From Pseudomonadota bacterium (lineage in GTDB: Bacteria; Desulfobacterota; Binatia; Binatales; Binataceae), in the NCBI GenBank assembly GCA_021323945.1, contig JAJPKA010000009.1, positions 1 to 48,480 of the forward strand: a DNA stretch of 48,480 bases, given 5' to 3'. A program made the translations under genes and the position numbers. The notes under the pieces were generated by a model, which had not been told where the DNA came from, searched no databases, and worked only from the letters and a program-made list of their open reading frames with translations. How positions within the stretch are numbered: position 1 is the stretch's first letter; every line of letters begins with the position of its first letter. This document shows positions 1 to 48,480 of the stretch, piece after piece.

Positions 1-1626
1 ACGTTCAGCGATCTGGTGGGCGAGGCGCGCGAGCGCGTGCTCAAGGATGCGCGCGCGTCGGGGATGGCCGACGATAGTAAGGGCATCGACGAGGGCGGCC
101 TCGGCGCGACGGCCTACGCCGACGCCGTCGCTACATATCTCGCCTTCGCCGTGGACAAAGCTGCTGACTATTGGTCAAGCATATGTAGCTGGCACTCTTC
201 CGGTGAGAAGATGCGCAATACCTTTGGGCGCCAAGCGATCCCGATGGTCTGGGATTACGCTGAGTGCTGTCCGTTCAGTTCCTCAAGCGGAAACTGGATG
301 GCCTGTGTAAATTGGGTTTGGGAGGCCGTCGCCTTCGGCCCAAATGGTGAAAGCGGAATCGCGCGGCAGCTCGATGCGTCTGCCGCAGTTAACGGCATCA
401 CACCTCCAGTCATCGCCACCGATCCGCCCTACTACGATAACATTGGATACGCAGATTTGTCCGACTTCTTTTATGTCTGGCTCCGACGCTGCATCGGGAA
501 AGCATATTCACAGCTCTTCAGCACGCTGCTGGTTCCTAAGGCACAGGAGCTGGTGGCGACTCCGTACCGGTTCGGAGGCAGCAAGGAAAAAGCGCAGCGG
601 TTCTTCGAGGAAGGCTTGGGCAAGGCATTCGCGCGGATGCGCGAAGCACAGAACCCCGCCTTTCCGCTCATGCTTTTTTACGCCTTCAAGCAGACAGAGA
701 CCGAGCAAAACCAAGGTGATGAGGATTCGTCGGCTGCGTTGGTTTCGACCGGCTGGGAAACGATGCTCGAAGGACTGATCCGCACCGGCTTCCAGATTAC
801 CGGCACCTGGCCGATGCGGAGCGAGCTCTCAAACCGGATGATTGCTTCAGGCACCAACGCGCTTGCCTCATCCGTCGTCCTCGCCTGCCGACCGCGCGCC
901 GACGATGCGCCGCTCGCTACCCGCCGCGAATTCATTGAAGCGCTGCGCAACGAGCTTCCCGCCGCGCTCAAGAATCTCCAGCACGGCAGCATCGCGCCGG
1001 TCGATCTCGCCCAAGCCGCGATCGGCCCCGGCATGGCGATCTTCTCTCGCTATTCCAAAGTGCTCGAAACCGACGGCTCGCCGATGCGCGTGCGGACCGC
1101 CCTCGGGCTTATCAACCAGGCGCTCGATGAAATCCTCGTCGAACACGAGGGCGAGTACGACGCCGAGACGCGCTGGGCGCTCGCCTGGTTCGAGCAGTAC
1201 GGAATGAACGTGGGCAAATTCGGCGACGCCGAGACCCTCTCGCGCGCCAAGGATACCGCGGTCAACGCGCTCGAAGAGGCCGGAATCATCAACGCCAAGG
1301 CCGGCAAGGTCCAGCTCGTCCCACGCGAAAGCCTCAGCGCCGATTGGGATCCGGCGTCTGAAAAACGCCTGACCTTGTGGGAGCTGACGCAGCATCTGAT
1401 TCGCGCGCTCGAGACCGGCGGCGAGCCCGCCGCCGCGCGGATTATCCGGCGCGTCGGCGCGCTTGCCGATACGGCCAAGGACCTTGCCTATCGGCTATAC
1501 ATAATTTGTGATCGCAAGGGATGGTCGCAGGAGGCGCTCGCCTACAACATGCTGGTCAAATCCTGGCCCGAGCTGCAAAAGCTCGCGGCGGGCAGTTCGG
1601 GGGAAACATCGGAACTGAGATTTTGA
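1..1626 (+). CDS. DUF1156-family DNA methyltransferase-like protein, 5'-truncated
   Basis: The reading frame is already open at base 1, so the start lies outside the window and only the C-terminal ~541 residues are visible; family members are usually close to 900 residues. A DPPYYDN motif is encoded at about 421-441. This is the catalytic DPPY motif IV of N6-adenine DNA methyltransferases, and it is followed by the conserved YADLSDFFYVWLRR stretch of DUF1156 proteins. The rest is helical with no other recognised domain. Thirteen bases separate it from the DUF499 gene downstream, so they form one operon. DUF1156 and DUF499 genes are known partners in defence islands, where they are annotated as anti-phage associated (ARMADA/DISARM-like arrays, from memory). 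The likely role is self-DNA modification or phage restriction. The family call is firm; methylation activity is inferred. Confidence 0.85.
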   Translation, partial: TFSDLVGEARERVLKDARASGMADDSKGIDEGGLGATAYADAVATYLAFAVDKAADYWSSICSWHSSGEKMRNTFGRQAIPMVWDYAECCPFSSSSGNWMACVNWVWEAVAFGPNGESGIARQLDASAAVNGITPPVIATDPPYYDNIGYADLSDFFYVWLRRCIGKAYSQLFSTLLVPKAQELVATPYRFGGSKEKAQRFFEEGLGKAFARMREAQNPAFPLMLFYAFKQTETEQNQGDEDSSAALVSTGWETMLEGLIRTGFQITGTWPMRSELSNRMIASGTNALASSVVLACRPRADDAPLATRREFIEALRNELPAALKNLQHGSIAPVDLAQAAIGPGMAIFSRYSKVLETDGSPMRVRTALGLINQALDEILVEHEGEYDAETRWALAWFEQYGMNVGKFGDAETLSRAKDTAVNALEEAGIINAKAGKVQLVPRESLSADWDPASEKRLTLWELTQHLIRALETGGEPAAARIIRRVGALADTAKDLAYRLYIICDRKGWSQEALAYNMLVKSWPELQKLAAGSSGETSELRF

Positions 1627-1639
1627 GGCGGGACAGCAG

Positions 1640-4600
1640 ATGGCCATTTCAAATCACGAGCGAGTCGGCAAGGCGCTCGAGCTCCTGAAGGCTGGGCTTC
1701 GACCGTATTTCGAGCGCGAGATGCGCGCGGTGCATGGCGACAAGTGGCTGGACGAAGCCGCCAACTCATTCCGCGACGGACGCCTGCCGCGGGACGCCAA
1801 GGGCGGGGTCAACTGGGACACGCATGCGCTGCTCTCGGTAATGGCTGGGCAGTGGAACTGGGTTTTCTCGAAGAAGCTCGGCAAGGCCGAGCGCAACCTG
1901 GTCGAAGAACTGCGCAACACCCGCAACGACTGGGCCCATCAGAAGCCGTTTACGACCGACGACGCCTATCGCGCGCTCGACAGCATTCATCGGCTGCTGA
2001 GCGCGATCTCGGCGGAGCAAGCCGCCGAGATCGAGCGCAGCAAGCAAGAGCTATTGCGCGTCCGTTTCGACGAACAGGCGCGCACGGAAACGCGCAAGCT
2101 CGCGGTTGCCCCGACTGAGGGGCAGCCGGAGCGCGGGCTCAAGCCGTGGCGCGAGGTCATCACCCCGCACCCCGACGTCGCTTCCGGGCGTTTTCAGCAG
2201 GCGGAGTTCGCCGCCGACCTGGGGCAGGTCTATCGCGGCGAAGGGTCGAACGAGTACAAGAATCCAGCCGATTTTTTTCAGCGGACCTTTATCACGCACG
2301 GCCTGCAACAACTGCTTGCCGGCGCGATCAAACGTCTGACCGGCGCGGGCGGCGATCCCGTGGTCGAGCTGCAGACCAATTTCGGCGGCGGCAAAACGCA
2401 TTCAATGCTTGCGCTGTATCACCTGTTTTCCGGCACGCCGGCGAAGGAGCTGCCCGGCATCGAACCGGTCCTGAAGGCGGTTGACGTGACTTCACTTCCG
2501 AAGACGCGGCGCGCCGTGCTCGTCGGGACGGAACTCAATCCGGCGGCGGCGCATCGAAAGCCCGACGGTACGGAGACGAACACGCTATGGGGTGAGCTCG
2601 CGTGGCAGCTGCTCGATAAGGAGGGGTACAAGCTGGTCGCCGAGGCGGATCGCAAGGGCGTAAGTCCAGGCGCTGGCGTTCTGCGCGAGCTGTTCGCCAA
2701 GGCATCCCCATGCCTGATTCTGATCGATGAGTGGATCGCGTTTCTCCGACAGCTTTATGGCGTTGCCGACCTTCCCGCCGGTTCGTTCGACGCAAATATG
2801 ACGTTTGCGCAGGCGCTGACCGAGGCTGCGAAAGCTTCGCCGCGAACGATGGTCGTAGCCAGCCTCCCGGCGTCGGACATCGAGAAGGGCGGCACGGCGG
2901 GAGACGAGGCGCTGGCCCGCATCAAGAACACGTTCGGACGGCTCGAATCACCGTGGACGCCAGCGAGCGTGGAGGAAGGATTCGAAATCGTGCGGCGGCG
3001 CCTCTTCCAACCGATCACCGAAAAGGAGAATTTCGCGGCACGCGATGCCGTCGCGCGCAAGTTCAGCGAGATGTACCGCCGGGATCCGCGCGAATTCCCG
3101 TCAGGATGCGGCGAAGGCGACTATCAACGGCGGATTCAAGCCGCCTATCCAATTCATCCGGAGCTCTTCGATCGCTTGTTCGAGGATTGGTCGACGCTTG
3201 ACAAGTTTCAGCGCACGCGCGGCGTGCTGCGGCTGATGGCCGCGGCAATCCACACGCTGTGGAAGCGCAACGACGCGAGCCTCTTGATCATGCCCGGCAA
3301 TATGCCGCTCGACGAGCCCGCAGTGCAGTTCGAACTGATGCGTTACCTGGACGATCCATGGCGACCGGTGATCGAGGCGGATGTTGACGGGCCCCATGCG
3401 GTTCCGCTGCGCATGGACCAGGAGAACCCCGCGCTAATGCGGTATTCCGCGTCGCGGCGCGTGGCGCGCACGATTTTCATCGGGTCGGCGCCCAAGCTGG
3501 AAGCGGCAAACAAGGGAATCGACGACTCGCGAATCAAGCTCGGATGCGCCCAGCCCGGGGAGACTGTCGCGACCTTCGGCGACGCTCTTCGGCGACTAAG
3601 CGATCAGACCACCTATCTCTATCAGGACGGTCGTCGCTACTGGTATTCCACGCAGCCGGGTGTCACACGGCTCGCGCAGGAGCGCGCCGCCCAGCAGCGC
3701 GAGGAGGACGTGCTGGAGGAGATCAGGCGGCGGCTGCGGCGCGAGGCGCGCAGCCGGGCCGATTTTTCGCGCGTATACGCGTGCGTACCGCACAGTGAGA
3801 TCGCCGATGAGGACAGCACGCGGCTGGTGATAATCGACCCTACCCAGCCGCACATGTCCAGGAACACGACTAGCCCGGCCATCAATGCGGCAGCGGAGTG
3901 TCTCAATAATCGCGGAACCAGTCCGCGGCTCAAGCGTAATACGCTCGTGTTTGTGGCGGGAGATCGGGCGCGTCTCGAAGAACTCAAGAAAGCCGTGCGC
4001 GATTATCTCGCGTGGCAATCCATCGAGCGCGACGCTGATACGCTGAACCTCGACCCATTCCAGCGCAAACAGGCACACGACAAAAACGAAGATGCAGACC
4101 GAACTGTCGAGCAACGGATTCCAGAGGCTTACTTTTGGCTCCTGGTCCCGTCAGAAAAGAAAGAGGGGGACTCGTCCCAAGGTCGCCTCGAATGGACCGA
4201 GCTGAAAGCGTCGGGGACCGACGCTCTTGCTAATCGCGCGTCCAAACGACTCAAGAGCGAAGGTCTGCTGATCACAAACTGGGCGGGCTCTCTGCTTAGA
4301 CGCGAGATGGATCGCGTGCCTCTATGGCGGGGCAATCACGTCGCCGTCAAGCAACTCGCTGACGACTTCGCCCGATACTTGTACCTGCCACGATTACGCG
4401 ATCGCGAGGTGTTGGCCGAAGCAATCTCCGATGGGCTTGGGCTCATTTCCTGGACGCAGGAGTCATTCGCCTATGCCGACGGCTGGGATGACGAGCAGCA
4501 GCGATATCGGGGCCTCCGGGTCGGTCAGCGGATCGGCATAAGCCTCGACGGCGACGGCTTACTGGTGAAGCCCGAAGTCGCGCAAGCCCAATTCGCCCGG

Positions 4601-4960
4601 CAACCGGAACCCCGCGATGGCGGCCCTACGGAGGGCGATGTCCGTCCCGAGGGCAATGGGGGAGGAGGACCGGGAGCTGCCGCAGACGGAAAAACTGGCG
4701 AAGAATCGAAAACCCAAAAACCCTTGCCGCGCCGCTTCCACGGCTCGGTCATTCTGAATCCAGTACGTCTCAGCCGCGACGCTGCCGACGTCGCCAACGA
4801 GATCGTACAGCACTTGATGAAGCAGCCAGGCGCCAAAGTCGAGGTCATCCTCGATATCGCAGCAGACATTCCCGGTGGCGCGCCCGATGACCTTCAGCGA
4901 ACCGTCAACGAAAACTGCCGCACGCTGAAATTCCGAAGTTTCGACTTCGAAGAGAATTGA
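1640..4960 (+). CDS. DUF499 ATPase with N-terminal Swt1-type HEPN domain
   Basis: A 1106-residue protein. Residues 1-130 resemble a Swt1-like HEPN domain and carry RNDWAH at 95-100, which is the R-x4-H signature of HEPN ribonucleases. The DUF499 ATPase follows, with Walker A FGGGKTH at 248-254 and Walker B LILIDE ending at D363-E364. Residues ~970-1030 form a low-complexity Gly/Pro/Glu linker before a conserved C-terminal domain that starts near RFHGSVIL. The gene lies 13 bp after the DUF1156 gene and is the last gene of that operon; 328 bp later comes the 3' end of tRNA-Arg(CCT). DUF499 proteins are known companions of DUF1156 methyltransferases in defence islands. A plausible role is an NTP-driven motor or switch controlling the HEPN domain or DNA access. 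The family call is strong, the mechanism inferred. The start is ATG with only a weak upstream GGCGGGAC as ribosome site. Confidence 0.88.
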   Translation: MAISNHERVGKALELLKAGLRPYFEREMRAVHGDKWLDEAANSFRDGRLPRDAKGGVNWDTHALLSVMAGQWNWVFSKKLGKAERNLVEELRNTRNDWAHQKPFTTDDAYRALDSIHRLLSAISAEQAAEIERSKQELLRVRFDEQARTETRKLAVAPTEGQPERGLKPWREVITPHPDVASGRFQQAEFAADLGQVYRGEGSNEYKNPADFFQRTFITHGLQQLLAGAIKRLTGAGGDPVVELQTNFGGGKTHSMLALYHLFSGTPAKELPGIEPVLKAVDVTSLPKTRRAVLVGTELNPAAAHRKPDGTETNTLWGELAWQLLDKEGYKLVAEADRKGVSPGAGVLRELFAKASPCLILIDEWIAFLRQLYGVADLPAGSFDANMTFAQALTEAAKASPRTMVVASLPASDIEKGGTAGDEALARIKNTFGRLESPWTPASVEEGFEIVRRRLFQPITEKENFAARDAVARKFSEMYRRDPREFPSGCGEGDYQRRIQAAYPIHPELFDRLFEDWSTLDKFQRTRGVLRLMAAAIHTLWKRNDASLLIMPGNMPLDEPAVQFELMRYLDDPWRPVIEADVDGPHAVPLRMDQENPALMRYSASRRVARTIFIGSAPKLEAANKGIDDSRIKLGCAQPGETVATFGDALRRLSDQTTYLYQDGRRYWYSTQPGVTRLAQERAAQQREEDVLEEIRRRLRREARSRADFSRVYACVPHSEIADEDSTRLVIIDPTQPHMSRNTTSPAINAAAECLNNRGTSPRLKRNTLVFVAGDRARLEELKKAVRDYLAWQSIERDADTLNLDPFQRKQAHDKNEDADRTVEQRIPEAYFWLLVPSEKKEGDSSQGRLEWTELKASGTDALANRASKRLKSEGLLITNWAGSLLRREMDRVPLWRGNHVAVKQLADDFARYLYLPRLRDREVLAEAISDGLGLISWTQESFAYADGWDDEQQRYRGLRVGQRIGISLDGDGLLVKPEVAQAQFARQPEPRDGGPTEGDVRPEGNGGGGPGAAADGKTGEESKTQKPLPRRFHGSVILNPVRLSRDAADVANEIVQHLMKQPGAKVEVILDIAADIPGGAPDDLQRTVNENCRTLKFRSFDFEEN

Positions 4961-5288
4961 GCAGAGCGGCAAGGGTTAAGTGGCGGCGCTGGCTTCCCTC
5001 CGAGACCTTGCCTTCACGTGCGAAGTTCAGCCGGCTCGCGGATCACAGCGACGCGCCCTCTGGGTCAAGACTCAGGACAACCACGCTGTCGGCGGAGTGA
5101 GCCCTAACGCGTTGTCATGCCGTCCCCGGAATTTCCCGCCGCGACCCTCAGTGGCAGGCAAGTGTGCGCCGCATCCTCTTCTATTTCGGAAAACTGCATC
5201 CGCGGGTTGCCGCGGAAGCATCCTGGTTGAAAGCAGGCGTCGGCCCGCGAGATTCGAAAATCTCACGCCGATGCGAAGTAAAGTCGGG
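4961..5288. other. Gene-free junction between defence operon and tRNA-Arg
   Basis: 328 bp with no convincing gene. The open frames crossing it (for example a plus-strand frame from 4980 into the tRNA) have no start context and no recognisable protein. No integrase, and no obvious copy of the tRNA 3' end, was seen here. It is the boundary between the left island and the conserved chromosome. Confidence 0.5.
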
Positions 5289-5362
5289 CGCCCCCTGCGC
5301 GATTTGAACGCGCGACCCCAGGATTAGGAATCCTGTGCTCTGTCCAGCTGAGCTAAGGGGGC
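5289..5362 (-). tRNA. tRNA-Arg (anticodon CCT)
   Basis: A complete cloverleaf on the minus strand. The acceptor is GCCCCCT paired with AGGGGGC, the D arm has GCTC/GAGC, and the anticodon stem CAGGA/TCCTG encloses loop TTCCTAA, giving CCT. The T arm is GCGCG/CGCGC around TTCAAAT. The discriminator base is G and the next three bases are CCC, so CCA is not encoded, unlike the other two tRNAs in this window. The 3' end points at the left defence operon. Confidence 0.95.
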
Positions 5363-5483
5363 GCATCGGGACCGGCCGCCGCTGCCCGCGACGACCCAAT
5401 CGCCAGCCGTTCCCATCGCCGCAGGCTGAGTGCCGACCATATTTCGCCATCATAAACGACCGCATCGCTGGTCGCTACCGGCT

Positions 5484-5532
5484 AACGAAGCGGGAACCAG
5501 GTGGCGGAGAAGTTACCCGAGCCTGCTTCGTT
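5484..5532. terminator. Stem-loop downstream of the CurA-like gene
   Basis: AACGAAGC at 5484-5491 pairs with GCTTCGTT at 5525-5532, giving 8 perfect base pairs that extend inward with CC/GG pairs past a mismatch. It lies between the stop of the minus-strand reductase (5580) and tRNA-Arg. No T-run follows on either strand, so termination is only a possibility. Confidence 0.3.
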
Positions 5533-5579
5533 CCTGCTGCCAACTACGCGAGCCCGCTGCGGTCAGCGCCAATCATCAC

Positions 5580-6587
5580 TTAAGCGAGTTGCACAACCTG
5601 TTTACCCAGATTCTCACCAGTAAATAGCCGTATCAGCGCTTTGGGTGCATTCTCCAGACCGCGAGCCACATCGAGCTTGTTCTTGATTTTTCCTTCCGCA
5701 TGCCATCTGGAAAGCTCAGCGACCGCCTCGGGAAAACGACTTTGGAATTTAAGCACAATAAAGCCTTCCATCCGCGCGTTGCGCAAAATCAGATTGAAGT
5801 AATTCCGCGGTCCGGCGCCGAACATCCCCTGCGGATTGTTGTATTGCGAGATACCGCCGCAGAGCACAATGCGCGCATTGTTGGCGATCCGCTGCAGGAC
5901 CAGGTCAAGAATTTCGCCGCCGACATTGTCAAAGTAGATGTCCACGCCGCCGGGACATAAACGGGAGAGGGCGGACCCGACATCTTCGTTTTTATAATCG
6001 ATCGCAGCGTCGAAACCAGCTTCATTGAGCAGCCAGGCGCATTTGGCCGGCCCCCCGGCAATCCCGATCACGCGGCAACCCTTGATCCTGGCGATCATGC
6101 CGGCTACCGAACCGGTTGCGCCTGCTGCGCCGGAGACGACGAAGGTTTGACCAGGTCCTGGCTGTCCGATATCGAGCACCCCGAAATAGGCCGTGAGTCC
6201 CGTGACGCCCAGTAATGAGATTGCGAGCAGCGGATCGGTGCCGGGCGGCAGCTTTTGCATACCCCGCCCATCGCTGATCGTGTAGTCCTCCCATCCCGTC
6301 ATGCCTTGCACAAGGTCGCCGCTGGCGAACCCCTGGTTTCTCGAATCGACAACCTGGCTGACGGACAGGGCGCGCATCACTGCGCCCAACGGGACTGCGG
6401 GCATATAGGTATCCATCGCCATCCAACCACGTTGAGTCGGATCGCACGACAAGACGAGATTGCGAAGCAGAACCTCCCCTTGCTTGAGTGGCGGCAGGGT
6501 GGTTTCGTTCCAACGGAAGTCGCTCTCTTTTATCATCCCTGTCGGGCGCGCTGACAGCAGCCACTGACGGTTTTTCAATTCAGCCAT
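5580..6587 (-). CDS. NADP-dependent MDR-family reductase (CurA/PTGR-like)
   Basis: 335 residues, the usual length for zinc-independent medium-chain reductases of the curcumin reductase CurA / leukotriene B4 12-hydroxydehydrogenase type. The N-terminal catalytic domain contains SCDPTQRGWM. The Rossmann motif SGAAGATGS follows near residue 150, then the IDYKNED and YFDNVGG segments typical of this subgroup. No structural-zinc cysteine cluster is present. The reaction is expected to be NAD(P)H-dependent reduction of the C=C bond in alpha,beta-unsaturated ketones or aldehydes in the cytosol. It is transcribed divergently from the P450 gene, which suggests linked handling of oxidised lipids or ketones. 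The ATG start has AAGGA a short distance upstream. The family is certain, the substrate unknown. Confidence 0.9.
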   Translation of the reverse strand: MAELKNRQWLLSARPTGMIKESDFRWNETTLPPLKQGEVLLRNLVLSCDPTQRGWMAMDTYMPAVPLGAVMRALSVSQVVDSRNQGFASGDLVQGMTGWEDYTISDGRGMQKLPPGTDPLLAISLLGVTGLTAYFGVLDIGQPGPGQTFVVSGAAGATGSVAGMIARIKGCRVIGIAGGPAKCAWLLNEAGFDAAIDYKNEDVGSALSRLCPGGVDIYFDNVGGEILDLVLQRIANNARIVLCGGISQYNNPQGMFGAGPRNYFNLILRNARMEGFIVLKFQSRFPEAVAELSRWHAEGKIKNKLDVARGLENAPKALIRLFTGENLGKQVVQLA

Positions 6588-6874
6588 CGGAGAATCCTTC
6601 CAAGGTTAACGGAGCGGGTCGGGATCGATTCAAGCTTGCGATTGCGCCGCGACCATGGACGACCGATTGAATCAGTCGCACCGGCTGTGCGAACCGTACT
6701 AAGCGCGAGCTGAGCATAATCGATTTGACTTTGCGGCTCCAGGCGCCGGCTTCGGCCGTTGACCAGCTCCCGCGAGCCCTTCGGCTGAGATGTCGACCGG
6801 CTCCTTTCTTCCCGATACACAAAACTAGTGCAAACTGTTTGTTTTGCGATAACGTTGTCGGCAGGGCCGGTACG
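6588..6874. promoter_or_regulatory. Divergent promoter region with CAAACtGTTTG palindrome
   Basis: 287 bp between the divergent reductase (minus) and P450 (plus) genes, so it must hold both promoters. At 6831-6841 there is an inverted repeat, CAAAC-T-GTTTG, 34 bp before the P450 ATG, set in an AT-rich patch (6818-6846) within otherwise GC-rich DNA. It could be an operator for a local regulator. No regulator gene is adjacent. Confidence 0.35.
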
Positions 6875-8119
6875 ATGGAATTCGCCGAAATTGATCAGGC
6901 ACTGACCAATCCTGCCTTTTTCGTCAACCATGACCCTCATCCCCTGTGGCGGGAATTGCGGGAGCGGGATCCGGTCCATTGGACGCAAGGGCGAGTCAGG
7001 CCATTCTGGTCGGTTACTCGTTACGAAGATATCGTCACTGTTTTCAGTCAGCCCAATCTTTTTACTTCCACCAAGGGTCTGGTCGTCCCATCGAGTCCCG
7101 AGATGGAGCAGGTGACTCCTGAGATGATGGGCTCGGGTCAGATGATGATCATGACCGATCCACCGCTGCATGTAGCGATGCGGCGTGCTTTTAACCGTCT
7201 TTTTCTGCCGCGTCCGGTGGGCCGCTATGAGTCCCCCGGCTCGGCGCTGGTCAACGAGATTCTCGGCGAAGCGCTCGAACGGCAATACTGCGATTTCGTA
7301 GTGGACGTCGCCGCTCGGCTGCCAATGGCGTTTATTTGCGAGATCATGGGGATTCCGCGTGCCGATTGGCCGCTGATGTTCAAATGGGGGAACATGGCCC
7401 TGGGCAACGAGGATCCGGAGTATCAAACCGAGTCCCGCTCGCCACTTGAGACGCGCCAGCAGGGCTCAACCAACCTCGGCTCGTACTGTGCCCGACTGGC
7501 CTTGGAGCGTCGCGGTGGCGATGGCGACGATCTGCTGAGCGTCCTGGGCAACGCCAGGGTCAATGACCGTGAATTGACACAGACTGAATTAATGCACAAC
7601 GGCTTTCTGTACATCGTCGGGGGCCTCGAAACCACCCGTAACGCAATCTCCGGAGGATTGCTGGCCTTTATCAATCACCCCGACGAATGGACGCGGCTGG
7701 CCAACGACCGTTCACTCCTGCCGAGTGCGATTGAGGAGATCCTGCGCTGGACCAGCCCGATAACCCACATCGCCCGGACGGCGCTCGCCGACACGATCCT
7801 CGCAGACACCAAGATTCAGTGCGGCCAACAAGTGGCCTTGTGGCTCCCCTCGGCCAATCGCGACGAAGCGATCTTTGAGCAACCATATCGCTTCGATATC
7901 GCACGGACGCCTAACGAACACATTGCGTTCGGCAAGGGCGAGCATTTCTGCGCCGGCGCTCACCTCGCTCGTCTCGAGCTGCGCCTGATGTTTGAGGCGA
8001 TCCTCACCCGGGTCGACAAATTCGAGCTGGTGGGAGCCGTCGAGCGCTTACAGTCAAATCTCGTCGCCGGAATCAAGCACATGCCCGTCCGCCTGACGCC
8101 GGCACGGCATGCCGCCTGA
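6875..8119 (+). CDS. Cytochrome P450
   Basis: 414 residues from the chosen ATG at 6875. The frame is open 50 codons further upstream, but bacterial P450s begin close to the LTNPAFFVNHDPHPLWRELR segment, and the upstream stretch looks like leader DNA. Seen in order are the helix-I motif GGLETT, the K-helix ExxR in EEILRW, and the haem-binding loop AFGKGEHFCAGAHLA with the axial Cys at 359. This is a soluble class I bacterial P450 that needs a ferredoxin and reductase encoded elsewhere. It monooxygenates a hydrophobic substrate such as a fatty acid, sterol or terpenoid; the substrate cannot be read from sequence. A VOC protein gene converges on it 12 bp downstream. Confidence 0.95.
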   Translation: MEFAEIDQALTNPAFFVNHDPHPLWRELRERDPVHWTQGRVRPFWSVTRYEDIVTVFSQPNLFTSTKGLVVPSSPEMEQVTPEMMGSGQMMIMTDPPLHVAMRRAFNRLFLPRPVGRYESPGSALVNEILGEALERQYCDFVVDVAARLPMAFICEIMGIPRADWPLMFKWGNMALGNEDPEYQTESRSPLETRQQGSTNLGSYCARLALERRGGDGDDLLSVLGNARVNDRELTQTELMHNGFLYIVGGLETTRNAISGGLLAFINHPDEWTRLANDRSLLPSAIEEILRWTSPITHIARTALADTILADTKIQCGQQVALWLPSANRDEAIFEQPYRFDIARTPNEHIAFGKGEHFCAGAHLARLELRLMFEAILTRVDKFELVGAVERLQSNLVAGIKHMPVRLTPARHAA

Positions 8120-8131
8120 CCGGTTGATCCT

Positions 8132-8497
8132 TCACGCAGGATTGTGGCAGACGGCTTCGATATTGTTGCCGTCGGGATCGAAGACGAATGCTCCGTAGTA
8201 GTTCGGATGATACTCCTTGCGCAAACCTGGCGCGCCATTATCACGCCCGCCCGCGCCCAAAGCGGCCTTATGAAAGGCGTCGACAATCGAGCGGTCGGCT
8301 ACGACGAACGCTACATGGATGGGTGCTTTCGTGGATTGGCCCTGGGTGATCCAGAAGTCCGGTTTGCCTTCGGCACCAAAACCGGCCCACCCACCATATT
8401 CCATCAGGCACGAATATCCGAGTGGCTTCAGTGCGGTTTCGAAGAAAGCTTTGCTTTTGGTGAAATCGGCGACCATTAATCCGATATGGTCGAGCAT
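8132..8497 (-). CDS. VOC-superfamily (glyoxalase/dioxygenase fold) protein
   Basis: 121 residues, a single-chain vicinal oxygen chelate protein made of two beta-alpha-beta-beta-beta modules. The N-terminal MLDHIGLMV supplies the metal-binding His near residue 4, and the C-terminal FDPDGNNIEAVCH supplies the usual Glu. The middle LRKEYHPNYYGAFVF matches a subgroup of short glyoxalase-like proteins, often annotated as bleomycin-resistance or lactoylglutathione-lyase-like. It is convergent with the P450 gene (12 bp apart). The reaction is unknown; a metal-dependent isomerase or lyase is possible. Confidence 0.88.
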   Translation of the reverse strand: MLDHIGLMVADFTKSKAFFETALKPLGYSCLMEYGGWAGFGAEGKPDFWITQGQSTKAPIHVAFVVADRSIVDAFHKAALGAGGRDNGAPGLRKEYHPNYYGAFVFDPDGNNIEAVCHNPA

Positions 8498-8604
8498 GAA
8501 AGCCTCCGGGGAGCCCGGCTATTGAACGTAAGTCTCATATTGAACCGCCTGATGTTGCTGTCAACCCGAAATCGCGATGAACGTAACTTGCGTTTTTCCA
8601 GAAA

Positions 8605-11007
8605 TTAGGGCCCGCCCTGCCTGCTTGCCGCTCCAAGCGGTGTTGAAACGGAGAAATAGAGCGCGCGCCGAGGACCATACTGAGGCGAGAAAACGCCGAT
8701 GCCGCTCCCTTGACGAATCAGGTACACATGGTCGAACAGGTTCACCACGCAAAGGCGCCCTTCGGCTTCACCCAGGCCGGGAACGTTCAATCGATGGCCC
8801 ACCGCGGCGTTGACTTGCAGGTAGGGGTGCTGCTGCTCCTGGTTGGCAAAGCCGAAACGATATCCGCTGCCCCAGATAGCGTCGATAGTTAGTAGGAATC
8901 CCCAACGCTGATACGACATTCCAACCGATGAACTGAACTCCTGGTCATCATCCAGGTAAATCCAGTGTCGTCTGATGTAATTTAATTCGGCGACGTCGTC
9001 GACCAGGAATTGTCCGCCAGTCACCTCGTGCGCCTGCTGTATCGCGTAGGCGAAGTTGTAGTAAAAGGACAGCCGTCGGGTCGTCTTCACCAGGCTGAAA
9101 TCGACCCCCCAGCCGCGACCATGTCGATACTGCAGTGGCGCGAAGATATATGTTTGGCCGAACTGCGCCAGATCCAGTTTATTGGTCGCCCACATAAACC
9201 AGCCTTCGGTAGTCGCCGTCAGGCCCCAGGGTAATTGCTGGGCGACTCCGGCATCGAAGAACTCATCGTCTTCCGCTTTTATTCGATCATTCCCGAAGGT
9301 GATGCTAGACGCTCCGGTGGTACCTGCAAACTTGGCAACGGTATTGAGAAGGACAGATTCGAACGGAGGAACCTGGAAATAGCGCGCGTAACCGGCATTG
9401 AGCGTCGTCGAAGGACTTATCCTGTATACGAGCCCTACGCGCGGACTGAACTGGTCCTGCCAGCCAAAGTAATTCATCATGTCATAACGAGCGCCGATTA
9501 TCAGCTCGAGGTTCGAGGATGGACGGAACTGATCCTGGGCGTAGACCCCGAACAACAGCGCTTTGCCGTTGAAGTTGTTTATGATTAGTTCGGGCGTGGT
9601 CGAGGGAACGCCGCCGGCGGGCAGTTTAAACACTAGCGCTCGGTTATCAGCCTCGAGAGTCTCGCCGCTAACGTAATCTCCTATCTGGATGGTGTGCTGT
9701 TGGTTCAGGCGATACGAGATGTCGCCTTGGGTGCCATTCATGAAACCGGTATGCAGGACACGGTCCGCGATCCCGCTATAAGCCAGATCAGCTACTGTAT
9801 CGGGGTTGTATTCCAGACTGTAGTAACGGCTGAAGAGCGCAAATTGATAATTAACTTTAGTACCTAGTGATGCTTGCAGAGCAAGAACTCCGAAATAGTT
9901 CTGTTCGAACTCAGTCGTGCCAGTGTCAGCTGAATTGGGATAGGTAACGACACCACTTATCGGAAAAACAACCGGGAGGTCGGGTTGACCGGGAATCTGA
10001 TAAGCGTTTAAGGCAGTGCCAGCGATAAGGCTAAGGCGGGTTTCGGGACTCAAGAGATACGAGAGATAGGTAAAACCTTGCCCTTGGTTGGTACGATCGT
10101 GTTCCGGAGTCGGAGTGGGAGTTGGCGACTGCACGCCGAGCGCACTTTGGTAATAGAAACCACTTAAATAGTAGCTTAATCGGTTGCGACATCCCCCATA
10201 CTGCAGGCTCGGCTGAATCGTGCCTCGCTGGCCCCCGTAATATTCAACCTGGCCACCCGGGCTCAGACATCCATCCTTGGTGTGGATATCGATCACGCCC
10301 TCGTTGCGGTAACCAAACTGCGCAGGCATGAAGTTGTCAATCAGACTCACATCCCGGATGAAATAAGCACTGAATAGTTGCCCGAAGCTGCTGACTGGCT
10401 CGGGCAGAAAGATGCCATTAAGGCGGTATTGAATTCCACCACCGTTCAGACCGTGAATGTGGATTTGACTCTGCCCTTGACCGTAGGAATCCTGGCTGAC
10501 CCCGGGCGCCTGAATCAGGAGATCGTTCAACGGAGTGTTGTCTCCCTGCGGCAAGGAGTGAATGTTCTTGTCGGTAAAGCGATAGACCGTGCTGCCAGTT
10601 TCGGGTGAAAGGGCATTGCGCGCCCGATTGAGCGCCGCCGTGATTCTTACACTCAAAGGTTCCCGCGACTGCATCGCCAACGTAAGCCGCGTATTCGCGG
10701 CCGGCGTCACCACTGCGGTCGCTGGGCTGAATCCATTTCTTCGAGCGATGACCAGATAAGTGCCGTTCGGAACCAGGGGAAAGCTGAACTCGCCGCGTGA
10801 ATCGGTTCTGGTGATGGAGATAATCTGCCTGGTGCTGGATTCCAGTTCCAGCTCGACCCCGACGAGGGGTCTTCCTAGAGAGTCGGTAATACGGCCCGCG
10901 ATGAGGTGGCGGTCGTTGGCGAGGGCCGAGCTTCTGGTGCCGACGACAACGCCTGCCAGGCAGAGTAGCAAGGCGAGCGCAGCCTTAAAGCACAGCTTGA
11001 ATTGCAC
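8605..11007 (-). CDS. TonB-dependent outer-membrane receptor
   Basis: 800 residues. A signal peptide (about 1-30, hydrophobic core LALLLCLAGVVVG) is followed by a carboxypeptidase-regulatory-like beta-sandwich (about 35-115, IAGRITDSLGRPLVGVELEL), then a plug domain (NDLLIQAPGVSQDSYGQGQ, then LNGIFLPEP), then a beta-barrel rich in alternating Tyr/Phe strands to the C-terminus. It imports an unknown ligand through the outer membrane using TonB energy; no TonB or ABC partner lies nearby. The start is GTG at 11007. The last residues (LGAASRQGGP) extend past the expected aromatic end of the barrel. It stands alone, 152 bp from the acyl-CoA dehydrogenase. The upstream 11008-11159 region should hold its promoter; I see no riboswitch there. 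Confidence 0.93.
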   Translation of the reverse strand: MQFKLCFKAALALLLCLAGVVVGTRSSALANDRHLIAGRITDSLGRPLVGVELELESSTRQIISITRTDSRGEFSFPLVPNGTYLVIARRNGFSPATAVVTPAANTRLTLAMQSREPLSVRITAALNRARNALSPETGSTVYRFTDKNIHSLPQGDNTPLNDLLIQAPGVSQDSYGQGQSQIHIHGLNGGGIQYRLNGIFLPEPVSSFGQLFSAYFIRDVSLIDNFMPAQFGYRNEGVIDIHTKDGCLSPGGQVEYYGGQRGTIQPSLQYGGCRNRLSYYLSGFYYQSALGVQSPTPTPTPEHDRTNQGQGFTYLSYLLSPETRLSLIAGTALNAYQIPGQPDLPVVFPISGVVTYPNSADTGTTEFEQNYFGVLALQASLGTKVNYQFALFSRYYSLEYNPDTVADLAYSGIADRVLHTGFMNGTQGDISYRLNQQHTIQIGDYVSGETLEADNRALVFKLPAGGVPSTTPELIINNFNGKALLFGVYAQDQFRPSSNLELIIGARYDMMNYFGWQDQFSPRVGLVYRISPSTTLNAGYARYFQVPPFESVLLNTVAKFAGTTGASSITFGNDRIKAEDDEFFDAGVAQQLPWGLTATTEGWFMWATNKLDLAQFGQTYIFAPLQYRHGRGWGVDFSLVKTTRRLSFYYNFAYAIQQAHEVTGGQFLVDDVAELNYIRRHWIYLDDDQEFSSSVGMSYQRWGFLLTIDAIWGSGYRFGFANQEQQHPYLQVNAAVGHRLNVPGLGEAEGRLCVVNLFDHVYLIRQGSGIGVFSPQYGPRRALYFSVSTPLGAASRQGGP

Positions 11008-11159
11008 TCAAATCCCGTGCGGGGGCCCAGGTCGTGGCTGACAAGGCTGATTGCCGGCCAGCCGGAACTGCCCTGCGATTTTAAAAGTCGGTTGTGGCTG
11101 AATTCCCGTTCACGTCACTTGGCGCCCTTCCTGGTCTCCTCGCCGCTCCGTGTAAAGGG

Positions 11160-12353
11160 CTAATAAGCTTTGGGCAAACCCAGCAGCCGCTCGGCAATGA
11201 TGCCCCGCTGGATCTCTGAAGTACCTTCTTCGATCGTGTTGCCCCGGGAACGCAGGAGTCCGTATTGCCATCGCCCATTCGCGACCACGCCATTCGCCCC
11301 TGCGGTTAGCAGCGCTCGTGGTCCCTGCAGCACGAGGGCGAACTCGTTCATCCGTTGGTTGAGCTCACTCCACAGGATCTTGGAAATCGAGCCTTCCGGA
11401 CCTGGGGTGCCGCCGCGCTTAAGCCGGGAGAAGTTGCGATATGCCAGGTACTTCATTGATTCCACATCGATATAGAACTGTGCCAGAGTCTGGCGCACCT
11501 GTGCACGGCTCAGGTCGCAGCTCCCTTCGTCGAGCATTCGCCGCGCCAATTCCGCCAGGTCCTCGAACGTATTGCGAAAGCGCATCACGGTCGCCAGCGA
11601 AAGCGTTGCTCGCTCGTTCATCAGAGTTGTGAGCGCAACGCCCCATCCGCCGTTCAGTGGACCGAGTAGATTCTCACGCGGTACCCGTACATCTTCGAAA
11701 AACATCTGGTTGAATTCGGCTTCGCCGGTCATCTGCTTTAGCGGTTGGACCGTGATCCCGGGGCTGTGCATGTCAACCAGCAGGTAGGAAATGCCGCGAT
11801 GCTTGGGGGCGGTAGGGTCGGTGCGGACCAGCAGCATGCACCAGTCAGCGATATGCCCCAGCGAGGTCCACACCTTTTGACCGTTAACCACGAATTCGTC
11901 GCCATCCAGCGTCGCACGGGTGTTGAGCGCGGCCAGATCCGAGCCGGAGCCCGGTTCGGAGAAGCCTTGGCACCAGATCTCCTCGCAGGTCAGGATTTTC
12001 TTGACGAAACGGCGCTTCTGCTCTTCGGTGCCGTGCTCGAGAATAGTCGGTCCGCCCATCGACAGGCCGAGTTCGTTGAGCGGTGCTGGCGCTCTGACAC
12101 GGGCCATTTCTTCGTTGAATATCGCACTTTCGATGACGGTTTTACCTTGGCCGCCGTACTCGGTCGGCCACGAAATTCCGAGATAGCCGGCGTCGTAGAG
12201 CCGCCGTTGCCAGTCTCGGAGAATACGGATGGAATCCTCATCGATAGGCAGCGCAAAACCCCGGTCGGCGATTCCTGCCGGCCGGTTCGCTTCCAGCCAT
12301 TTTCGCGCTTTGAGGCGAAACTCCATTTCCTCGGGGCTGTCGCTAAGATCCAT
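11160..12353 (-). CDS. Acyl-CoA dehydrogenase
   Basis: 397 residues in the usual three-domain order. The N-terminal helical domain has YLGISWPTEYGGQG. The FAD/substrate beta-domain has GFSEPGSGSDLAAL, VNGQKVWTSLG and MTGEAEFNQMFFEDVRVP. The C-terminal helical domain ends in the flavin-contacting EGTSEIQRGIIAERLLGLP. It oxidises an acyl-CoA to the 2-enoyl-CoA, passing electrons to ETF. Sequence flavour is that of the large actinobacterial/Binatota-like FadE families acting on branched or sterol/terpenoid acyl chains, but substrate is not determinable. Transcribed away from the GFA gene across an 82-bp gap. Confidence 0.94.
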   Translation of the reverse strand: MDLSDSPEEMEFRLKARKWLEANRPAGIADRGFALPIDEDSIRILRDWQRRLYDAGYLGISWPTEYGGQGKTVIESAIFNEEMARVRAPAPLNELGLSMGGPTILEHGTEEQKRRFVKKILTCEEIWCQGFSEPGSGSDLAALNTRATLDGDEFVVNGQKVWTSLGHIADWCMLLVRTDPTAPKHRGISYLLVDMHSPGITVQPLKQMTGEAEFNQMFFEDVRVPRENLLGPLNGGWGVALTTLMNERATLSLATVMRFRNTFEDLAELARRMLDEGSCDLSRAQVRQTLAQFYIDVESMKYLAYRNFSRLKRGGTPGPEGSISKILWSELNQRMNEFALVLQGPRALLTAGANGVVANGRWQYGLLRSRGNTIEEGTSEIQRGIIAERLLGLPKAY

Positions 12354-12435
12354 GCTTATATTCTCTACCTTAAAATCTCCTGGATGGGTAAATGAGCATT
12401 TGCCGTATCAACCAATTTGCGCCAGATTTTTTGCC

Positions 12436-12858
12436 ATGACCGATGAATTTGAGACCCGCCCCGTCTACCGTGGCGGATGCCATTGCGGGCGCGTCGCCTA
12501 TGAGGTGGCCGGACCAGTCGACGGGCCGGTGCTGGAGTGTAATTGCTCGATCTGTACCAAGAAGGCGTATATTCATTGGATAGTGCCGCGAGAACGGTTT
12601 CGACTGCTCACCTCATGGGAAGAGCTTGCGACCTACACCTTCAATACGCACACGGCCAAACATTATTTCTGCCCTAAATGCGGTGTCGCTTCATTTTACA
12701 TTGCACGTTCAGACCCGGAAAAAATCGACGTCAATCTGCGATGTGTCGAAGGCGTCGATCCGAGGTCGCTCGGCACTGAGCATTTCGACGGGCGCAATTG
12801 GGAAAGTGCGATCCGGACCAGGCGAGGCTCAGCAGTAGTCGATGCGAAAAGGGATTAA
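12436..12858 (+). CDS. GFA-family zinc-binding protein
   Basis: 140 residues from ATG 12436; the open frame begins 207 bp earlier, but that part overlaps the start of the divergent acyl-CoA dehydrogenase. Zinc ligands of the glutathione-dependent formaldehyde-activating (GFA, Mss4-fold) family are all visible: CHCG, CNCSIC and CPKCG. Homologues are mostly of unknown function; true S-hydroxymethylglutathione synthase activity is doubtful for the family as a whole. Divergent from the acyl-CoA dehydrogenase. Confidence 0.9.
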   Translation: MTDEFETRPVYRGGCHCGRVAYEVAGPVDGPVLECNCSICTKKAYIHWIVPRERFRLLTSWEELATYTFNTHTAKHYFCPKCGVASFYIARSDPEKIDVNLRCVEGVDPRSLGTEHFDGRNWESAIRTRRGSAVVDAKRD

Positions 12859-12935
12859 AAGGCATGTTCACGGGGATGGTCGTGCCCGGACGTCTCGTGT
12901 CTTTTCTGCGTCCTCTGAGCTGAGGCGTAAGGATT

Positions 12936-13574
12936 ATGACCTCACTCGGGTTTAATCCAAGCGATTTCAACGTTTTCCAGCTGGAGGGCTTCAACGAGCG
13001 GATGCAGCAGATCTACGCGCGTGTCCGTCCCAAGTTGCTGCGCCTGGGCGACGAACTTGCTCCAGCGCTGACCCGGCGGTTACGCATGGAGTTCTTTCCT
13101 CACGTCGCGAAGCATGCGCGGCGGACCGTGAATCCGCCGCCCGAGACCTGGGCCGCTTTCGGTCCCTCACCCAAAGGCTACAAGCGCTTCGGTTACCTCG
13201 CTCTTTGCATCTCGGGGGCCGGAATCCATGCACGGGTGGTAGTGAAACCGGAAGCGGACCATCGCCCTGAGATGGGCCAACTCCTCAAAACCCGCAGCGT
13301 CGAGTTGGCAAAGGCTTTCAGCGGCACCGAAATAGGCCAATATACCAAGTGGGACTTCCGCCAAATGCCCCAACAGTTCACGGCTGATGAAGGTTTCTTT
13401 TCGGCCTTGGGCTGCAACCTGGAAAAGAAAAATGGTGGACTGGACGTCGGTTTTGGATGGCCGATTAGAACCGCCGTGCAACTCGACCGCGACGAACTGC
13501 TCGACGCCTTCGCCGAACTTGAGCCACTATACCGGATGCTCCGCGTGGCTGCCTCAGAGCGAACAACCCGCTAG
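12936..13574 (+). CDS. UPF0637 (DUF1054, YktB-like) protein
   Basis: 212 residues matching the YktB family of Bacillus along most of its length: FNPSDFNVFQLEGF at the start, RVRPKLLRLGDELAP, then the hallmark HVAKHARRTVNPP with PETWAAFGPSPKGYKRF. No function is established for the family. It is mostly known from Firmicutes, so its presence between a GFA gene and gpsA in this Gram-negative genome may reflect transfer or a wider distribution than annotated. Forty bases separate it from gpsA, so co-transcription is likely. Confidence 0.85.
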   Translation: MTSLGFNPSDFNVFQLEGFNERMQQIYARVRPKLLRLGDELAPALTRRLRMEFFPHVAKHARRTVNPPPETWAAFGPSPKGYKRFGYLALCISGAGIHARVVVKPEADHRPEMGQLLKTRSVELAKAFSGTEIGQYTKWDFRQMPQQFTADEGFFSALGCNLEKKNGGLDVGFGWPIRTAVQLDRDELLDAFAELEPLYRMLRVAASERTTR

Positions 13575-13613
13575 TGCGAATATCGGTCAACGACCCGACC
13601 GGAGTCGTCTCAA

Positions 13614-14606
13614 ATGGCTTCTGTAACTGTGTTGGGGGCCGGCGCTTGGGGTACGGCCCTGGCGATCGTTCTCGCCCGCAATGGCCACGAGGTCAGGCTG
13701 GCGGCCAGGCGCGAGGCGCAGCTTACTGCGCTGGGCAGGTTTCGCGAAAATCAGACTTACCTGCCTGGAGTGCAGCTTCCCCCCGCAGTTCATCTCGACA
13801 AAATGCTGGCGAGCTCTGTCGTCAGCGCCGAGACGGTGGTAATGGCGATTCCATCGCGTTTTGCGCGACTGACGATTGCGCCAATTGCGGCTGCTATTCC
13901 TGAGCACGCTCTCATAATAAGTGTGAGCAAGGGAATTGAGCCGGAATCCCTGCAGACCATGTCGCAGATGTTGACCGACTTGGCCCCACCGACCAGCCGA
14001 ATAGCAGTGCTGTCGGGCCCGGGCTTCGCGCCGGAGATCGCACGAGGAAAAGTCGCGGCATTGGTTGCCGCGGCCCCGATTGAGGCAACTGCCCGGCGTG
14101 TGCAGGATTTATTCGCTGCCAAAACTCTGCGTATATACCGCAGTGCCGACAGGATTGGTGTAGAGCTGGGTGGCGCCAGCAAGAATGTAATCGCTATCGC
14201 GGCCGGAATCAGTGACGGACTCGGCCTTGGTTCGAGCGCCCGCGCTGGGCTAATCACCCGGGGACTTGCCGAGATGATGCGGTTGGCGCATGCCGCTGGC
14301 GCTCAGCAGGAAACTTTAGCCGGCTTGGCAGGTCTGGGCGACCTGGTGCTCACCGCCACAGGCGACCTTTCACGTAATCGTCAATTGGGTCTGGCGATCG
14401 GCCGAGGTGAGCCGATACCCTCGTTTAGCGAGGGATCGCCCGTCCCCGAGGGCATCTCCAACGCCCGAGCAATTGTCAGCCTTGGCCGGCGATACGACGT
14501 CGAGTTACCGATTTCGTCGGCCGTGTATCGGATTATCTATGAAGGCGCCTCACCAGGCGCTATGGTCGAGGAATTGCTCAGTCGCTCGCTCAAAGCGGAA
14601 TTTTAA
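13614..14606 (+). CDS. gpsA: NAD(P)-dependent glycerol-3-phosphate dehydrogenase
   Basis: 330 residues, standard length. The Rossmann GAGAWGTALA is at residues 8-17, followed by SVSKGIE, the SGPGFAPEIARG segment, and the catalytic-domain ELGGASKNVIAIAAGI, which contains the active-site Lys. Further on come GLGDLVLTATGDLSRNRQLG and the PEGISNARAI end region. It reduces dihydroxyacetone phosphate to sn-glycerol-3-phosphate for phospholipid synthesis in the cytosol. Next downstream are a small Cys/His protein and dapB, all on the plus strand. Confidence 0.97.
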   Translation: MASVTVLGAGAWGTALAIVLARNGHEVRLAARREAQLTALGRFRENQTYLPGVQLPPAVHLDKMLASSVVSAETVVMAIPSRFARLTIAPIAAAIPEHALIISVSKGIEPESLQTMSQMLTDLAPPTSRIAVLSGPGFAPEIARGKVAALVAAAPIEATARRVQDLFAAKTLRIYRSADRIGVELGGASKNVIAIAAGISDGLGLGSSARAGLITRGLAEMMRLAHAAGAQQETLAGLAGLGDLVLTATGDLSRNRQLGLAIGRGEPIPSFSEGSPVPEGISNARAIVSLGRRYDVELPISSAVYRIIYEGASPGAMVEELLSRSLKAEF

Positions 14607-14651
14607 ACCTGCACCCTTGGACCGAAGAGGTGCTGAAGACTGGATGGTGAA

Positions 14652-14897
14652 ATGGCGAAGGATGGAACCTGTAAGGCGAGTGGTTGCACTCGCCAGGTGG
14701 TTGGGAAGGGCTACTGCCGAAAGCACTACCGAATGTGGAAGGCCGGTGAAATGCCCAAGCCGCGTTACAAGACCTGTACCGCCGAGAACTGTCACAAGCC
14801 GCGGGCGTATGGCAGCCTGTGCGAGGAGCATTTTATTGCCCGGCGTGGCAAAGCGCCGGCCGCTCCTGCGGCCGCAGCCCCGCAGGCAAGCAGCTGA
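14652..14897 (+). CDS. Small tandem Cys/His (zinc-binding-like) protein
   Basis: 81 residues with two copies of one motif, C-x4-C-x9-C-x2-H. The first is CKASGC...GYCRKHY (about residues 7-26); the second is CTAENC...SLCEEHF (about 42-61). Each copy can supply a full four-ligand zinc site. The C-terminus is an Ala/Pro tail. Similar short motifs occur in phage and bacterial HNH-like or treble-clef mini-proteins, which suggests nucleic-acid or protein binding. I do not recognise a characterised homologue. It sits between gpsA (45 bp upstream) and dapB (46 bp downstream) on the same strand. Confidence 0.75.
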   Translation: MAKDGTCKASGCTRQVVGKGYCRKHYRMWKAGEMPKPRYKTCTAENCHKPRAYGSLCEEHFIARRGKAPAAPAAAAPQASS

Positions 14898-14943
14898 AGA
14901 ACTTTAGCCGACCCCTTTCCTTAACCGCTGGGAGGGCTCCGGT

Positions 14944-15741
14944 ATGGCGAAATTGATAGTTTCAGGCGCCGCTGGGCGAATGGGGCGCCTGCTGGTTTCG
15001 ATGATTGCCGCTGATCCACAGCATACGCTGGTCGGAGCTCTCGAAGCCGACGCCTCGGGTGTTATCGGCCGTGATGTCGGTGAGGTCGCAGGAGTCAGTC
15101 GCCTCGGTGTTTCGATCACGAGCGACTATGGGGCGATCGCGCGACCTGACACAGTGACCCTTGATTTCACTAATGCGGCCGCCTCAGTGAGCCACCTTGA
15201 GGTAGCTGCGTCCAGCGGCGCCGCAATCGTGGTAGGCTCGACCGGTTTTACCCCTGAGTTGGAGGCGCGTGCGCGGCAATTGGCGCCCCGGACACGTACG
15301 ATCATTGCGCCCAACATGAGCCTCGGCATTAACGTGCTTCTGAAAATAACAGCGGAAGTCGCCGCGATTCTTGAGAATTTTGATGCCGAGGTGCTTGAGC
15401 TCCACCATCGTACCAAGGTTGACGCACCCAGCGGTACCGCACTTGCGTTGGCGCAGGCGATCGCGCAGGCACGCAAGATCGAATTTCAGCCCAACGCAGT
15501 CTTCGGCCGAGAGGGGATTACGGGTGTTCGGCCGCAGGCGGCAATCGGCGTGATGGCTCTTCGGGCCGGCGATGCTGTTGGGGACCACATGGTGATCTTC
15601 GGTGGACAAGGCGAGCGGCTCGAACTGATCCATCGGGCCCAGAGTCGCGAGTCGCTCGCTCGAGGCGCGCTACGCGCCGCAGCCTGGCTTGAAAACCAGA
15701 AGCCGGGCTTATATTCGATGCGCGACGTTCTCGGCCTGTAA
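14944..15741 (+). CDS. dapB: 4-hydroxy-tetrahydrodipicolinate reductase
   Basis: 265 residues. The N-terminal nucleotide-binding motif GAAGRMGR is at about 8-15, the cofactor loop has VVGSTGF, and the catalytic ELHHRTKVDAPSGTAL segment carries the essential His pair and Lys. The C-terminal VGDHMVIFGGQGERLEL and HRAQSRESLARGAL are also family-typical. It makes tetrahydrodipicolinate in the diaminopimelate/lysine pathway. A clear GGGAGGG ribosome site precedes the ATG. No other dap genes are adjacent. Confidence 0.97.
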   Translation: MAKLIVSGAAGRMGRLLVSMIAADPQHTLVGALEADASGVIGRDVGEVAGVSRLGVSITSDYGAIARPDTVTLDFTNAAASVSHLEVAASSGAAIVVGSTGFTPELEARARQLAPRTRTIIAPNMSLGINVLLKITAEVAAILENFDAEVLELHHRTKVDAPSGTALALAQAIAQARKIEFQPNAVFGREGITGVRPQAAIGVMALRAGDAVGDHMVIFGGQGERLELIHRAQSRESLARGALRAAAWLENQKPGLYSMRDVLGL

Positions 15742-16049
15742 ACTTTCGCCGTATGGTGCTGCATTTTGAGCCAGAGGTAACGGATGTTTGCTGGCTCCCT
15801 TGCTGAGCAGGCGATGTTGGCACCCGGATCCTCGCCGTTGGAAGACCGGTTTGTGAGGAGTCCAGGCCGGCGAGGCTCGTTCCGGTATCGAAGGTGCGGT
15901 TTTGCAGCTGAACACAGCGTTATGGGCGAAAAACGGTTCCCATGGGCTGCGCTCTGCGGTCGAGAACCGAGAACAGGTTTGCTTACCATTGGCTGGAAAG
16001 GCTGATGTTTTTGTAAACTGCGCCAAGCTCGATTTGAGGAAGCAAAACC
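15742..16049. other. Gene-free region between dapB and the crotonase gene
   Basis: 308 bp without a convincing gene. Short frames on both strands (plus 15784-16005, minus 15709-16056) lack family features. GAGGAAGC just before 16050 is the ribosome site of the crotonase gene. A promoter for the catabolic group is expected here, but no clear -35/-10 pair stands out. Confidence 0.4.
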
Positions 16050-16865
16050 ATGGCATTGATAAAATTCGATGACTACGCCGGCCGCTACAGCACGATTAAG
16101 ATGGAGCGACGCGACGGTATCCTGCAGATGACGCTCCATACCAATAATGCCGAGCTTAAATGGGGGACTGCTCCCCATGAAGAACTGTCCTACGCCTTTA
16201 TGGACGTCGCTCGCGATCACGAAAACCGGTGCGTCATCATCACTGGCACCGGCGATGCGTTCTGCGCCGAAGTTGATGCTGGAGGGGGGCGGGGCGTGCC
16301 CGTCAAGGGGACCGGCGAACCAGCCCCATTTGGGGTCAAGCCGACCACCTGGGACCACATTTACAATGATGCCAAACACCTTTTGATGAACCACCTCAAC
16401 ATCGAAGTGCCGATGATTGGGGCGGTCAACGGACCAGCCCTGATTCACGCTGAATTGGCGGTCTTGTGCGACATCGTGATTGCCTCTGAGAATGCCGAAT
16501 TCCAGGATGCCCCGCACTTCCCCAATGGCGTCGTGCCCGGGGATGGTGTCCATGTTGTATGGCCGCTGGTGCTCGGCCCTAATCGCGGCCGATATTTCCT
16601 GCTTACGGGGCAGAAGTTGTCAGCTCGAGAAGCCCTGGAACTGGGCGTCATCAGCGAAATTGTCCCGCGCGACCGATTGCTGCCGCGCGCGTGGGAGCTG
16701 GCACGACAGATCATTACTCGGCCATCACTCGCAGTTCGTTACGCTCGTGTGGCGCTCACGCAACAATTGAAAAAGCTGATGCTGGATAATTTAGGCTATG
16801 GCCTGGCGCTCGAAGGACTTGGCGCCATCCAATCATTTCCGGGTGCGCGAGGCCCGCGTAACTGA
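16050..16865 (+). CDS. Crotonase-fold beta-diketone hydrolase, 6-oxocamphor-hydrolase-like
   Basis: 271 residues of the enoyl-CoA hydratase superfamily. The match to Rhodococcus 6-oxocamphor hydrolase is much closer than to ordinary enoyl-CoA hydratases (compared from memory): [42 protein letters not shown]. The catalytic residues of that enzyme (His122, His145, Asp154, Glu244) correspond to His133, His156, Asp165 and Glu255 here, all four at a constant offset of +11. That enzyme cleaves a C-C bond in a cyclic beta-diketone by a retro-Claisen reaction, without CoA. I infer cleavage of a cyclic 1,3-diketone during terpenoid or alicyclic catabolism. The limonene-monooxygenase-like gene 128 bp downstream supports this. 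It could also act on another ring diketone. Confidence 0.85.
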
Positions 16866-16993
16866 CGGGAGCTTGTCAGCGTGCTTGAGGCCTCGAAGCA
16901 GACACCCCATTTGTCGCTGAAAGTGGCACGAGAGCAAATTCGCATAACGCACGAAGCACAATCGGGAGCGGCCTGGATTAAGGCCGAAGCTAG

Positions 16994-18109
16994 ATGAGAT
17001 TGGGACTGTTCTTAATGCCATCGCATCCGCCGGAGCGCACCCTCAAAGCCGGTCAGGAATGGGACCTCGAAATGTTACGTTTTGCCGATCGCCTCGGGTA
17101 TGACGAAGCATGGATCGGTGAGCACTTCACCTCGCCTTGGGAGCCCAATCCAGCCCCGGACTTATTAATCGCTCAAGCTTTGATGCAAACAAAGCGAATT
17201 GTACTGGCCCCGGGTGCACATCTGCTCCCTTATCATCATCCAGCCGAGCTCGCTTGCCGGGTGGCCTTCATAGACCATCTCGCCCAGGGTCGTTACATGT
17301 TGGGAATCGGTGCCAGCGGCTTGCCCAGCGATTGGCAACTGTTTTGTGTGGATGGGATGAAGGGTGAAAACCGTGAAATGACCCGCGAAGCCTTGGATAT
17401 CATGCTCAAAATCTGGGAGAGTGACGGCGGCTTCGCATACACCGGCAAGTATTGGAAGGTCAATGTGCCGACCCCGATGATGCGGACGCTCCGGCACCAT
17501 CTCAAGCCGTTTCAGAAGCCCCATCCGCCGATCGGCATTGCCGGCTTCAGTCCGGGGTCTGACACCCTCAAGCTCGCGGGCGAGCGGGGGTTCATTCCGC
17601 TCAGCCTCAATTTGAGCCCTTCATACGTGGCCTCGCACTGGGACGCCGTGCTCGAAGGCGCGCGGCGCACCGGCCGGGTACCTGATCGGTCTCAATGGCG
17701 CATAGTTCGCGAGATTTTTGTGGCCGATACTGACGACGAGGCCTATCGCGGGTGTGTGCGAGGCGCTATGGGCCGCATGATGAACGAGTATCTGCTACCG
17801 CTCTTTGCCGATTTCCAATTCACGAAATATCTCAAACACGACCCTGGGATTGCGGACGCCGACGTCACCCCGGAGTATCTGGTGAATCACGGCTGGCTGG
17901 TCGGCTCCGTCAAGACAGTGATTCGCAAGCTCGGCGAAATGTACGAGGCTCTGGGCGGTTTCGGCACGCTGCTGCTGTTTGCATTCGATTATGCCGACGA
18001 TCCCGAACCATGGTTCAAATCAATGCGTCTGTTGGCCGAGGAAGTTCTCCCTCACTTCCAGGAACGGCCGCCAACGAGAGACCAATTGGGCGTCGATGCC
18101 AAAGTCTGA
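16994..18109 (+). CDS. LLM-class flavin-dependent monooxygenase (limonene monooxygenase-like)
   Basis: 371 residues with the bacterial luciferase-like TIM-barrel fold: MRLGLFLMP start, GYDEAWIGEHF, LAPGAHLLPYHHPAELA, then LAQGRYMLGIGASGLPSDW. The gene's overall look (two helical insertions around GFAYTGKYWKVNVPTP) is that of limonene 1,2-monooxygenase and related long-chain/terpene LLM enzymes that use reduced FMN or FAD from a separate reductase. Likely hydroxylates or epoxidises a hydrophobic substrate. Located between the 6-oxocamphor-hydrolase-like gene and the thiolase/DUF35 pair on the same strand. The substrate is an inference. Confidence 0.9.
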   Translation: MRLGLFLMPSHPPERTLKAGQEWDLEMLRFADRLGYDEAWIGEHFTSPWEPNPAPDLLIAQALMQTKRIVLAPGAHLLPYHHPAELACRVAFIDHLAQGRYMLGIGASGLPSDWQLFCVDGMKGENREMTREALDIMLKIWESDGGFAYTGKYWKVNVPTPMMRTLRHHLKPFQKPHPPIGIAGFSPGSDTLKLAGERGFIPLSLNLSPSYVASHWDAVLEGARRTGRVPDRSQWRIVREIFVADTDDEAYRGCVRGAMGRMMNEYLLPLFADFQFTKYLKHDPGIADADVTPEYLVNHGWLVGSVKTVIRKLGEMYEALGGFGTLLLFAFDYADDPEPWFKSMRLLAEEVLPHFQERPPTRDQLGVDAKV

Positions 18110-18208
18110 CGAGCGAAGCGCAACCAACAACGGCCGACTGTTGAGTGCCAGTTGAGGTTCTGCCAGTCAAATCACGGCGTAAACTTGAACTGAACCCCTG
18201 TGACGAGA

Positions 18209-19381
18209 ATGAGCGAATATACAGTCAAAGACCGGGTGGCGATCATTGGTGTGGGTGAGACGAAATATTACAAGCGCGGACAGTCGCCGCTCAGTGAATT
18301 CCGCCTTGCCTGTGAAGCAATCAAAAGAGCTGCAGAAGACGCTGGTATCGACGTGCGTGAGATCGACGGAATCTCAGGATACGCCAATGACCGCAACGAA
18401 GCGTCGCGGGTGGCTACCGCCCTGGGGCTAAAGCAAGTGGGCTTCATGGGCATGGTGTGGGGCGGCGGAGGCGGTGGGGGCTCGGCTGCGGTCGGTAACG
18501 CCGCCGCCGCGATTGTCGCCGGCTATGCCAAATATGTCGTAGTTTTCCGAGCACTGGCACAGGGTCAGTTTGGCCGATTTGGGCAGGCACCGGTGTCGCA
18601 ACACGTCTCAGGCGCCGCTGCCTACACCGCTCCATACGGTCTCTTTGTGCCTGCCCAGTGGGTAGCGCTTCGGACCCGTCGCTTCATGCACGACTACGGA
18701 ATCAATCAGGAGCCGCTGGCGGCGGTGGCTCTGGCCGATTACTACCACGCCCAGTTCAACCCGCGCGCCGTGATGTATGGTCATCCGCTGACTCGCGAAC
18801 AATACGACAAGTCACGCTGGATCGTCGAGCCTTTTCACCTTTATGACTGTTGCATGGAGAACGATGGGGCCGCGGCGCTTATTCTGACCAGTGCAGACCG
18901 GGCGCGGGATTCGCGCAAAAAGCCTGCCTATATCCTGGCAGCTGCGCAAGGCTCAGGTTACCGACATGCTGCGACGGTTGAGAATTCGTTCGATTATTCA
19001 TCCTCGAATTTCAAGACACTTGCACCACGACTTTATGAGATGGCCGGAATAACACCTAAGGATGTCGATTGCGCACAGATCTATGAGCATTTCAGCGGTG
19101 CTGTGATGATCAGCCTCGTCGAACATGGCTTCTGCCAGCCCGAGGAAGTGATGGAGTTTGTCACTTTTGACAATATCACTGCTCCCAACGGTAAACTTCC
19201 AGTCAACACCAGTGGTGGAAATATCGCGGAATGTTACATGCACGGGCTCGAACTGGTGATTGAAGCGGCGCGCCAGGTCCGAGGCGACTCGACCTGTCAA
19301 GTACCCGACTGCAAAATTTCCCTGGTCGCTTCTGGACCGATGGTTTCTCCGGTCAGCGACCTGCTCGTCCACTCTATGTGA
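18209..19381 (+). CDS. Thiolase-family protein (SCP2/lipid-transfer type)
   Basis: 390 residues from ATG 18209; a GTG nine bases earlier (18200) is an alternative start. The thiolase fold is clear: VAIIGVGETKYYKRG at the start, CAQIYEHFSG, then TSGGNIAECYMHGLEL near the end. Where a classical thiolase has its nucleophilic Cys, this protein has a run of seven glycines (GGGGGGGSAA) and no Cys, so ordinary thiolysis is unlikely. That fits the lipid-transfer-protein (Ltp2-like) aldolases, which work with a DUF35 partner to cut steroid side chains; the DUF35 gene follows at once. I infer a retro-aldol or C-C-cleaving step on an acyl-CoA. Confidence 0.9.
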   Translation: MSEYTVKDRVAIIGVGETKYYKRGQSPLSEFRLACEAIKRAAEDAGIDVREIDGISGYANDRNEASRVATALGLKQVGFMGMVWGGGGGGGSAAVGNAAAAIVAGYAKYVVVFRALAQGQFGRFGQAPVSQHVSGAAAYTAPYGLFVPAQWVALRTRRFMHDYGINQEPLAAVALADYYHAQFNPRAVMYGHPLTREQYDKSRWIVEPFHLYDCCMENDGAAALILTSADRARDSRKKPAYILAAAQGSGYRHAATVENSFDYSSSNFKTLAPRLYEMAGITPKDVDCAQIYEHFSGAVMISLVEHGFCQPEEVMEFVTFDNITAPNGKLPVNTSGGNIAECYMHGLELVIEAARQVRGDSTCQVPDCKISLVASGPMVSPVSDLLVHSM

Positions 19382-19405
19382 GCTGTGGCCCAGGGGGAGC
19401 TATTC

Positions 19406-19846
19406 ATGGCTGAAGTAAAGTACTACCTGCCGGAAGGATTACCTACGCCTCGCGCCCAGCGCGACGGACTCGATAAAGAGTACTGGGATGCGACCCGCCG
19501 GCACGAGTTGGTTGCTCAGCGGTGTAACAGCTGCGGTGGTTTTCAGTGGGGTCCGGAAGCTATTTGCCATAGATGTCATTCGTTCGATCTGGGGTGGGCC
19601 AAACTTTCAGGGCGCGGTCGTCTCTATAGCTGGATTCGAACCTGGAACCCAGTCCACCCGGCTCTGCGCGAGGCCTGCCCATATTTGGTCGCCGTTGTAC
19701 AGATTCCAGAGGCTGACAACATCCGGATGGTCGGTAACCTTTTGGGCGATCCTCTTCAAAACCCGCCCTTCGACGTCGAAGTCGAGGCGGTCTTCGAGGA
19801 TCATCCCGACGCCACGCTGGTGCACTGGAAAGTCGTCGACGGCTGA
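19406..19846 (+). CDS. DUF35 OB-fold/zinc-ribbon protein, thiolase partner
   Basis: 146 residues from ATG 19406, preceded six bases away by a strong AGGGGGAG ribosome site; an in-frame GTG at 19385 would add seven residues but has no such site. The N-terminal rubredoxin-like zinc ribbon has CNSC near residue 37 and CHRC near 53. The C-terminal OB-fold has SGRGRLYSWIRTWNP and YLVAVVQI. DUF35 proteins bind acyl-CoA and pair with thiolase-like subunits, as ChsH2 does with Ltp2. The 24-bp gap to the thiolase stop supports a two-subunit enzyme. Confidence 0.92.
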   Translation: MAEVKYYLPEGLPTPRAQRDGLDKEYWDATRRHELVAQRCNSCGGFQWGPEAICHRCHSFDLGWAKLSGRGRLYSWIRTWNPVHPALREACPYLVAVVQIPEADNIRMVGNLLGDPLQNPPFDVEVEAVFEDHPDATLVHWKVVDG

Positions 19847-19930
19847 TAGGGATCAACCAGTTTCTGGCTCGATGGCTGGGCAACGGGGGCGGGGACCGGT
19901 CCGGTTAAGCGCACGCGCTCCGTGATTCGA

Positions 19931-20098
19931 TCAAGGCGCGGTACCCTGCACCGAGGTGCTGCTTGAGCTTGTGCCTGACGATGGCGGATATGGGCTAGTC
20001 TGCTGCGATCGGTAGCTACAGGAAAAGCAACCGTTAATTACCAAACACGCGACGAGGGCCAGCAGGAAGGATGCGAGTTTGCTCTTTACGGCTTTCAT
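19931..20098 (-). CDS. Short serine-rich lipoprotein
   Basis: A 55-residue frame. It starts ATG with KAVKSK, then a hydrophobic stretch (LASFLLALVACLVI) and NGC as a lipobox, so mature lipoprotein would begin at Cys24. The remainder (about 30 residues) is Ser/Thr/Pro-rich and ends in GTAP. It lies 5 bp after the end of a damaged frame on the same strand, and AGGTG directly before the ATG may serve as ribosome site. Bacterial lipoproteins of this size occur, for example entericidin-like ones, but I see no specific family. Real gene likely, function unknown. Confidence 0.5.
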   Translation of the reverse strand: MKAVKSKLASFLLALVACLVINGCFSCSYRSQQTSPYPPSSGTSSSSTSVQGTAP

Positions 20099-20103
20099 GT
20101 CAC

Positions 20104-20676
20104 CTAAATCTTGAACCTGATATCGGACAGGATCAATCGGTAAATTGGCTGGAATTCGCCTAGCCGAGCGTCATCAAGATACTGGGGGAAATATCGCGAG
20201 AAGTGCCCCATCTCAGCGCCAGGCAGCGTTGGGCTCAACGGCATATCGTTCCAAGACCGTTTGGTCCGTCCGCCGATGAGCTCAGCGCCGGGCAAAAAAC
20301 GTTGGCGCTGGAGATTTACTGTAAACGTAGTCGATTTTCCTGGGCTTGCATCCGTCCTGGTGAATTCCACTCACCACCCCAACGCGAGGAGGCCGCTAAA
20401 GAAAAAGACATCACCGCGCCGCCAATTGATCAGCAGATGACCGACCCGAAAAGATGATCGCGACGAAGGCCGAGTCATCTTAAAGATCACCGTGGGATAT
20501 TTTTGGCCCGACACGTCGTGTCCGGACGTGAGCCGATCACAGGAGCAACGCCTGGGACCGCATCCGAGCACCAGGTCACACTTTCGTTTCCACTTGAGCC
20601 GCCGATAATCCCAGCGGCGGAGCAGAGGGTAACTCCGGACCGGCGCTGCCTCAGTTGCCAATCTGTATCCAACCAT
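20104..20676 (-). pseudogene. Interrupted ORF, possibly a YceI-like remnant
   Basis: One reading frame of 191 codons broken by a single in-frame TGA at 20371-20373. The two halves would otherwise be read as separate short ORFs. In the first half SGQKYPTVIFKMTR and RVGHLLIN resemble the YceI-family pattern of DV..YPT..F.ST then VTGHL.I. The second half starts VEFTRTDASPGK, which is weakly like the YceI GEFTLRRTDFG strand. The extreme N-terminal third does not look coding. It lies between two lipoprotein genes on the same strand. The stop could be a decayed gene or a sequence error; the family assignment is tentative. Confidence 0.35.
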
Positions 20677-21337
20677 TGTTGGTGATAGTGACGTCCGGCG
20701 ACCCTAGACGGGGTGCCAAAAGACCTAAGAGTGTGTTCTGGACGCGTCGAGCGTTCTCTACCTGGGCTTGCAGTTGACGTGCGGCTCCCGCTAGCTCAGC
20801 GTTGCCCTGTTCACACCGGCCTTGAATATTGGCCATCAAAAGGGCCGCGGTGATAAGGTATTGATTTGCCTGAGCCGCCTTAGTCTTGTCGGGGATGCTA
20901 GCCAGTGCTGCGTTAGCGGCGTAGTTAAGCACGGTCTGGCAGTACAGAACATCGACCATCGCTTGAGGCTCGCAAAGCTCACCAATTCTCGCGGCAAATT
21001 CACCATCACTTTGGGTCTTAGCTACCGCTCGCAGCCGCATCGCTTCGCTGACCAGGGCTCGCTGACCATCAAGCATGGCGAAAGTTTGCTCGGGCGTAAG
21101 GTTGGGGCCAGGTGCCAGGTACCGTGCTAGCGTATCGAGAAGAGAAGCGGCATTTTGAAACCGAACCCGAATCTGGTCCGGAGTCCCCATGTCGGCCGTC
21201 AGCTTCATCACTTCCGCGAGCTGCGCCTGGCGAAGCGATTGCTGAACATTCGGCGCGCACCCAGCAATAAAGCCCGGAGCGAAAGTGAACAATAGGACGC
21301 CGACGGAAGGGGCCCAAGTCGGCCCCGAATGATCCAT
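20651..21337 (-). CDS. Predicted lipoprotein, unknown function
   Basis: 228 residues. A hydrophobic segment (VGVLLFTFAPGF) leads to a lipobox IAGC at about residues 24-27, followed by a helical, Ala/Gln-rich domain with several conserved-looking Cys (GELCEPQ, LYCQTVL, GRCEQG). The C-terminus, QARRVQNTLLGLLAPRLG followed by a short beta-like tail, has no recognised family. Probably periplasmic and lipid-anchored. It heads a minus-strand stretch of short lipoprotein-type genes. Function unknown. Confidence 0.75.
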   Translation of the reverse strand: MDHSGPTWAPSVGVLLFTFAPGFIAGCAPNVQQSLRQAQLAEVMKLTADMGTPDQIRVRFQNAASLLDTLARYLAPGPNLTPEQTFAMLDGQRALVSEAMRLRAVAKTQSDGEFAARIGELCEPQAMVDVLYCQTVLNYAANAALASIPDKTKAAQANQYLITAALLMANIQGRCEQGNAELAGAARQLQAQVENARRVQNTLLGLLAPRLGSPDVTITNNGWIQIGN

Positions 21338-21505
21338 CGCGATTTCTCCAGTGGGCTAAATACGGCAGCGCTGCCATAATTACACTATGCTCAACAGACT
21401 GTCCAGCGAACGCACAGCGCCTGAAAATTAACTCATGTTTCGGCACGGTCGCAGTTGCTTGGTTTGGAGCCGGTTTCGAATCGGAAAATGGTTTGGTTCC
21501 GGCTT

Positions 21506-21904
21506 CTATTGCAGGCGCTCGGCTCCCACCTGCTCTCCGTCTTCATCTTTGTTGATGATAGTGTAGAGCGTCCATGTTTGGCTTTGGTAAACAAAGACGT
21601 TGCCACAGATGAGGACGTCATCCGCCGCTTGCCATTGAGATGAATCGGCCCGGTCCGCATCATCCACCTTGTAGATTTGCCCCGAAGCCATCTCGATTAT
21701 AGCGCCCGAGCTAGAGACATCGGATATTGAATCCTCTTCGCAGGTCATTGCACCTGCCCGAGCCGGAATCAGCGGCAGGATGACAACCGGCAGGATGACA
21801 ACCACTAGCGCAATGCTAGAGTAAGGCCTCCCGAGTCTTTGACCTTTAGGATCTTCGCGGAGGCGTGCTAAAGAGAGGCCGCGGCCTGTGCATCGTCCAT
21901 CCAT
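21506..21904 (-). CDS. Exported small hypothetical protein
   Basis: Frame open from 21979; the ATG at 21904 gives 132 residues with a long n-region, then a hydrophobic core (ALVVVILPVVILPLIPARAGA) ending in a probable signal-peptidase I site. The mature part (about 85 residues) has MTCEEDSISDVSSSGAIIEM and ADDVLICGNVFVY, a two-Cys beta-rich protein, probably disulfide-bonded. I recall similar uncharacterised exported proteins with C-E-[ED]-D...ADDVLIC, but no function. A perfect 15-bp tandem duplication lies inside the signal peptide. The start is uncertain; TTG 21979 is the other candidate. Confidence 0.65.
   Translation of the reverse strand: MDGRCTGRGLSLARLREDPKGQRLGRPYSSIALVVVILPVVILPLIPARAGAMTCEEDSISDVSSSGAIIEMASGQIYKVDDADRADSSQWQAADDVLICGNVFVYQSQTWTLYTIINKDEDGEQVGAERLQ
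21773..21802. repeat. Perfect 15-bp tandem duplication
   Basis: Unit CGGCAGGATGACAAC occurs twice head to tail (21773-21787 and 21788-21802). It encodes the repeated VVILP-VVILP in the signal peptide of the exported hypothetical protein, and so preserves the frame. Confidence 0.9.
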
Positions 21905-22057
21905 TCGCCGGTGAGGAAATTTTTCGGGCCATGCTGGGCGGTAGGTTGATTTAAACAGGTGGTTCTGGACACTGGCCAAGTTCCATCCTGGGCAGGGCTT
22001 GTTCTGCAGCCAACTGCGCCCGCGTGGGTCGACCCGCCGAGGCGAAAAAGCTCGGAT

Positions 22058-22134
22058 TGGCGCGCCCTGAGGGATTTGAACCCCCGACCCTCTGATCCGT
22101 AGTCAGATGCTCTGATCCGCTGAGCTAAGGGCGC
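22058..22134 (-). tRNA. tRNA-Arg (anticodon ACG)
   Basis: Complete cloverleaf on the minus strand: acceptor GCGCCCT with AGGGCGC, D arm GCTC/GAGC, anticodon stem TCTGA/TCAGA around loop CTACGGA giving ACG, and T arm GGGGG/CCCTC (one G-T pair) around TTCAAAT. Discriminator G and an encoded CCA are present. The A34 is expected to be edited to inosine to read CGN codons. Confidence 0.95.
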
Positions 22135-22245
22135 ACCTCGAAACCCGCGCCACCATTTTTCACGTTAAGCGCTGCTTGCGCAAGCCAAGCTCGTCGGACA
22201 AGCGCCGGTTATATAACGACACGTGCCCGATAGTGTCCGTCAATT

Positions 22246-23682
22246 TCAGGCCTGCGCGGGCTGATCTACAGGAACCCAGACGGATACGGTGGTGCCTTCT
22301 CGCAACCGGCTCTCAATGTGCAAGCTGCCGCGATGCAGCTGCATTATGTGTTTGACGATGGCAAGTCCAAGTCCGGTGCCGCCCAGCTCGCGGGACCGGG
22401 CCCGATCGACCCGGTAAAATCGCTCAGTCAAACGCGGGATGGCGGCAGCAGGAATCCCCTCACCGGTGTCCGAGACGATGAACTCAACCCCTGGAACCGC
22501 TGACGAGGATGAGGCCACGGTTCCATCCATCTGGTTGACGCGCGTGCGCGCTTCCAACGTTACGATGCCACCCCGCGGCGTATACTTGATTGCGTTGTCC
22601 AAGAGATTCACCATCACCTGGTGCATCCGGTCGCGGTCAATGACGACATGCGGTAAGTCCGGTGTAGACTTGGCAACCAGCTCGATGCCAGCGCGGACCG
22701 CCTGTTCCCGCATCAGCTCCGCTGCCTCATCGATGATTCGCGCGGGCGCGATTGGCTCGAATTTGAGGGGCGTCAATCCTCGCTCGAGGTCTGACAGCGA
22801 AATCAAGTCATCGATCAGGCGGGCCAGGCGTCGCGATTGGCGCTCTATAATGCCGAGGAAGCGCCGCTGAGTCTCGGCGTCATCCACGCCTTTTAGGAGT
22901 GTTTCCGCGTAGCCATAGAGCGCGGTGAGTGGGGTGCGCAGTTCGTGGGTAAGATTGGCGATGAAATCGGCACGAACAGTCTCGTAGGCGCGCAGGCGCG
23001 TGATTTCATGGAACACAAAGACACGGCCGGCGTCACCTGCCGCCAGTTTCACCGGCGCCGCACTCGCCTCGAGGTACCGCTGCACCGGATTTTGAATGGG
23101 CACTTCCGCCGTCTGTACACTCGCGGAATCGAGCGAAGTGGCGCGTACCACGAACTCTTGTAAGCGCGGATCGCGGCACAGTTCTATAAAGTGACGCCCG
23201 GTGTAACTGGCTTCTGGCTGTAAGGCAAAAAGCCGGCGGGCGGCATTGTTGAGGAGCACGACCTTTCCCTGCGGCCCCGTCACCACTACCGCCTCATTCA
23301 TGTTGCGGAGAATGGCATCGAACTCGGCGCGCTGCTCGTTCAGCTTGTCAAATTCCAGCGCGATCCGATCAGTTGCCTCGAGTAGACGCCGCTCGATCCG
23401 GTGCAGGAAATCGTGCTCCCTGCTGCCGATGTGGGTGGGGGATTCGTGCCGTTCCAACGCCTCGATCAATGCTGTGAGGCGCTCACCGTGCGCTCGAAAC
23501 GAACGCGCAATCCTCAGGCTGAGACTCACCCCCACAGTGACCCCCAAAGCCAGCGTCAGCACCACCCATGCGATGCCGATAGAGCCCTGCGCGCCCAGAA
23601 CGATCAGCGCCGTCGCCGCTGGTAGCAGACCCAACAAGAGGGCCAGGATAAGCCGGAAAGCGAGCCGCTTATCCAAGCGCAT
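22246..23682 (-). CDS. phoR: Phosphate-regulon sensor histidine kinase
   Basis: 478 residues. Two transmembrane helices (about 8-30 and 36-56) with almost no periplasmic loop, as in PhoR, are followed by a linker helix, a PAS domain (about 118-230, FDAILRNMNEAVVV start), the dimerisation box NLTHELRTPL with phospho-acceptor His246, and a HATPase domain with NLLDNAIKYTP, DTGEGIP and GGTGLGLAIVKHI. It senses phosphate status through the Pst transporter and PhoU rather than phosphate directly. It overlaps phoB by 14 bp and ends the pst-pho operon. Confidence 0.96.
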   Translation of the reverse strand: MRLDKRLAFRLILALLLGLLPAATALIVLGAQGSIGIAWVVLTLALGVTVGVSLSLRIARSFRAHGERLTALIEALERHESPTHIGSREHDFLHRIERRLLEATDRIALEFDKLNEQRAEFDAILRNMNEAVVVTGPQGKVVLLNNAARRLFALQPEASYTGRHFIELCRDPRLQEFVVRATSLDSASVQTAEVPIQNPVQRYLEASAAPVKLAAGDAGRVFVFHEITRLRAYETVRADFIANLTHELRTPLTALYGYAETLLKGVDDAETQRRFLGIIERQSRRLARLIDDLISLSDLERGLTPLKFEPIAPARIIDEAAELMREQAVRAGIELVAKSTPDLPHVVIDRDRMHQVMVNLLDNAIKYTPRGGIVTLEARTRVNQMDGTVASSSSAVPGVEFIVSDTGEGIPAAAIPRLTERFYRVDRARSRELGGTGLGLAIVKHIMQLHRGSLHIESRLREGTTVSVWVPVDQPAQA

Positions 23683-24409
23683 CCGGGTTGAAGCGATAAC
23701 CGACGCTGCGCACCGTGAGAATTAGCTCGGGATTGGAATCGTCGCGCTCAATCTGTTGCCGCAGCCGGCGCACGTGAACGTCGATGGTGCGCGGTTCGAC
23801 GAAGGTGTCACGGCCCCACACCAAATCGAGTAGTTGCTCACGGCTATAGACCCGCAGGGGATGCTGAACGAAAAACCGCAACAGCTCGAACTCGCGCAAG
23901 GCCAACTCCTTCTTTTCGCCGTCAACGAAGACCTCATAGGTGCCGAAGTCGATTTTCAGACGGCCGCGCTCGAAGATGGCAGGTAAGGTTTGCTCCGCCA
24001 CGGCATTTGCACGGCGCAGCAAGGCCTTCACTCTGGCCACCACTTCGCGGGGGCTGAAAGGCTTGACAATATAATCGTCAGCGCCCATCTCGAGCCCCAG
24101 CACACGGTCCACTTCGGCTCCCTTGGCGGTGAGAATAATGATCGGCAGCCGGGCAGTATCGCTCTGAGACCGGAGGCGCCGGCATAGCTCGAGCCCAGGC
24201 ATTCGCGGCAGCATTAAATCCAACACCAGCAGATCGGGTGCTCGGCGAGCGATGCGATCGATAGCTTCGGCGCCGTCCGCCGCCTCTTCAACCGCAAAGC
24301 CCTCCTGCGTCAGGTTGTACCGCAGGAGTTCGCGGATATCACTCTCATCCTCGACCACCAGGATTTTGTGCCGTGGTCGATCGCGCGCCACATCGGCCAA
24401 CGCGCTCAT
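23669..24409 (-). CDS. phoB: Phosphate-regulon response regulator
   Basis: 246 residues, OmpR/PhoB type. The receiver domain has the acidic pair DES at 21-23, phospho-acceptor Asp64 (VLDLMLPRMPG), T in ILTAKG and K in IVKPFSPREV. The C-terminal winged helix has FELLRFFVQHP, SREQLLDLVWG and RTIDVHVRRLRQQIE. It activates phosphate-starvation genes by binding pho boxes. Its ATG overlaps the phoU stop (ATGA), so the two are translationally coupled; phoR follows with a 14-bp overlap. Confidence 0.96.
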   Translation of the reverse strand: MSALADVARDRPRHKILVVEDESDIRELLRYNLTQEGFAVEEAADGAEAIDRIARRAPDLLVLDLMLPRMPGLELCRRLRSQSDTARLPIIILTAKGAEVDRVLGLEMGADDYIVKPFSPREVVARVKALLRRANAVAEQTLPAIFERGRLKIDFGTYEVFVDGEKKELALREFELLRFFVQHPLRVYSREQLLDLVWGRDTFVEPRTIDVHVRRLRQQIERDDSNPELILTVRSVGYRFNPDALG

Positions 24410-25107
24410 GGCCGCTCCGTCTTCCTGTCCATATGCCGAATCGTCCTCCCCTTAACCATGTAAACCACCATTTCGGCGATGTTTGTTGCGTGGTCGGCAA
24501 TCCGTTCGAGATATTTCGACACGAACAGGATCTGTGTCGCGCGGGCGATCGTGCCGGGATCCTCTGCCATGTAGCTCAACAATTCGCGATAGATCTGATA
24601 ATTGAGCGCGTCAACTTCATCGTCACGTTCGATCACCTTCTCCGCCAGCTCGGTATCGTCCTTGACGAATGCATCAAGACTGTCATTGACCATCGATTGG
24701 GCAATCTCGGCCATTCTCGGAATATCGATGTAGGGCTTGAGTTGAGGCTGCTGGCTTAATTCAAGCACGCGTTCGCAAATGTTGACGGCGTTGTCCCCGA
24801 TGCGTTCGAGGTCAGTAGTGATCTTAAGACCTGTCGTGATGAACCGCAGGTCGCGGGCGGCAGGCTGATGGAGCGCCAGGAGCCGGATGCAGCGCTCGTC
24901 ATTTTCAATGTCCATCCGGTTCACTTCCGCATCGCGGGCGATGATCTGGCGGGCCTTGTCGACGTCTCGCTCGACCAGCGAGTCAACCGCTTCGGCGATC
25001 TGTCTTTCAACGAGACCACCCATCTTCAACAAACCGGCGTGCAGGCCGCGCAACTCTTCTTCGTACTGTCGATTGGTGTGTTGCGTCTGAGAGTGGTCCA
25101 TTTTCAA
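24406..25107 (-). CDS. phoU: Phosphate signalling protein PhoU
   Basis: 233 residues made of two three-helix PhoU repeats with the metal-binding-type E/DxxxD patterns. IERIGDNAVNI in the first repeat and LERIADHATNIAEMVVYMVKG in the second are the family hallmarks. It connects the Pst transporter to PhoR and restrains the Pho response when phosphate is ample. Located 55 bp after pstB and coupled to phoB. Confidence 0.97.
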   Translation of the reverse strand: MKMDHSQTQHTNRQYEEELRGLHAGLLKMGGLVERQIAEAVDSLVERDVDKARQIIARDAEVNRMDIENDERCIRLLALHQPAARDLRFITTGLKITTDLERIGDNAVNICERVLELSQQPQLKPYIDIPRMAEIAQSMVNDSLDAFVKDDTELAEKVIERDDEVDALNYQIYRELLSYMAEDPGTIARATQILFVSKYLERIADHATNIAEMVVYMVKGRTIRHMDRKTERP

Positions 25108-25162
25108 CTCCGCGCCACCGCCTGAGATGCCAGGCGCCCATGGTTCAAATGCGCTCCGGGGA

Positions 25163-25924
25163 TTAGCCGAACCGCCCAGTTATATAATCTTCCGTTTCGC
25201 GGCGAGTCGGGTTGGTGAAAATTTGCTTGGTTTCGCCAAATTCAATCAGACTGCCCGCATACATAAAAGCGGTGAAATCCGAGCATCGCGCCGCCTGCTG
25301 CATGTTGTGCGTAACTATCACAATAGTATAGTTCTCCTTAAGTTCGAGCAGTAGTTCTTCGATTCGCGCCGTCGAAATCGGGTCCAGAGCCGAGCAGGGC
25401 TCGTCCATCAGCAGAACCTCGGGCTTTACCGCCAGCGCTCGGGCCACGCACAGACGCTGTTGCTGTCCGCCGGAAAGGCTCGTTCCGGGTCGGTCAAGGT
25501 GATCTTTTACCTCGTCCCACAAAGCGGCCTGGCGCAGACTGTGTTCAACGATGCGATTGCGTTCGGAGCGGCTCAGCGCCACGCCGTTTAGTTTGAGGCC
25601 AGCAGCGACGTTGTCCGCGATCGACATAGTTGGAAAAGGAGTAGGGCGCTGAAAGACCATCCCGATTCGGCGCCGGATGTCGACTGGGTCGACCCCAGGA
25701 GCGTAGATGTCCTCGCCGTCCAGTAGCACTTGCCCTTCAACTCGGGCCCCTGGCACTACTTCATGCATGCGATTGAAGCACCGAATAAGAGTTGACTTTC
25801 CGCATCCGGACGGTCCGATAATGGCGGTTACGCGGTTGGCATTGATTGTAACGTTGATGTCCCGAACCGCATGGTTGGAGCCAAAATATGCGTTGAGCCC
25901 CCGCGCTATCAGTTTCTCGGCCAT
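25163..25924 (-). CDS. pstB: Phosphate ABC transporter ATP-binding protein
   Basis: 253 residues. Walker [10 protein letters not shown] is at 37-45, the Q-loop lies in [13 protein letters not shown], the signature is [15 protein letters not shown], Walker [13 protein letters not shown], and the H-loop [10 protein letters not shown]. The ending [18 protein letters not shown] is typical of PstB. It powers high-affinity phosphate import. It follows pstA by 48 bp. Confidence 0.97.
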
Positions 25925-25972
25925 GAACGATTTCGAGTGAGGTTGGACAGTCGGTCACAGTTGCTCGGTCTT

Positions 25973-26857
25973 TCACCGGGCGGCGCGGGCCGACCCTTGA
26001 GTTACCCATCGCACCCCAATTTCGAGCGCGAGCACAATTGTTGTCAGAACCAGGGCCCCGGCCCAAGCCTGCCTTTGCCAGGAGGCAAAAGGTGATATGG
26101 CATAAGTGTAGACCTGAACGGTCAGCGAGGCGATGGGCTGAGTCAGGGAGGTAGACCAAAAACGATTTCCAAACGCGGTAAACAGCAAAGGTGCGGTCTC
26201 GCCGGTGATGCGGGCAATTGCCAGGATGATACCGGTGGCGATCCCGCTGGTGGCGGTGCGGACTACGACGGACAAAGTTGTTCGCCAATCCGGTACACCT
26301 AGGGCCAACGCCGCTTCGCGCAGTTCTGGCGGCACGAGCAGGATCATTTCCTCGGTCGTTCTTGTCACCAGCGGTATCATGATAATGGCGAGCGCGACGG
26401 CTCCCGCCATCGTTGAAAAGCCACCAACCGGTTGAACGACAACCGCGTAGACAAAAATACCGATAACGATCGAAGGAATGCCCATCATGATATCTGCCGC
26501 GAACCGCACAGCCTGCGCGAGACCTCGGCCGTGGTGCTCGGCGACGTAGATGCCGGCGCCAATCCCGATCGGCACGCCGATGAGACTGGCCAAGCCGACC
26601 AGCTCGAACGTGCCCACGATCGCGTTGGCCATTCCGCCGCCCGCTTGACCTACTGGTACCGGCAACTTAGTGAAGAAATCCCAGTTCACGCTCGATGCGC
26701 CTTTGCTCAGCAGGTAACCCAGCACTAGAAACAGCGGTACCAGCGCGATGACTGTCGCCAGCAATGTCAGCCCGACCATCAGGTCGCTTTTCAACTTCCT
26801 CAGAAACAAGCGCCGTGCGTATTTTCGCCGCATTGTGCTCGCGATAGTGTTGTCCAT
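25973..26857 (-). CDS. pstA: Phosphate ABC transporter permease PstA
   Basis: 294 residues with six predicted membrane helices. The binding-protein-dependent transport (EAA) loop is REAALALGVPDWRTTLSVVVR. PSIVIGIF and TGETAPLLFTAFGN are diagnostic of PstA. It forms the inner-membrane channel together with PstC. It follows pstC by 76 bp in the operon. Confidence 0.96.
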   Translation of the reverse strand: MDNTIASTMRRKYARRLFLRKLKSDLMVGLTLLATVIALVPLFLVLGYLLSKGASSVNWDFFTKLPVPVGQAGGGMANAIVGTFELVGLASLIGVPIGIGAGIYVAEHHGRGLAQAVRFAADIMMGIPSIVIGIFVYAVVVQPVGGFSTMAGAVALAIIMIPLVTRTTEEMILLVPPELREAALALGVPDWRTTLSVVVRTATSGIATGIILAIARITGETAPLLFTAFGNRFWSTSLTQPIASLTVQVYTYAISPFASWQRQAWAGALVLTTIVLALEIGVRWVTQGSARAAR

Positions 26858-26933
26858 CTCAGGCTCAGGCTTTTAGCGATCGGTGAGGTTGACGTTCAGA
26901 ATGTTCGATATGCCGGATTATCCAAGCGCCCCG

Positions 26934-27929
26934 TTATGCCACCCGCGAGAATCGCCTCTGGGTCGCACTTAGAACCAGCAGTCGTGCAACCACGTTGAGT
27001 ATTAGCCCCAGAGCCAGCAGAACCAGGCCCAATTCGATGAGTGCGGCGACGTTGAGATCCGTCACGGCCTCAACGAATTCATTAGCGATTACGCTGGCCA
27101 GAGTGGACGAAGGCGCGAAGAGCGAAGCCGAAATCACCGGCCGATTGCCGATTACCATCGCCACTGCAATCGTTTCACCCAGAGCCCGGCCTAATCCAAG
27201 CACGATGGCACCGATAATGCCGGAAGCACCGTAGGGCAGCACTGCCATTCGTACCATTTCCCATTTAGTGGCGCCCAGAGCAAACGCAGCTTCGCGCTGA
27301 CTTTGCGGTACAACCCGGAGCACCTCGGTGCAGACCGCGGCGATATACGGCAGGATCATTATTGCCAACACCACACCCGCCGTCAGCATACCGACCGCGA
27401 CTCGGGGGCCACTAAATAAGGGAATGAAGCCGAGATAGCGCGATAGGACCGGCTCAACCCAATCTCGTAGCCAGGGACCCAGAACGAAAATCGCCCACAG
27501 CCCGTAAACCACACTCGGAATGGCTGCCAGCAGTTCAATCAGAAATCCCAGTTTTCGGCTAAGCCATTCCGGCGCCATCTCGCTTAAGCACAGCGCGACT
27601 CCCAGACTCAACGGAGCAGCGATCATCAGCGCAATCGCCGACGAAACCACTGTCCCATAAATAAAAGGCATCGCGCCGTATTCGTCGGTAGCCGGATTCC
27701 ATTCGGTGCTTGCGAGAAAACTCAACCCGAAATGACGAATCGCCGGCATCGCCTTGACCGTCAGTTCGATCGCGATGCCTATGAGCAAGGCCAGAACAAT
27801 GACTGCCAGGGTGGCAATGATGCCTGTGAAAAGCGGGTCGCCCAGGGAGCGTGGATGAAAGATCCGCGAGGCGGTTCGCTCCTTTACGAACTCGAACCGG
27901 TCGTTCAGGGTCTCATCTGGATTGAACAA
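26934..27929 (-). CDS. pstC: Phosphate ABC transporter permease PstC
   Basis: 331 residues with six predicted membrane helices. WNPATDEYGAMPFIYGTV and ELLAAIPSVVYGLW are PstC hallmarks. The EAA loop is QREAAFALGATKWEMVRMAVLP, and GLGRALGETIAVAMVIGN follows. The start taken is TTG at 27929, with GGAGAG touching it on the upstream side, so the exact start is uncertain. It is the first gene of the visible pst operon; the usual upstream pstS is absent. Confidence 0.94.
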   Translation of the reverse strand: MFNPDETLNDRFEFVKERTASRIFHPRSLGDPLFTGIIATLAVIVLALLIGIAIELTVKAMPAIRHFGLSFLASTEWNPATDEYGAMPFIYGTVVSSAIALMIAAPLSLGVALCLSEMAPEWLSRKLGFLIELLAAIPSVVYGLWAIFVLGPWLRDWVEPVLSRYLGFIPLFSGPRVAVGMLTAGVVLAIMILPYIAAVCTEVLRVVPQSQREAAFALGATKWEMVRMAVLPYGASGIIGAIVLGLGRALGETIAVAMVIGNRPVISASLFAPSSTLASVIANEFVEAVTDLNVAALIELGLVLLALGLILNVVARLLVLSATQRRFSRVA

Positions 27930-27973
27930 CTCTCCGCGCCTCCAGCACCGCGTATGGCACCGTAATTTTGAAT

Positions 27974-28000
27974 AACTTTAAATTGTTACGAGAATGTTAA
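27974..28000 (-). promoter_or_regulatory. Possible pho box: 11-bp-spaced repeats upstream of pstC
   Basis: Read on the minus strand, TTAAC (28000-27996) and GTAAC (27989-27985) start exactly 11 bp apart, with a weaker AAGTT one further 11-bp step on (27978-27974). PhoB boxes are direct repeats with 11-bp spacing, and this patch is 45-70 bp before the pstC start. The half-site differs from the enterobacterial CTGTCAT, so this is suggestive only. Confidence 0.3.
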
Positions 28001-28119
28001 TCAGCCGCGAAGTAACCTTGAAAACATTACCACGACGCGCCGAATGGGTCCGCCGGCAACGTTGTTGTGAGGCCTCTCGTAGGAATCTAGCGCCATTGGG
28101 AGCGCTCGTGACTCAAAGC

Positions 28120-28138
28120 CCGACACCAAAGGGGTCGG
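28120..28138. terminator. Small hairpin downstream of the 28.4-29.1 kb gene
   Basis: CCGAC (28120-28124) pairs with GTCGG (28134-28138), extended inward by two G-C pairs past a mismatch, around an AAA loop. Read on the minus strand it is followed by GCTTTG, too few T residues for a strong intrinsic terminator. Confidence 0.25.
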
Positions 28139-28388
28139 TTTGCCTGAGTACCGCAGTCCAGTTCTGGAATTCCAGACACACAGCCGCGCAGCCTATGGAC
28201 TCGCCTATTTTTAACTGCAGCGACGAAGACAGACAAGCGACCTTCTGACCCAGGTTAAATAACCTTCTCCTCCTTTGATTCCTCGCGCCGGTCGAAGCGG
28301 AACGACTGCGAAAGTCAAGTCCGGATGCCTTTTCGCAAGCGTCCGCCGCGCCTCAAACCATCACCATCCGTATCGTCGGAGTTGTTGG

Positions 28389-29090
28389 CTAATGATCGTC
28401 GACGCTCCGATCCGCCGTCGAAACCACGGCTCGCGGGATTAAGCTGGCTGAAGGAGTCGCAAACTGGAGCTGCTCGCGAGCGGTAATAAGACGTTTCATA
28501 TTGGCTGTATTAGTGATGATGCCGAGGAGCTCAGGGCGAGGAATCGCGTAGACCCTGATTATTGCCTGATATCTGACCGAAGAACTGTTGACGAGCCAGA
28601 AACGATGGCTGCACACGTAACGAAGCTCGTTGTCTTTGGATTGATATTGAACGATGACAAGCCGGGGACTAAGAACCTTCGCGACAGGACCTTGGATGAT
28701 CCGCTCACTCGCCGAGGTATATATTGCGCTTGTCATCAGCGTGGTGTCCCCATTGCGAAGGAAAAACGCGCTCACTCGTGCCGGGCTAGTTCCTGACAAA
28801 TCCGGCGTAAGGCGCTGAATTGAAGCCCGAACCAAGCCACCCCAGTATCCAGCAAACTCGGGGCTGAGATTTGGAAGTACAAGGACCTGACCACGCCTGA
28901 CTGAAGGAAGGGGAGGGTAGGAAACCTGTTGCTTCAACTGTAGAGGTTGCAGCTTGGCAGGCGTAACGCCGGAGTGAACGGTCGCCGGTCGCAAGCCTGG
29001 CGACCCAGTGATGTGCAAGGCTGCTTCGATGCCAATTGCGATCGACAGTAATGCAAGTCCGACAAATCCGATTGAGAGGATCGCTCGCAC
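28389..29090 (-). CDS. Membrane-anchored or exported hypothetical protein
   Basis: 233 residues with a GTG start. An N-terminal hydrophobic helix (ILSIGFVGLALLSIAIGIEAAL) acts as an anchor or signal, followed by a Pro-rich linker (about 30-65) and a mixed alpha/beta domain with VLPNLSPEFAGYWGGLVRASIQRL and YVCSHRFWLVNSS. I recognise no family. Probably periplasmic. It is downstream of the TPP-enzyme gene on the same strand, with a hairpin between them, so it is probably transcribed separately. Confidence 0.7.
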   Translation of the reverse strand: MRAILSIGFVGLALLSIAIGIEAALHITGSPGLRPATVHSGVTPAKLQPLQLKQQVSYPPLPSVRRGQVLVLPNLSPEFAGYWGGLVRASIQRLTPDLSGTSPARVSAFFLRNGDTTLMTSAIYTSASERIIQGPVAKVLSPRLVIVQYQSKDNELRYVCSHRFWLVNSSSVRYQAIIRVYAIPRPELLGIITNTANMKRLITAREQLQFATPSASLIPRAVVSTADRSVDDH

Positions 29091-29112
29091 CAGAACGCCT
29101 CGCGCAAATCAA

Positions 29113-29152
29113 GCCTCCCGCCCCTGAGGTTGCTAATTCAGCGGCGGGAGGC
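29113..29152 (-). terminator. Strong hairpin after the TPP-enzyme gene
   Basis: GCCTCCCGCC (29113-29122) and GGCGGGAGGC (29143-29152) form a perfect 10-bp GC-rich stem around a 20-nt loop. It lies 26 bp beyond the stop codon of the minus-strand TPP enzyme. On the minus strand it is followed by TTGATTTG, a modest T-rich tract consistent with a weak intrinsic terminator. Confidence 0.55.
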
Positions 29153-29178
29153 GAGTGTGCGCTTCCTTTTCGACCGAG

Positions 29179-30810
29179 CTAGATGGCCCGGTAAGCGGCA
29201 AAGGAGACGGTCGAGGAACGGGCATTGGGGTCGCAGATCACATTAACCACCGAAGCTTTGCCCGCGGCCTTGGCTCGTTCGAGGGCTGGCCGGATATCCT
29301 GGGGCTTTTCAACATACTCGGCATGAGCGCCGAAAGCTTCAGCCATCTTGTCGTAACGGCTGAAACCGAGGTCGCGTCCGGCTGCCATGCCACCCAACGC
29401 GGCCCATCCACCGTTGTTCACTATGACATTCAACACCGGGATGTTGTGACGGATCTCGGTATCGATTTCCATCCCATTCATCCCAAATGAACCATCGCCG
29501 CTGAGGACGATCACCTGCTTATCCGGCTTGGCCACCTTCGCCCCCATACCGAATGGTACGGCAACGCCCATGCATCCATTGGGGCCGGCGTTGACACTGT
29601 GGCCTGGAACATAAAAGGGAATGGTTTGCCGCGCGAAATTGAGCGTTTCGTGCCCATCGACCACAACGATCGCATCGCGGTCCATGAATTCGCGCACTTC
29701 CTTGAACAAACGCATCGGGTGAATAGGGACGCTGTTGGATTCCCACAGTGGACGCGATTTCTCCTCGCTCTTGCGATGGTAGCCGCGGAGGGTTTCGACC
29801 CACGGGAGTTCCGCGCGTCCTTTGAAGGCGTCGCGTCCTTCTTCGATCAATTGCCGCAGTACGGTCTTGGCATCGCCGACGATGCCGATTTCGACCGGAC
29901 GATTGCGTCCGATCTCCTCATCACAGATATCGACCTGGATGAATTTTACATCTTCCGCCCATCGGGGAGGCTGGCCAAAGCCAATGATAAAATTGAAACG
30001 GGTTCCGACAACAAGGACCACATCGGCTTCTTTCCAGGCTTGGTTTCGCGCGGCGAGAAAACTCAGGCGGTGATCTTCGGGAATGACACCCCGGCCCTGC
30101 GGGGTGGTATAGAAGGGAATTCCGGTCAGCTCGACGAATTCTTGTAATTCTGTCCAGGCCTTCGACCAGAACACGCCTGTCCCGGTTAAGATCAACGGCC
30201 TCTGAGCCTGCTTCAGCAAGGCTATGGCGCGCCGAATTAGGGCCGGGTCACCCGCCAGACGGGGGACTTCATGTGGCTTTTTGAAGAATTGCACCTCGCT
30301 GTCTTCGACTCGCTTGTAAAGAACATCGCCAGGTAAATCGAGATAGACGGGCCCAGGTTGACCGCTGGTGGCAATGCGAAAGGCCTTGTTGATGAATTCG
30401 GGGATGCGGCGCGTATCATAAACCCGCTCTGCCCATTTGGTGATTGGCTTGAACATCCCGACCTGGTCCATTTCCTGAAATGCGCCCATTCCTGCCTGGG
30501 AGACTGCGCTGGCGCCTCCCAATGCCACCACCGGCACCGCATCGAGAAAGGCATTGCCGACACCTGTGATAAGATTGGTCGTGCCCGGTCCCGAAGCCGC
30601 GAAGCACACCCCTGGCTTGCCACTGACCCGGCTATAAGCATGCGCTGCCATAGCGGCGGCTTGTTCATGACGGACGTCCACGGTGCGAAACATCTCGACA
30701 CAGCGGACCGCCACGTCGACCATCGGTCCGCCAGTGACGTAAAAGGTGGTATCCACCCCCTCGTCCTGAAGCGCCTGGACGACCAGATCGTTGCCGCTGA
30801 CCTTTGCCAT
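29179..30810 (-). CDS. Thiamine-pyrophosphate-dependent enzyme (acetolactate synthase/oxalyl-CoA decarboxylase family)
   Basis: 543 residues from ATG 30810, which has an ideal GAGGAGG ribosome site eight bases upstream; the frame also has an ATG at 30843 without such a site. The N-terminal Pyr domain has the catalytic Glu in VRHEQAAAMAAHAYSRVSG and ASGPGTTN. The central domain has VVLVVGTRFNFIIGFGQ. The C-terminal PP domain has the ThDP/Mg motif GDGSFGMNG...NVIVNNGG. It carries out decarboxylation or carboligation of a 2-oxoacid or acyl-CoA. No ilvN or ilvC gene is adjacent, so a catabolic role is more likely than branched-chain synthesis. The exact substrate is unknown. Confidence 0.9.
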   Translation of the reverse strand: MAKVSGNDLVVQALQDEGVDTTFYVTGGPMVDVAVRCVEMFRTVDVRHEQAAAMAAHAYSRVSGKPGVCFAASGPGTTNLITGVGNAFLDAVPVVALGGASAVSQAGMGAFQEMDQVGMFKPITKWAERVYDTRRIPEFINKAFRIATSGQPGPVYLDLPGDVLYKRVEDSEVQFFKKPHEVPRLAGDPALIRRAIALLKQAQRPLILTGTGVFWSKAWTELQEFVELTGIPFYTTPQGRGVIPEDHRLSFLAARNQAWKEADVVLVVGTRFNFIIGFGQPPRWAEDVKFIQVDICDEEIGRNRPVEIGIVGDAKTVLRQLIEEGRDAFKGRAELPWVETLRGYHRKSEEKSRPLWESNSVPIHPMRLFKEVREFMDRDAIVVVDGHETLNFARQTIPFYVPGHSVNAGPNGCMGVAVPFGMGAKVAKPDKQVIVLSGDGSFGMNGMEIDTEIRHNIPVLNVIVNNGGWAALGGMAAGRDLGFSRYDKMAEAFGAHAEYVEKPQDIRPALERAKAAGKASVVNVICDPNARSSTVSFAAYRAI

Positions 30811-31173
30811 GGTTGGATCCTCCTCGCCATTAACTAACGCCATCAGGGGTTGCGGTCCAAGCCTGGCGTCCCCCGGGCCAGCGTGACGTAGGACGACTAC
30901 CTACCCCAGCCACTCACTCGCGATGGTACAGCGACTAACGCCTGCACCTTGGCTCGACGCTGACATGGCGTCATCTCTAAGGTATTAACTAGGTTGGTTC
31001 CAAGTTACAATGAAATGATCCGCACACTGACCGATGCCGCGATTCCAGGTATCGGCCTGCACATCCGGCGGGGAACATGGCTAACCTCACTGACCAGGTA
31101 TCGATGCCTGGTGCATGAAGGTGCTTGACCGTTCGAGGCGTTAACAAAGGTTGGTATACGGTGGTGGACGCCG
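30811..31173. other. Divergent intergenic region
   Basis: 363 bp between the TPP-enzyme gene (minus) and the small plus-strand gene at 31174. A minus-strand frame through 31005-31556 has no recognisable product. Both genes must be promoted from here; no clear consensus -35/-10 pair was found. Confidence 0.4.
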
Positions 31174-31437
31174 ATGAAGATAGATATTGATCTGAAAGGC
31201 GGTTTTTTACAGAGCCTGAAACGCGAGGTGTTGGCAACCTTGACTCCCGAGGAACGCGCCCTGATCGAAGTGTCGACGGGAGAGATGGGTAACAAACCAG
31301 ATGCGGTCAAGTTGGGATGGCTGAAGATGCGAACGAAAGAGACCTGGACCAAACAGCGATATGTTCGTGGATTAAACCAGGTGATGAAGAAATTGCGTGC
31401 TGAACTCCAGGCGCAAGCCTCGCGTAAACCGGAGTAG
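31174..31437 (+). CDS. Small helical hypothetical protein
   Basis: 87 residues: MKIDIDLKGGFLQSLKREVL, an acidic middle (LTPEERALIEVSTGEMG), and a basic, helical C-terminal half (WLKMRTKETWTKQRYVRGLNQVMKKL). No membrane segment or Cys. I recognise no family; the charge pattern would suit a nucleic-acid or protein-binding role. It stands alone between two long gene-free stretches. Codon choice looks normal for the region. Confidence 0.55.
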   Translation: MKIDIDLKGGFLQSLKREVLATLTPEERALIEVSTGEMGNKPDAVKLGWLKMRTKETWTKQRYVRGLNQVMKKLRAELQAQASRKPE

Positions 31438-31612
31438 CGCGGATGGTACTGCCGGTACGGCGTTGGCGTACCGTTGGACCCTTGAGACAGCGCTTTTCCA
31501 TTAACTTCGCCATCCGGCTGAGTCATGGAATCAGACACCGCCGGTGTAGCTCTCACTATCCGAATCGCGCGAATTTACATTGTTGCTGGCAGGATATTCG
31601 ACCTCGACTCAA

Positions 31613-31630
31613 GATCCGTTCGAACGGATC
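31613..31630. promoter_or_regulatory. Perfect 18-bp palindrome
   Basis: GATCCGTTCGAACGGATC reads identically on both strands. It lies in the 271-bp gene-free stretch (31438-31708) between the small helical protein and the deoxyhypusine-synthase-like gene, about 80 bp before the latter's frame opens. It is a candidate operator for a dimeric regulator; the regulator is not identified. Confidence 0.5.
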
Positions 31631-31708
31631 GGACGGTGCGCTACGCAACACCAGCGCTCGGTCGTTTCAACAGACAACGCAGTTATTGAATGAGCCCTGG
31701 ACGCGTCG

Positions 31709-32785
31709 GTGTCTAGACAATCCCGACAAGACTCGAAGTCCTTAACTGTGCGCAACCGTGAGCGGTCCGAGTACGGGACCGTAAGCGCTGGCCGTGACGT
31801 ATCCGGGCCGCTACTGACGAAGCTTGATGTTTCGCGGGCGCGAACGTGGAATCTCGCCTCGCTGTCGCGCAAAATCGGCCGTAAGCAGCTGGCGCGTTCG
31901 GTGGACGGAAAATCGAGTTTGCGCGAATTCTTTTCCGCTTTGCCCGATGTGCTCGCCGCGCATGATTTGCTCGAACTTGCCCGCTCGATCGTCAAAGCAA
32001 GAAGCGCCGGCAGGCCATGCTTGCTCATGATGGGAGCTCATCCCCTGAAGGTCGGTCTTGGCCCTCTTATCTGCGCCTTAATCCGCGACGGCATTTTTAA
32101 CGGCTTAGCCACCAATGGCGCCGCAATAATCCACGACTTCGAGCTGGCCTTCGCGGGCCGCACTTCCGAGGATGTGGCAGCCGGGTTGGCCGACGGCAGC
32201 TTCGGAATGGCGGAAGAGACTGGCAGTTTCCTCAATAGTGCGGCCAAAGCTGCTGCTCGCGAGGGCAATGGCTTGGGTGAGACGGTTGGGAGACAGCTGG
32301 CCAGCGGCAATTTCAAATACTCCCACGAAAGTATCTTCGCTTGCGCCTACCAAGCCGGTATCCCGGCCACGGTCCATGTCACGTTGGGAGCTGATATTAT
32401 CCATATGCATCCCAGCGTTGATGGGGCCGCGATCGGCGCTGCGAGTATGACGGACTTCCATCGAATGGTGGCGCTGGTGGCGAGGCTCTCGCGAGGCGTG
32501 GTAGTCAATCTGGGCTCGGCAGTGGTCATGCCTGAGGTCTTCCTCAAGGCCCTCAACCTTGCACGCAATCTTGGGTTTCGGGTAAGCGGCTTCACCACCG
32601 CCGACCTCGATTTCGTTCGGCAATACCGCCCCAGACTCAATGTAGTTGAACGTCCGACTCGCGATGGCGGGCGCGGCTTCGCGTTGACCGGCCATCACGA
32701 GATAATGTTTCCCTTGCTGGCCGCGGCGATTCGTGTGCAACTGCACGGGCGATCGCCTTCAATGCCTCGCAATCGAGTCGCGTGA
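31709..32785 (+). CDS. Deoxyhypusine-synthase-like conserved protein
   Basis: 358 residues from GTG 31709, though the first ~35 look unconserved and the true start may be GTG 31748 or later. The conserved body has MGAHPLKVGLGPLICALI, NGAAIIHDFELAFAGRTSEDVA, GADIIHMHPSVDGAAIGAAS, VVVNLGSAVVMPEVFLKAL and GHHEIMFPLLAAAI. These resemble a bacterial family related to deoxyhypusine synthase (NAD-dependent Rossmann-like fold), known in deltaproteobacteria, planctomycetes and others but uncharacterised. Bacteria lack eIF5A, so the substrate would have to be different. Thirteen bases separate it from the adenosyltransferase gene. The gene is certain, the family link moderate, the function unknown. Confidence 0.75.
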   Translation: MSRQSRQDSKSLTVRNRERSEYGTVSAGRDVSGPLLTKLDVSRARTWNLASLSRKIGRKQLARSVDGKSSLREFFSALPDVLAAHDLLELARSIVKARSAGRPCLLMMGAHPLKVGLGPLICALIRDGIFNGLATNGAAIIHDFELAFAGRTSEDVAAGLADGSFGMAEETGSFLNSAAKAAAREGNGLGETVGRQLASGNFKYSHESIFACAYQAGIPATVHVTLGADIIHMHPSVDGAAIGAASMTDFHRMVALVARLSRGVVVNLGSAVVMPEVFLKALNLARNLGFRVSGFTTADLDFVRQYRPRLNVVERPTRDGGRGFALTGHHEIMFPLLAAAIRVQLHGRSPSMPRNRVA

Positions 32786-32798
32786 GCACAGCCGCCTG

Positions 32799-33641
32799 AT
32801 GCCACGGTCTCAAGCCACTCATCCGACCGTCGCGATTCTGACGGATTTCGGCTACCGGGATCACTACGTCGGTGTAATGAAGGGCGTGATTGCGTCGATT
32901 TGTCCGCGGGCGGTAACCATCGACATCACCCATGGCATTCCACCGCAACAAGTCTTCGCCGGGGCATTAGCACTACGAGAGTCGTTCAGCTTTTTCCCGC
33001 GCCGGACGGTCTTTCTGGCGGTGGTGGATCCCGGCGTGGGCACTGACCGAAAAGCTATTGCGGTGGAGACGGCGAGCGGATTTCGCTTCGTAGGCCCGGA
33101 CAACGGCCTACTTTGGCTCGCGGCCGCGCAGGCACAGATCAAAAAGATCGTTGAACTGACCGAGCCACGCTATCGACTGCCGAAGGTGAGTGCGAGCTTT
33201 CATGGCCGCGACATCTTTGCACCGGCCGCGGCATGGCTCTCACGAGGCGTGCGCATCGAACAACTAGGGCGGCGCCTTGAGTCGATGATTCGTCTAGATC
33301 CGCTAACATCAGTCATCGAAAAACCCAACCAGCTTGAGGGCAAAGTTGTCTATATTGACGGTTTTGGTAACTTGATCACCAACATCAGCCGAGCCACCTT
33401 CGAGCGATTTGCCGGGCAGTTCCGGCAGTGTAGGCTATCAGTCAGAATACAAAGATGCGGCCCGGTTCCATTGCACCGTACGTACGCTGAGGCGCCACGC
33501 GGCGCGCCGCTCGCACTTTTTGGAAGCTTTGACCTTCTGGAGATCGCTGTACGCGATGGCAACGCGGCGACGCACTTCGGTCTGGGAGTAGGGACACGGG
33601 TTTCGATCCGGGCAGCCGTTACGAAGAGCAAATTAAGCTGA
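32799..33641 (+). CDS. SAM hydroxide adenosyltransferase (DUF62 / chlorinase-fluorinase fold)
   Basis: 280 residues from ATG 32799; the open frame reaches back into the preceding gene, but the conserved N-terminus (VAILTDFGYRDHYVGVMKG) starts just after this ATG. Further family segments are VDPGVGTDRKAIAVET, FVGPDNGLLWLA, FHGRDIFAPAAAWLSRG and YIDGFGNLITNI. The family cleaves S-adenosylmethionine with water (or halide in fluorinases) to adenosine and methionine; the single-gene bacterial type is normally the hydrolase. It lies 13 bp after the deoxyhypusine-synthase-like gene and 5 bp before the site-2 protease, so they form an operon. Confidence 0.92.
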   Translation: MPRSQATHPTVAILTDFGYRDHYVGVMKGVIASICPRAVTIDITHGIPPQQVFAGALALRESFSFFPRRTVFLAVVDPGVGTDRKAIAVETASGFRFVGPDNGLLWLAAAQAQIKKIVELTEPRYRLPKVSASFHGRDIFAPAAAWLSRGVRIEQLGRRLESMIRLDPLTSVIEKPNQLEGKVVYIDGFGNLITNISRATFERFAGQFRQCRLSVRIQRCGPVPLHRTYAEAPRGAPLALFGSFDLLEIAVRDGNAATHFGLGVGTRVSIRAAVTKSKLS

Positions 33642-33646
33642 TTGCT

Positions 33647-34720
33647 ATGGATGAACTCTCATTGCGGTCGGACAGCTCGCCCGTCCTGGCCGAAATTCCC
33701 CGATTCGAACCTCAAATCGAACCTACCGAAAAATATCCGGCCCACCTTCCGATTCGGCTTAATCCGCTGAACGTTGTGCTTTTTTTGCTTACCTTCTTAA
33801 CGACCACAATGGCTGGAGCCTACTCCGCAGGTGCGCCGGTGCTGCTGGGAGTTCCGGCCAGCCTTCCAAACCTGGCGGCCGGTCTGCCATTCTCAATTCC
33901 CTTGATGTCGGTGCTATTTGCCCATGAGATGGGTCATTATCTGACTTCTCGCCGATATGGAGTTGACGCTTCGTTGCCGTACTTCATTCCGGCGCCTTTC
34001 CCCTCGATTTTCTTTGTCGGTACCTTCGGTGCCTTTATTCGCATGCGGCGTCCACCACGAACCCGTCGCGAAATGTTTGACATCGGCGCGGCTGGCCCAT
34101 GGGCAGGATTTGTGGTGGCGGTAATCGCGACCGCAATCGGTCTCGCTCGTTCGCAGGTAACGCCGCTCGACACCAGCCAAGGTGGCCTTTTTCTCGGAAA
34201 TTCAATTCTGTTTTGGGTAATCTCGCGGATCGTGCTGGGCGTAGACCCCAACAGCGTCAACGTAAATGTCCATCCTATTGCCCTGGCCGGGTGGATTGGC
34301 CTGCTGGTCACCGCCATCAACCTTCTGCCCGTGGGGCAGTTGGATGGCGGGCATGTGGTCTACTCACTGCTTGGAGGCCGATGGCACCGCGTCGTCTCTC
34401 GGCTTGCGTGGATCGGATGCGGCCTGATGGTGCTGGTACCGTACCTGCTCCACTCAAACTTTTGGGCTGGATGGCTGCTGTGGTTTGTGCTGCTGATCGG
34501 GCTTGGACTTGGCCACCCGGCGACCACTGAGAGCGACACTCCGCTCGAAGGTGCGCGCAAACTGGCGGCGTGGGCGACGATCGGATTGTTCGTTGTTACG
34601 TTCATTCCCGTCCCCGTTTCGCTGGTGCAGCCATCGCTGTCGCCCCCCGGTGAGCAAGGGCAGACCTACAACGTGCTGCTGCCGGCGCTTCGAGCTATGC
34701 ACCGGTTGTTCACATTGTAA
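33647..34720 (+). CDS. Site-2 protease family (M50) membrane metalloprotease
   Basis: 357 residues with about seven membrane segments. The zinc motif HEMGH is at 93-97 and the third ligand region is NLLPVGQLDGGHV. GTFGAFIRMRRPPRTRREMFDIGAAGPWAGF matches the EGY/chloroplast-type S2P subgroup rather than RseP (no PDZ domain seen). It cleaves substrates within the membrane. The start lies 5 bp after the adenosyltransferase stop. Confidence 0.92.
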   Translation: MDELSLRSDSSPVLAEIPRFEPQIEPTEKYPAHLPIRLNPLNVVLFLLTFLTTTMAGAYSAGAPVLLGVPASLPNLAAGLPFSIPLMSVLFAHEMGHYLTSRRYGVDASLPYFIPAPFPSIFFVGTFGAFIRMRRPPRTRREMFDIGAAGPWAGFVVAVIATAIGLARSQVTPLDTSQGGLFLGNSILFWVISRIVLGVDPNSVNVNVHPIALAGWIGLLVTAINLLPVGQLDGGHVVYSLLGGRWHRVVSRLAWIGCGLMVLVPYLLHSNFWAGWLLWFVLLIGLGLGHPATTESDTPLEGARKLAAWATIGLFVVTFIPVPVSLVQPSLSPPGEQGQTYNVLLPALRAMHRLFTL

Positions 34721-34737
34721 TAGGACCTGATTCAGTA

Positions 34738-35193
34738 ATGGCGAGCGAACGGCCCAGCTGGAATAACTACTTTATGACGATCACTCGCCAGGTGGCCGAG
34801 CGTTCGACCTGCTTGCGCGCGAAAGTTGGGGCGGTCATCGTGCGCGACCGTAGTATTCTGGCGACGGGGTACAATGGCTCGCCGGCCGGCCTGCCGCATT
34901 GTAGCGAGGTCGGATGTCTAATCTATGAGTCGCGCACCCCGGACGGAGAGATCGAACAGAATTGCTACCGGACGATTCACGCCGAGATCAATGCGATCAC
35001 CCAGGCAGCCCGAAATGGCAACGCTATCCGCGACGCTGATATATATGTCACGCACACTCCTTGCATTCACTGCCTTAAGGTCCTCATAAATACTGGCATT
35101 CGCACGGTTTTTTACGAACGAGAGTACAAGATCCATACTGTCGCGGAACTGCTGAGCCATGCTCGCATCAAGCTGGTACAGGTCAGCTCATAG
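34738..35193 (+). CDS. dCMP deaminase
   Basis: 151 residues of the deoxycytidylate/cytidine deaminase fold. The catalytic HAEINA has zinc-ligand His81 and proton-shuttle Glu83, and the PCIHC motif supplies Cys109 and Cys112. The N-terminal WNNYFMTITRQVAERSTCLRAKVGAV is typical of ComEB/dCMP deaminases. It makes dUMP for thymidylate synthesis. It starts 17 bp after the protease gene on the same strand. Confidence 0.93.
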   Translation: MASERPSWNNYFMTITRQVAERSTCLRAKVGAVIVRDRSILATGYNGSPAGLPHCSEVGCLIYESRTPDGEIEQNCYRTIHAEINAITQAARNGNAIRDADIYVTHTPCIHCLKVLINTGIRTVFYEREYKIHTVAELLSHARIKLVQVSS

Positions 35194-35268
35194 TTCGACA
35201 CCTGCTTCAAGATTACAGGTTGCGGGGCGCACCGCAGCCCCAGAGCGAAAGACGAGAGGTCGATACCG

Positions 35269-35748
35269 TTGCTAAACGCCGAACATGCAGAGCACGATTG
35301 CGGGATTTGCTCGATTATCGCGAGCTGCCGCAAGGGTACCTTGGCCGATTGGATCGCGGAGTTGCCACGAAGTTGGCTCACGCTGGGCGATGCGCAGTTT
35401 TACCGCGGATATTGTGTCTTGCTGGCTAAGCGTCACGTTACTGAGCTGCACGCAATGCCCCGTGCCGAAGCACATGAGCTCCTTGACGAAATCCTGGCCG
35501 TGGGGCGGACCCTGGATCAGGTCCTCAAACCACTCAAGCTCAATTACGAGTGTCTCGGCAACCAAGAGCCGCACGTCCATTGGCATATCTTTCCACGCTA
35601 CGCAGATGATCCCATGAAACTTGCGCCCGTATGGGTACGACCGGAGGCGGAGCGCAAGGTGAGTCTTGGCGAGAGCGACCGCATCCAATTAATCGCGGCC
35701 ATTCGCAGCGAGCTAGTGCGGCGGATGCCAACCGCACGAATCCGATGA
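35269..35748 (+). CDS. HIT-family hydrolase/transferase
   Basis: 159 residues with the HIT motif HVHWH at 102-106 (catalytic His central) and the typical upstream LGNQEPH. A short CGIC near residue 11 may help bind zinc, as in many HIT proteins. The start is TTG 35269, with GAGAGG ten bases upstream; no in-frame ATG lies near. Likely hydrolyses nucleotide-phosphoramidates or dinucleoside polyphosphates. Substrate unknown. Confidence 0.88.
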   Translation: MLNAEHAEHDCGICSIIASCRKGTLADWIAELPRSWLTLGDAQFYRGYCVLLAKRHVTELHAMPRAEAHELLDEILAVGRTLDQVLKPLKLNYECLGNQEPHVHWHIFPRYADDPMKLAPVWVRPEAERKVSLGESDRIQLIAAIRSELVRRMPTARIR

Positions 35749-35790
35749 GTAAGGCCGCCAGAGACTGAATTCGGATTTGCGCATTTGGCT

Positions 35791-36084
35791 ATGGATTGGT
35801 CAGTTTGGCGCTTGAGGTCGCTGCTGGTTGCCTGTCTCCTACTGGCAGGTTGTCAGAAGTCACAGTCGCTTCCGGAGCAAGGAACCTACGCCCAGCAGCT
35901 TTATGTCGAAAGATGTGGCAGCTGCCATCGTCCCTACAGCCCCCGGTCAATGACGGCTGCGATGTGGGAAATGCAGATGGAAGTAATGCGCACCCGAATC
36001 GTGCAGGCGGGTGAGTCACCTCTGACCCCGGAGCAAAACCGAATAATTCTGGACTATCTCAGGCGCAACGCCGGCCGGCAGTGA
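35791..36084 (+). CDS. Small haem-c lipoprotein
   Basis: 97 residues from ATG 35791 (an in-frame TTG lies two codons before). The signal peptide (SLLVACLLLAGC) ends in the lipobox LAGC. The mature chain carries one CGSCH haem-c attachment site and a later Met-rich stretch (MWEMQMEVMR) that can give the axial Met. Too short for a full class I cytochrome c but like the minimal single-haem domain. Periplasmic, membrane-anchored electron carrier, partner unknown. Confidence 0.8.
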   Translation: MDWSVWRLRSLLVACLLLAGCQKSQSLPEQGTYAQQLYVERCGSCHRPYSPRSMTAAMWEMQMEVMRTRIVQAGESPLTPEQNRIILDYLRRNAGRQ

Positions 36085-36178
36085 CTGCGGCTTCCGTAGT
36101 CGCTATAAAGTTGATGTCTTTGTCAATGCGGAGATTTTGGAGCCGCGGCGACTACCAATAAAGACCGGGAGCCGGCCG

Positions 36179-37054
36179 ATGAAAATTGCCACTTTCACAC
36201 ATCAGGGAAATACACGTCTGGGCGTCGTGGTGGGCGAGGAGATCGCTGACGTTTGCGCTGTCACCTCCGACTTGCCGCGCGAATTACTCTCGCTACTGGC
36301 GGCGGGACCCGCCGCTCTCGAGCTGGCAGCTCGTGCCACGGACAAGGCGCCACGAATAGCTTTGTCGCAGGTCAGACTTGAAGCGCCCATTCGCCGTCCG
36401 CCAGAATTCCTGGCAATTGGTCTTAATTACGCCGATCATGTCGCGGAAACCGGCCGTGATAAGCCTCAGTTTCCGATTTTCTTTAACAAGCAAACCAGCT
36501 GCGTGAACGGACCTTATGATCCAATTCATATGCCCAGGGTGTCGACCGCCCTCGATTACGAAGGCGAGCTGGGCTTCGTTATTGGGCGCCGTTGCCGTCA
36601 CGTGTCGCGCGAGCGCGCTCACGAAGTCATCGCCGGCTATCTAATTGTTAACGACGTTAGTGTGCGCGACTGGCAGCGGCGCGCAGCTACCATGACGCTC
36701 GGCAAGTCGTTCGATACGCATGGACCGACCGGGCCGTGGCTGGTCACGCCCGACGAGATCGGTGACCCACACAATCTGGAATTGCGTACTCTGGTCAATG
36801 GTGAAGAACGGCAACATGCGAATACCCGTTTGCTGTTCTTTAATTGCTTTGAGCAGGTGGAAACCTTGTCAACCGTATTCACGTTGCAGCCCGGAACCAT
36901 TATCTCAACTGGCACACCGGGCGGTGTGGCAGCAGCAATGAAACCACCGCGATGGCTTAGGCCGGGCGACACCGTTCGCGTCGAGATCGAACGCATCGGT
37001 TTTATCGAAAATCGCGTCGTCGAGGAGCCGCCCGGAACCGCGCGTATAGAATGA
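36179..37054 (+). CDS. Fumarylacetoacetate hydrolase family protein
   Basis: 291 residues from ATG 36179, with GGGAG upstream; a frame start at 36137 is less likely. The FAH-fold C-terminal domain begins at AIGLNYADHVAETG. Metal-ligand segment STALDYEGELGFVIG, FDTHGPTGPW and STGTPGGVA are diagnostic. Members hydrolyse acylpyruvates, decarboxylate oxaloacetate or hydrate catechol-pathway products. No aromatic-degradation genes lie next to it, so the exact role is open. Confidence 0.92.
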   Translation: MKIATFTHQGNTRLGVVVGEEIADVCAVTSDLPRELLSLLAAGPAALELAARATDKAPRIALSQVRLEAPIRRPPEFLAIGLNYADHVAETGRDKPQFPIFFNKQTSCVNGPYDPIHMPRVSTALDYEGELGFVIGRRCRHVSRERAHEVIAGYLIVNDVSVRDWQRRAATMTLGKSFDTHGPTGPWLVTPDEIGDPHNLELRTLVNGEERQHANTRLLFFNCFEQVETLSTVFTLQPGTIISTGTPGGVAAAMKPPRWLRPGDTVRVEIERIGFIENRVVEEPPGTARIE

Positions 37055-37103
37055 TCAACTTTCCATCCTAAGCCACTGATCCTGTGGCCGGCGGCGGCCC
37101 GGT

Positions 37104-37628
37104 CTATTCACCCACTCCGTCATAGACGATTCTTCGGCCCTCGAGTCGCGCGAAACGGGGTAGGGAATGTGCAACGAGCTTGCCGTCGGGCATGATATGC
37201 CGCACATGCCATCCTTGCGCCGTCATATGGTCGGCGATGATCCGGCGATGACACCGCCACCAGAGACCCTCCGAGCACATAATTGCGGTGGGTCGCGTCG
37301 CGGCCGATTCGGTCAGACCTGCCAACGCTGAGGCAAACTCGACACTGTCCGCATAATCCGCGTAGGAACGGAAGGCGAGATGATGCCACGCGCGATGGGG
37401 CGAATCATCGAGCAGAGTACGGCGCCGGCCGCCCAGCTGTTTACACCATTGGTAGGATAGACCCGTTCGCTCCAATGATGCTTTAAGGTCGTCGTGATTA
37501 AACTGCGGCCATCGGCGGGAAGCGGGAAATGCGCGCACGTCGATCAACAGGTCAACCTTATGTGCTCGCAGCAGGCTCACGAAAATCTCGATGGGATGGG
37601 TCGAATGCCCAATGGTGTACAGGACCAT
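37104..37628 (-). CDS. DUF488-family protein
   Basis: 174 residues. The diagnostic start is LYTIGHSTHPIEIFVSLL, then LIDVRAFPASRRWPQFN, then SEGLWWRCHRRIIADH near the C-terminus, with the conserved Cys and His residues of the family. The function of DUF488 is unsettled; a nucleic-acid or redox-related role has been suggested. Convergent with the FAH-family gene, whose stop lies 49 bp away. Confidence 0.9.
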   Translation of the reverse strand: MVLYTIGHSTHPIEIFVSLLRAHKVDLLIDVRAFPASRRWPQFNHDDLKASLERTGLSYQWCKQLGGRRRTLLDDSPHRAWHHLAFRSYADYADSVEFASALAGLTESAATRPTAIMCSEGLWWRCHRRIIADHMTAQGWHVRHIMPDGKLVAHSLPRFARLEGRRIVYDGVGE

Positions 37629-37767
37629 GCCTTAACTTCCACCATTGCCAATAGGCTCAGCACACTTCGAAGCGCGGACTGGCGGGAAATTGTGCCAGAT
37701 GTTGCCCCCGCCGCTCGTCAGTTGAGCGAGTTCGGACGAGCCGATCGGCTTGAGTCTTTGTCCGGGC

Positions 37768-38550
37768 TTAAGTGTCGCCGGGTTCCAGTAGATCTTCACG
37801 AATCGCTTGAAGATCGCTCATGTTCAGGCCCAGACCTTCAAGCAGGAACTTTTCGATTCCGCCGTTTTCGTCGACCAGGGAAAAGACGGGCTCCAGCTGC
37901 CTCTCGCTTAGCGGCATTCTGGGGAATGTGGTGTTGCTTTCGAGGAAATCAGCTACAATGCGTTCGCGGCTGACTCCCAAAAGCTCGAGCAGGAGTGCTG
38001 CCCCGACCCCGGTTCGATCACGTCCGGCTGAGCAATGGAACACTAGCGGATAAACGTCGCGTTCTGCCAGGAGTTTGAAAAACGACTGCCAGCCGTCGCG
38101 AAATTCCGTGACGATTACTAGGTGTTCGTGCCCCGGGGGCGTTTCGATCTTGTAGAAGCCGTCGTCACGGAACCAACTATCGCCGATCGGGATGTGCTCC
38201 CAGCGGACGCCGGCTTCGAGAAACTCGGCTCGTGGTGGACCGAGGTGTTTGACCTCCAGGCGGCTCTGAAGGGTGACGAGCGTACGCAACCTGATTCCTG
38301 CAAGTGGGTGGCGACCTTCTTCGGGAATGTGAGCCAGATGTGCGGACCGATAAATTCGGCCACGCCGCACTCTTTGCCCACCCGCAACCGGGTGGCCGCC
38401 CAAATCCCGGAAGTTGCGCCCGCCAATCCGTCGCAGCAGATCGAAGTCAACAACAACGCGCGGGTTCTCGCGTCGCTTTTCGTTCACGTCCGCGTTCCGT
38501 GACAAGCCCGGATACCTTCGAATTTCCGACTGCTCGAACGTTGCACTCAC
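37768..38550 (-). CDS. Tyrosine-protein phosphatase (Y_phosphatase3 family)
   Basis: 260 residues, GTG start. The N-terminal GGRNFRDLGGHPVAGGQRVRRGRIYRS pattern and the phosphatase loop HCSAGRDRTG (His172, Cys173) identify the PtpB/LipA-like family. It dephosphorylates phosphotyrosine, phosphoserine or phosphoinositides. No signal peptide; cytosolic or secreted by another route. It stands alone on the minus strand. Confidence 0.9.
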   Translation of the reverse strand: MSATFEQSEIRRYPGLSRNADVNEKRRENPRVVVDFDLLRRIGGRNFRDLGGHPVAGGQRVRRGRIYRSAHLAHIPEEGRHPLAGIRLRTLVTLQSRLEVKHLGPPRAEFLEAGVRWEHIPIGDSWFRDDGFYKIETPPGHEHLVIVTEFRDGWQSFFKLLAERDVYPLVFHCSAGRDRTGVGAALLLELLGVSRERIVADFLESNTTFPRMPLSERQLEPVFSLVDENGGIEKFLLEGLGLNMSDLQAIREDLLEPGDT

Positions 38551-38640
38551 ATTTTATACGGCCGACCGCGCCAAACAACCGCGGCGGCCAGTCAGGCTGA
38601 CCACGCGTGGGAGTGTTCACTCAGACCTGTGATCAAAAGT

Positions 38641-38886
38641 CTAGGAGGCCCGGCGGGGCGAGCGCCGGCGGGGCTGTCCTGGAGGGAACGCACTCGCGCG
38701 CCGCACTCGAGGCCGTACGTTGAGCCGGTCAAGAAGGCGAAAGACCCGGTCACGCACCGCCTCCATCGCCCACAGAAGGCTGAGACCAAGGGCAATACCA
38801 AATCCGTGCAGGATTTCATACGCAACTTCGGCAGGTTTCAGTTGTTCTACCTCGGGTGATTCTGAAATCTGCATCTGATTTGTCAT
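38641..38886 (-). CDS. Small hypothetical protein with one hydrophobic helix
   Basis: 81 residues. An acidic N-terminus (ISESPEVEQLKPAEVAYEIL) runs into a hydrophobic/amphipathic helix (HGFGIALGLSLLWAMEAV) and a strongly basic C-terminus (RPRVRRASAFPPGQPRRRSPRRA). An ACGAG ribosome-like site is close to the ATG. No known family. A membrane-associated or nucleic-acid-interacting role is possible. Real gene moderately likely; no other candidate occupies the 38.6-39.1 kb stretch. Confidence 0.45.
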   Translation of the reverse strand: MTNQMQISESPEVEQLKPAEVAYEILHGFGIALGLSLLWAMEAVRDRVFRLLDRLNVRPRVRRASAFPPGQPRRRSPRRAS

Positions 38887-39149
38887 GATCTCGTTAGCCT
38901 ACGGAGAAGCAACCCCTCGCGCAAGCCGTTGGCGATTTAAGCCGGTATGACTCACGCATAAACGCTTGCGATACCCGAAGATCATTAATCGGTGCTTTTG
39001 GCTATACGCTCAGGAACCGGAACTAGCACTTGCCCTCGAGGACGGCGATCCGGACAAAGCGTCCTGCGCGCCAATCTTGTTCATCAAACTTCCTTCGAAC
39101 ACCGAAGAGGCGAATGTTGGAACTGCCAGGAGATCGCGATCCGCGAGTC

Positions 39150-40877
39150 CTATTGCGCCAGCTTAATCGGCTTCACGAGCTGGCGTTCATATTCTGCCAT
39201 CAGTGTTGCGGTTGTATCCGCTTCTTCGGGCGATTTATCGACTCGGACCTTTAAGATGCGGGCAAACCGCAGCGCCATGCCGACGGGATAGCGCGGACTA
39301 CGCTGAATATCACTGTAGGCTACCTCGACAACTACTTCGGGACGGACAAAAACCGTCCCTCGGTGCTCTGCAACCTTTAATGCCTGCAGTCGCCGCGTCA
39401 TCTCTTCGAAATCATCGTCGCTCAGTCCTTTGAAGGTCTTGCCAACCTCCAGGAATTCGCCGGTGACGGAATCGCGCGCCGCCAGATGGTAATTCGATAA
39501 CCATCCGTGGCGCCGCCCGTATCCCCAATCTGCCGCCACTATCACCAGATCCAACGTGCGAGCATGCTTGATTTTGAGCCATCCCCGGCCCCGCGCCCCC
39601 GGCGTATAAAGGCTGGCCAGCGCTTTGGCCATTACCCCCTCGTAACCGTTGGCAATTGCCTTGGCGTAGAACTCTCGGGCATCGGCCGGCGAGCCCGGAA
39701 CGATCCGTGGCGCCAGTTGCAAGCCTGCCGTATTCGCCAATTCAGTCAACAACTCGTAGCGCCGTTGGTAAGGCGTGTCGATCAGCAGCTCACCCCTTAC
39801 GGCGAGCACGTCGAAGACGAAAAGTCGGATCGGTTGTTCGGCTCGCAGACGCTCGATTCCGCGTCTTCGGCCAAAGCGACGCATCAGTTCCTGGAATGCA
39901 ACTGCCTCGCCTTTGGCGCCAACCGCGATCACCTCGCCATCGAAAATCGGCTGCTCTTTGTGGACTTTTGCCACCATCTCTGAGATTTCAGGCAGGCTTT
40001 CAGTGATTTCGTTCAAACGTCGCGAGAAAATATGAACTCCCGAAGGTGTGCAATGGATTTGAACGCGCGCGCCATCGAGCTTGTATTCTACCGCGAGGTT
40101 GTCGCCCAAAATTTCAAACGCAGCCGTGATACTGGTCGCGGGTGCGGCCAGCATCGGCCGGATCGGCCCCGGCCTTCCTGCGCTCGGCTCTCGCAATCCA
40201 GCTGCCAACTCCGGCGCCGGTTGTACTGCGGCGTCGACCTGCGCGGTTGAGATGGTGGAGGGATGGAATCGTTGCACGATCCGTCCCAGATCGGAGTCCA
40301 GCATGTGGGCCCGGCGGATTTCAGCACTGGACCTGCCGGCCATGCTGGCGATAGCGTCGAGCATGAGGCCCTCGCTGAGTCCGTGGCGCATCTCTCGGAT
40401 CAGAATCTTGGCTAGATACTTGCCCTCCAGAGCGGTGGCTCGTGCAAACAGACCGAGCAGTATTTCCGATTTGCGCCGGCGCGAATCAGCCCCCTCAATC
40501 TCTGCGATTGCGGCAAGGCTTCGCTCCACCTCGCCCAAGGTCAGACTGGGCACTGGCTCAGCTGTCCTCAGCCGTAGCAACAGCTCGACCGCTTCGCCAA
40601 AATCGACAGCACTGGTGAAAATCTCCTCACCCGGTTCCTCGTTATTGGGCACCAGCTGCAAAACCACCCGCCAGATCGCACGTCCGCTTACCTGCAGTCG
40701 CCGCTCGTTTTGAGGCAAAGGACGGCCGACCATGAAACGCGCTGCGATGGCCGCATCCTCAACCGGCAGCCGGGCGAGGAAGTCAACAGCCGCCTGGGCG
40801 ATCTGAAGGCGGCTGCTGGTCTGCCCCAGGTCTTGGCAAACCAGCGCGAAATCACGAAATGACGCCACTTCTTCCAT
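39150..40877 (-). CDS. lig: ATP-dependent DNA ligase (archaeal/eukaryotic LigI-like)
   Basis: 575 residues. An N-terminal DNA-binding helical domain (about 1-240) precedes the adenylation domain with the nucleotidyl Lys in EYKLDGAR (Lys266), then FDGEVIAVG, LFVFDVLA and YEGVMAKAL. Motif V (WLKIKHARTLDLVIVAADWGYGRRHGWLSN) and a C-terminal OB-fold complete the ligase. The architecture is that of replicative-type archaeal ligases, not the short LigD-type bacterial ones. No Ku or LigD primase/nuclease genes lie nearby. Role in repair or replication is inferred. Confidence 0.95.
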   Translation of the reverse strand: MEEVASFRDFALVCQDLGQTSSRLQIAQAAVDFLARLPVEDAAIAARFMVGRPLPQNERRLQVSGRAIWRVVLQLVPNNEEPGEEIFTSAVDFGEAVELLLRLRTAEPVPSLTLGEVERSLAAIAEIEGADSRRRKSEILLGLFARATALEGKYLAKILIREMRHGLSEGLMLDAIASMAGRSSAEIRRAHMLDSDLGRIVQRFHPSTISTAQVDAAVQPAPELAAGLREPSAGRPGPIRPMLAAPATSITAAFEILGDNLAVEYKLDGARVQIHCTPSGVHIFSRRLNEITESLPEISEMVAKVHKEQPIFDGEVIAVGAKGEAVAFQELMRRFGRRRGIERLRAEQPIRLFVFDVLAVRGELLIDTPYQRRYELLTELANTAGLQLAPRIVPGSPADAREFYAKAIANGYEGVMAKALASLYTPGARGRGWLKIKHARTLDLVIVAADWGYGRRHGWLSNYHLAARDSVTGEFLEVGKTFKGLSDDDFEEMTRRLQALKVAEHRGTVFVRPEVVVEVAYSDIQRSPRYPVGMALRFARILKVRVDKSPEEADTTATLMAEYERQLVKPIKLAQ

Positions 40878-41035
40878 TATATGGCTAAGTGGAGTCCAAG
40901 CCGAGTTGCGCTCGAACGTGGCCTGGGCTCCGTCCCGATCTGTCCTCTCGCCCTAGGCCTCTCATGCCCCTAATTTCCCGTGGCACCATCTGGTCCCGGA
41001 CACCCCTCGCACAGGTGCTGAGAGGCCGCACCTGG

Positions 41036-41851
41036 TCAGGCACCGATCGGATGAGCTTTCAGGAAGGGCACAAACTCTTTCAGGAACTCCTCGCGCGCTT
41101 CATTGAAAAAAGCATGTCCTGCGTTCGGGATGATGTGCAGCCGGGCGACAGGGATACGCTCTGCGAGGATTTCCGAATTGCGCGCCGGAATCAGTACGTC
41201 TTTCGCCCCCGTGATGACCAGTGTCGGCGTGGTAATCTGAGGCAGTCGATCGTAGGTCTTGAGCCCGTAGGTGGCCTCGAGGTGTCGCTTGAAGATAAAT
41301 GTCGGGGTGGGATGGGCCAATAATCGCGGAATCGATGCTTCCAGCTCCGCCCGATGGTTTTTGATGTACTCCGGTGTGTAGGCCAGGGGCCAGCCGCGCC
41401 GGATTACCTCCTCGTCCGACAGGCCCTCACGCGGCGCCGTCAACAATTTGATCGATTCCTCCGGGGGTGGCACCGCGTTGCGGCCCCCGCAGGTCGTGCA
41501 GCCGAGGGTGAGCGTCTGCAACCGGGAGCCATAGCGTAATGCAATCTCCTGGGCGATCATGCCACCCATTGAGACCCCGAAGAGATGGACCCGACTGAGT
41601 TTAAGTTCGTCCAGAATTGCAATGGCATCCGCGGCGAACATTTCGAGCGAATAGGGAACATCTGGTTTGTCGCTTTTACCGGTACCTCGATTATCGTAGA
41701 TAATGGTTTGAAACGAGCGTTCTAATTCGGCAATCAGCTCAGGGGCCCACGCGGCCGAGCTTCCCCCAAGACCCATAACCATCATCAGTGGATCGCCATG
41801 CCCGGTCACTTCGTAATGCAGGCGGACATCATTAATCTGTACGGTAGGCAT
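41036..41851 (-). CDS. Alpha/beta-hydrolase
   Basis: 271 residues of the alpha/beta-hydrolase fold. The oxyanion segment VMGLGGSS precedes the nucleophile elbow GVSMGGM (Ser in GxSxG), with an Asp (ITGAKDVLIP) and a His (IPNAGHAFFNEA) completing the triad. It resembles 3-oxoadipate-enol-lactonase-type and other small esterases. GGAG seven bases before the ATG is a clear ribosome site. The substrate is unknown. Confidence 0.93.
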   Translation of the reverse strand: MPTVQINDVRLHYEVTGHGDPLMMVMGLGGSSAAWAPELIAELERSFQTIIYDNRGTGKSDKPDVPYSLEMFAADAIAILDELKLSRVHLFGVSMGGMIAQEIALRYGSRLQTLTLGCTTCGGRNAVPPPEESIKLLTAPREGLSDEEVIRRGWPLAYTPEYIKNHRAELEASIPRLLAHPTPTFIFKRHLEATYGLKTYDRLPQITTPTLVITGAKDVLIPARNSEILAERIPVARLHIIPNAGHAFFNEAREEFLKEFVPFLKAHPIGA

Positions 41852-41928
41852 CAGATGCTCCTTCGCTTCGAGGTGGATAGTCGCTTATATCATCCCGCAG
41901 CCGGCTAAGTTGAGAAGAGCGCGACTGA

Positions 41929-43245
41929 TCATGCGGCACTGACTAAGGCGGTTGTCGGCTCGCTCCGGATACTCCTGGATTCAAGTGCAACTGGCTTACG
42001 GAAGAGCATCAGTAATTCACTGCCCGCGATGTAGGCGGTCTTTTCGTGAACGAGGCCAAGACTAACGAGAATACTGGTCAGGCTCTCGCGGGTGTAGTGG
42101 GTAATGTGCTCATCGCGGTAGCCACCGGGCAGCAGCGCTCCATACAGCGGCTCAATGATTTGCCAACCGAGGGTCGAGTAGTCAGGCGTGCCGATAATCA
42201 GTGCCCCGCCGGGTCGTAGCACCCGCTTCAGTTCGCGAAACAGAACCTCGTCAAAGGGAACGTGTTCGATCACCTGTGAGCTGATCACGCAGTCGAAACT
42301 GGCGTCGCTAAACGGCAAGGCGAAAGCCGAACCGCGCACAAGTTCGATGCCCCGCCCGCGCAGGAAGCGCAGCTTGCCCATACTTATATCCAATCCGACC
42401 GCATTGTTCAGGCTTTGGATGATCACACTCGAACCACAACCGATGTCCAGCACGCGTTCCGCCCCCCGCGCCCATGAGATGGCTATGCGATGGCGGCGTC
42501 GTTGCCAAAAGCGTTGTGGCGGTATGAGACTGTAAAACGCCCGCTCATCGTAGTCGGCGGAGTTGATCGAATTGCGCAGCTTCCACAGCTTGAGGCTTGA
42601 GCGCATCAAGTCGAGACCGAAGCGTAACAAACGCGCATGGGAACGGCCGCTCTCCCGAGGAAAATAAGTGAAAGGTACCTCGCACAAGCGGTATCCCTGC
42701 GCGTATGCTTTGACCAGCACTTCCTCGATTACCTCGAAGTTGCGAGCTTCGAGCTCGAGATCCTTGAGCACTTCGCGCCGATAGAGGCGAAAGCCGCTCG
42801 ACAGATCGGCAACCGGCATTGACAGCAGGTGACGCATCCAGAAATTCAGCAGTCGGCTGAGCCAAATACGCATGACGCCGCCAAATGCCGCTCCTCCCCT
42901 GATGTAACGCGAGGCGATTACGATATCGGCTTCATGTCGGCTGCGCCAAAGTTTGGCTGCAAACGCTGGCTCGTGTGATAGATCTGCATCGAGGGTCAGC
43001 ACGTAATTACCGCGGGCTTCGGCGAAACCCGTCTCGAGAGCGCCAGCATAGCCCGGCCTCCGCTCATTGACGGCACGTGCTCCCAGTCGGGTCGCGATCT
43101 CAGGAGTCCCATCCGAAGAGCCGCCGTCAACCACGATAATTTCGAAGCTGACGCCTTCACGTTCCATTACGGCTTTGAGGCGAGGTAGGAGTTGCCGCAG
43201 GTTTTCGCCCTCGTTTACCACCGGCAGAATAATCGAGAGATCCAT
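41929..43245 (-). CDS. Fusion: GT2 glycosyltransferase + class I methyltransferase
   Basis: 438 residues in two joined enzymes. Residues 1-230 are a family-2 glycosyltransferase of the dolichol-phosphate mannosyltransferase type: VVNEGENL, VVDGGSSDGT, and a DxD site D86-A-D88 (LTLDADLSHEPAF), followed by SSGFRLYRR. Residues ~255-420 are a class I SAM methyltransferase: motif I VLDIGCGSS at 265-273, then VGLDIS, SFDCVISSQVIEHV and LRPGGALIIGTPDY. The GT part lacks the C-terminal membrane domain. It may transfer sugar onto polyprenyl-phosphate and methylate the product, or serve two steps of glycan modification. I do not recognise a described homologue with this fusion. Confidence 0.92.
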   Translation of the reverse strand: MDLSIILPVVNEGENLRQLLPRLKAVMEREGVSFEIIVVDGGSSDGTPEIATRLGARAVNERRPGYAGALETGFAEARGNYVLTLDADLSHEPAFAAKLWRSRHEADIVIASRYIRGGAAFGGVMRIWLSRLLNFWMRHLLSMPVADLSSGFRLYRREVLKDLELEARNFEVIEEVLVKAYAQGYRLCEVPFTYFPRESGRSHARLLRFGLDLMRSSLKLWKLRNSINSADYDERAFYSLIPPQRFWQRRRHRIAISWARGAERVLDIGCGSSVIIQSLNNAVGLDISMGKLRFLRGRGIELVRGSAFALPFSDASFDCVISSQVIEHVPFDEVLFRELKRVLRPGGALIIGTPDYSTLGWQIIEPLYGALLPGGYRDEHITHYTRESLTSILVSLGLVHEKTAYIAGSELLMLFRKPVALESRSIRSEPTTALVSAA

Positions 43246-43425
43246 TCTCTTTTGTTACATCGAATCAGACGGCTGAAGGAATACGCTCGGGGTCTCACAG
43301 GAGAGGTGGCAGCTTGCCTGCTCGAGGTAATTGAGCGGCGAGAGATCGGGATCGCGCTTGCCCGCGTTCATCGCGAGCCGTACTCTCAGATCGCGGGCCA
43401 CAAAGCGGGCGGGGGTCGGTAGTTG

Positions 43426-44640
43426 ATGCACATTCCCAAGGTTATCCACCTAACACTTTTAACTGTTGGATTAATAACGTTGGCTTCGGGGATAGCGCTC
43501 AGCGCCCGTCACGGGCGGGTGAGGCGCGCGGTTGAGGCCGAGCCGTTGATGCCTCTCAACCAAATCCGCGTGTATGGCAACCGGCCGGCGCCGTTTGCGC
43601 TGGCGGCCAAATCAGTCGAATTGATGGAGTTGCACAGCGGCGCCGTGCTTTATGCCTACAATGAGCATCTCAAGATGCAACCGGCCAGCCTCGCCAAAAT
43701 GATGACGTTTTATCTCGCCTTGGAAGCTCTGCGCCAGAAGCGAATCACGCTTGAAACTGAGATGCCGGTGAGCGAGGCGGCCTGGCGGCTGTCACTCAAT
43801 GGCTCTGTGTCACGGATGTTTTTACAGGTTGGCAGCAAGGTCTCGGTTCATGACTTGCTCTACGGCCTGATGGTGTCGTCGGGAAATGACGCGGCAGTGG
43901 TGTTGGCCGAATATCTCGGTGGGAGTCAGGATGCCTTCACGCAGCAGATGAATCAGAAAGCCCGAGAGCTAGGCCTGACTGAGACCCATTTCACCAATCC
44001 CGACGGCCTGCCCACTCCCGACGAATACACCACGGCTGCCGATATGGTGAAATTGGGCCGCGCCCTCATCGAGACTTTCCCCGAGGCGCTCCAGTACACG
44101 TCGGCTAAAGATTTCACTTTTACCACGGTGGGCAATAACGGCCGCAGCGTTACCATCTCGCAACGCAACTTTAACACGCTGCTGTTCTACGATTCGCGCG
44201 TGAACGGAATCAAAACCGGCCACGTCGAGGAGGCCGGCTACCACTTGGTTGCCTCCGCACACAGCGACAACCTTGACTTGATTTCCGCCGTGTTCGGTGC
44301 GTCGAGCATGGAGAAGCGGCGGGTCGAAACCGAGAAGCTACTGGACTGGGCCTTCCAGACATTTACCACAGTCAAGTCCGATTGGCGCAAGGTAATGCCA
44401 GATAAGATGCGCGTCTACCAGGGAGATATCGACGAGGTGCCGATTGCGCCTGAAGGTGGGTCTTCTTATTTCACGGTCGACCAGGGATTGGAACGAAGGT
44501 TCAAGCTCGTCCCCACACTTACGGATAAGCCACTCGTGGCTCCTCTGGCCAAGGGAACCAACGTTGGCCAGTTAACGATAGAAATAGCTGGTAAACCGGC
44601 CTCGTCTGTGCCGGTCGTGACCCTGGTCGCGGTCAAGTAG
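43426..44640 (+). CDS. D-alanyl-D-alanine carboxypeptidase (PBP5/6-type)
   Basis: 404 residues from ATG 43426 (a TTG codon precedes it directly). A signal-like hydrophobic stretch (LTLLTVGLITLASGIAL) opens the chain. The penicillin-binding motifs are SLAKM (catalytic Ser88, Lys91), SGN in VSSGNDAAVVLAEY and KTG in NGIKTGHVEEAGY. The C-terminal ~90 residues form the PBP5_C beta domain. It trims the terminal D-Ala of peptidoglycan in the periplasm. Divergent from the glycosyltransferase fusion gene across a 180-bp gap. Confidence 0.95.
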   Translation: MHIPKVIHLTLLTVGLITLASGIALSARHGRVRRAVEAEPLMPLNQIRVYGNRPAPFALAAKSVELMELHSGAVLYAYNEHLKMQPASLAKMMTFYLALEALRQKRITLETEMPVSEAAWRLSLNGSVSRMFLQVGSKVSVHDLLYGLMVSSGNDAAVVLAEYLGGSQDAFTQQMNQKARELGLTETHFTNPDGLPTPDEYTTAADMVKLGRALIETFPEALQYTSAKDFTFTTVGNNGRSVTISQRNFNTLLFYDSRVNGIKTGHVEEAGYHLVASAHSDNLDLISAVFGASSMEKRRVETEKLLDWAFQTFTTVKSDWRKVMPDKMRVYQGDIDEVPIAPEGGSSYFTVDQGLERRFKLVPTLTDKPLVAPLAKGTNVGQLTIEIAGKPASSVPVVTLVAVK

Positions 44641-44782
44641 GGAAGCTGGTTGCATCGAACAATCGATTCAATCCGGATGAGATTGTAACCTCTTGGCGCT
44701 CGGATCCCTTACCGTCACCTTCCTCGTTGGTGAATTTGAGGCGCCTATTATCAATTTTGTTGGGGGCCCAAAGATTGGTTTG

Positions 44783-45469
44783 CTACCTCCAGGGGCGTTC
44801 GATGACCTCGGTATTGCCCGTCTCGCGATCGACCAGCAGCAATTGCAATTGCTTGTAATCGCCTTTGGGGAAGAAGACGTAGCCGCTTACGGTAAAGTTG
44901 TTGCGGATTTCCTGCCTGCGCAGCGCCAGCGCACCCATCTGCTCGTTGGCCTGCCGATGGGCACTGCCCAGGCCGGCGAAGGCTCCGTTCATCGCACCAG
45001 TGCCCGCGCCAACCGCGCCTCCGATCGCGGCGCCGGTCGTTCCACTATGAATTAATGAGCCTGCGAGCGCGCCCAGTCCCGTACCCAACGCACCCGCGAC
45101 TGCACCGCTGGCGGCCCCGCTTGCCAAAGCTGCTCGGAGTTCTCTAGCTCCGCCAGCTTCACGCGCGGCTTCGCCAGGGGGTAGGGGTGCGGTTCGCTGA
45201 CCCTGCGCATCCAAGGCAAAAATCTGGCTCGGCACGACCGCGCGAGGTATATCCGTGCCATTGGCGATAGAGATATAGACCGGTTGCACGTCACCTACCG
45301 TGTCTACCGGCTGGATCGCGACGCTAAGCTGCCCCGGTTGCGGCGTCGCCACTAGTCTCGGCGGATGTTTGAGCGGCGCGCTTGCGACGACGCACCCGGC
45401 GAGAACCAATAGCCACGTGGGCAAAGTCTTAACGAACAGTCTGAAGAGCGCCCAAGGCCTGTTGATCAT
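44783..45469 (-). CDS. Lipoprotein with glycine-zipper segment
   Basis: 228 residues from ATG 45469, the first residues giving a charged n-region then WLLVLAGC as lipobox; an ATG at 45487 is an alternative start. The mature protein has a beta-rich N-terminal domain (PGQLSVAIQPVDTVGDVQPVYISI) and a Gly/Ala-rich zipper (ASGAASGAVAGALGTGLGALAGSL, then GAAIGGAVGAGTGA) typical of outer-membrane glycine-zipper proteins. The tail (VSGYVFFPKGDYKQLQLLLVD) is compact. Function unknown; outer-membrane anchored. Convergent with the carboxypeptidase gene. Confidence 0.8.
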   Translation of the reverse strand: MINRPWALFRLFVKTLPTWLLVLAGCVVASAPLKHPPRLVATPQPGQLSVAIQPVDTVGDVQPVYISIANGTDIPRAVVPSQIFALDAQGQRTAPLPPGEAAREAGGARELRAALASGAASGAVAGALGTGLGALAGSLIHSGTTGAAIGGAVGAGTGAMNGAFAGLGSAHRQANEQMGALALRRQEIRNNFTVSGYVFFPKGDYKQLQLLLVDRETGNTEVIERPWR

Positions 45470-45671
45470 GCTCACTAGCGTAGTCATAGTCTATAGTGTT
45501 CTATACGATGCGTCTACAATTTGGTTGCGGGTATTGGGGGCTGGTGGTTTAGAATCTATTGCCAAATGCCTAATATAGAGGGTGTTTCATCTTGAGCGGA
45601 GTTACGTGCAGTCGCCGCTTTCCGACCCGGGCGGCCCCGAGCGTAACCCTCCTTCAGAGTGGCAAGGCGGC

Positions 45672-45759
45672 GCCGGGGTGGTGAAATGGCAGACACAGAG
45701 GACTTAAAATCCTCTGGGGCGAAAGCCCCGTGCGGGTTCGAGTCCCGCCCTCGGCACCA
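45672..45759 (+). tRNA. tRNA-Leu (anticodon TAA)
   Basis: 88 nt type II tRNA. Acceptor GCCGGGG pairs with CCTCGGC (one G-T), anticodon stem GAGGA/TCCTC with loop CTTAAAA gives TAA, the long variable arm is GGGGC-GAAA-GCCCC, and T arm GCGGG/CCCGC encloses TTCGAGT. Discriminator A and encoded CCA end at 45759. Its 3' end faces the right-edge defence operon. Confidence 0.96.
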
Positions 45760-46361
45760 CAAAATCGAGCGCCATACGGGGTGATTCCGTGCCCAAGGGG
45801 AAATGTCAAGCGTCAAAGGCGGTGGAGTGCGGCGTCACTTTGGGCTGTACTTTGGCTGCTTGCTAACCCCTAATCTCTGTCTCAGGGGCGCCCTCGGTTG
45901 CCGCGGTCTGCCTTTGCCATGGAGCTGGCTGACAAGGACTCGTGAAATGTTCGGTCCGCAAGCCTCGCTAAATCCCCGCCATGAAAGGAGGCTGCTGCAG
46001 TCGGGTCCTCGATCCAGGAAGTAGAGAGGCTCCGCAAGGGCCGACCGGCCCGCCAGTCAGCGCATATATTTGAGTGTCAAAAGCTTTCGATTAAAACGCC
46101 ACACTTAGCTACACCGCGTCGCTGTAGGATGTCGACGGAGCGGCGTCTCGAACGTCACAAGGGCGCGGCTCGCTCGTCGGGAGTCGGGTCGGCTCGAGAG
46201 CGATAGCCGCAGTCGAATCCGGCCAACTGAGTAGAGGCTAAAGGCGAATCCCTAGGTGGGCGCTTTTCATGTATATCGATGTCGACGCGGCTGTATGCTT
46301 GACACGTTCTCATTATCAGCGTACAGTACGTCGTGATTTTTCGAGGAGGCGGTATAATTAA
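45760..46361. other. Gene-free stretch between tRNA-Leu and the DndB-like operon
   Basis: 602 bp with no convincing gene on either strand. Frames at 45803-46024 (plus) and 46155-46538 (minus, overlapping the DndB start) show no family features. Only the last ~65 bp hold recognisable signals, the promoter of the next gene. No integrase or transposase remnant was found. Confidence 0.5.
46299..46327 (+). promoter_or_regulatory. Sigma70-type promoter with overlapping palindrome
   Basis: TTGACA (46299-46304, perfect -35) and TACAGT (46322-46327, 4/6 match to TATAAT) are separated by exactly 17 bp, 35 bp before the DndB-like ATG. The inverted repeat CGTAC-A-GTACG (46320-46330) covers the -10, as an operator would. 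AGGAGG follows at 46344-46349. Confidence 0.6.
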
Positions 46362-47483
46362 ATGATCCTTTCCTTTCCAGCGATGCGCGGCCGTATGGGC
46401 AAGCGCGACTATTTCGTGACGATGGTGAAGCTCAGCTTGGTGCCCAGGCTGTTCAAATTCCGAGATTGGGCCGAGTTGCCACCCGAGCAGCGCGCACAGC
46501 GGGTCATTCAGAAAAGTCGTATTCCCGAGATCACGCAATACATCCTCGACAACGAGGACGGCTACCTGTTTTCATCGCTCACCGCGTCGTTCGATTGTGA
46601 GCCGAAGTTCACGCCGGCGGCGGGCCGTGACGACATCGGCGTCCTGGAAATTCCGTTTGATGCCGACCTGGTAATCAACGATGGACAGCATCGTCGAGCC
46701 GCGATCGAAGAGGCGCTAAAGGAGAACCCGAAGCTGGGCGAGGAGACCATCTCCGTGGTGCTGTTTCCCTTCGAGGATCTCGGCCGGATGCAGCAGATGT
46801 TCTCAGACCTCAACCGGACCGCTCGCACCACCTCAAAGTCGCTCAACATTCTCTATAACCAACGCGACCTGATGAGCCAAATCACCCTGACCGTCACCGA
46901 GCGGATCGAGACCTTCAAGGGATTGGTGGATAAGGACCGGGTGTCGCTTGCGCTACGCTCACCCAAGCTCTTCACGCTGGCGGCGATCTACGACGCGGTC
47001 AATGCTCTTCTCGGTTCGGTGGTAGATGCTGACTATGACCATAAACTTGCACTTGCGCTGGAGTTTTGGGAAGGAGTAGCGGAAAACATGCCGGAATGGC
47101 AGAAGGTCAAGAACGGTGACTTGAAGCCGATGGAGTTTCGCCAGGAATTCATCCACTCCCATGCGGTGGTGCTGTGCGCCCTTGGTTCGATGGGACAGAC
47201 GCTGATCTCGACGTATCCGGATGACTGGAAATCGCGCCTTCGAGGACTTCGCCAGATCGACTGGCGCAGGACAAACAAGGAATGGCAAGGGATCGCGATG
47301 TCAGGCCCGGACGTGGTGAATCGGCGCCAGAATCGAATGGATACGGCGTCATTCCTCAAGCTGAAGATGGGTCTCAAACTTACCCCTGCAGAAGAGCGGT
47401 CGATAAAGGGAGCGACCGATATATCCTCGATCATGAACGATCTGCGTAAGTTCGCCGGCGAAACCGCTGCCTCACAGAACTAA
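46362..47483 (+). CDS. dndB: DndB-like DGQHR-domain protein
   Basis: 373 residues. The DGQHR signature is at 107-111 (VINDGQHRRAAIEEAL), followed by MFSDLNRTARTTSKSLNILYN, both hallmarks of DndB. The N-terminus (SFPAMRG, VKLSLVPRLF, QKSRIPEITQYILDN) also aligns with DndB, which supports the ATG start. The SD AGGAGG lies 12 bases away, rather far. In dnd loci DndB is a repressor/modulator of the dndCDE phosphorothioation genes; related DGQHR proteins occur in other DNA-modification loci. No dndCDE are visible here. Downstream are a PC4-like gene (17 bp) and a probable methylase. Confidence 0.9.
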   Translation: MILSFPAMRGRMGKRDYFVTMVKLSLVPRLFKFRDWAELPPEQRAQRVIQKSRIPEITQYILDNEDGYLFSSLTASFDCEPKFTPAAGRDDIGVLEIPFDADLVINDGQHRRAAIEEALKENPKLGEETISVVLFPFEDLGRMQQMFSDLNRTARTTSKSLNILYNQRDLMSQITLTVTERIETFKGLVDKDRVSLALRSPKLFTLAAIYDAVNALLGSVVDADYDHKLALALEFWEGVAENMPEWQKVKNGDLKPMEFRQEFIHSHAVVLCALGSMGQTLISTYPDDWKSRLRGLRQIDWRRTNKEWQGIAMSGPDVVNRRQNRMDTASFLKLKMGLKLTPAEERSIKGATDISSIMNDLRKFAGETAASQN

Positions 47484-47500
47484 TCTTCGGAGCAACTTCG

Positions 47501-47794
47501 GTGGATGACTCAAGCCACCTTGTCGCGCAGTTTGAGAAGAACTCCAGGGAAGAAGTCCGAGTCAGCATTGACGACTTCCGCGGACGCAAGATCATCAACA
47601 TCCGCGTCTACTACCGATCCGACAGCGGCGAGTGGTTGCCTGGAAAGCAGGGCCTGGCGCTCTCCGTCGATCGCTATCGCGATCTCGCCGATGCTGTTTT
47701 GAGACTCGGCGAGGAGCTGCAAGCTCAGGCTCTTCTTCCGGCAGCGAGGATGGGCAACGAATCACGCACCCGCGTGAGCGGCAACAAACAGTGA
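47501..47794 (+). CDS. PC4/p15-like ssDNA-binding protein
   Basis: 97 residues, GTG start with GGAG eight bases upstream. The core VAQFEKNSREEVRVSIDDF, then KIINIRVYYRSDSGEWLPG, KQGLALSVDRYRDLADAVLRL matches the PC4 (transcriptional coactivator p15) beta-sheet/helix fold, which binds single-stranded DNA as a dimer. The tail past ~75 is not conserved. Bacterial PC4-like proteins are often found in phage and defence loci. It lies 17 bp after the DndB-like gene and 82 bp before the probable methylase, so an operon role in DNA modification or melting is likely. Confidence 0.8.
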   Translation: MDDSSHLVAQFEKNSREEVRVSIDDFRGRKIINIRVYYRSDSGEWLPGKQGLALSVDRYRDLADAVLRLGEELQAQALLPAARMGNESRTRVSGNKQ

Positions 47795-47876
47795 GGACGG
47801 GACCGGAAAAACGCGCCTTCTATCCGCTTCGGATGGTGCGTTCGACATCTGCGCCAGTTCACGAGGCGGATATAAG

Positions 47877-48480
47877 ATGACATTCCTCGACGACATCGAG
47901 CTGCGGCCGCTCGAGATTGGCGACGGTCGCGCATTCCACCCTGTCGGGCTCGCGCTCGGCAAGGGAGCTCAGCCGGTTGAGGTTGCGGTTTTGGCGGCGG
48001 ACCGCCGGCCGTCGGTATCGGATCTGCGTGCGTTATGGAAGGCGCGGCTCAAGGGCCGTGCCACACCGCTCCTTGTCGTTGCGCTGTACGACGGCCGCGC
48101 CGCCATCTGCGGGCCGGCGGGTGATCAGCCGCCCGCTTACACGGACCTCGATCCGGACTTGGTCGAGCGAATTTGCCGGGCTGCGTTGGAGGAACCGGAC
48201 CGTCATGCCGCCTTGCGGCGCCTGCATGCGGCGATTCCCAACGTCCAGGCATCGCTGGCGGGACTGCGCAACGAGGGGCTGTTCGCGACCCATGAGCTCG
48301 AGCACGACGTACGCCGCCGCCCGGACTGGCCGGATGCGAATTCCCGCGCGACGGCTCTACTGAAGGAGCGGGGTGAGGCTCTCCTCCGCGCCCTCGGCTT
48401 CAGTGTAGAGCCTTTGACCGCCGGGCCTGGCTCAATTTTGCGCGCGGCCGGCACGCGAACCGCCCTCGCTATTTTCCTGG
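47877..48480 (+). CDS. N-terminus of a large protein, probably Eco57I-type methylase/restriction enzyme
   Basis: Open from ATG 47877 to the window edge (201 codons, no stop). The visible part is an alpha/beta region: VAVLAADRRPSVSDLRALWKA, TPLLVVALYDGRAAICGPAG, DLDPDLVERICRAALEEPDRHAAL, GLRNEGLFATHELEHDV and ERGEALLRALGFSVEPL. I recall this N-terminal layout from long actinobacterial proteins annotated as Eco57I restriction-modification methylases or class I SAM-dependent DNA methyltransferases. No catalytic motif is visible yet because it is truncated. Operon position after DndB-like and PC4-like genes supports a DNA-modification role. The family call is tentative. Confidence 0.55.
   Translation, partial: MTFLDDIELRPLEIGDGRAFHPVGLALGKGAQPVEVAVLAADRRPSVSDLRALWKARLKGRATPLLVVALYDGRAAICGPAGDQPPAYTDLDPDLVERICRAALEEPDRHAALRRLHAAIPNVQASLAGLRNEGLFATHELEHDVRRRPDWPDANSRATALLKERGEALLRALGFSVEPLTAGPGSILRAAGTRTALAIFL

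What the first reader, a model, noticed from the sequence alone, without database searches (positions are those of the whole stretch)
46362..48480. DndB-like / PC4-like / probable methylase operon: candidate undescribed DNA-modification or defence system
A DndB-family protein (DGQHR at 107-111) heads an operon with a PC4-like ssDNA-binding protein and the N-terminus of a large protein recalled from Eco57I-type methylases. DndB is normally tied to dndCDE phosphorothioation, none of which is visible. Coupling a DndB-type regulator to a methyltransferase through a PC4 protein would be a different architecture. The window ends inside the third gene, so the rest is unseen.
Basis: partly seen in the sequence, partly recalled or inferred. 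Interest (0 to 1): 0.8.

Follow-up and report, generated by a model that had tools for sequence, protein, structure and literature searches.

The report
DndB–PC4 cassette heading restriction-modification operon
A protein best known as a regulator of sulphur-based DNA marking sits here, with a small DNA-binding partner, at the head of what looks like a methylation-based anti-virus gene cluster, which suggests that the pair may be a portable control unit reused by different DNA-marking defences.

Summary
The three genes are real and correctly named. 46362–47483 is a full-length DndB (above NCBI's equivalog cut-off), 47501–47794 a PC4 protein, 47877–48480 the first 201 residues of an Eco57I/PglX-type N6-adenine methyltransferase cut by the contig end (the window is the whole contig). 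The rest probably lies on a 3.9-kb contig of the same genome: methyltransferase C-terminus, an Mrr_N protein, the start of a PLD-nuclease/SNF2 helicase. Relatives show the same order, though no single locus seen is complete. dndC, dndD and dndE were not found over cut-off in the eight genomes searched for each. The methyltransferase–helicase pair is a wider R-M-like module (bacteria, archaea, plasmids, viral contigs) resembling the pair shared by DISARM class 1 and ARMADA. Apparently new is the DndB–PC4 cassette: 7 distinct loci in one family, PC4 directly after DndB in all 7, behind a conserved promoter, once before a quite different helicase plus Type ISP-like methyltransferase. A Neorhizobium plasmid has a comparable DndB–RHH–methyltransferase operon. 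Best reading: a ParB/sulfiredoxin-fold autoregulator plus ssDNA-binding partner controlling methylation-based restriction, uncoupled from phosphorothioation. Anatomy is solid; regulation is inferred.

The parts
46292..46327 (+). Promoter with conserved flank: GTATGC then TTGACA-17-TACAGT; candidate operator GTAY ... RTAC
   Evidence: 10 of 12 sigma-70 matches (2 such sites in 2.6 kb, 0.8 expected from shuffles, so the scan alone is weak); TTGA-17-TA...T at 58-67 nt before the start in 8 of 8 DndB genes of this clade against 1 of 9 other DndB genes tested (the pattern was drawn from the clade); pairwise identity 0.26 in the 60 nt further upstream, 0.58 in the 10 nt before the -35 box, 0.89 in the -35, 0.37 in the spacer, 0.76 in the -10
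46362..47483 (+). DndB (373 aa), ParB/sulfiredoxin-like N-terminal fold, DGQHR at 107-111
47501..47794 (+). PC4/p15-type ssDNA-binding protein (97 aa)
47877..48480 (+). N-terminal 201 aa of an Eco57I/PglX-type N6-adenine methyltransferase (full length about 1350 aa), cut by the contig end; the C-terminal 695 aa are probably at G000:C16:1862-3949 (-), followed there by an Mrr_N protein and the start of a PLD-SNF2 helicase

Best explanation
The operon is a methylation-based restriction-modification (anti-phage) system. A large N6-adenine methyltransferase (SAM motif DIAMGSGHF and catalytic NPPW intact) marks self DNA; a helicase with an N-terminal PLD/HKD nuclease and SNF2 motor, probably with the methyltransferase as target-recognition subunit, translocates on and cuts unmarked DNA. 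It is headed by a portable DndB–PC4 control cassette. DndB, a ParB/sulfiredoxin-fold protein whose relatives bind or hydrolyse nucleotides and, in the studied DndB, repress their own promoter, acts on the conserved promoter in front of the operon. PC4 binds single-stranded DNA, either at the melted promoter (regulation) or at DNA unwound by the helicase. The cassette would keep restriction and modification in balance, as C proteins do for classical R-M systems (recalled comparison). Shown: gene identities, order, co-conservation, purifying selection, conserved promoter, motif integrity. Inferred: anti-phage role, joining of contigs C10 and C16, DndB binding to that promoter, role of PC4, division of labour between methyltransferase and helicase.
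For: Gene identities. Own-genome continuation on a second contig with the right parts in order; the genome has one N-terminal and one C-terminal methyltransferase piece. The same order in relatives: DndB–PC4–ParA–204 aa–methyltransferase–helicase start in G008/G022 (one sequence); DndB–PC4–methyltransferase–NTPase-like–helicase start in G018 across two contigs with an exact 107-bp overlap; decayed DndB–diverged PC4–methyltransferase–Mrr_N–complete helicase in G024:C15. PC4 follows DndB in 7 of 7 distinct loci. DndB stays 91% identical in G040 while the downstream helicase is only 27% identical and the methyltransferase is of another family. Conserved promoter in 8 of 8. DndB of this clade separates from 11 dndC-linked DndBs with 100/100 support. 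Second-look fold match of the DndB N-terminal domain to ParB, the ParB-like repressor KorB, sulfiredoxin, SspE and BrxU. Salmonella DndB represses its own operon through palindromes in the promoter (PMC4507180, passages). Helicase downstream on the same strand within 4.4 kb in 12 of 13 distinct loci whose methyltransferase is at least 38% identical and whose C-terminal end is in view.
Against: No experiment. No single locus seen holds intact DndB, PC4, methyltransferase and a complete helicase: contig ends cut G000, G008/G022 and G018, and G024 has lost DndB at that site. The Salmonella motif TACG-N10-CGTA does not occur upstream of these genes. Cys29, important in Salmonella and reported as highly conserved, is Val in the seven PC4-linked DndBs and Ile in G334; but by the same alignment 2 of the 11 dndC-linked rows also lack Cys. 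The C10-C16 link is inferred across a gap of about 1.4 kb. The ten methyltransferase loci from outside the family show neither DndB nor PC4 by tblastn (a diverged PC4 could be missed), so the cassette is not essential to the pair. A solo DndB–PC4 (G024:C19) and a truncated, chimeric locus (G031) exist. The promoter pattern was defined on the clade itself. DndB model confidence is moderate (mean pLDDT 72.8), Foldseek alone gave no hit at E <= 0.001, and a Z near 8 may mean only a common arrangement.
Confidence: 0.55

Rival explanations
1. DndB is a working part of the defence rather than a regulator: a nucleotide-hydrolysing sensor of DNA state (modified or unmodified, or phage nucleotides) that licenses the helicase-nuclease, as the DGQ(H/Q)R domain of DndI does for phosphorothioate, with PC4 holding single-stranded DNA made by the helicase.
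For: Second-look fold kinship of the DndB N-terminal domain with SspE (Z 5.3), BrxU (4.8) and weakly DndI (3.7). In DndI the arginine of DGQQR is needed for ATPase activity and defence (PMC11662687, passages). An NTPase, nuclease or nucleotide-degrading role for DndB is discussed in PMC10853773 (passages). In the 7 distinct loci the cassette stands beside helicase or methyltransferase genes in 6 and alone in 1.
Against: DndB and PC4 are not detected at any of the 8 loci from outside the family that show the methyltransferase-helicase pair, so the pair can exist without them. No nuclease domain was recognised in DndB by Pfam. The promoter stands out in the only non-coding stretch examined.
Confidence: 0.25
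2. DndB–PC4 is a passenger: a regulator left over from a lost dnd locus or carried by a mobile element, with no functional tie to the R-M genes.
For: G024 keeps a solo DndB–PC4 at one site (L063) and a decayed DndB with a diverged PC4 in front of an intact methyltransferase at another (L015). DndB-like sequences are common on plasmids: 982 records at E <= 1e-5, of which 120 cover at least 80% of the query.
Against: Strong purifying selection on both genes, strict DndB-PC4 order on one strand in 7 of 7 distinct loci (17-nt gap in the window), and DndB of this clade is distinct from dnd-linked DndB.
Confidence: 0.12
3. A phosphorothioation (Dnd) system whose dndCDE lie elsewhere and which shares DndB with the R-M genes.
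For: DndB passes the equivalog cut-off for dnd DndB.
Against: dndC 0 of 8 genomes, dndD over cut-off 0 of 8 (one short sub-threshold match in G000), dndE 0 of 8 (its controls were silent). Genome 95.5% complete.
Confidence: 0.03
4. The third gene of the window is not the methyltransferase but a chimera like that of G031 (methyltransferase N-terminus fused in frame to a SNF2 segment, 587 aa), so the locus is degenerate.
For: G031 shows such an ORF after DndB–PC4; the window stops at residue 201, close to the G031 junction at residue 199.
Against: The window's genome holds a single C-terminal methyltransferase piece at the end of a small contig, in order with the Mrr_N protein and helicase and 86% identical to the relative; at the four other distinct loci of the family with sequence past residue 201 (G008/G022, two in G018, G024:C15) the methyltransferase continues.
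Confidence: 0.05

Closest known systems
Dnd phosphorothioation system (dndBCDE)
   Same: Full-length DndB as first gene of a row that modifies DNA; DndB is a known self-repressor there (PMC4507180, passages)
   Different: No dndC or dndD over cut-off found (dndE search silent in controls too); modification is by an N6-adenine methyltransferase; PC4 partner; Cys29 equivalent replaced; DndB of a separate clade
DISARM class 1 / ARMADA (DrmMI- or PglX-like methyltransferase + DrmD/BrxHII-like SNF2 helicase)
   Same: Methyltransferase L013 scores 239 bits to a DrmMI model, helicase L015 145 bits to a DrmD model; same pairing as described in PMC12458937 (passages)
   Different: No DrmA/DrmB or YprA-type gene seen beside the pair (annotated neighbours; ten flanking or inserted ORFs without a DISARM hit); the nuclease is fused to the SNF2 helicase; DndB–PC4 added
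PbeABCD / CxC-ABC systems
   Same: PLD/HKD nuclease fused to an SF2 helicase (PbeA); PADLOC C3a139 HKD+Snf2 188 bits; the G040 helicase also matches PbeA at 59 bits
   Different: No CxC-ABC ATPase or DndE seen; methyltransferase of a different class
Type IIG restriction enzymes (BpuSI, DrdV)
   Same: PADLOC REase_MTase_IIG model 991 bits; weak structural match of residues 156-298 to BpuSI (Z 6.8) and HsdR (5.4)
   Different: The strand that should carry (D/E)xK reads AxAxxL with no acidic or lysine residue (by eye), so the nuclease fold looks inactive; a separate PLD helicase is present
Neorhizobium sp. SOG26 plasmid NZ_CP025514 DndB–RHH–N6 methylase–Type IIG operon
   Same: DndB plus a small DNA-binding protein heading methyltransferase genes, no dndCDE listed on the 15-kb plasmid; DndB 45.8% identical
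   Different: RHH instead of PC4; other methyltransferase families; no PLD helicase listed

Membership tests
DndB protein family | Passes TIGR03233 equivalog and PF14072 cut-offs, DGQHR present | tested here: met
Dnd phosphorothioation system | dndC (sulfurtransferase) | tested here: not met
   0 of 8 genomes at E <= 0.001, own genome included (set with G021, without G040); control rang in 5 of 14, over cut-off in 0
Dnd phosphorothioation system | dndD | tested here: not met
   0 of 8 over the cut-off (set with G040, without G021); two short sub-threshold matches, one in G000
Dnd phosphorothioation system | dndE | tested here: inconclusive
   0 of 8, but the search rang in none of its controls
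PC4/p15 family | PF02229 over its cut-off and sequence match to solved PC4 | tested here: met
Eco57I/PglX/DrmMI-type N6-adenine methyltransferase | PF07669 over cut-off, SAM motif, NPPW | tested here: met
   On the full-length relative and, for NPPW, on the own-genome C16 piece; the window's 201 aa alone do not reach the catalytic domain
Type IIG restriction enzyme | Active PD-(D/E)xK nuclease in the same polypeptide | tested here: inconclusive
   Fold-like match with Z below 8, and no (D/E)xK in the strand across 8 sequences, read by eye
DISARM | drmA/drmB (MZB domain, PF09369; that DrmA/B carry it is recalled) beside drmMI/drmD | tested here: not met
   MZB domain in 0 of 7 relatives' genomes and in G000 only on contig C8, away from C10 and C16 (control rang in 8 of 14)
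BREX | PglZ | tested here: not met
   PglZ in 1 of 8 genomes (G030), none in G000; control rang in 2 of 14
PbeABCD / CxC-ABC | CxC-ABC ATPase with DndE beside the HKD helicase | tested here: inconclusive
   No model of that ATPase was run on the genomes; dndD-family search gave nothing over cut-off
Restriction-modification or anti-phage system | Restriction of phage or unmodified DNA | not testable with these tools
   needs experiment

The most novel reading that the evidence does not exclude
DndB–PC4 is a transferable controller of DNA-modification defences in general: a nucleotide-gated ParB-like repressor that, with a single-stranded-DNA-binding partner, senses the state of the operon's DNA and adjusts the ratio of restriction to methylation. 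The phosphorothioate dnd operon would be only one client. The Neorhizobium DndB–RHH–methyltransferase plasmid would be a second branch of the same idea.
Probability: 0.3. Interest if true: 0.75.

Novelty: new variant of a known kind. Interest (0 to 1): 0.6.

Why it matters
DndB is commonly read as a marker of phosphorothioation, and annotation names it 'DNA sulfur modification protein'. Here a DndB above the equivalog cut-off belongs to what looks like a methylation-based system, in a genome without detectable dndC and without dndD over cut-off, so that label can mislead. It also makes an open question testable: whether DndB acts as a promoter-bound regulator or as a sensor of DNA modification, because the operon offers a DndB apparently freed from sulphur chemistry. 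DndB together with PC4, or p15 together with restriction-modification, was found in no paper of the held library.

Tried and rejected
Plain dnd locus: rejected on dndC/dndD searches. A new methylase class: rejected, PADLOC and Pfam already cover it. DndB fused to PC4 in G334 (a C-terminal tail looked PC4-like by eye): Pfam finds no PC4 there, dropped. The Salmonella DndB operator TACG-N10-CGTA: not found upstream, so only a weaker GTAY/RTAC arrangement is offered. Methyltransferase N-terminal nuclease: Foldseek no hit at E <= 0.001, weak second-look match and missing residues, left open. DndB structure: Foldseek gave no hit at E <= 0.001; only the second look by VIA-align places it with ParB; no PDB sequence match. 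DndB single-sequence scan of viral contigs found none; an alignment scan found nine, of which L105 and L106 have a dndC-like ORF next (by eye), L104 ends with dndB, and the six weak ones (23-26%) were not examined. Methyltransferase in annotated phage records: no match. PC4 on plasmids: one weak match, not followed. Literature: DndB with PC4 0 papers; p15 with restriction-modification 0 papers; DGQHR 6 papers listed, one opened. Papers were read as found passages only (PMC10853773, PMC12839542, PMC12458937, PMC6459918, PMC4507180, PMC8569181, PMC11662687); their supplementary tables could not be read, so a mention there is not excluded.

Counting cautions. G008 and G022 carry the same 8,347-bp sequence at 100% identity, probably one contig binned twice or a very recent transfer, and count as one locus. 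In the order-wide DndB search (41 genomes, 11 matches, 7 over cut-off) three further matches below cut-off are distant: G031:C1 and G005:C63 have no PC4 hit, G032:C171 was not fetched. The 12 of 13 helicase count covers loci at least 38% identical with the methyltransferase end in view; left out are the window, L021, L022, L023 (contig ends), L042 and L025 (truncated), the eight distant viral loci L096-L103 (25-31%; a helicase hit in L097 only) and the twelve distant own-phylum loci L081-L092 (seen with 1.5-kb flanks, no hit); L041 is the one without helicase (a transposase follows). Of ten plasmid records matched five were opened. The L022 methyltransferase ends at 939 aa and may be broken. 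The promoter count of 8 includes G334, which has no PC4; the nine others are G342, G291, Neorhizobium and six of the plasmid dnd loci (L060, L061 and L077 were not tested). Of the 11 'dndC-linked' tree rows, six rest on annotation and five (L059, L060, L065, L066, L077) on neighbouring ORFs read by eye.
Full report
Observation. The window is the whole contig C10 of its genome. Its last 2.1 kb hold three co-directional genes: DndB 46362-47483, PC4 47501-47794 (17-nt gap) and the start of a long ORF at 47877. DndB passes the NCBI equivalog cut-off (400 against 328 bits) and Pfam (386 bits); its DGQHR is at residues 107-111. PC4 scores 53.7 bits to PF02229 and aligns with solved PC4 and MoSub1 structures. 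The third ORF matches only PADLOC's REase_MTase_IIG model over its 201 residues.

What the third gene is. Long relatives were found, for example 1349 aa in L013 and 1355 aa in L015. The L013 protein is 90% identical to the window's 201 residues, scores 991 bits to the same PADLOC model, 239 to DrmMI and 56 to Eco57I PF07669, and has DIAMGSGHF and NPPW. In the window's own genome the search finds one C-terminal piece, on C16 (ORF 1862-3949), a contig of 3949 bases. After it, on the same strand, come a 206-aa protein with an Mrr_N domain and the first 311 aa of a PLD/SNF2 helicase with HxK and a P-loop. The join across about 1.4 kb is inferred. In G018 the same kind of break is bridged by an exact 107-bp overlap of two contigs.

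The module. Downstream of the methyltransferase follows a helicase of about 1,120 aa with PLDc_2, SNF2 and Helicase_C domains. Of 13 distinct loci at least 38% identical with the methyltransferase end in view, 12 have this helicase on the same strand within 4.4 kb. They include a planctomycete (Brocadiia) and a Bacteroidetes genome, Mycobacterium, Euzebya and Halalkalicoccus plasmids, and three viral contigs. Between the two genes lie variable inserts: an Mrr_N protein (G000, G024), an NTPase-like protein with sub-threshold AAA_16/NB-ARC matches (G018), a Schlafen-AlbA protein (L016), a 286-aa ORF (L093), M78-peptidase genes and PIN-like ORFs (L018; two peptidases tested, PIN by eye). In G008/G022, ParA plus a 204-aa protein lies before the methyltransferase. 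DISARM class 1 and ARMADA share a PglX-like methyltransferase and a BrxHII-like helicase (PMC12458937, passages), and the HKD-SF2 fusion is the PbeA type of CxC systems (PMC10853773, passages). This pair is therefore a known kind of module, here without MZB-type helicase, PglZ or a seen ABC ATPase beside it. Relatives below about 31% identity are more scattered: 10 further own-phylum genomes of 345 and eight viral loci, mostly without this helicase in view.

The cassette. In the 41 genomes of the order, the DndB model gives 11 matches, 7 over cut-off. All 7 are followed directly by PC4. An eighth, in G022, is a contig-cut copy of the G008 sequence (100% over 8,347 bp). Of the 7 distinct loci, 5 lead to this methyltransferase: the window, G008, two in G018, and G031, where it is truncated and fused to a SNF2 segment. 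One (G040) leads to a helicase only 27% identical, a Type ISP-like methyltransferase (PF18135 251 bits) and a PDC-S68 protein. One (G024:C19) has no recognised partner, while the same genome has a decayed DndB and a diverged PC4 in front of an intact methyltransferase at C15. No single locus seen shows all genes complete. G030 has a methyltransferase start at a contig end without DndB or PC4 on that 7.4-kb contig. None of the 10 methyltransferase loci from outside the family shows DndB or PC4 by tblastn. In a draw of 345 genomes of the phylum, DndB occurs in 4: G000, G291 and G342 (dndC-like ORF next, by eye) and G334.

DndB relations. In a tree of 23 DndBs, the seven PC4-linked ones, G334 (same phylum, no PC4 found) and the Neorhizobium plasmid DndB form one side of a 100/100 branch, apart from 11 dndC-linked ones. 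The Neorhizobium branch is long and its place less sure. That plasmid carries DndB, an RHH protein, an N6 methylase and a Type IIG enzyme, with no dndCDE listed. Its DndB is 45.8% identical to the window's, and at most 38.5% to the 11 other plasmid records listed (of 961 matched). dndC is missing in 8 of 8 genomes, dndD is not over cut-off in 8 of 8, dndE is missing in 8 of 8 with silent controls. The dndC set held G021 in place of G040.

Promoter. In front of DndB all eight genes of the clade tested have TTGA(C/T)(A/G)-17-TA...T 58-67 nt before the start, against 1 of 9 other DndB genes; the pattern was drawn from the clade. Anchored on the -35 box, pairwise identity is 0.26 in the 60 nt further upstream, 0.58 in the 10 nt before it (GTATGC), 0.89 in the -35, 0.37 in the spacer and 0.76 in the -10. 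GTAY before the -35 and RTAC at the -10 occur in 6 of 8 each (counted by eye): an inverted arrangement that could be an operator. The motif reported for Salmonella DndB is not there.

Mechanism. In the second-look alignment the DndB model (pLDDT 72.8) matches ParB CTPase domains best (Z 8.2; 92 residues at 2.3 A, or 134 at 7.0 A), then KorB (7.3), Noc, sulfiredoxin, SspE and BrxU; Foldseek alone gave nothing at E <= 0.001. KorB is a repressor, by its record title. Salmonella DndB represses its own operon (PMC4507180, passages). DndI, another DGQ(H/Q)R protein, uses its ATPase to tell modified from unmodified DNA (PMC11662687, passages). I therefore rank a promoter-acting regulator first (0.55) and a modification sensor second (0.25). 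Against the first: Cys29, important in Salmonella, is Val or Ile in the PC4-linked clade and G334 (position taken from an E. coli DndB with Cys at 29, the Salmonella sequence itself was not aligned; 9 of 11 dndC-linked rows have Cys). Restriction would come from the PLD helicase. The methyltransferase's own nuclease-like fold (residues 156-298; BpuSI Z 6.8, HsdR 5.4) lacks the (D/E)xK residues by eye and is below the Z that can be trusted alone.

Verdict. The architecture is real, conserved, free of dndC, and of dndD over cut-off, as far as the genomes show, and was not met in the papers searched and the passages read. It is a new variant of a known kind of R-M-like defence, made notable by the DndB–PC4 head unit.

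Noticed in passing
window 45672-45759: A tRNA-Leu (anticodon taa) lies about 530 bp upstream of the DndB promoter on the same strand: a possible integration site for the defence cargo.
   Followed up: no
L064 8975-19001 and L070 (G040:C274): The same DndB–PC4 pair heads a larger locus: HKD helicase, Type ISP-like methyltransferase, PDC-S68 protein (1194 bits) and an Hsp70-like ATPase (read by eye).
   Followed up: partly
L058 (NZ_CP025514): A 15-kb plasmid with a DndB–RHH–methylase–Type IIG operon and, upstream on the other strand, a TIR-domain gene.
   Followed up: partly
L025 9705-11468 (G031:C32): Methyltransferase N-terminus (199 aa) fused in frame to a SNF2 helicase segment after DndB–PC4; a SIR2-like gene (5755-7047) lies upstream on the other strand.
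   Followed up: partly
L013 and L019: Two genomes that the tool assigns to different genera share 8,347 bp at 100% identity; probably one contig binned twice, or a very recent transfer.
   Followed up: yes
L018 14014-18414: Between methyltransferase and helicase in a Bacteroidetes genome sit M78/IrrE-type peptidase genes (two tested by Pfam; a third by eye) and PIN-like ORFs (by eye).
   Followed up: no
plasmid collection: 982 plasmid records hold a DndB-like match (120 cover at least 80% of the query), 829 typed conjugative. Of 12 opened, 9 have dndC next (3 of them by eye), 1 has methyltransferases (Neorhizobium) and 2 (H28, H32) list no dndCDE; that gene table is incomplete.
   Followed up: partly
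L067 720-2159 (G334:C141): DndB of 479 aa with a C-terminal extension of about 130 aa without a Pfam match over cut-off; same promoter type as the PC4-linked genes.
   Followed up: partly
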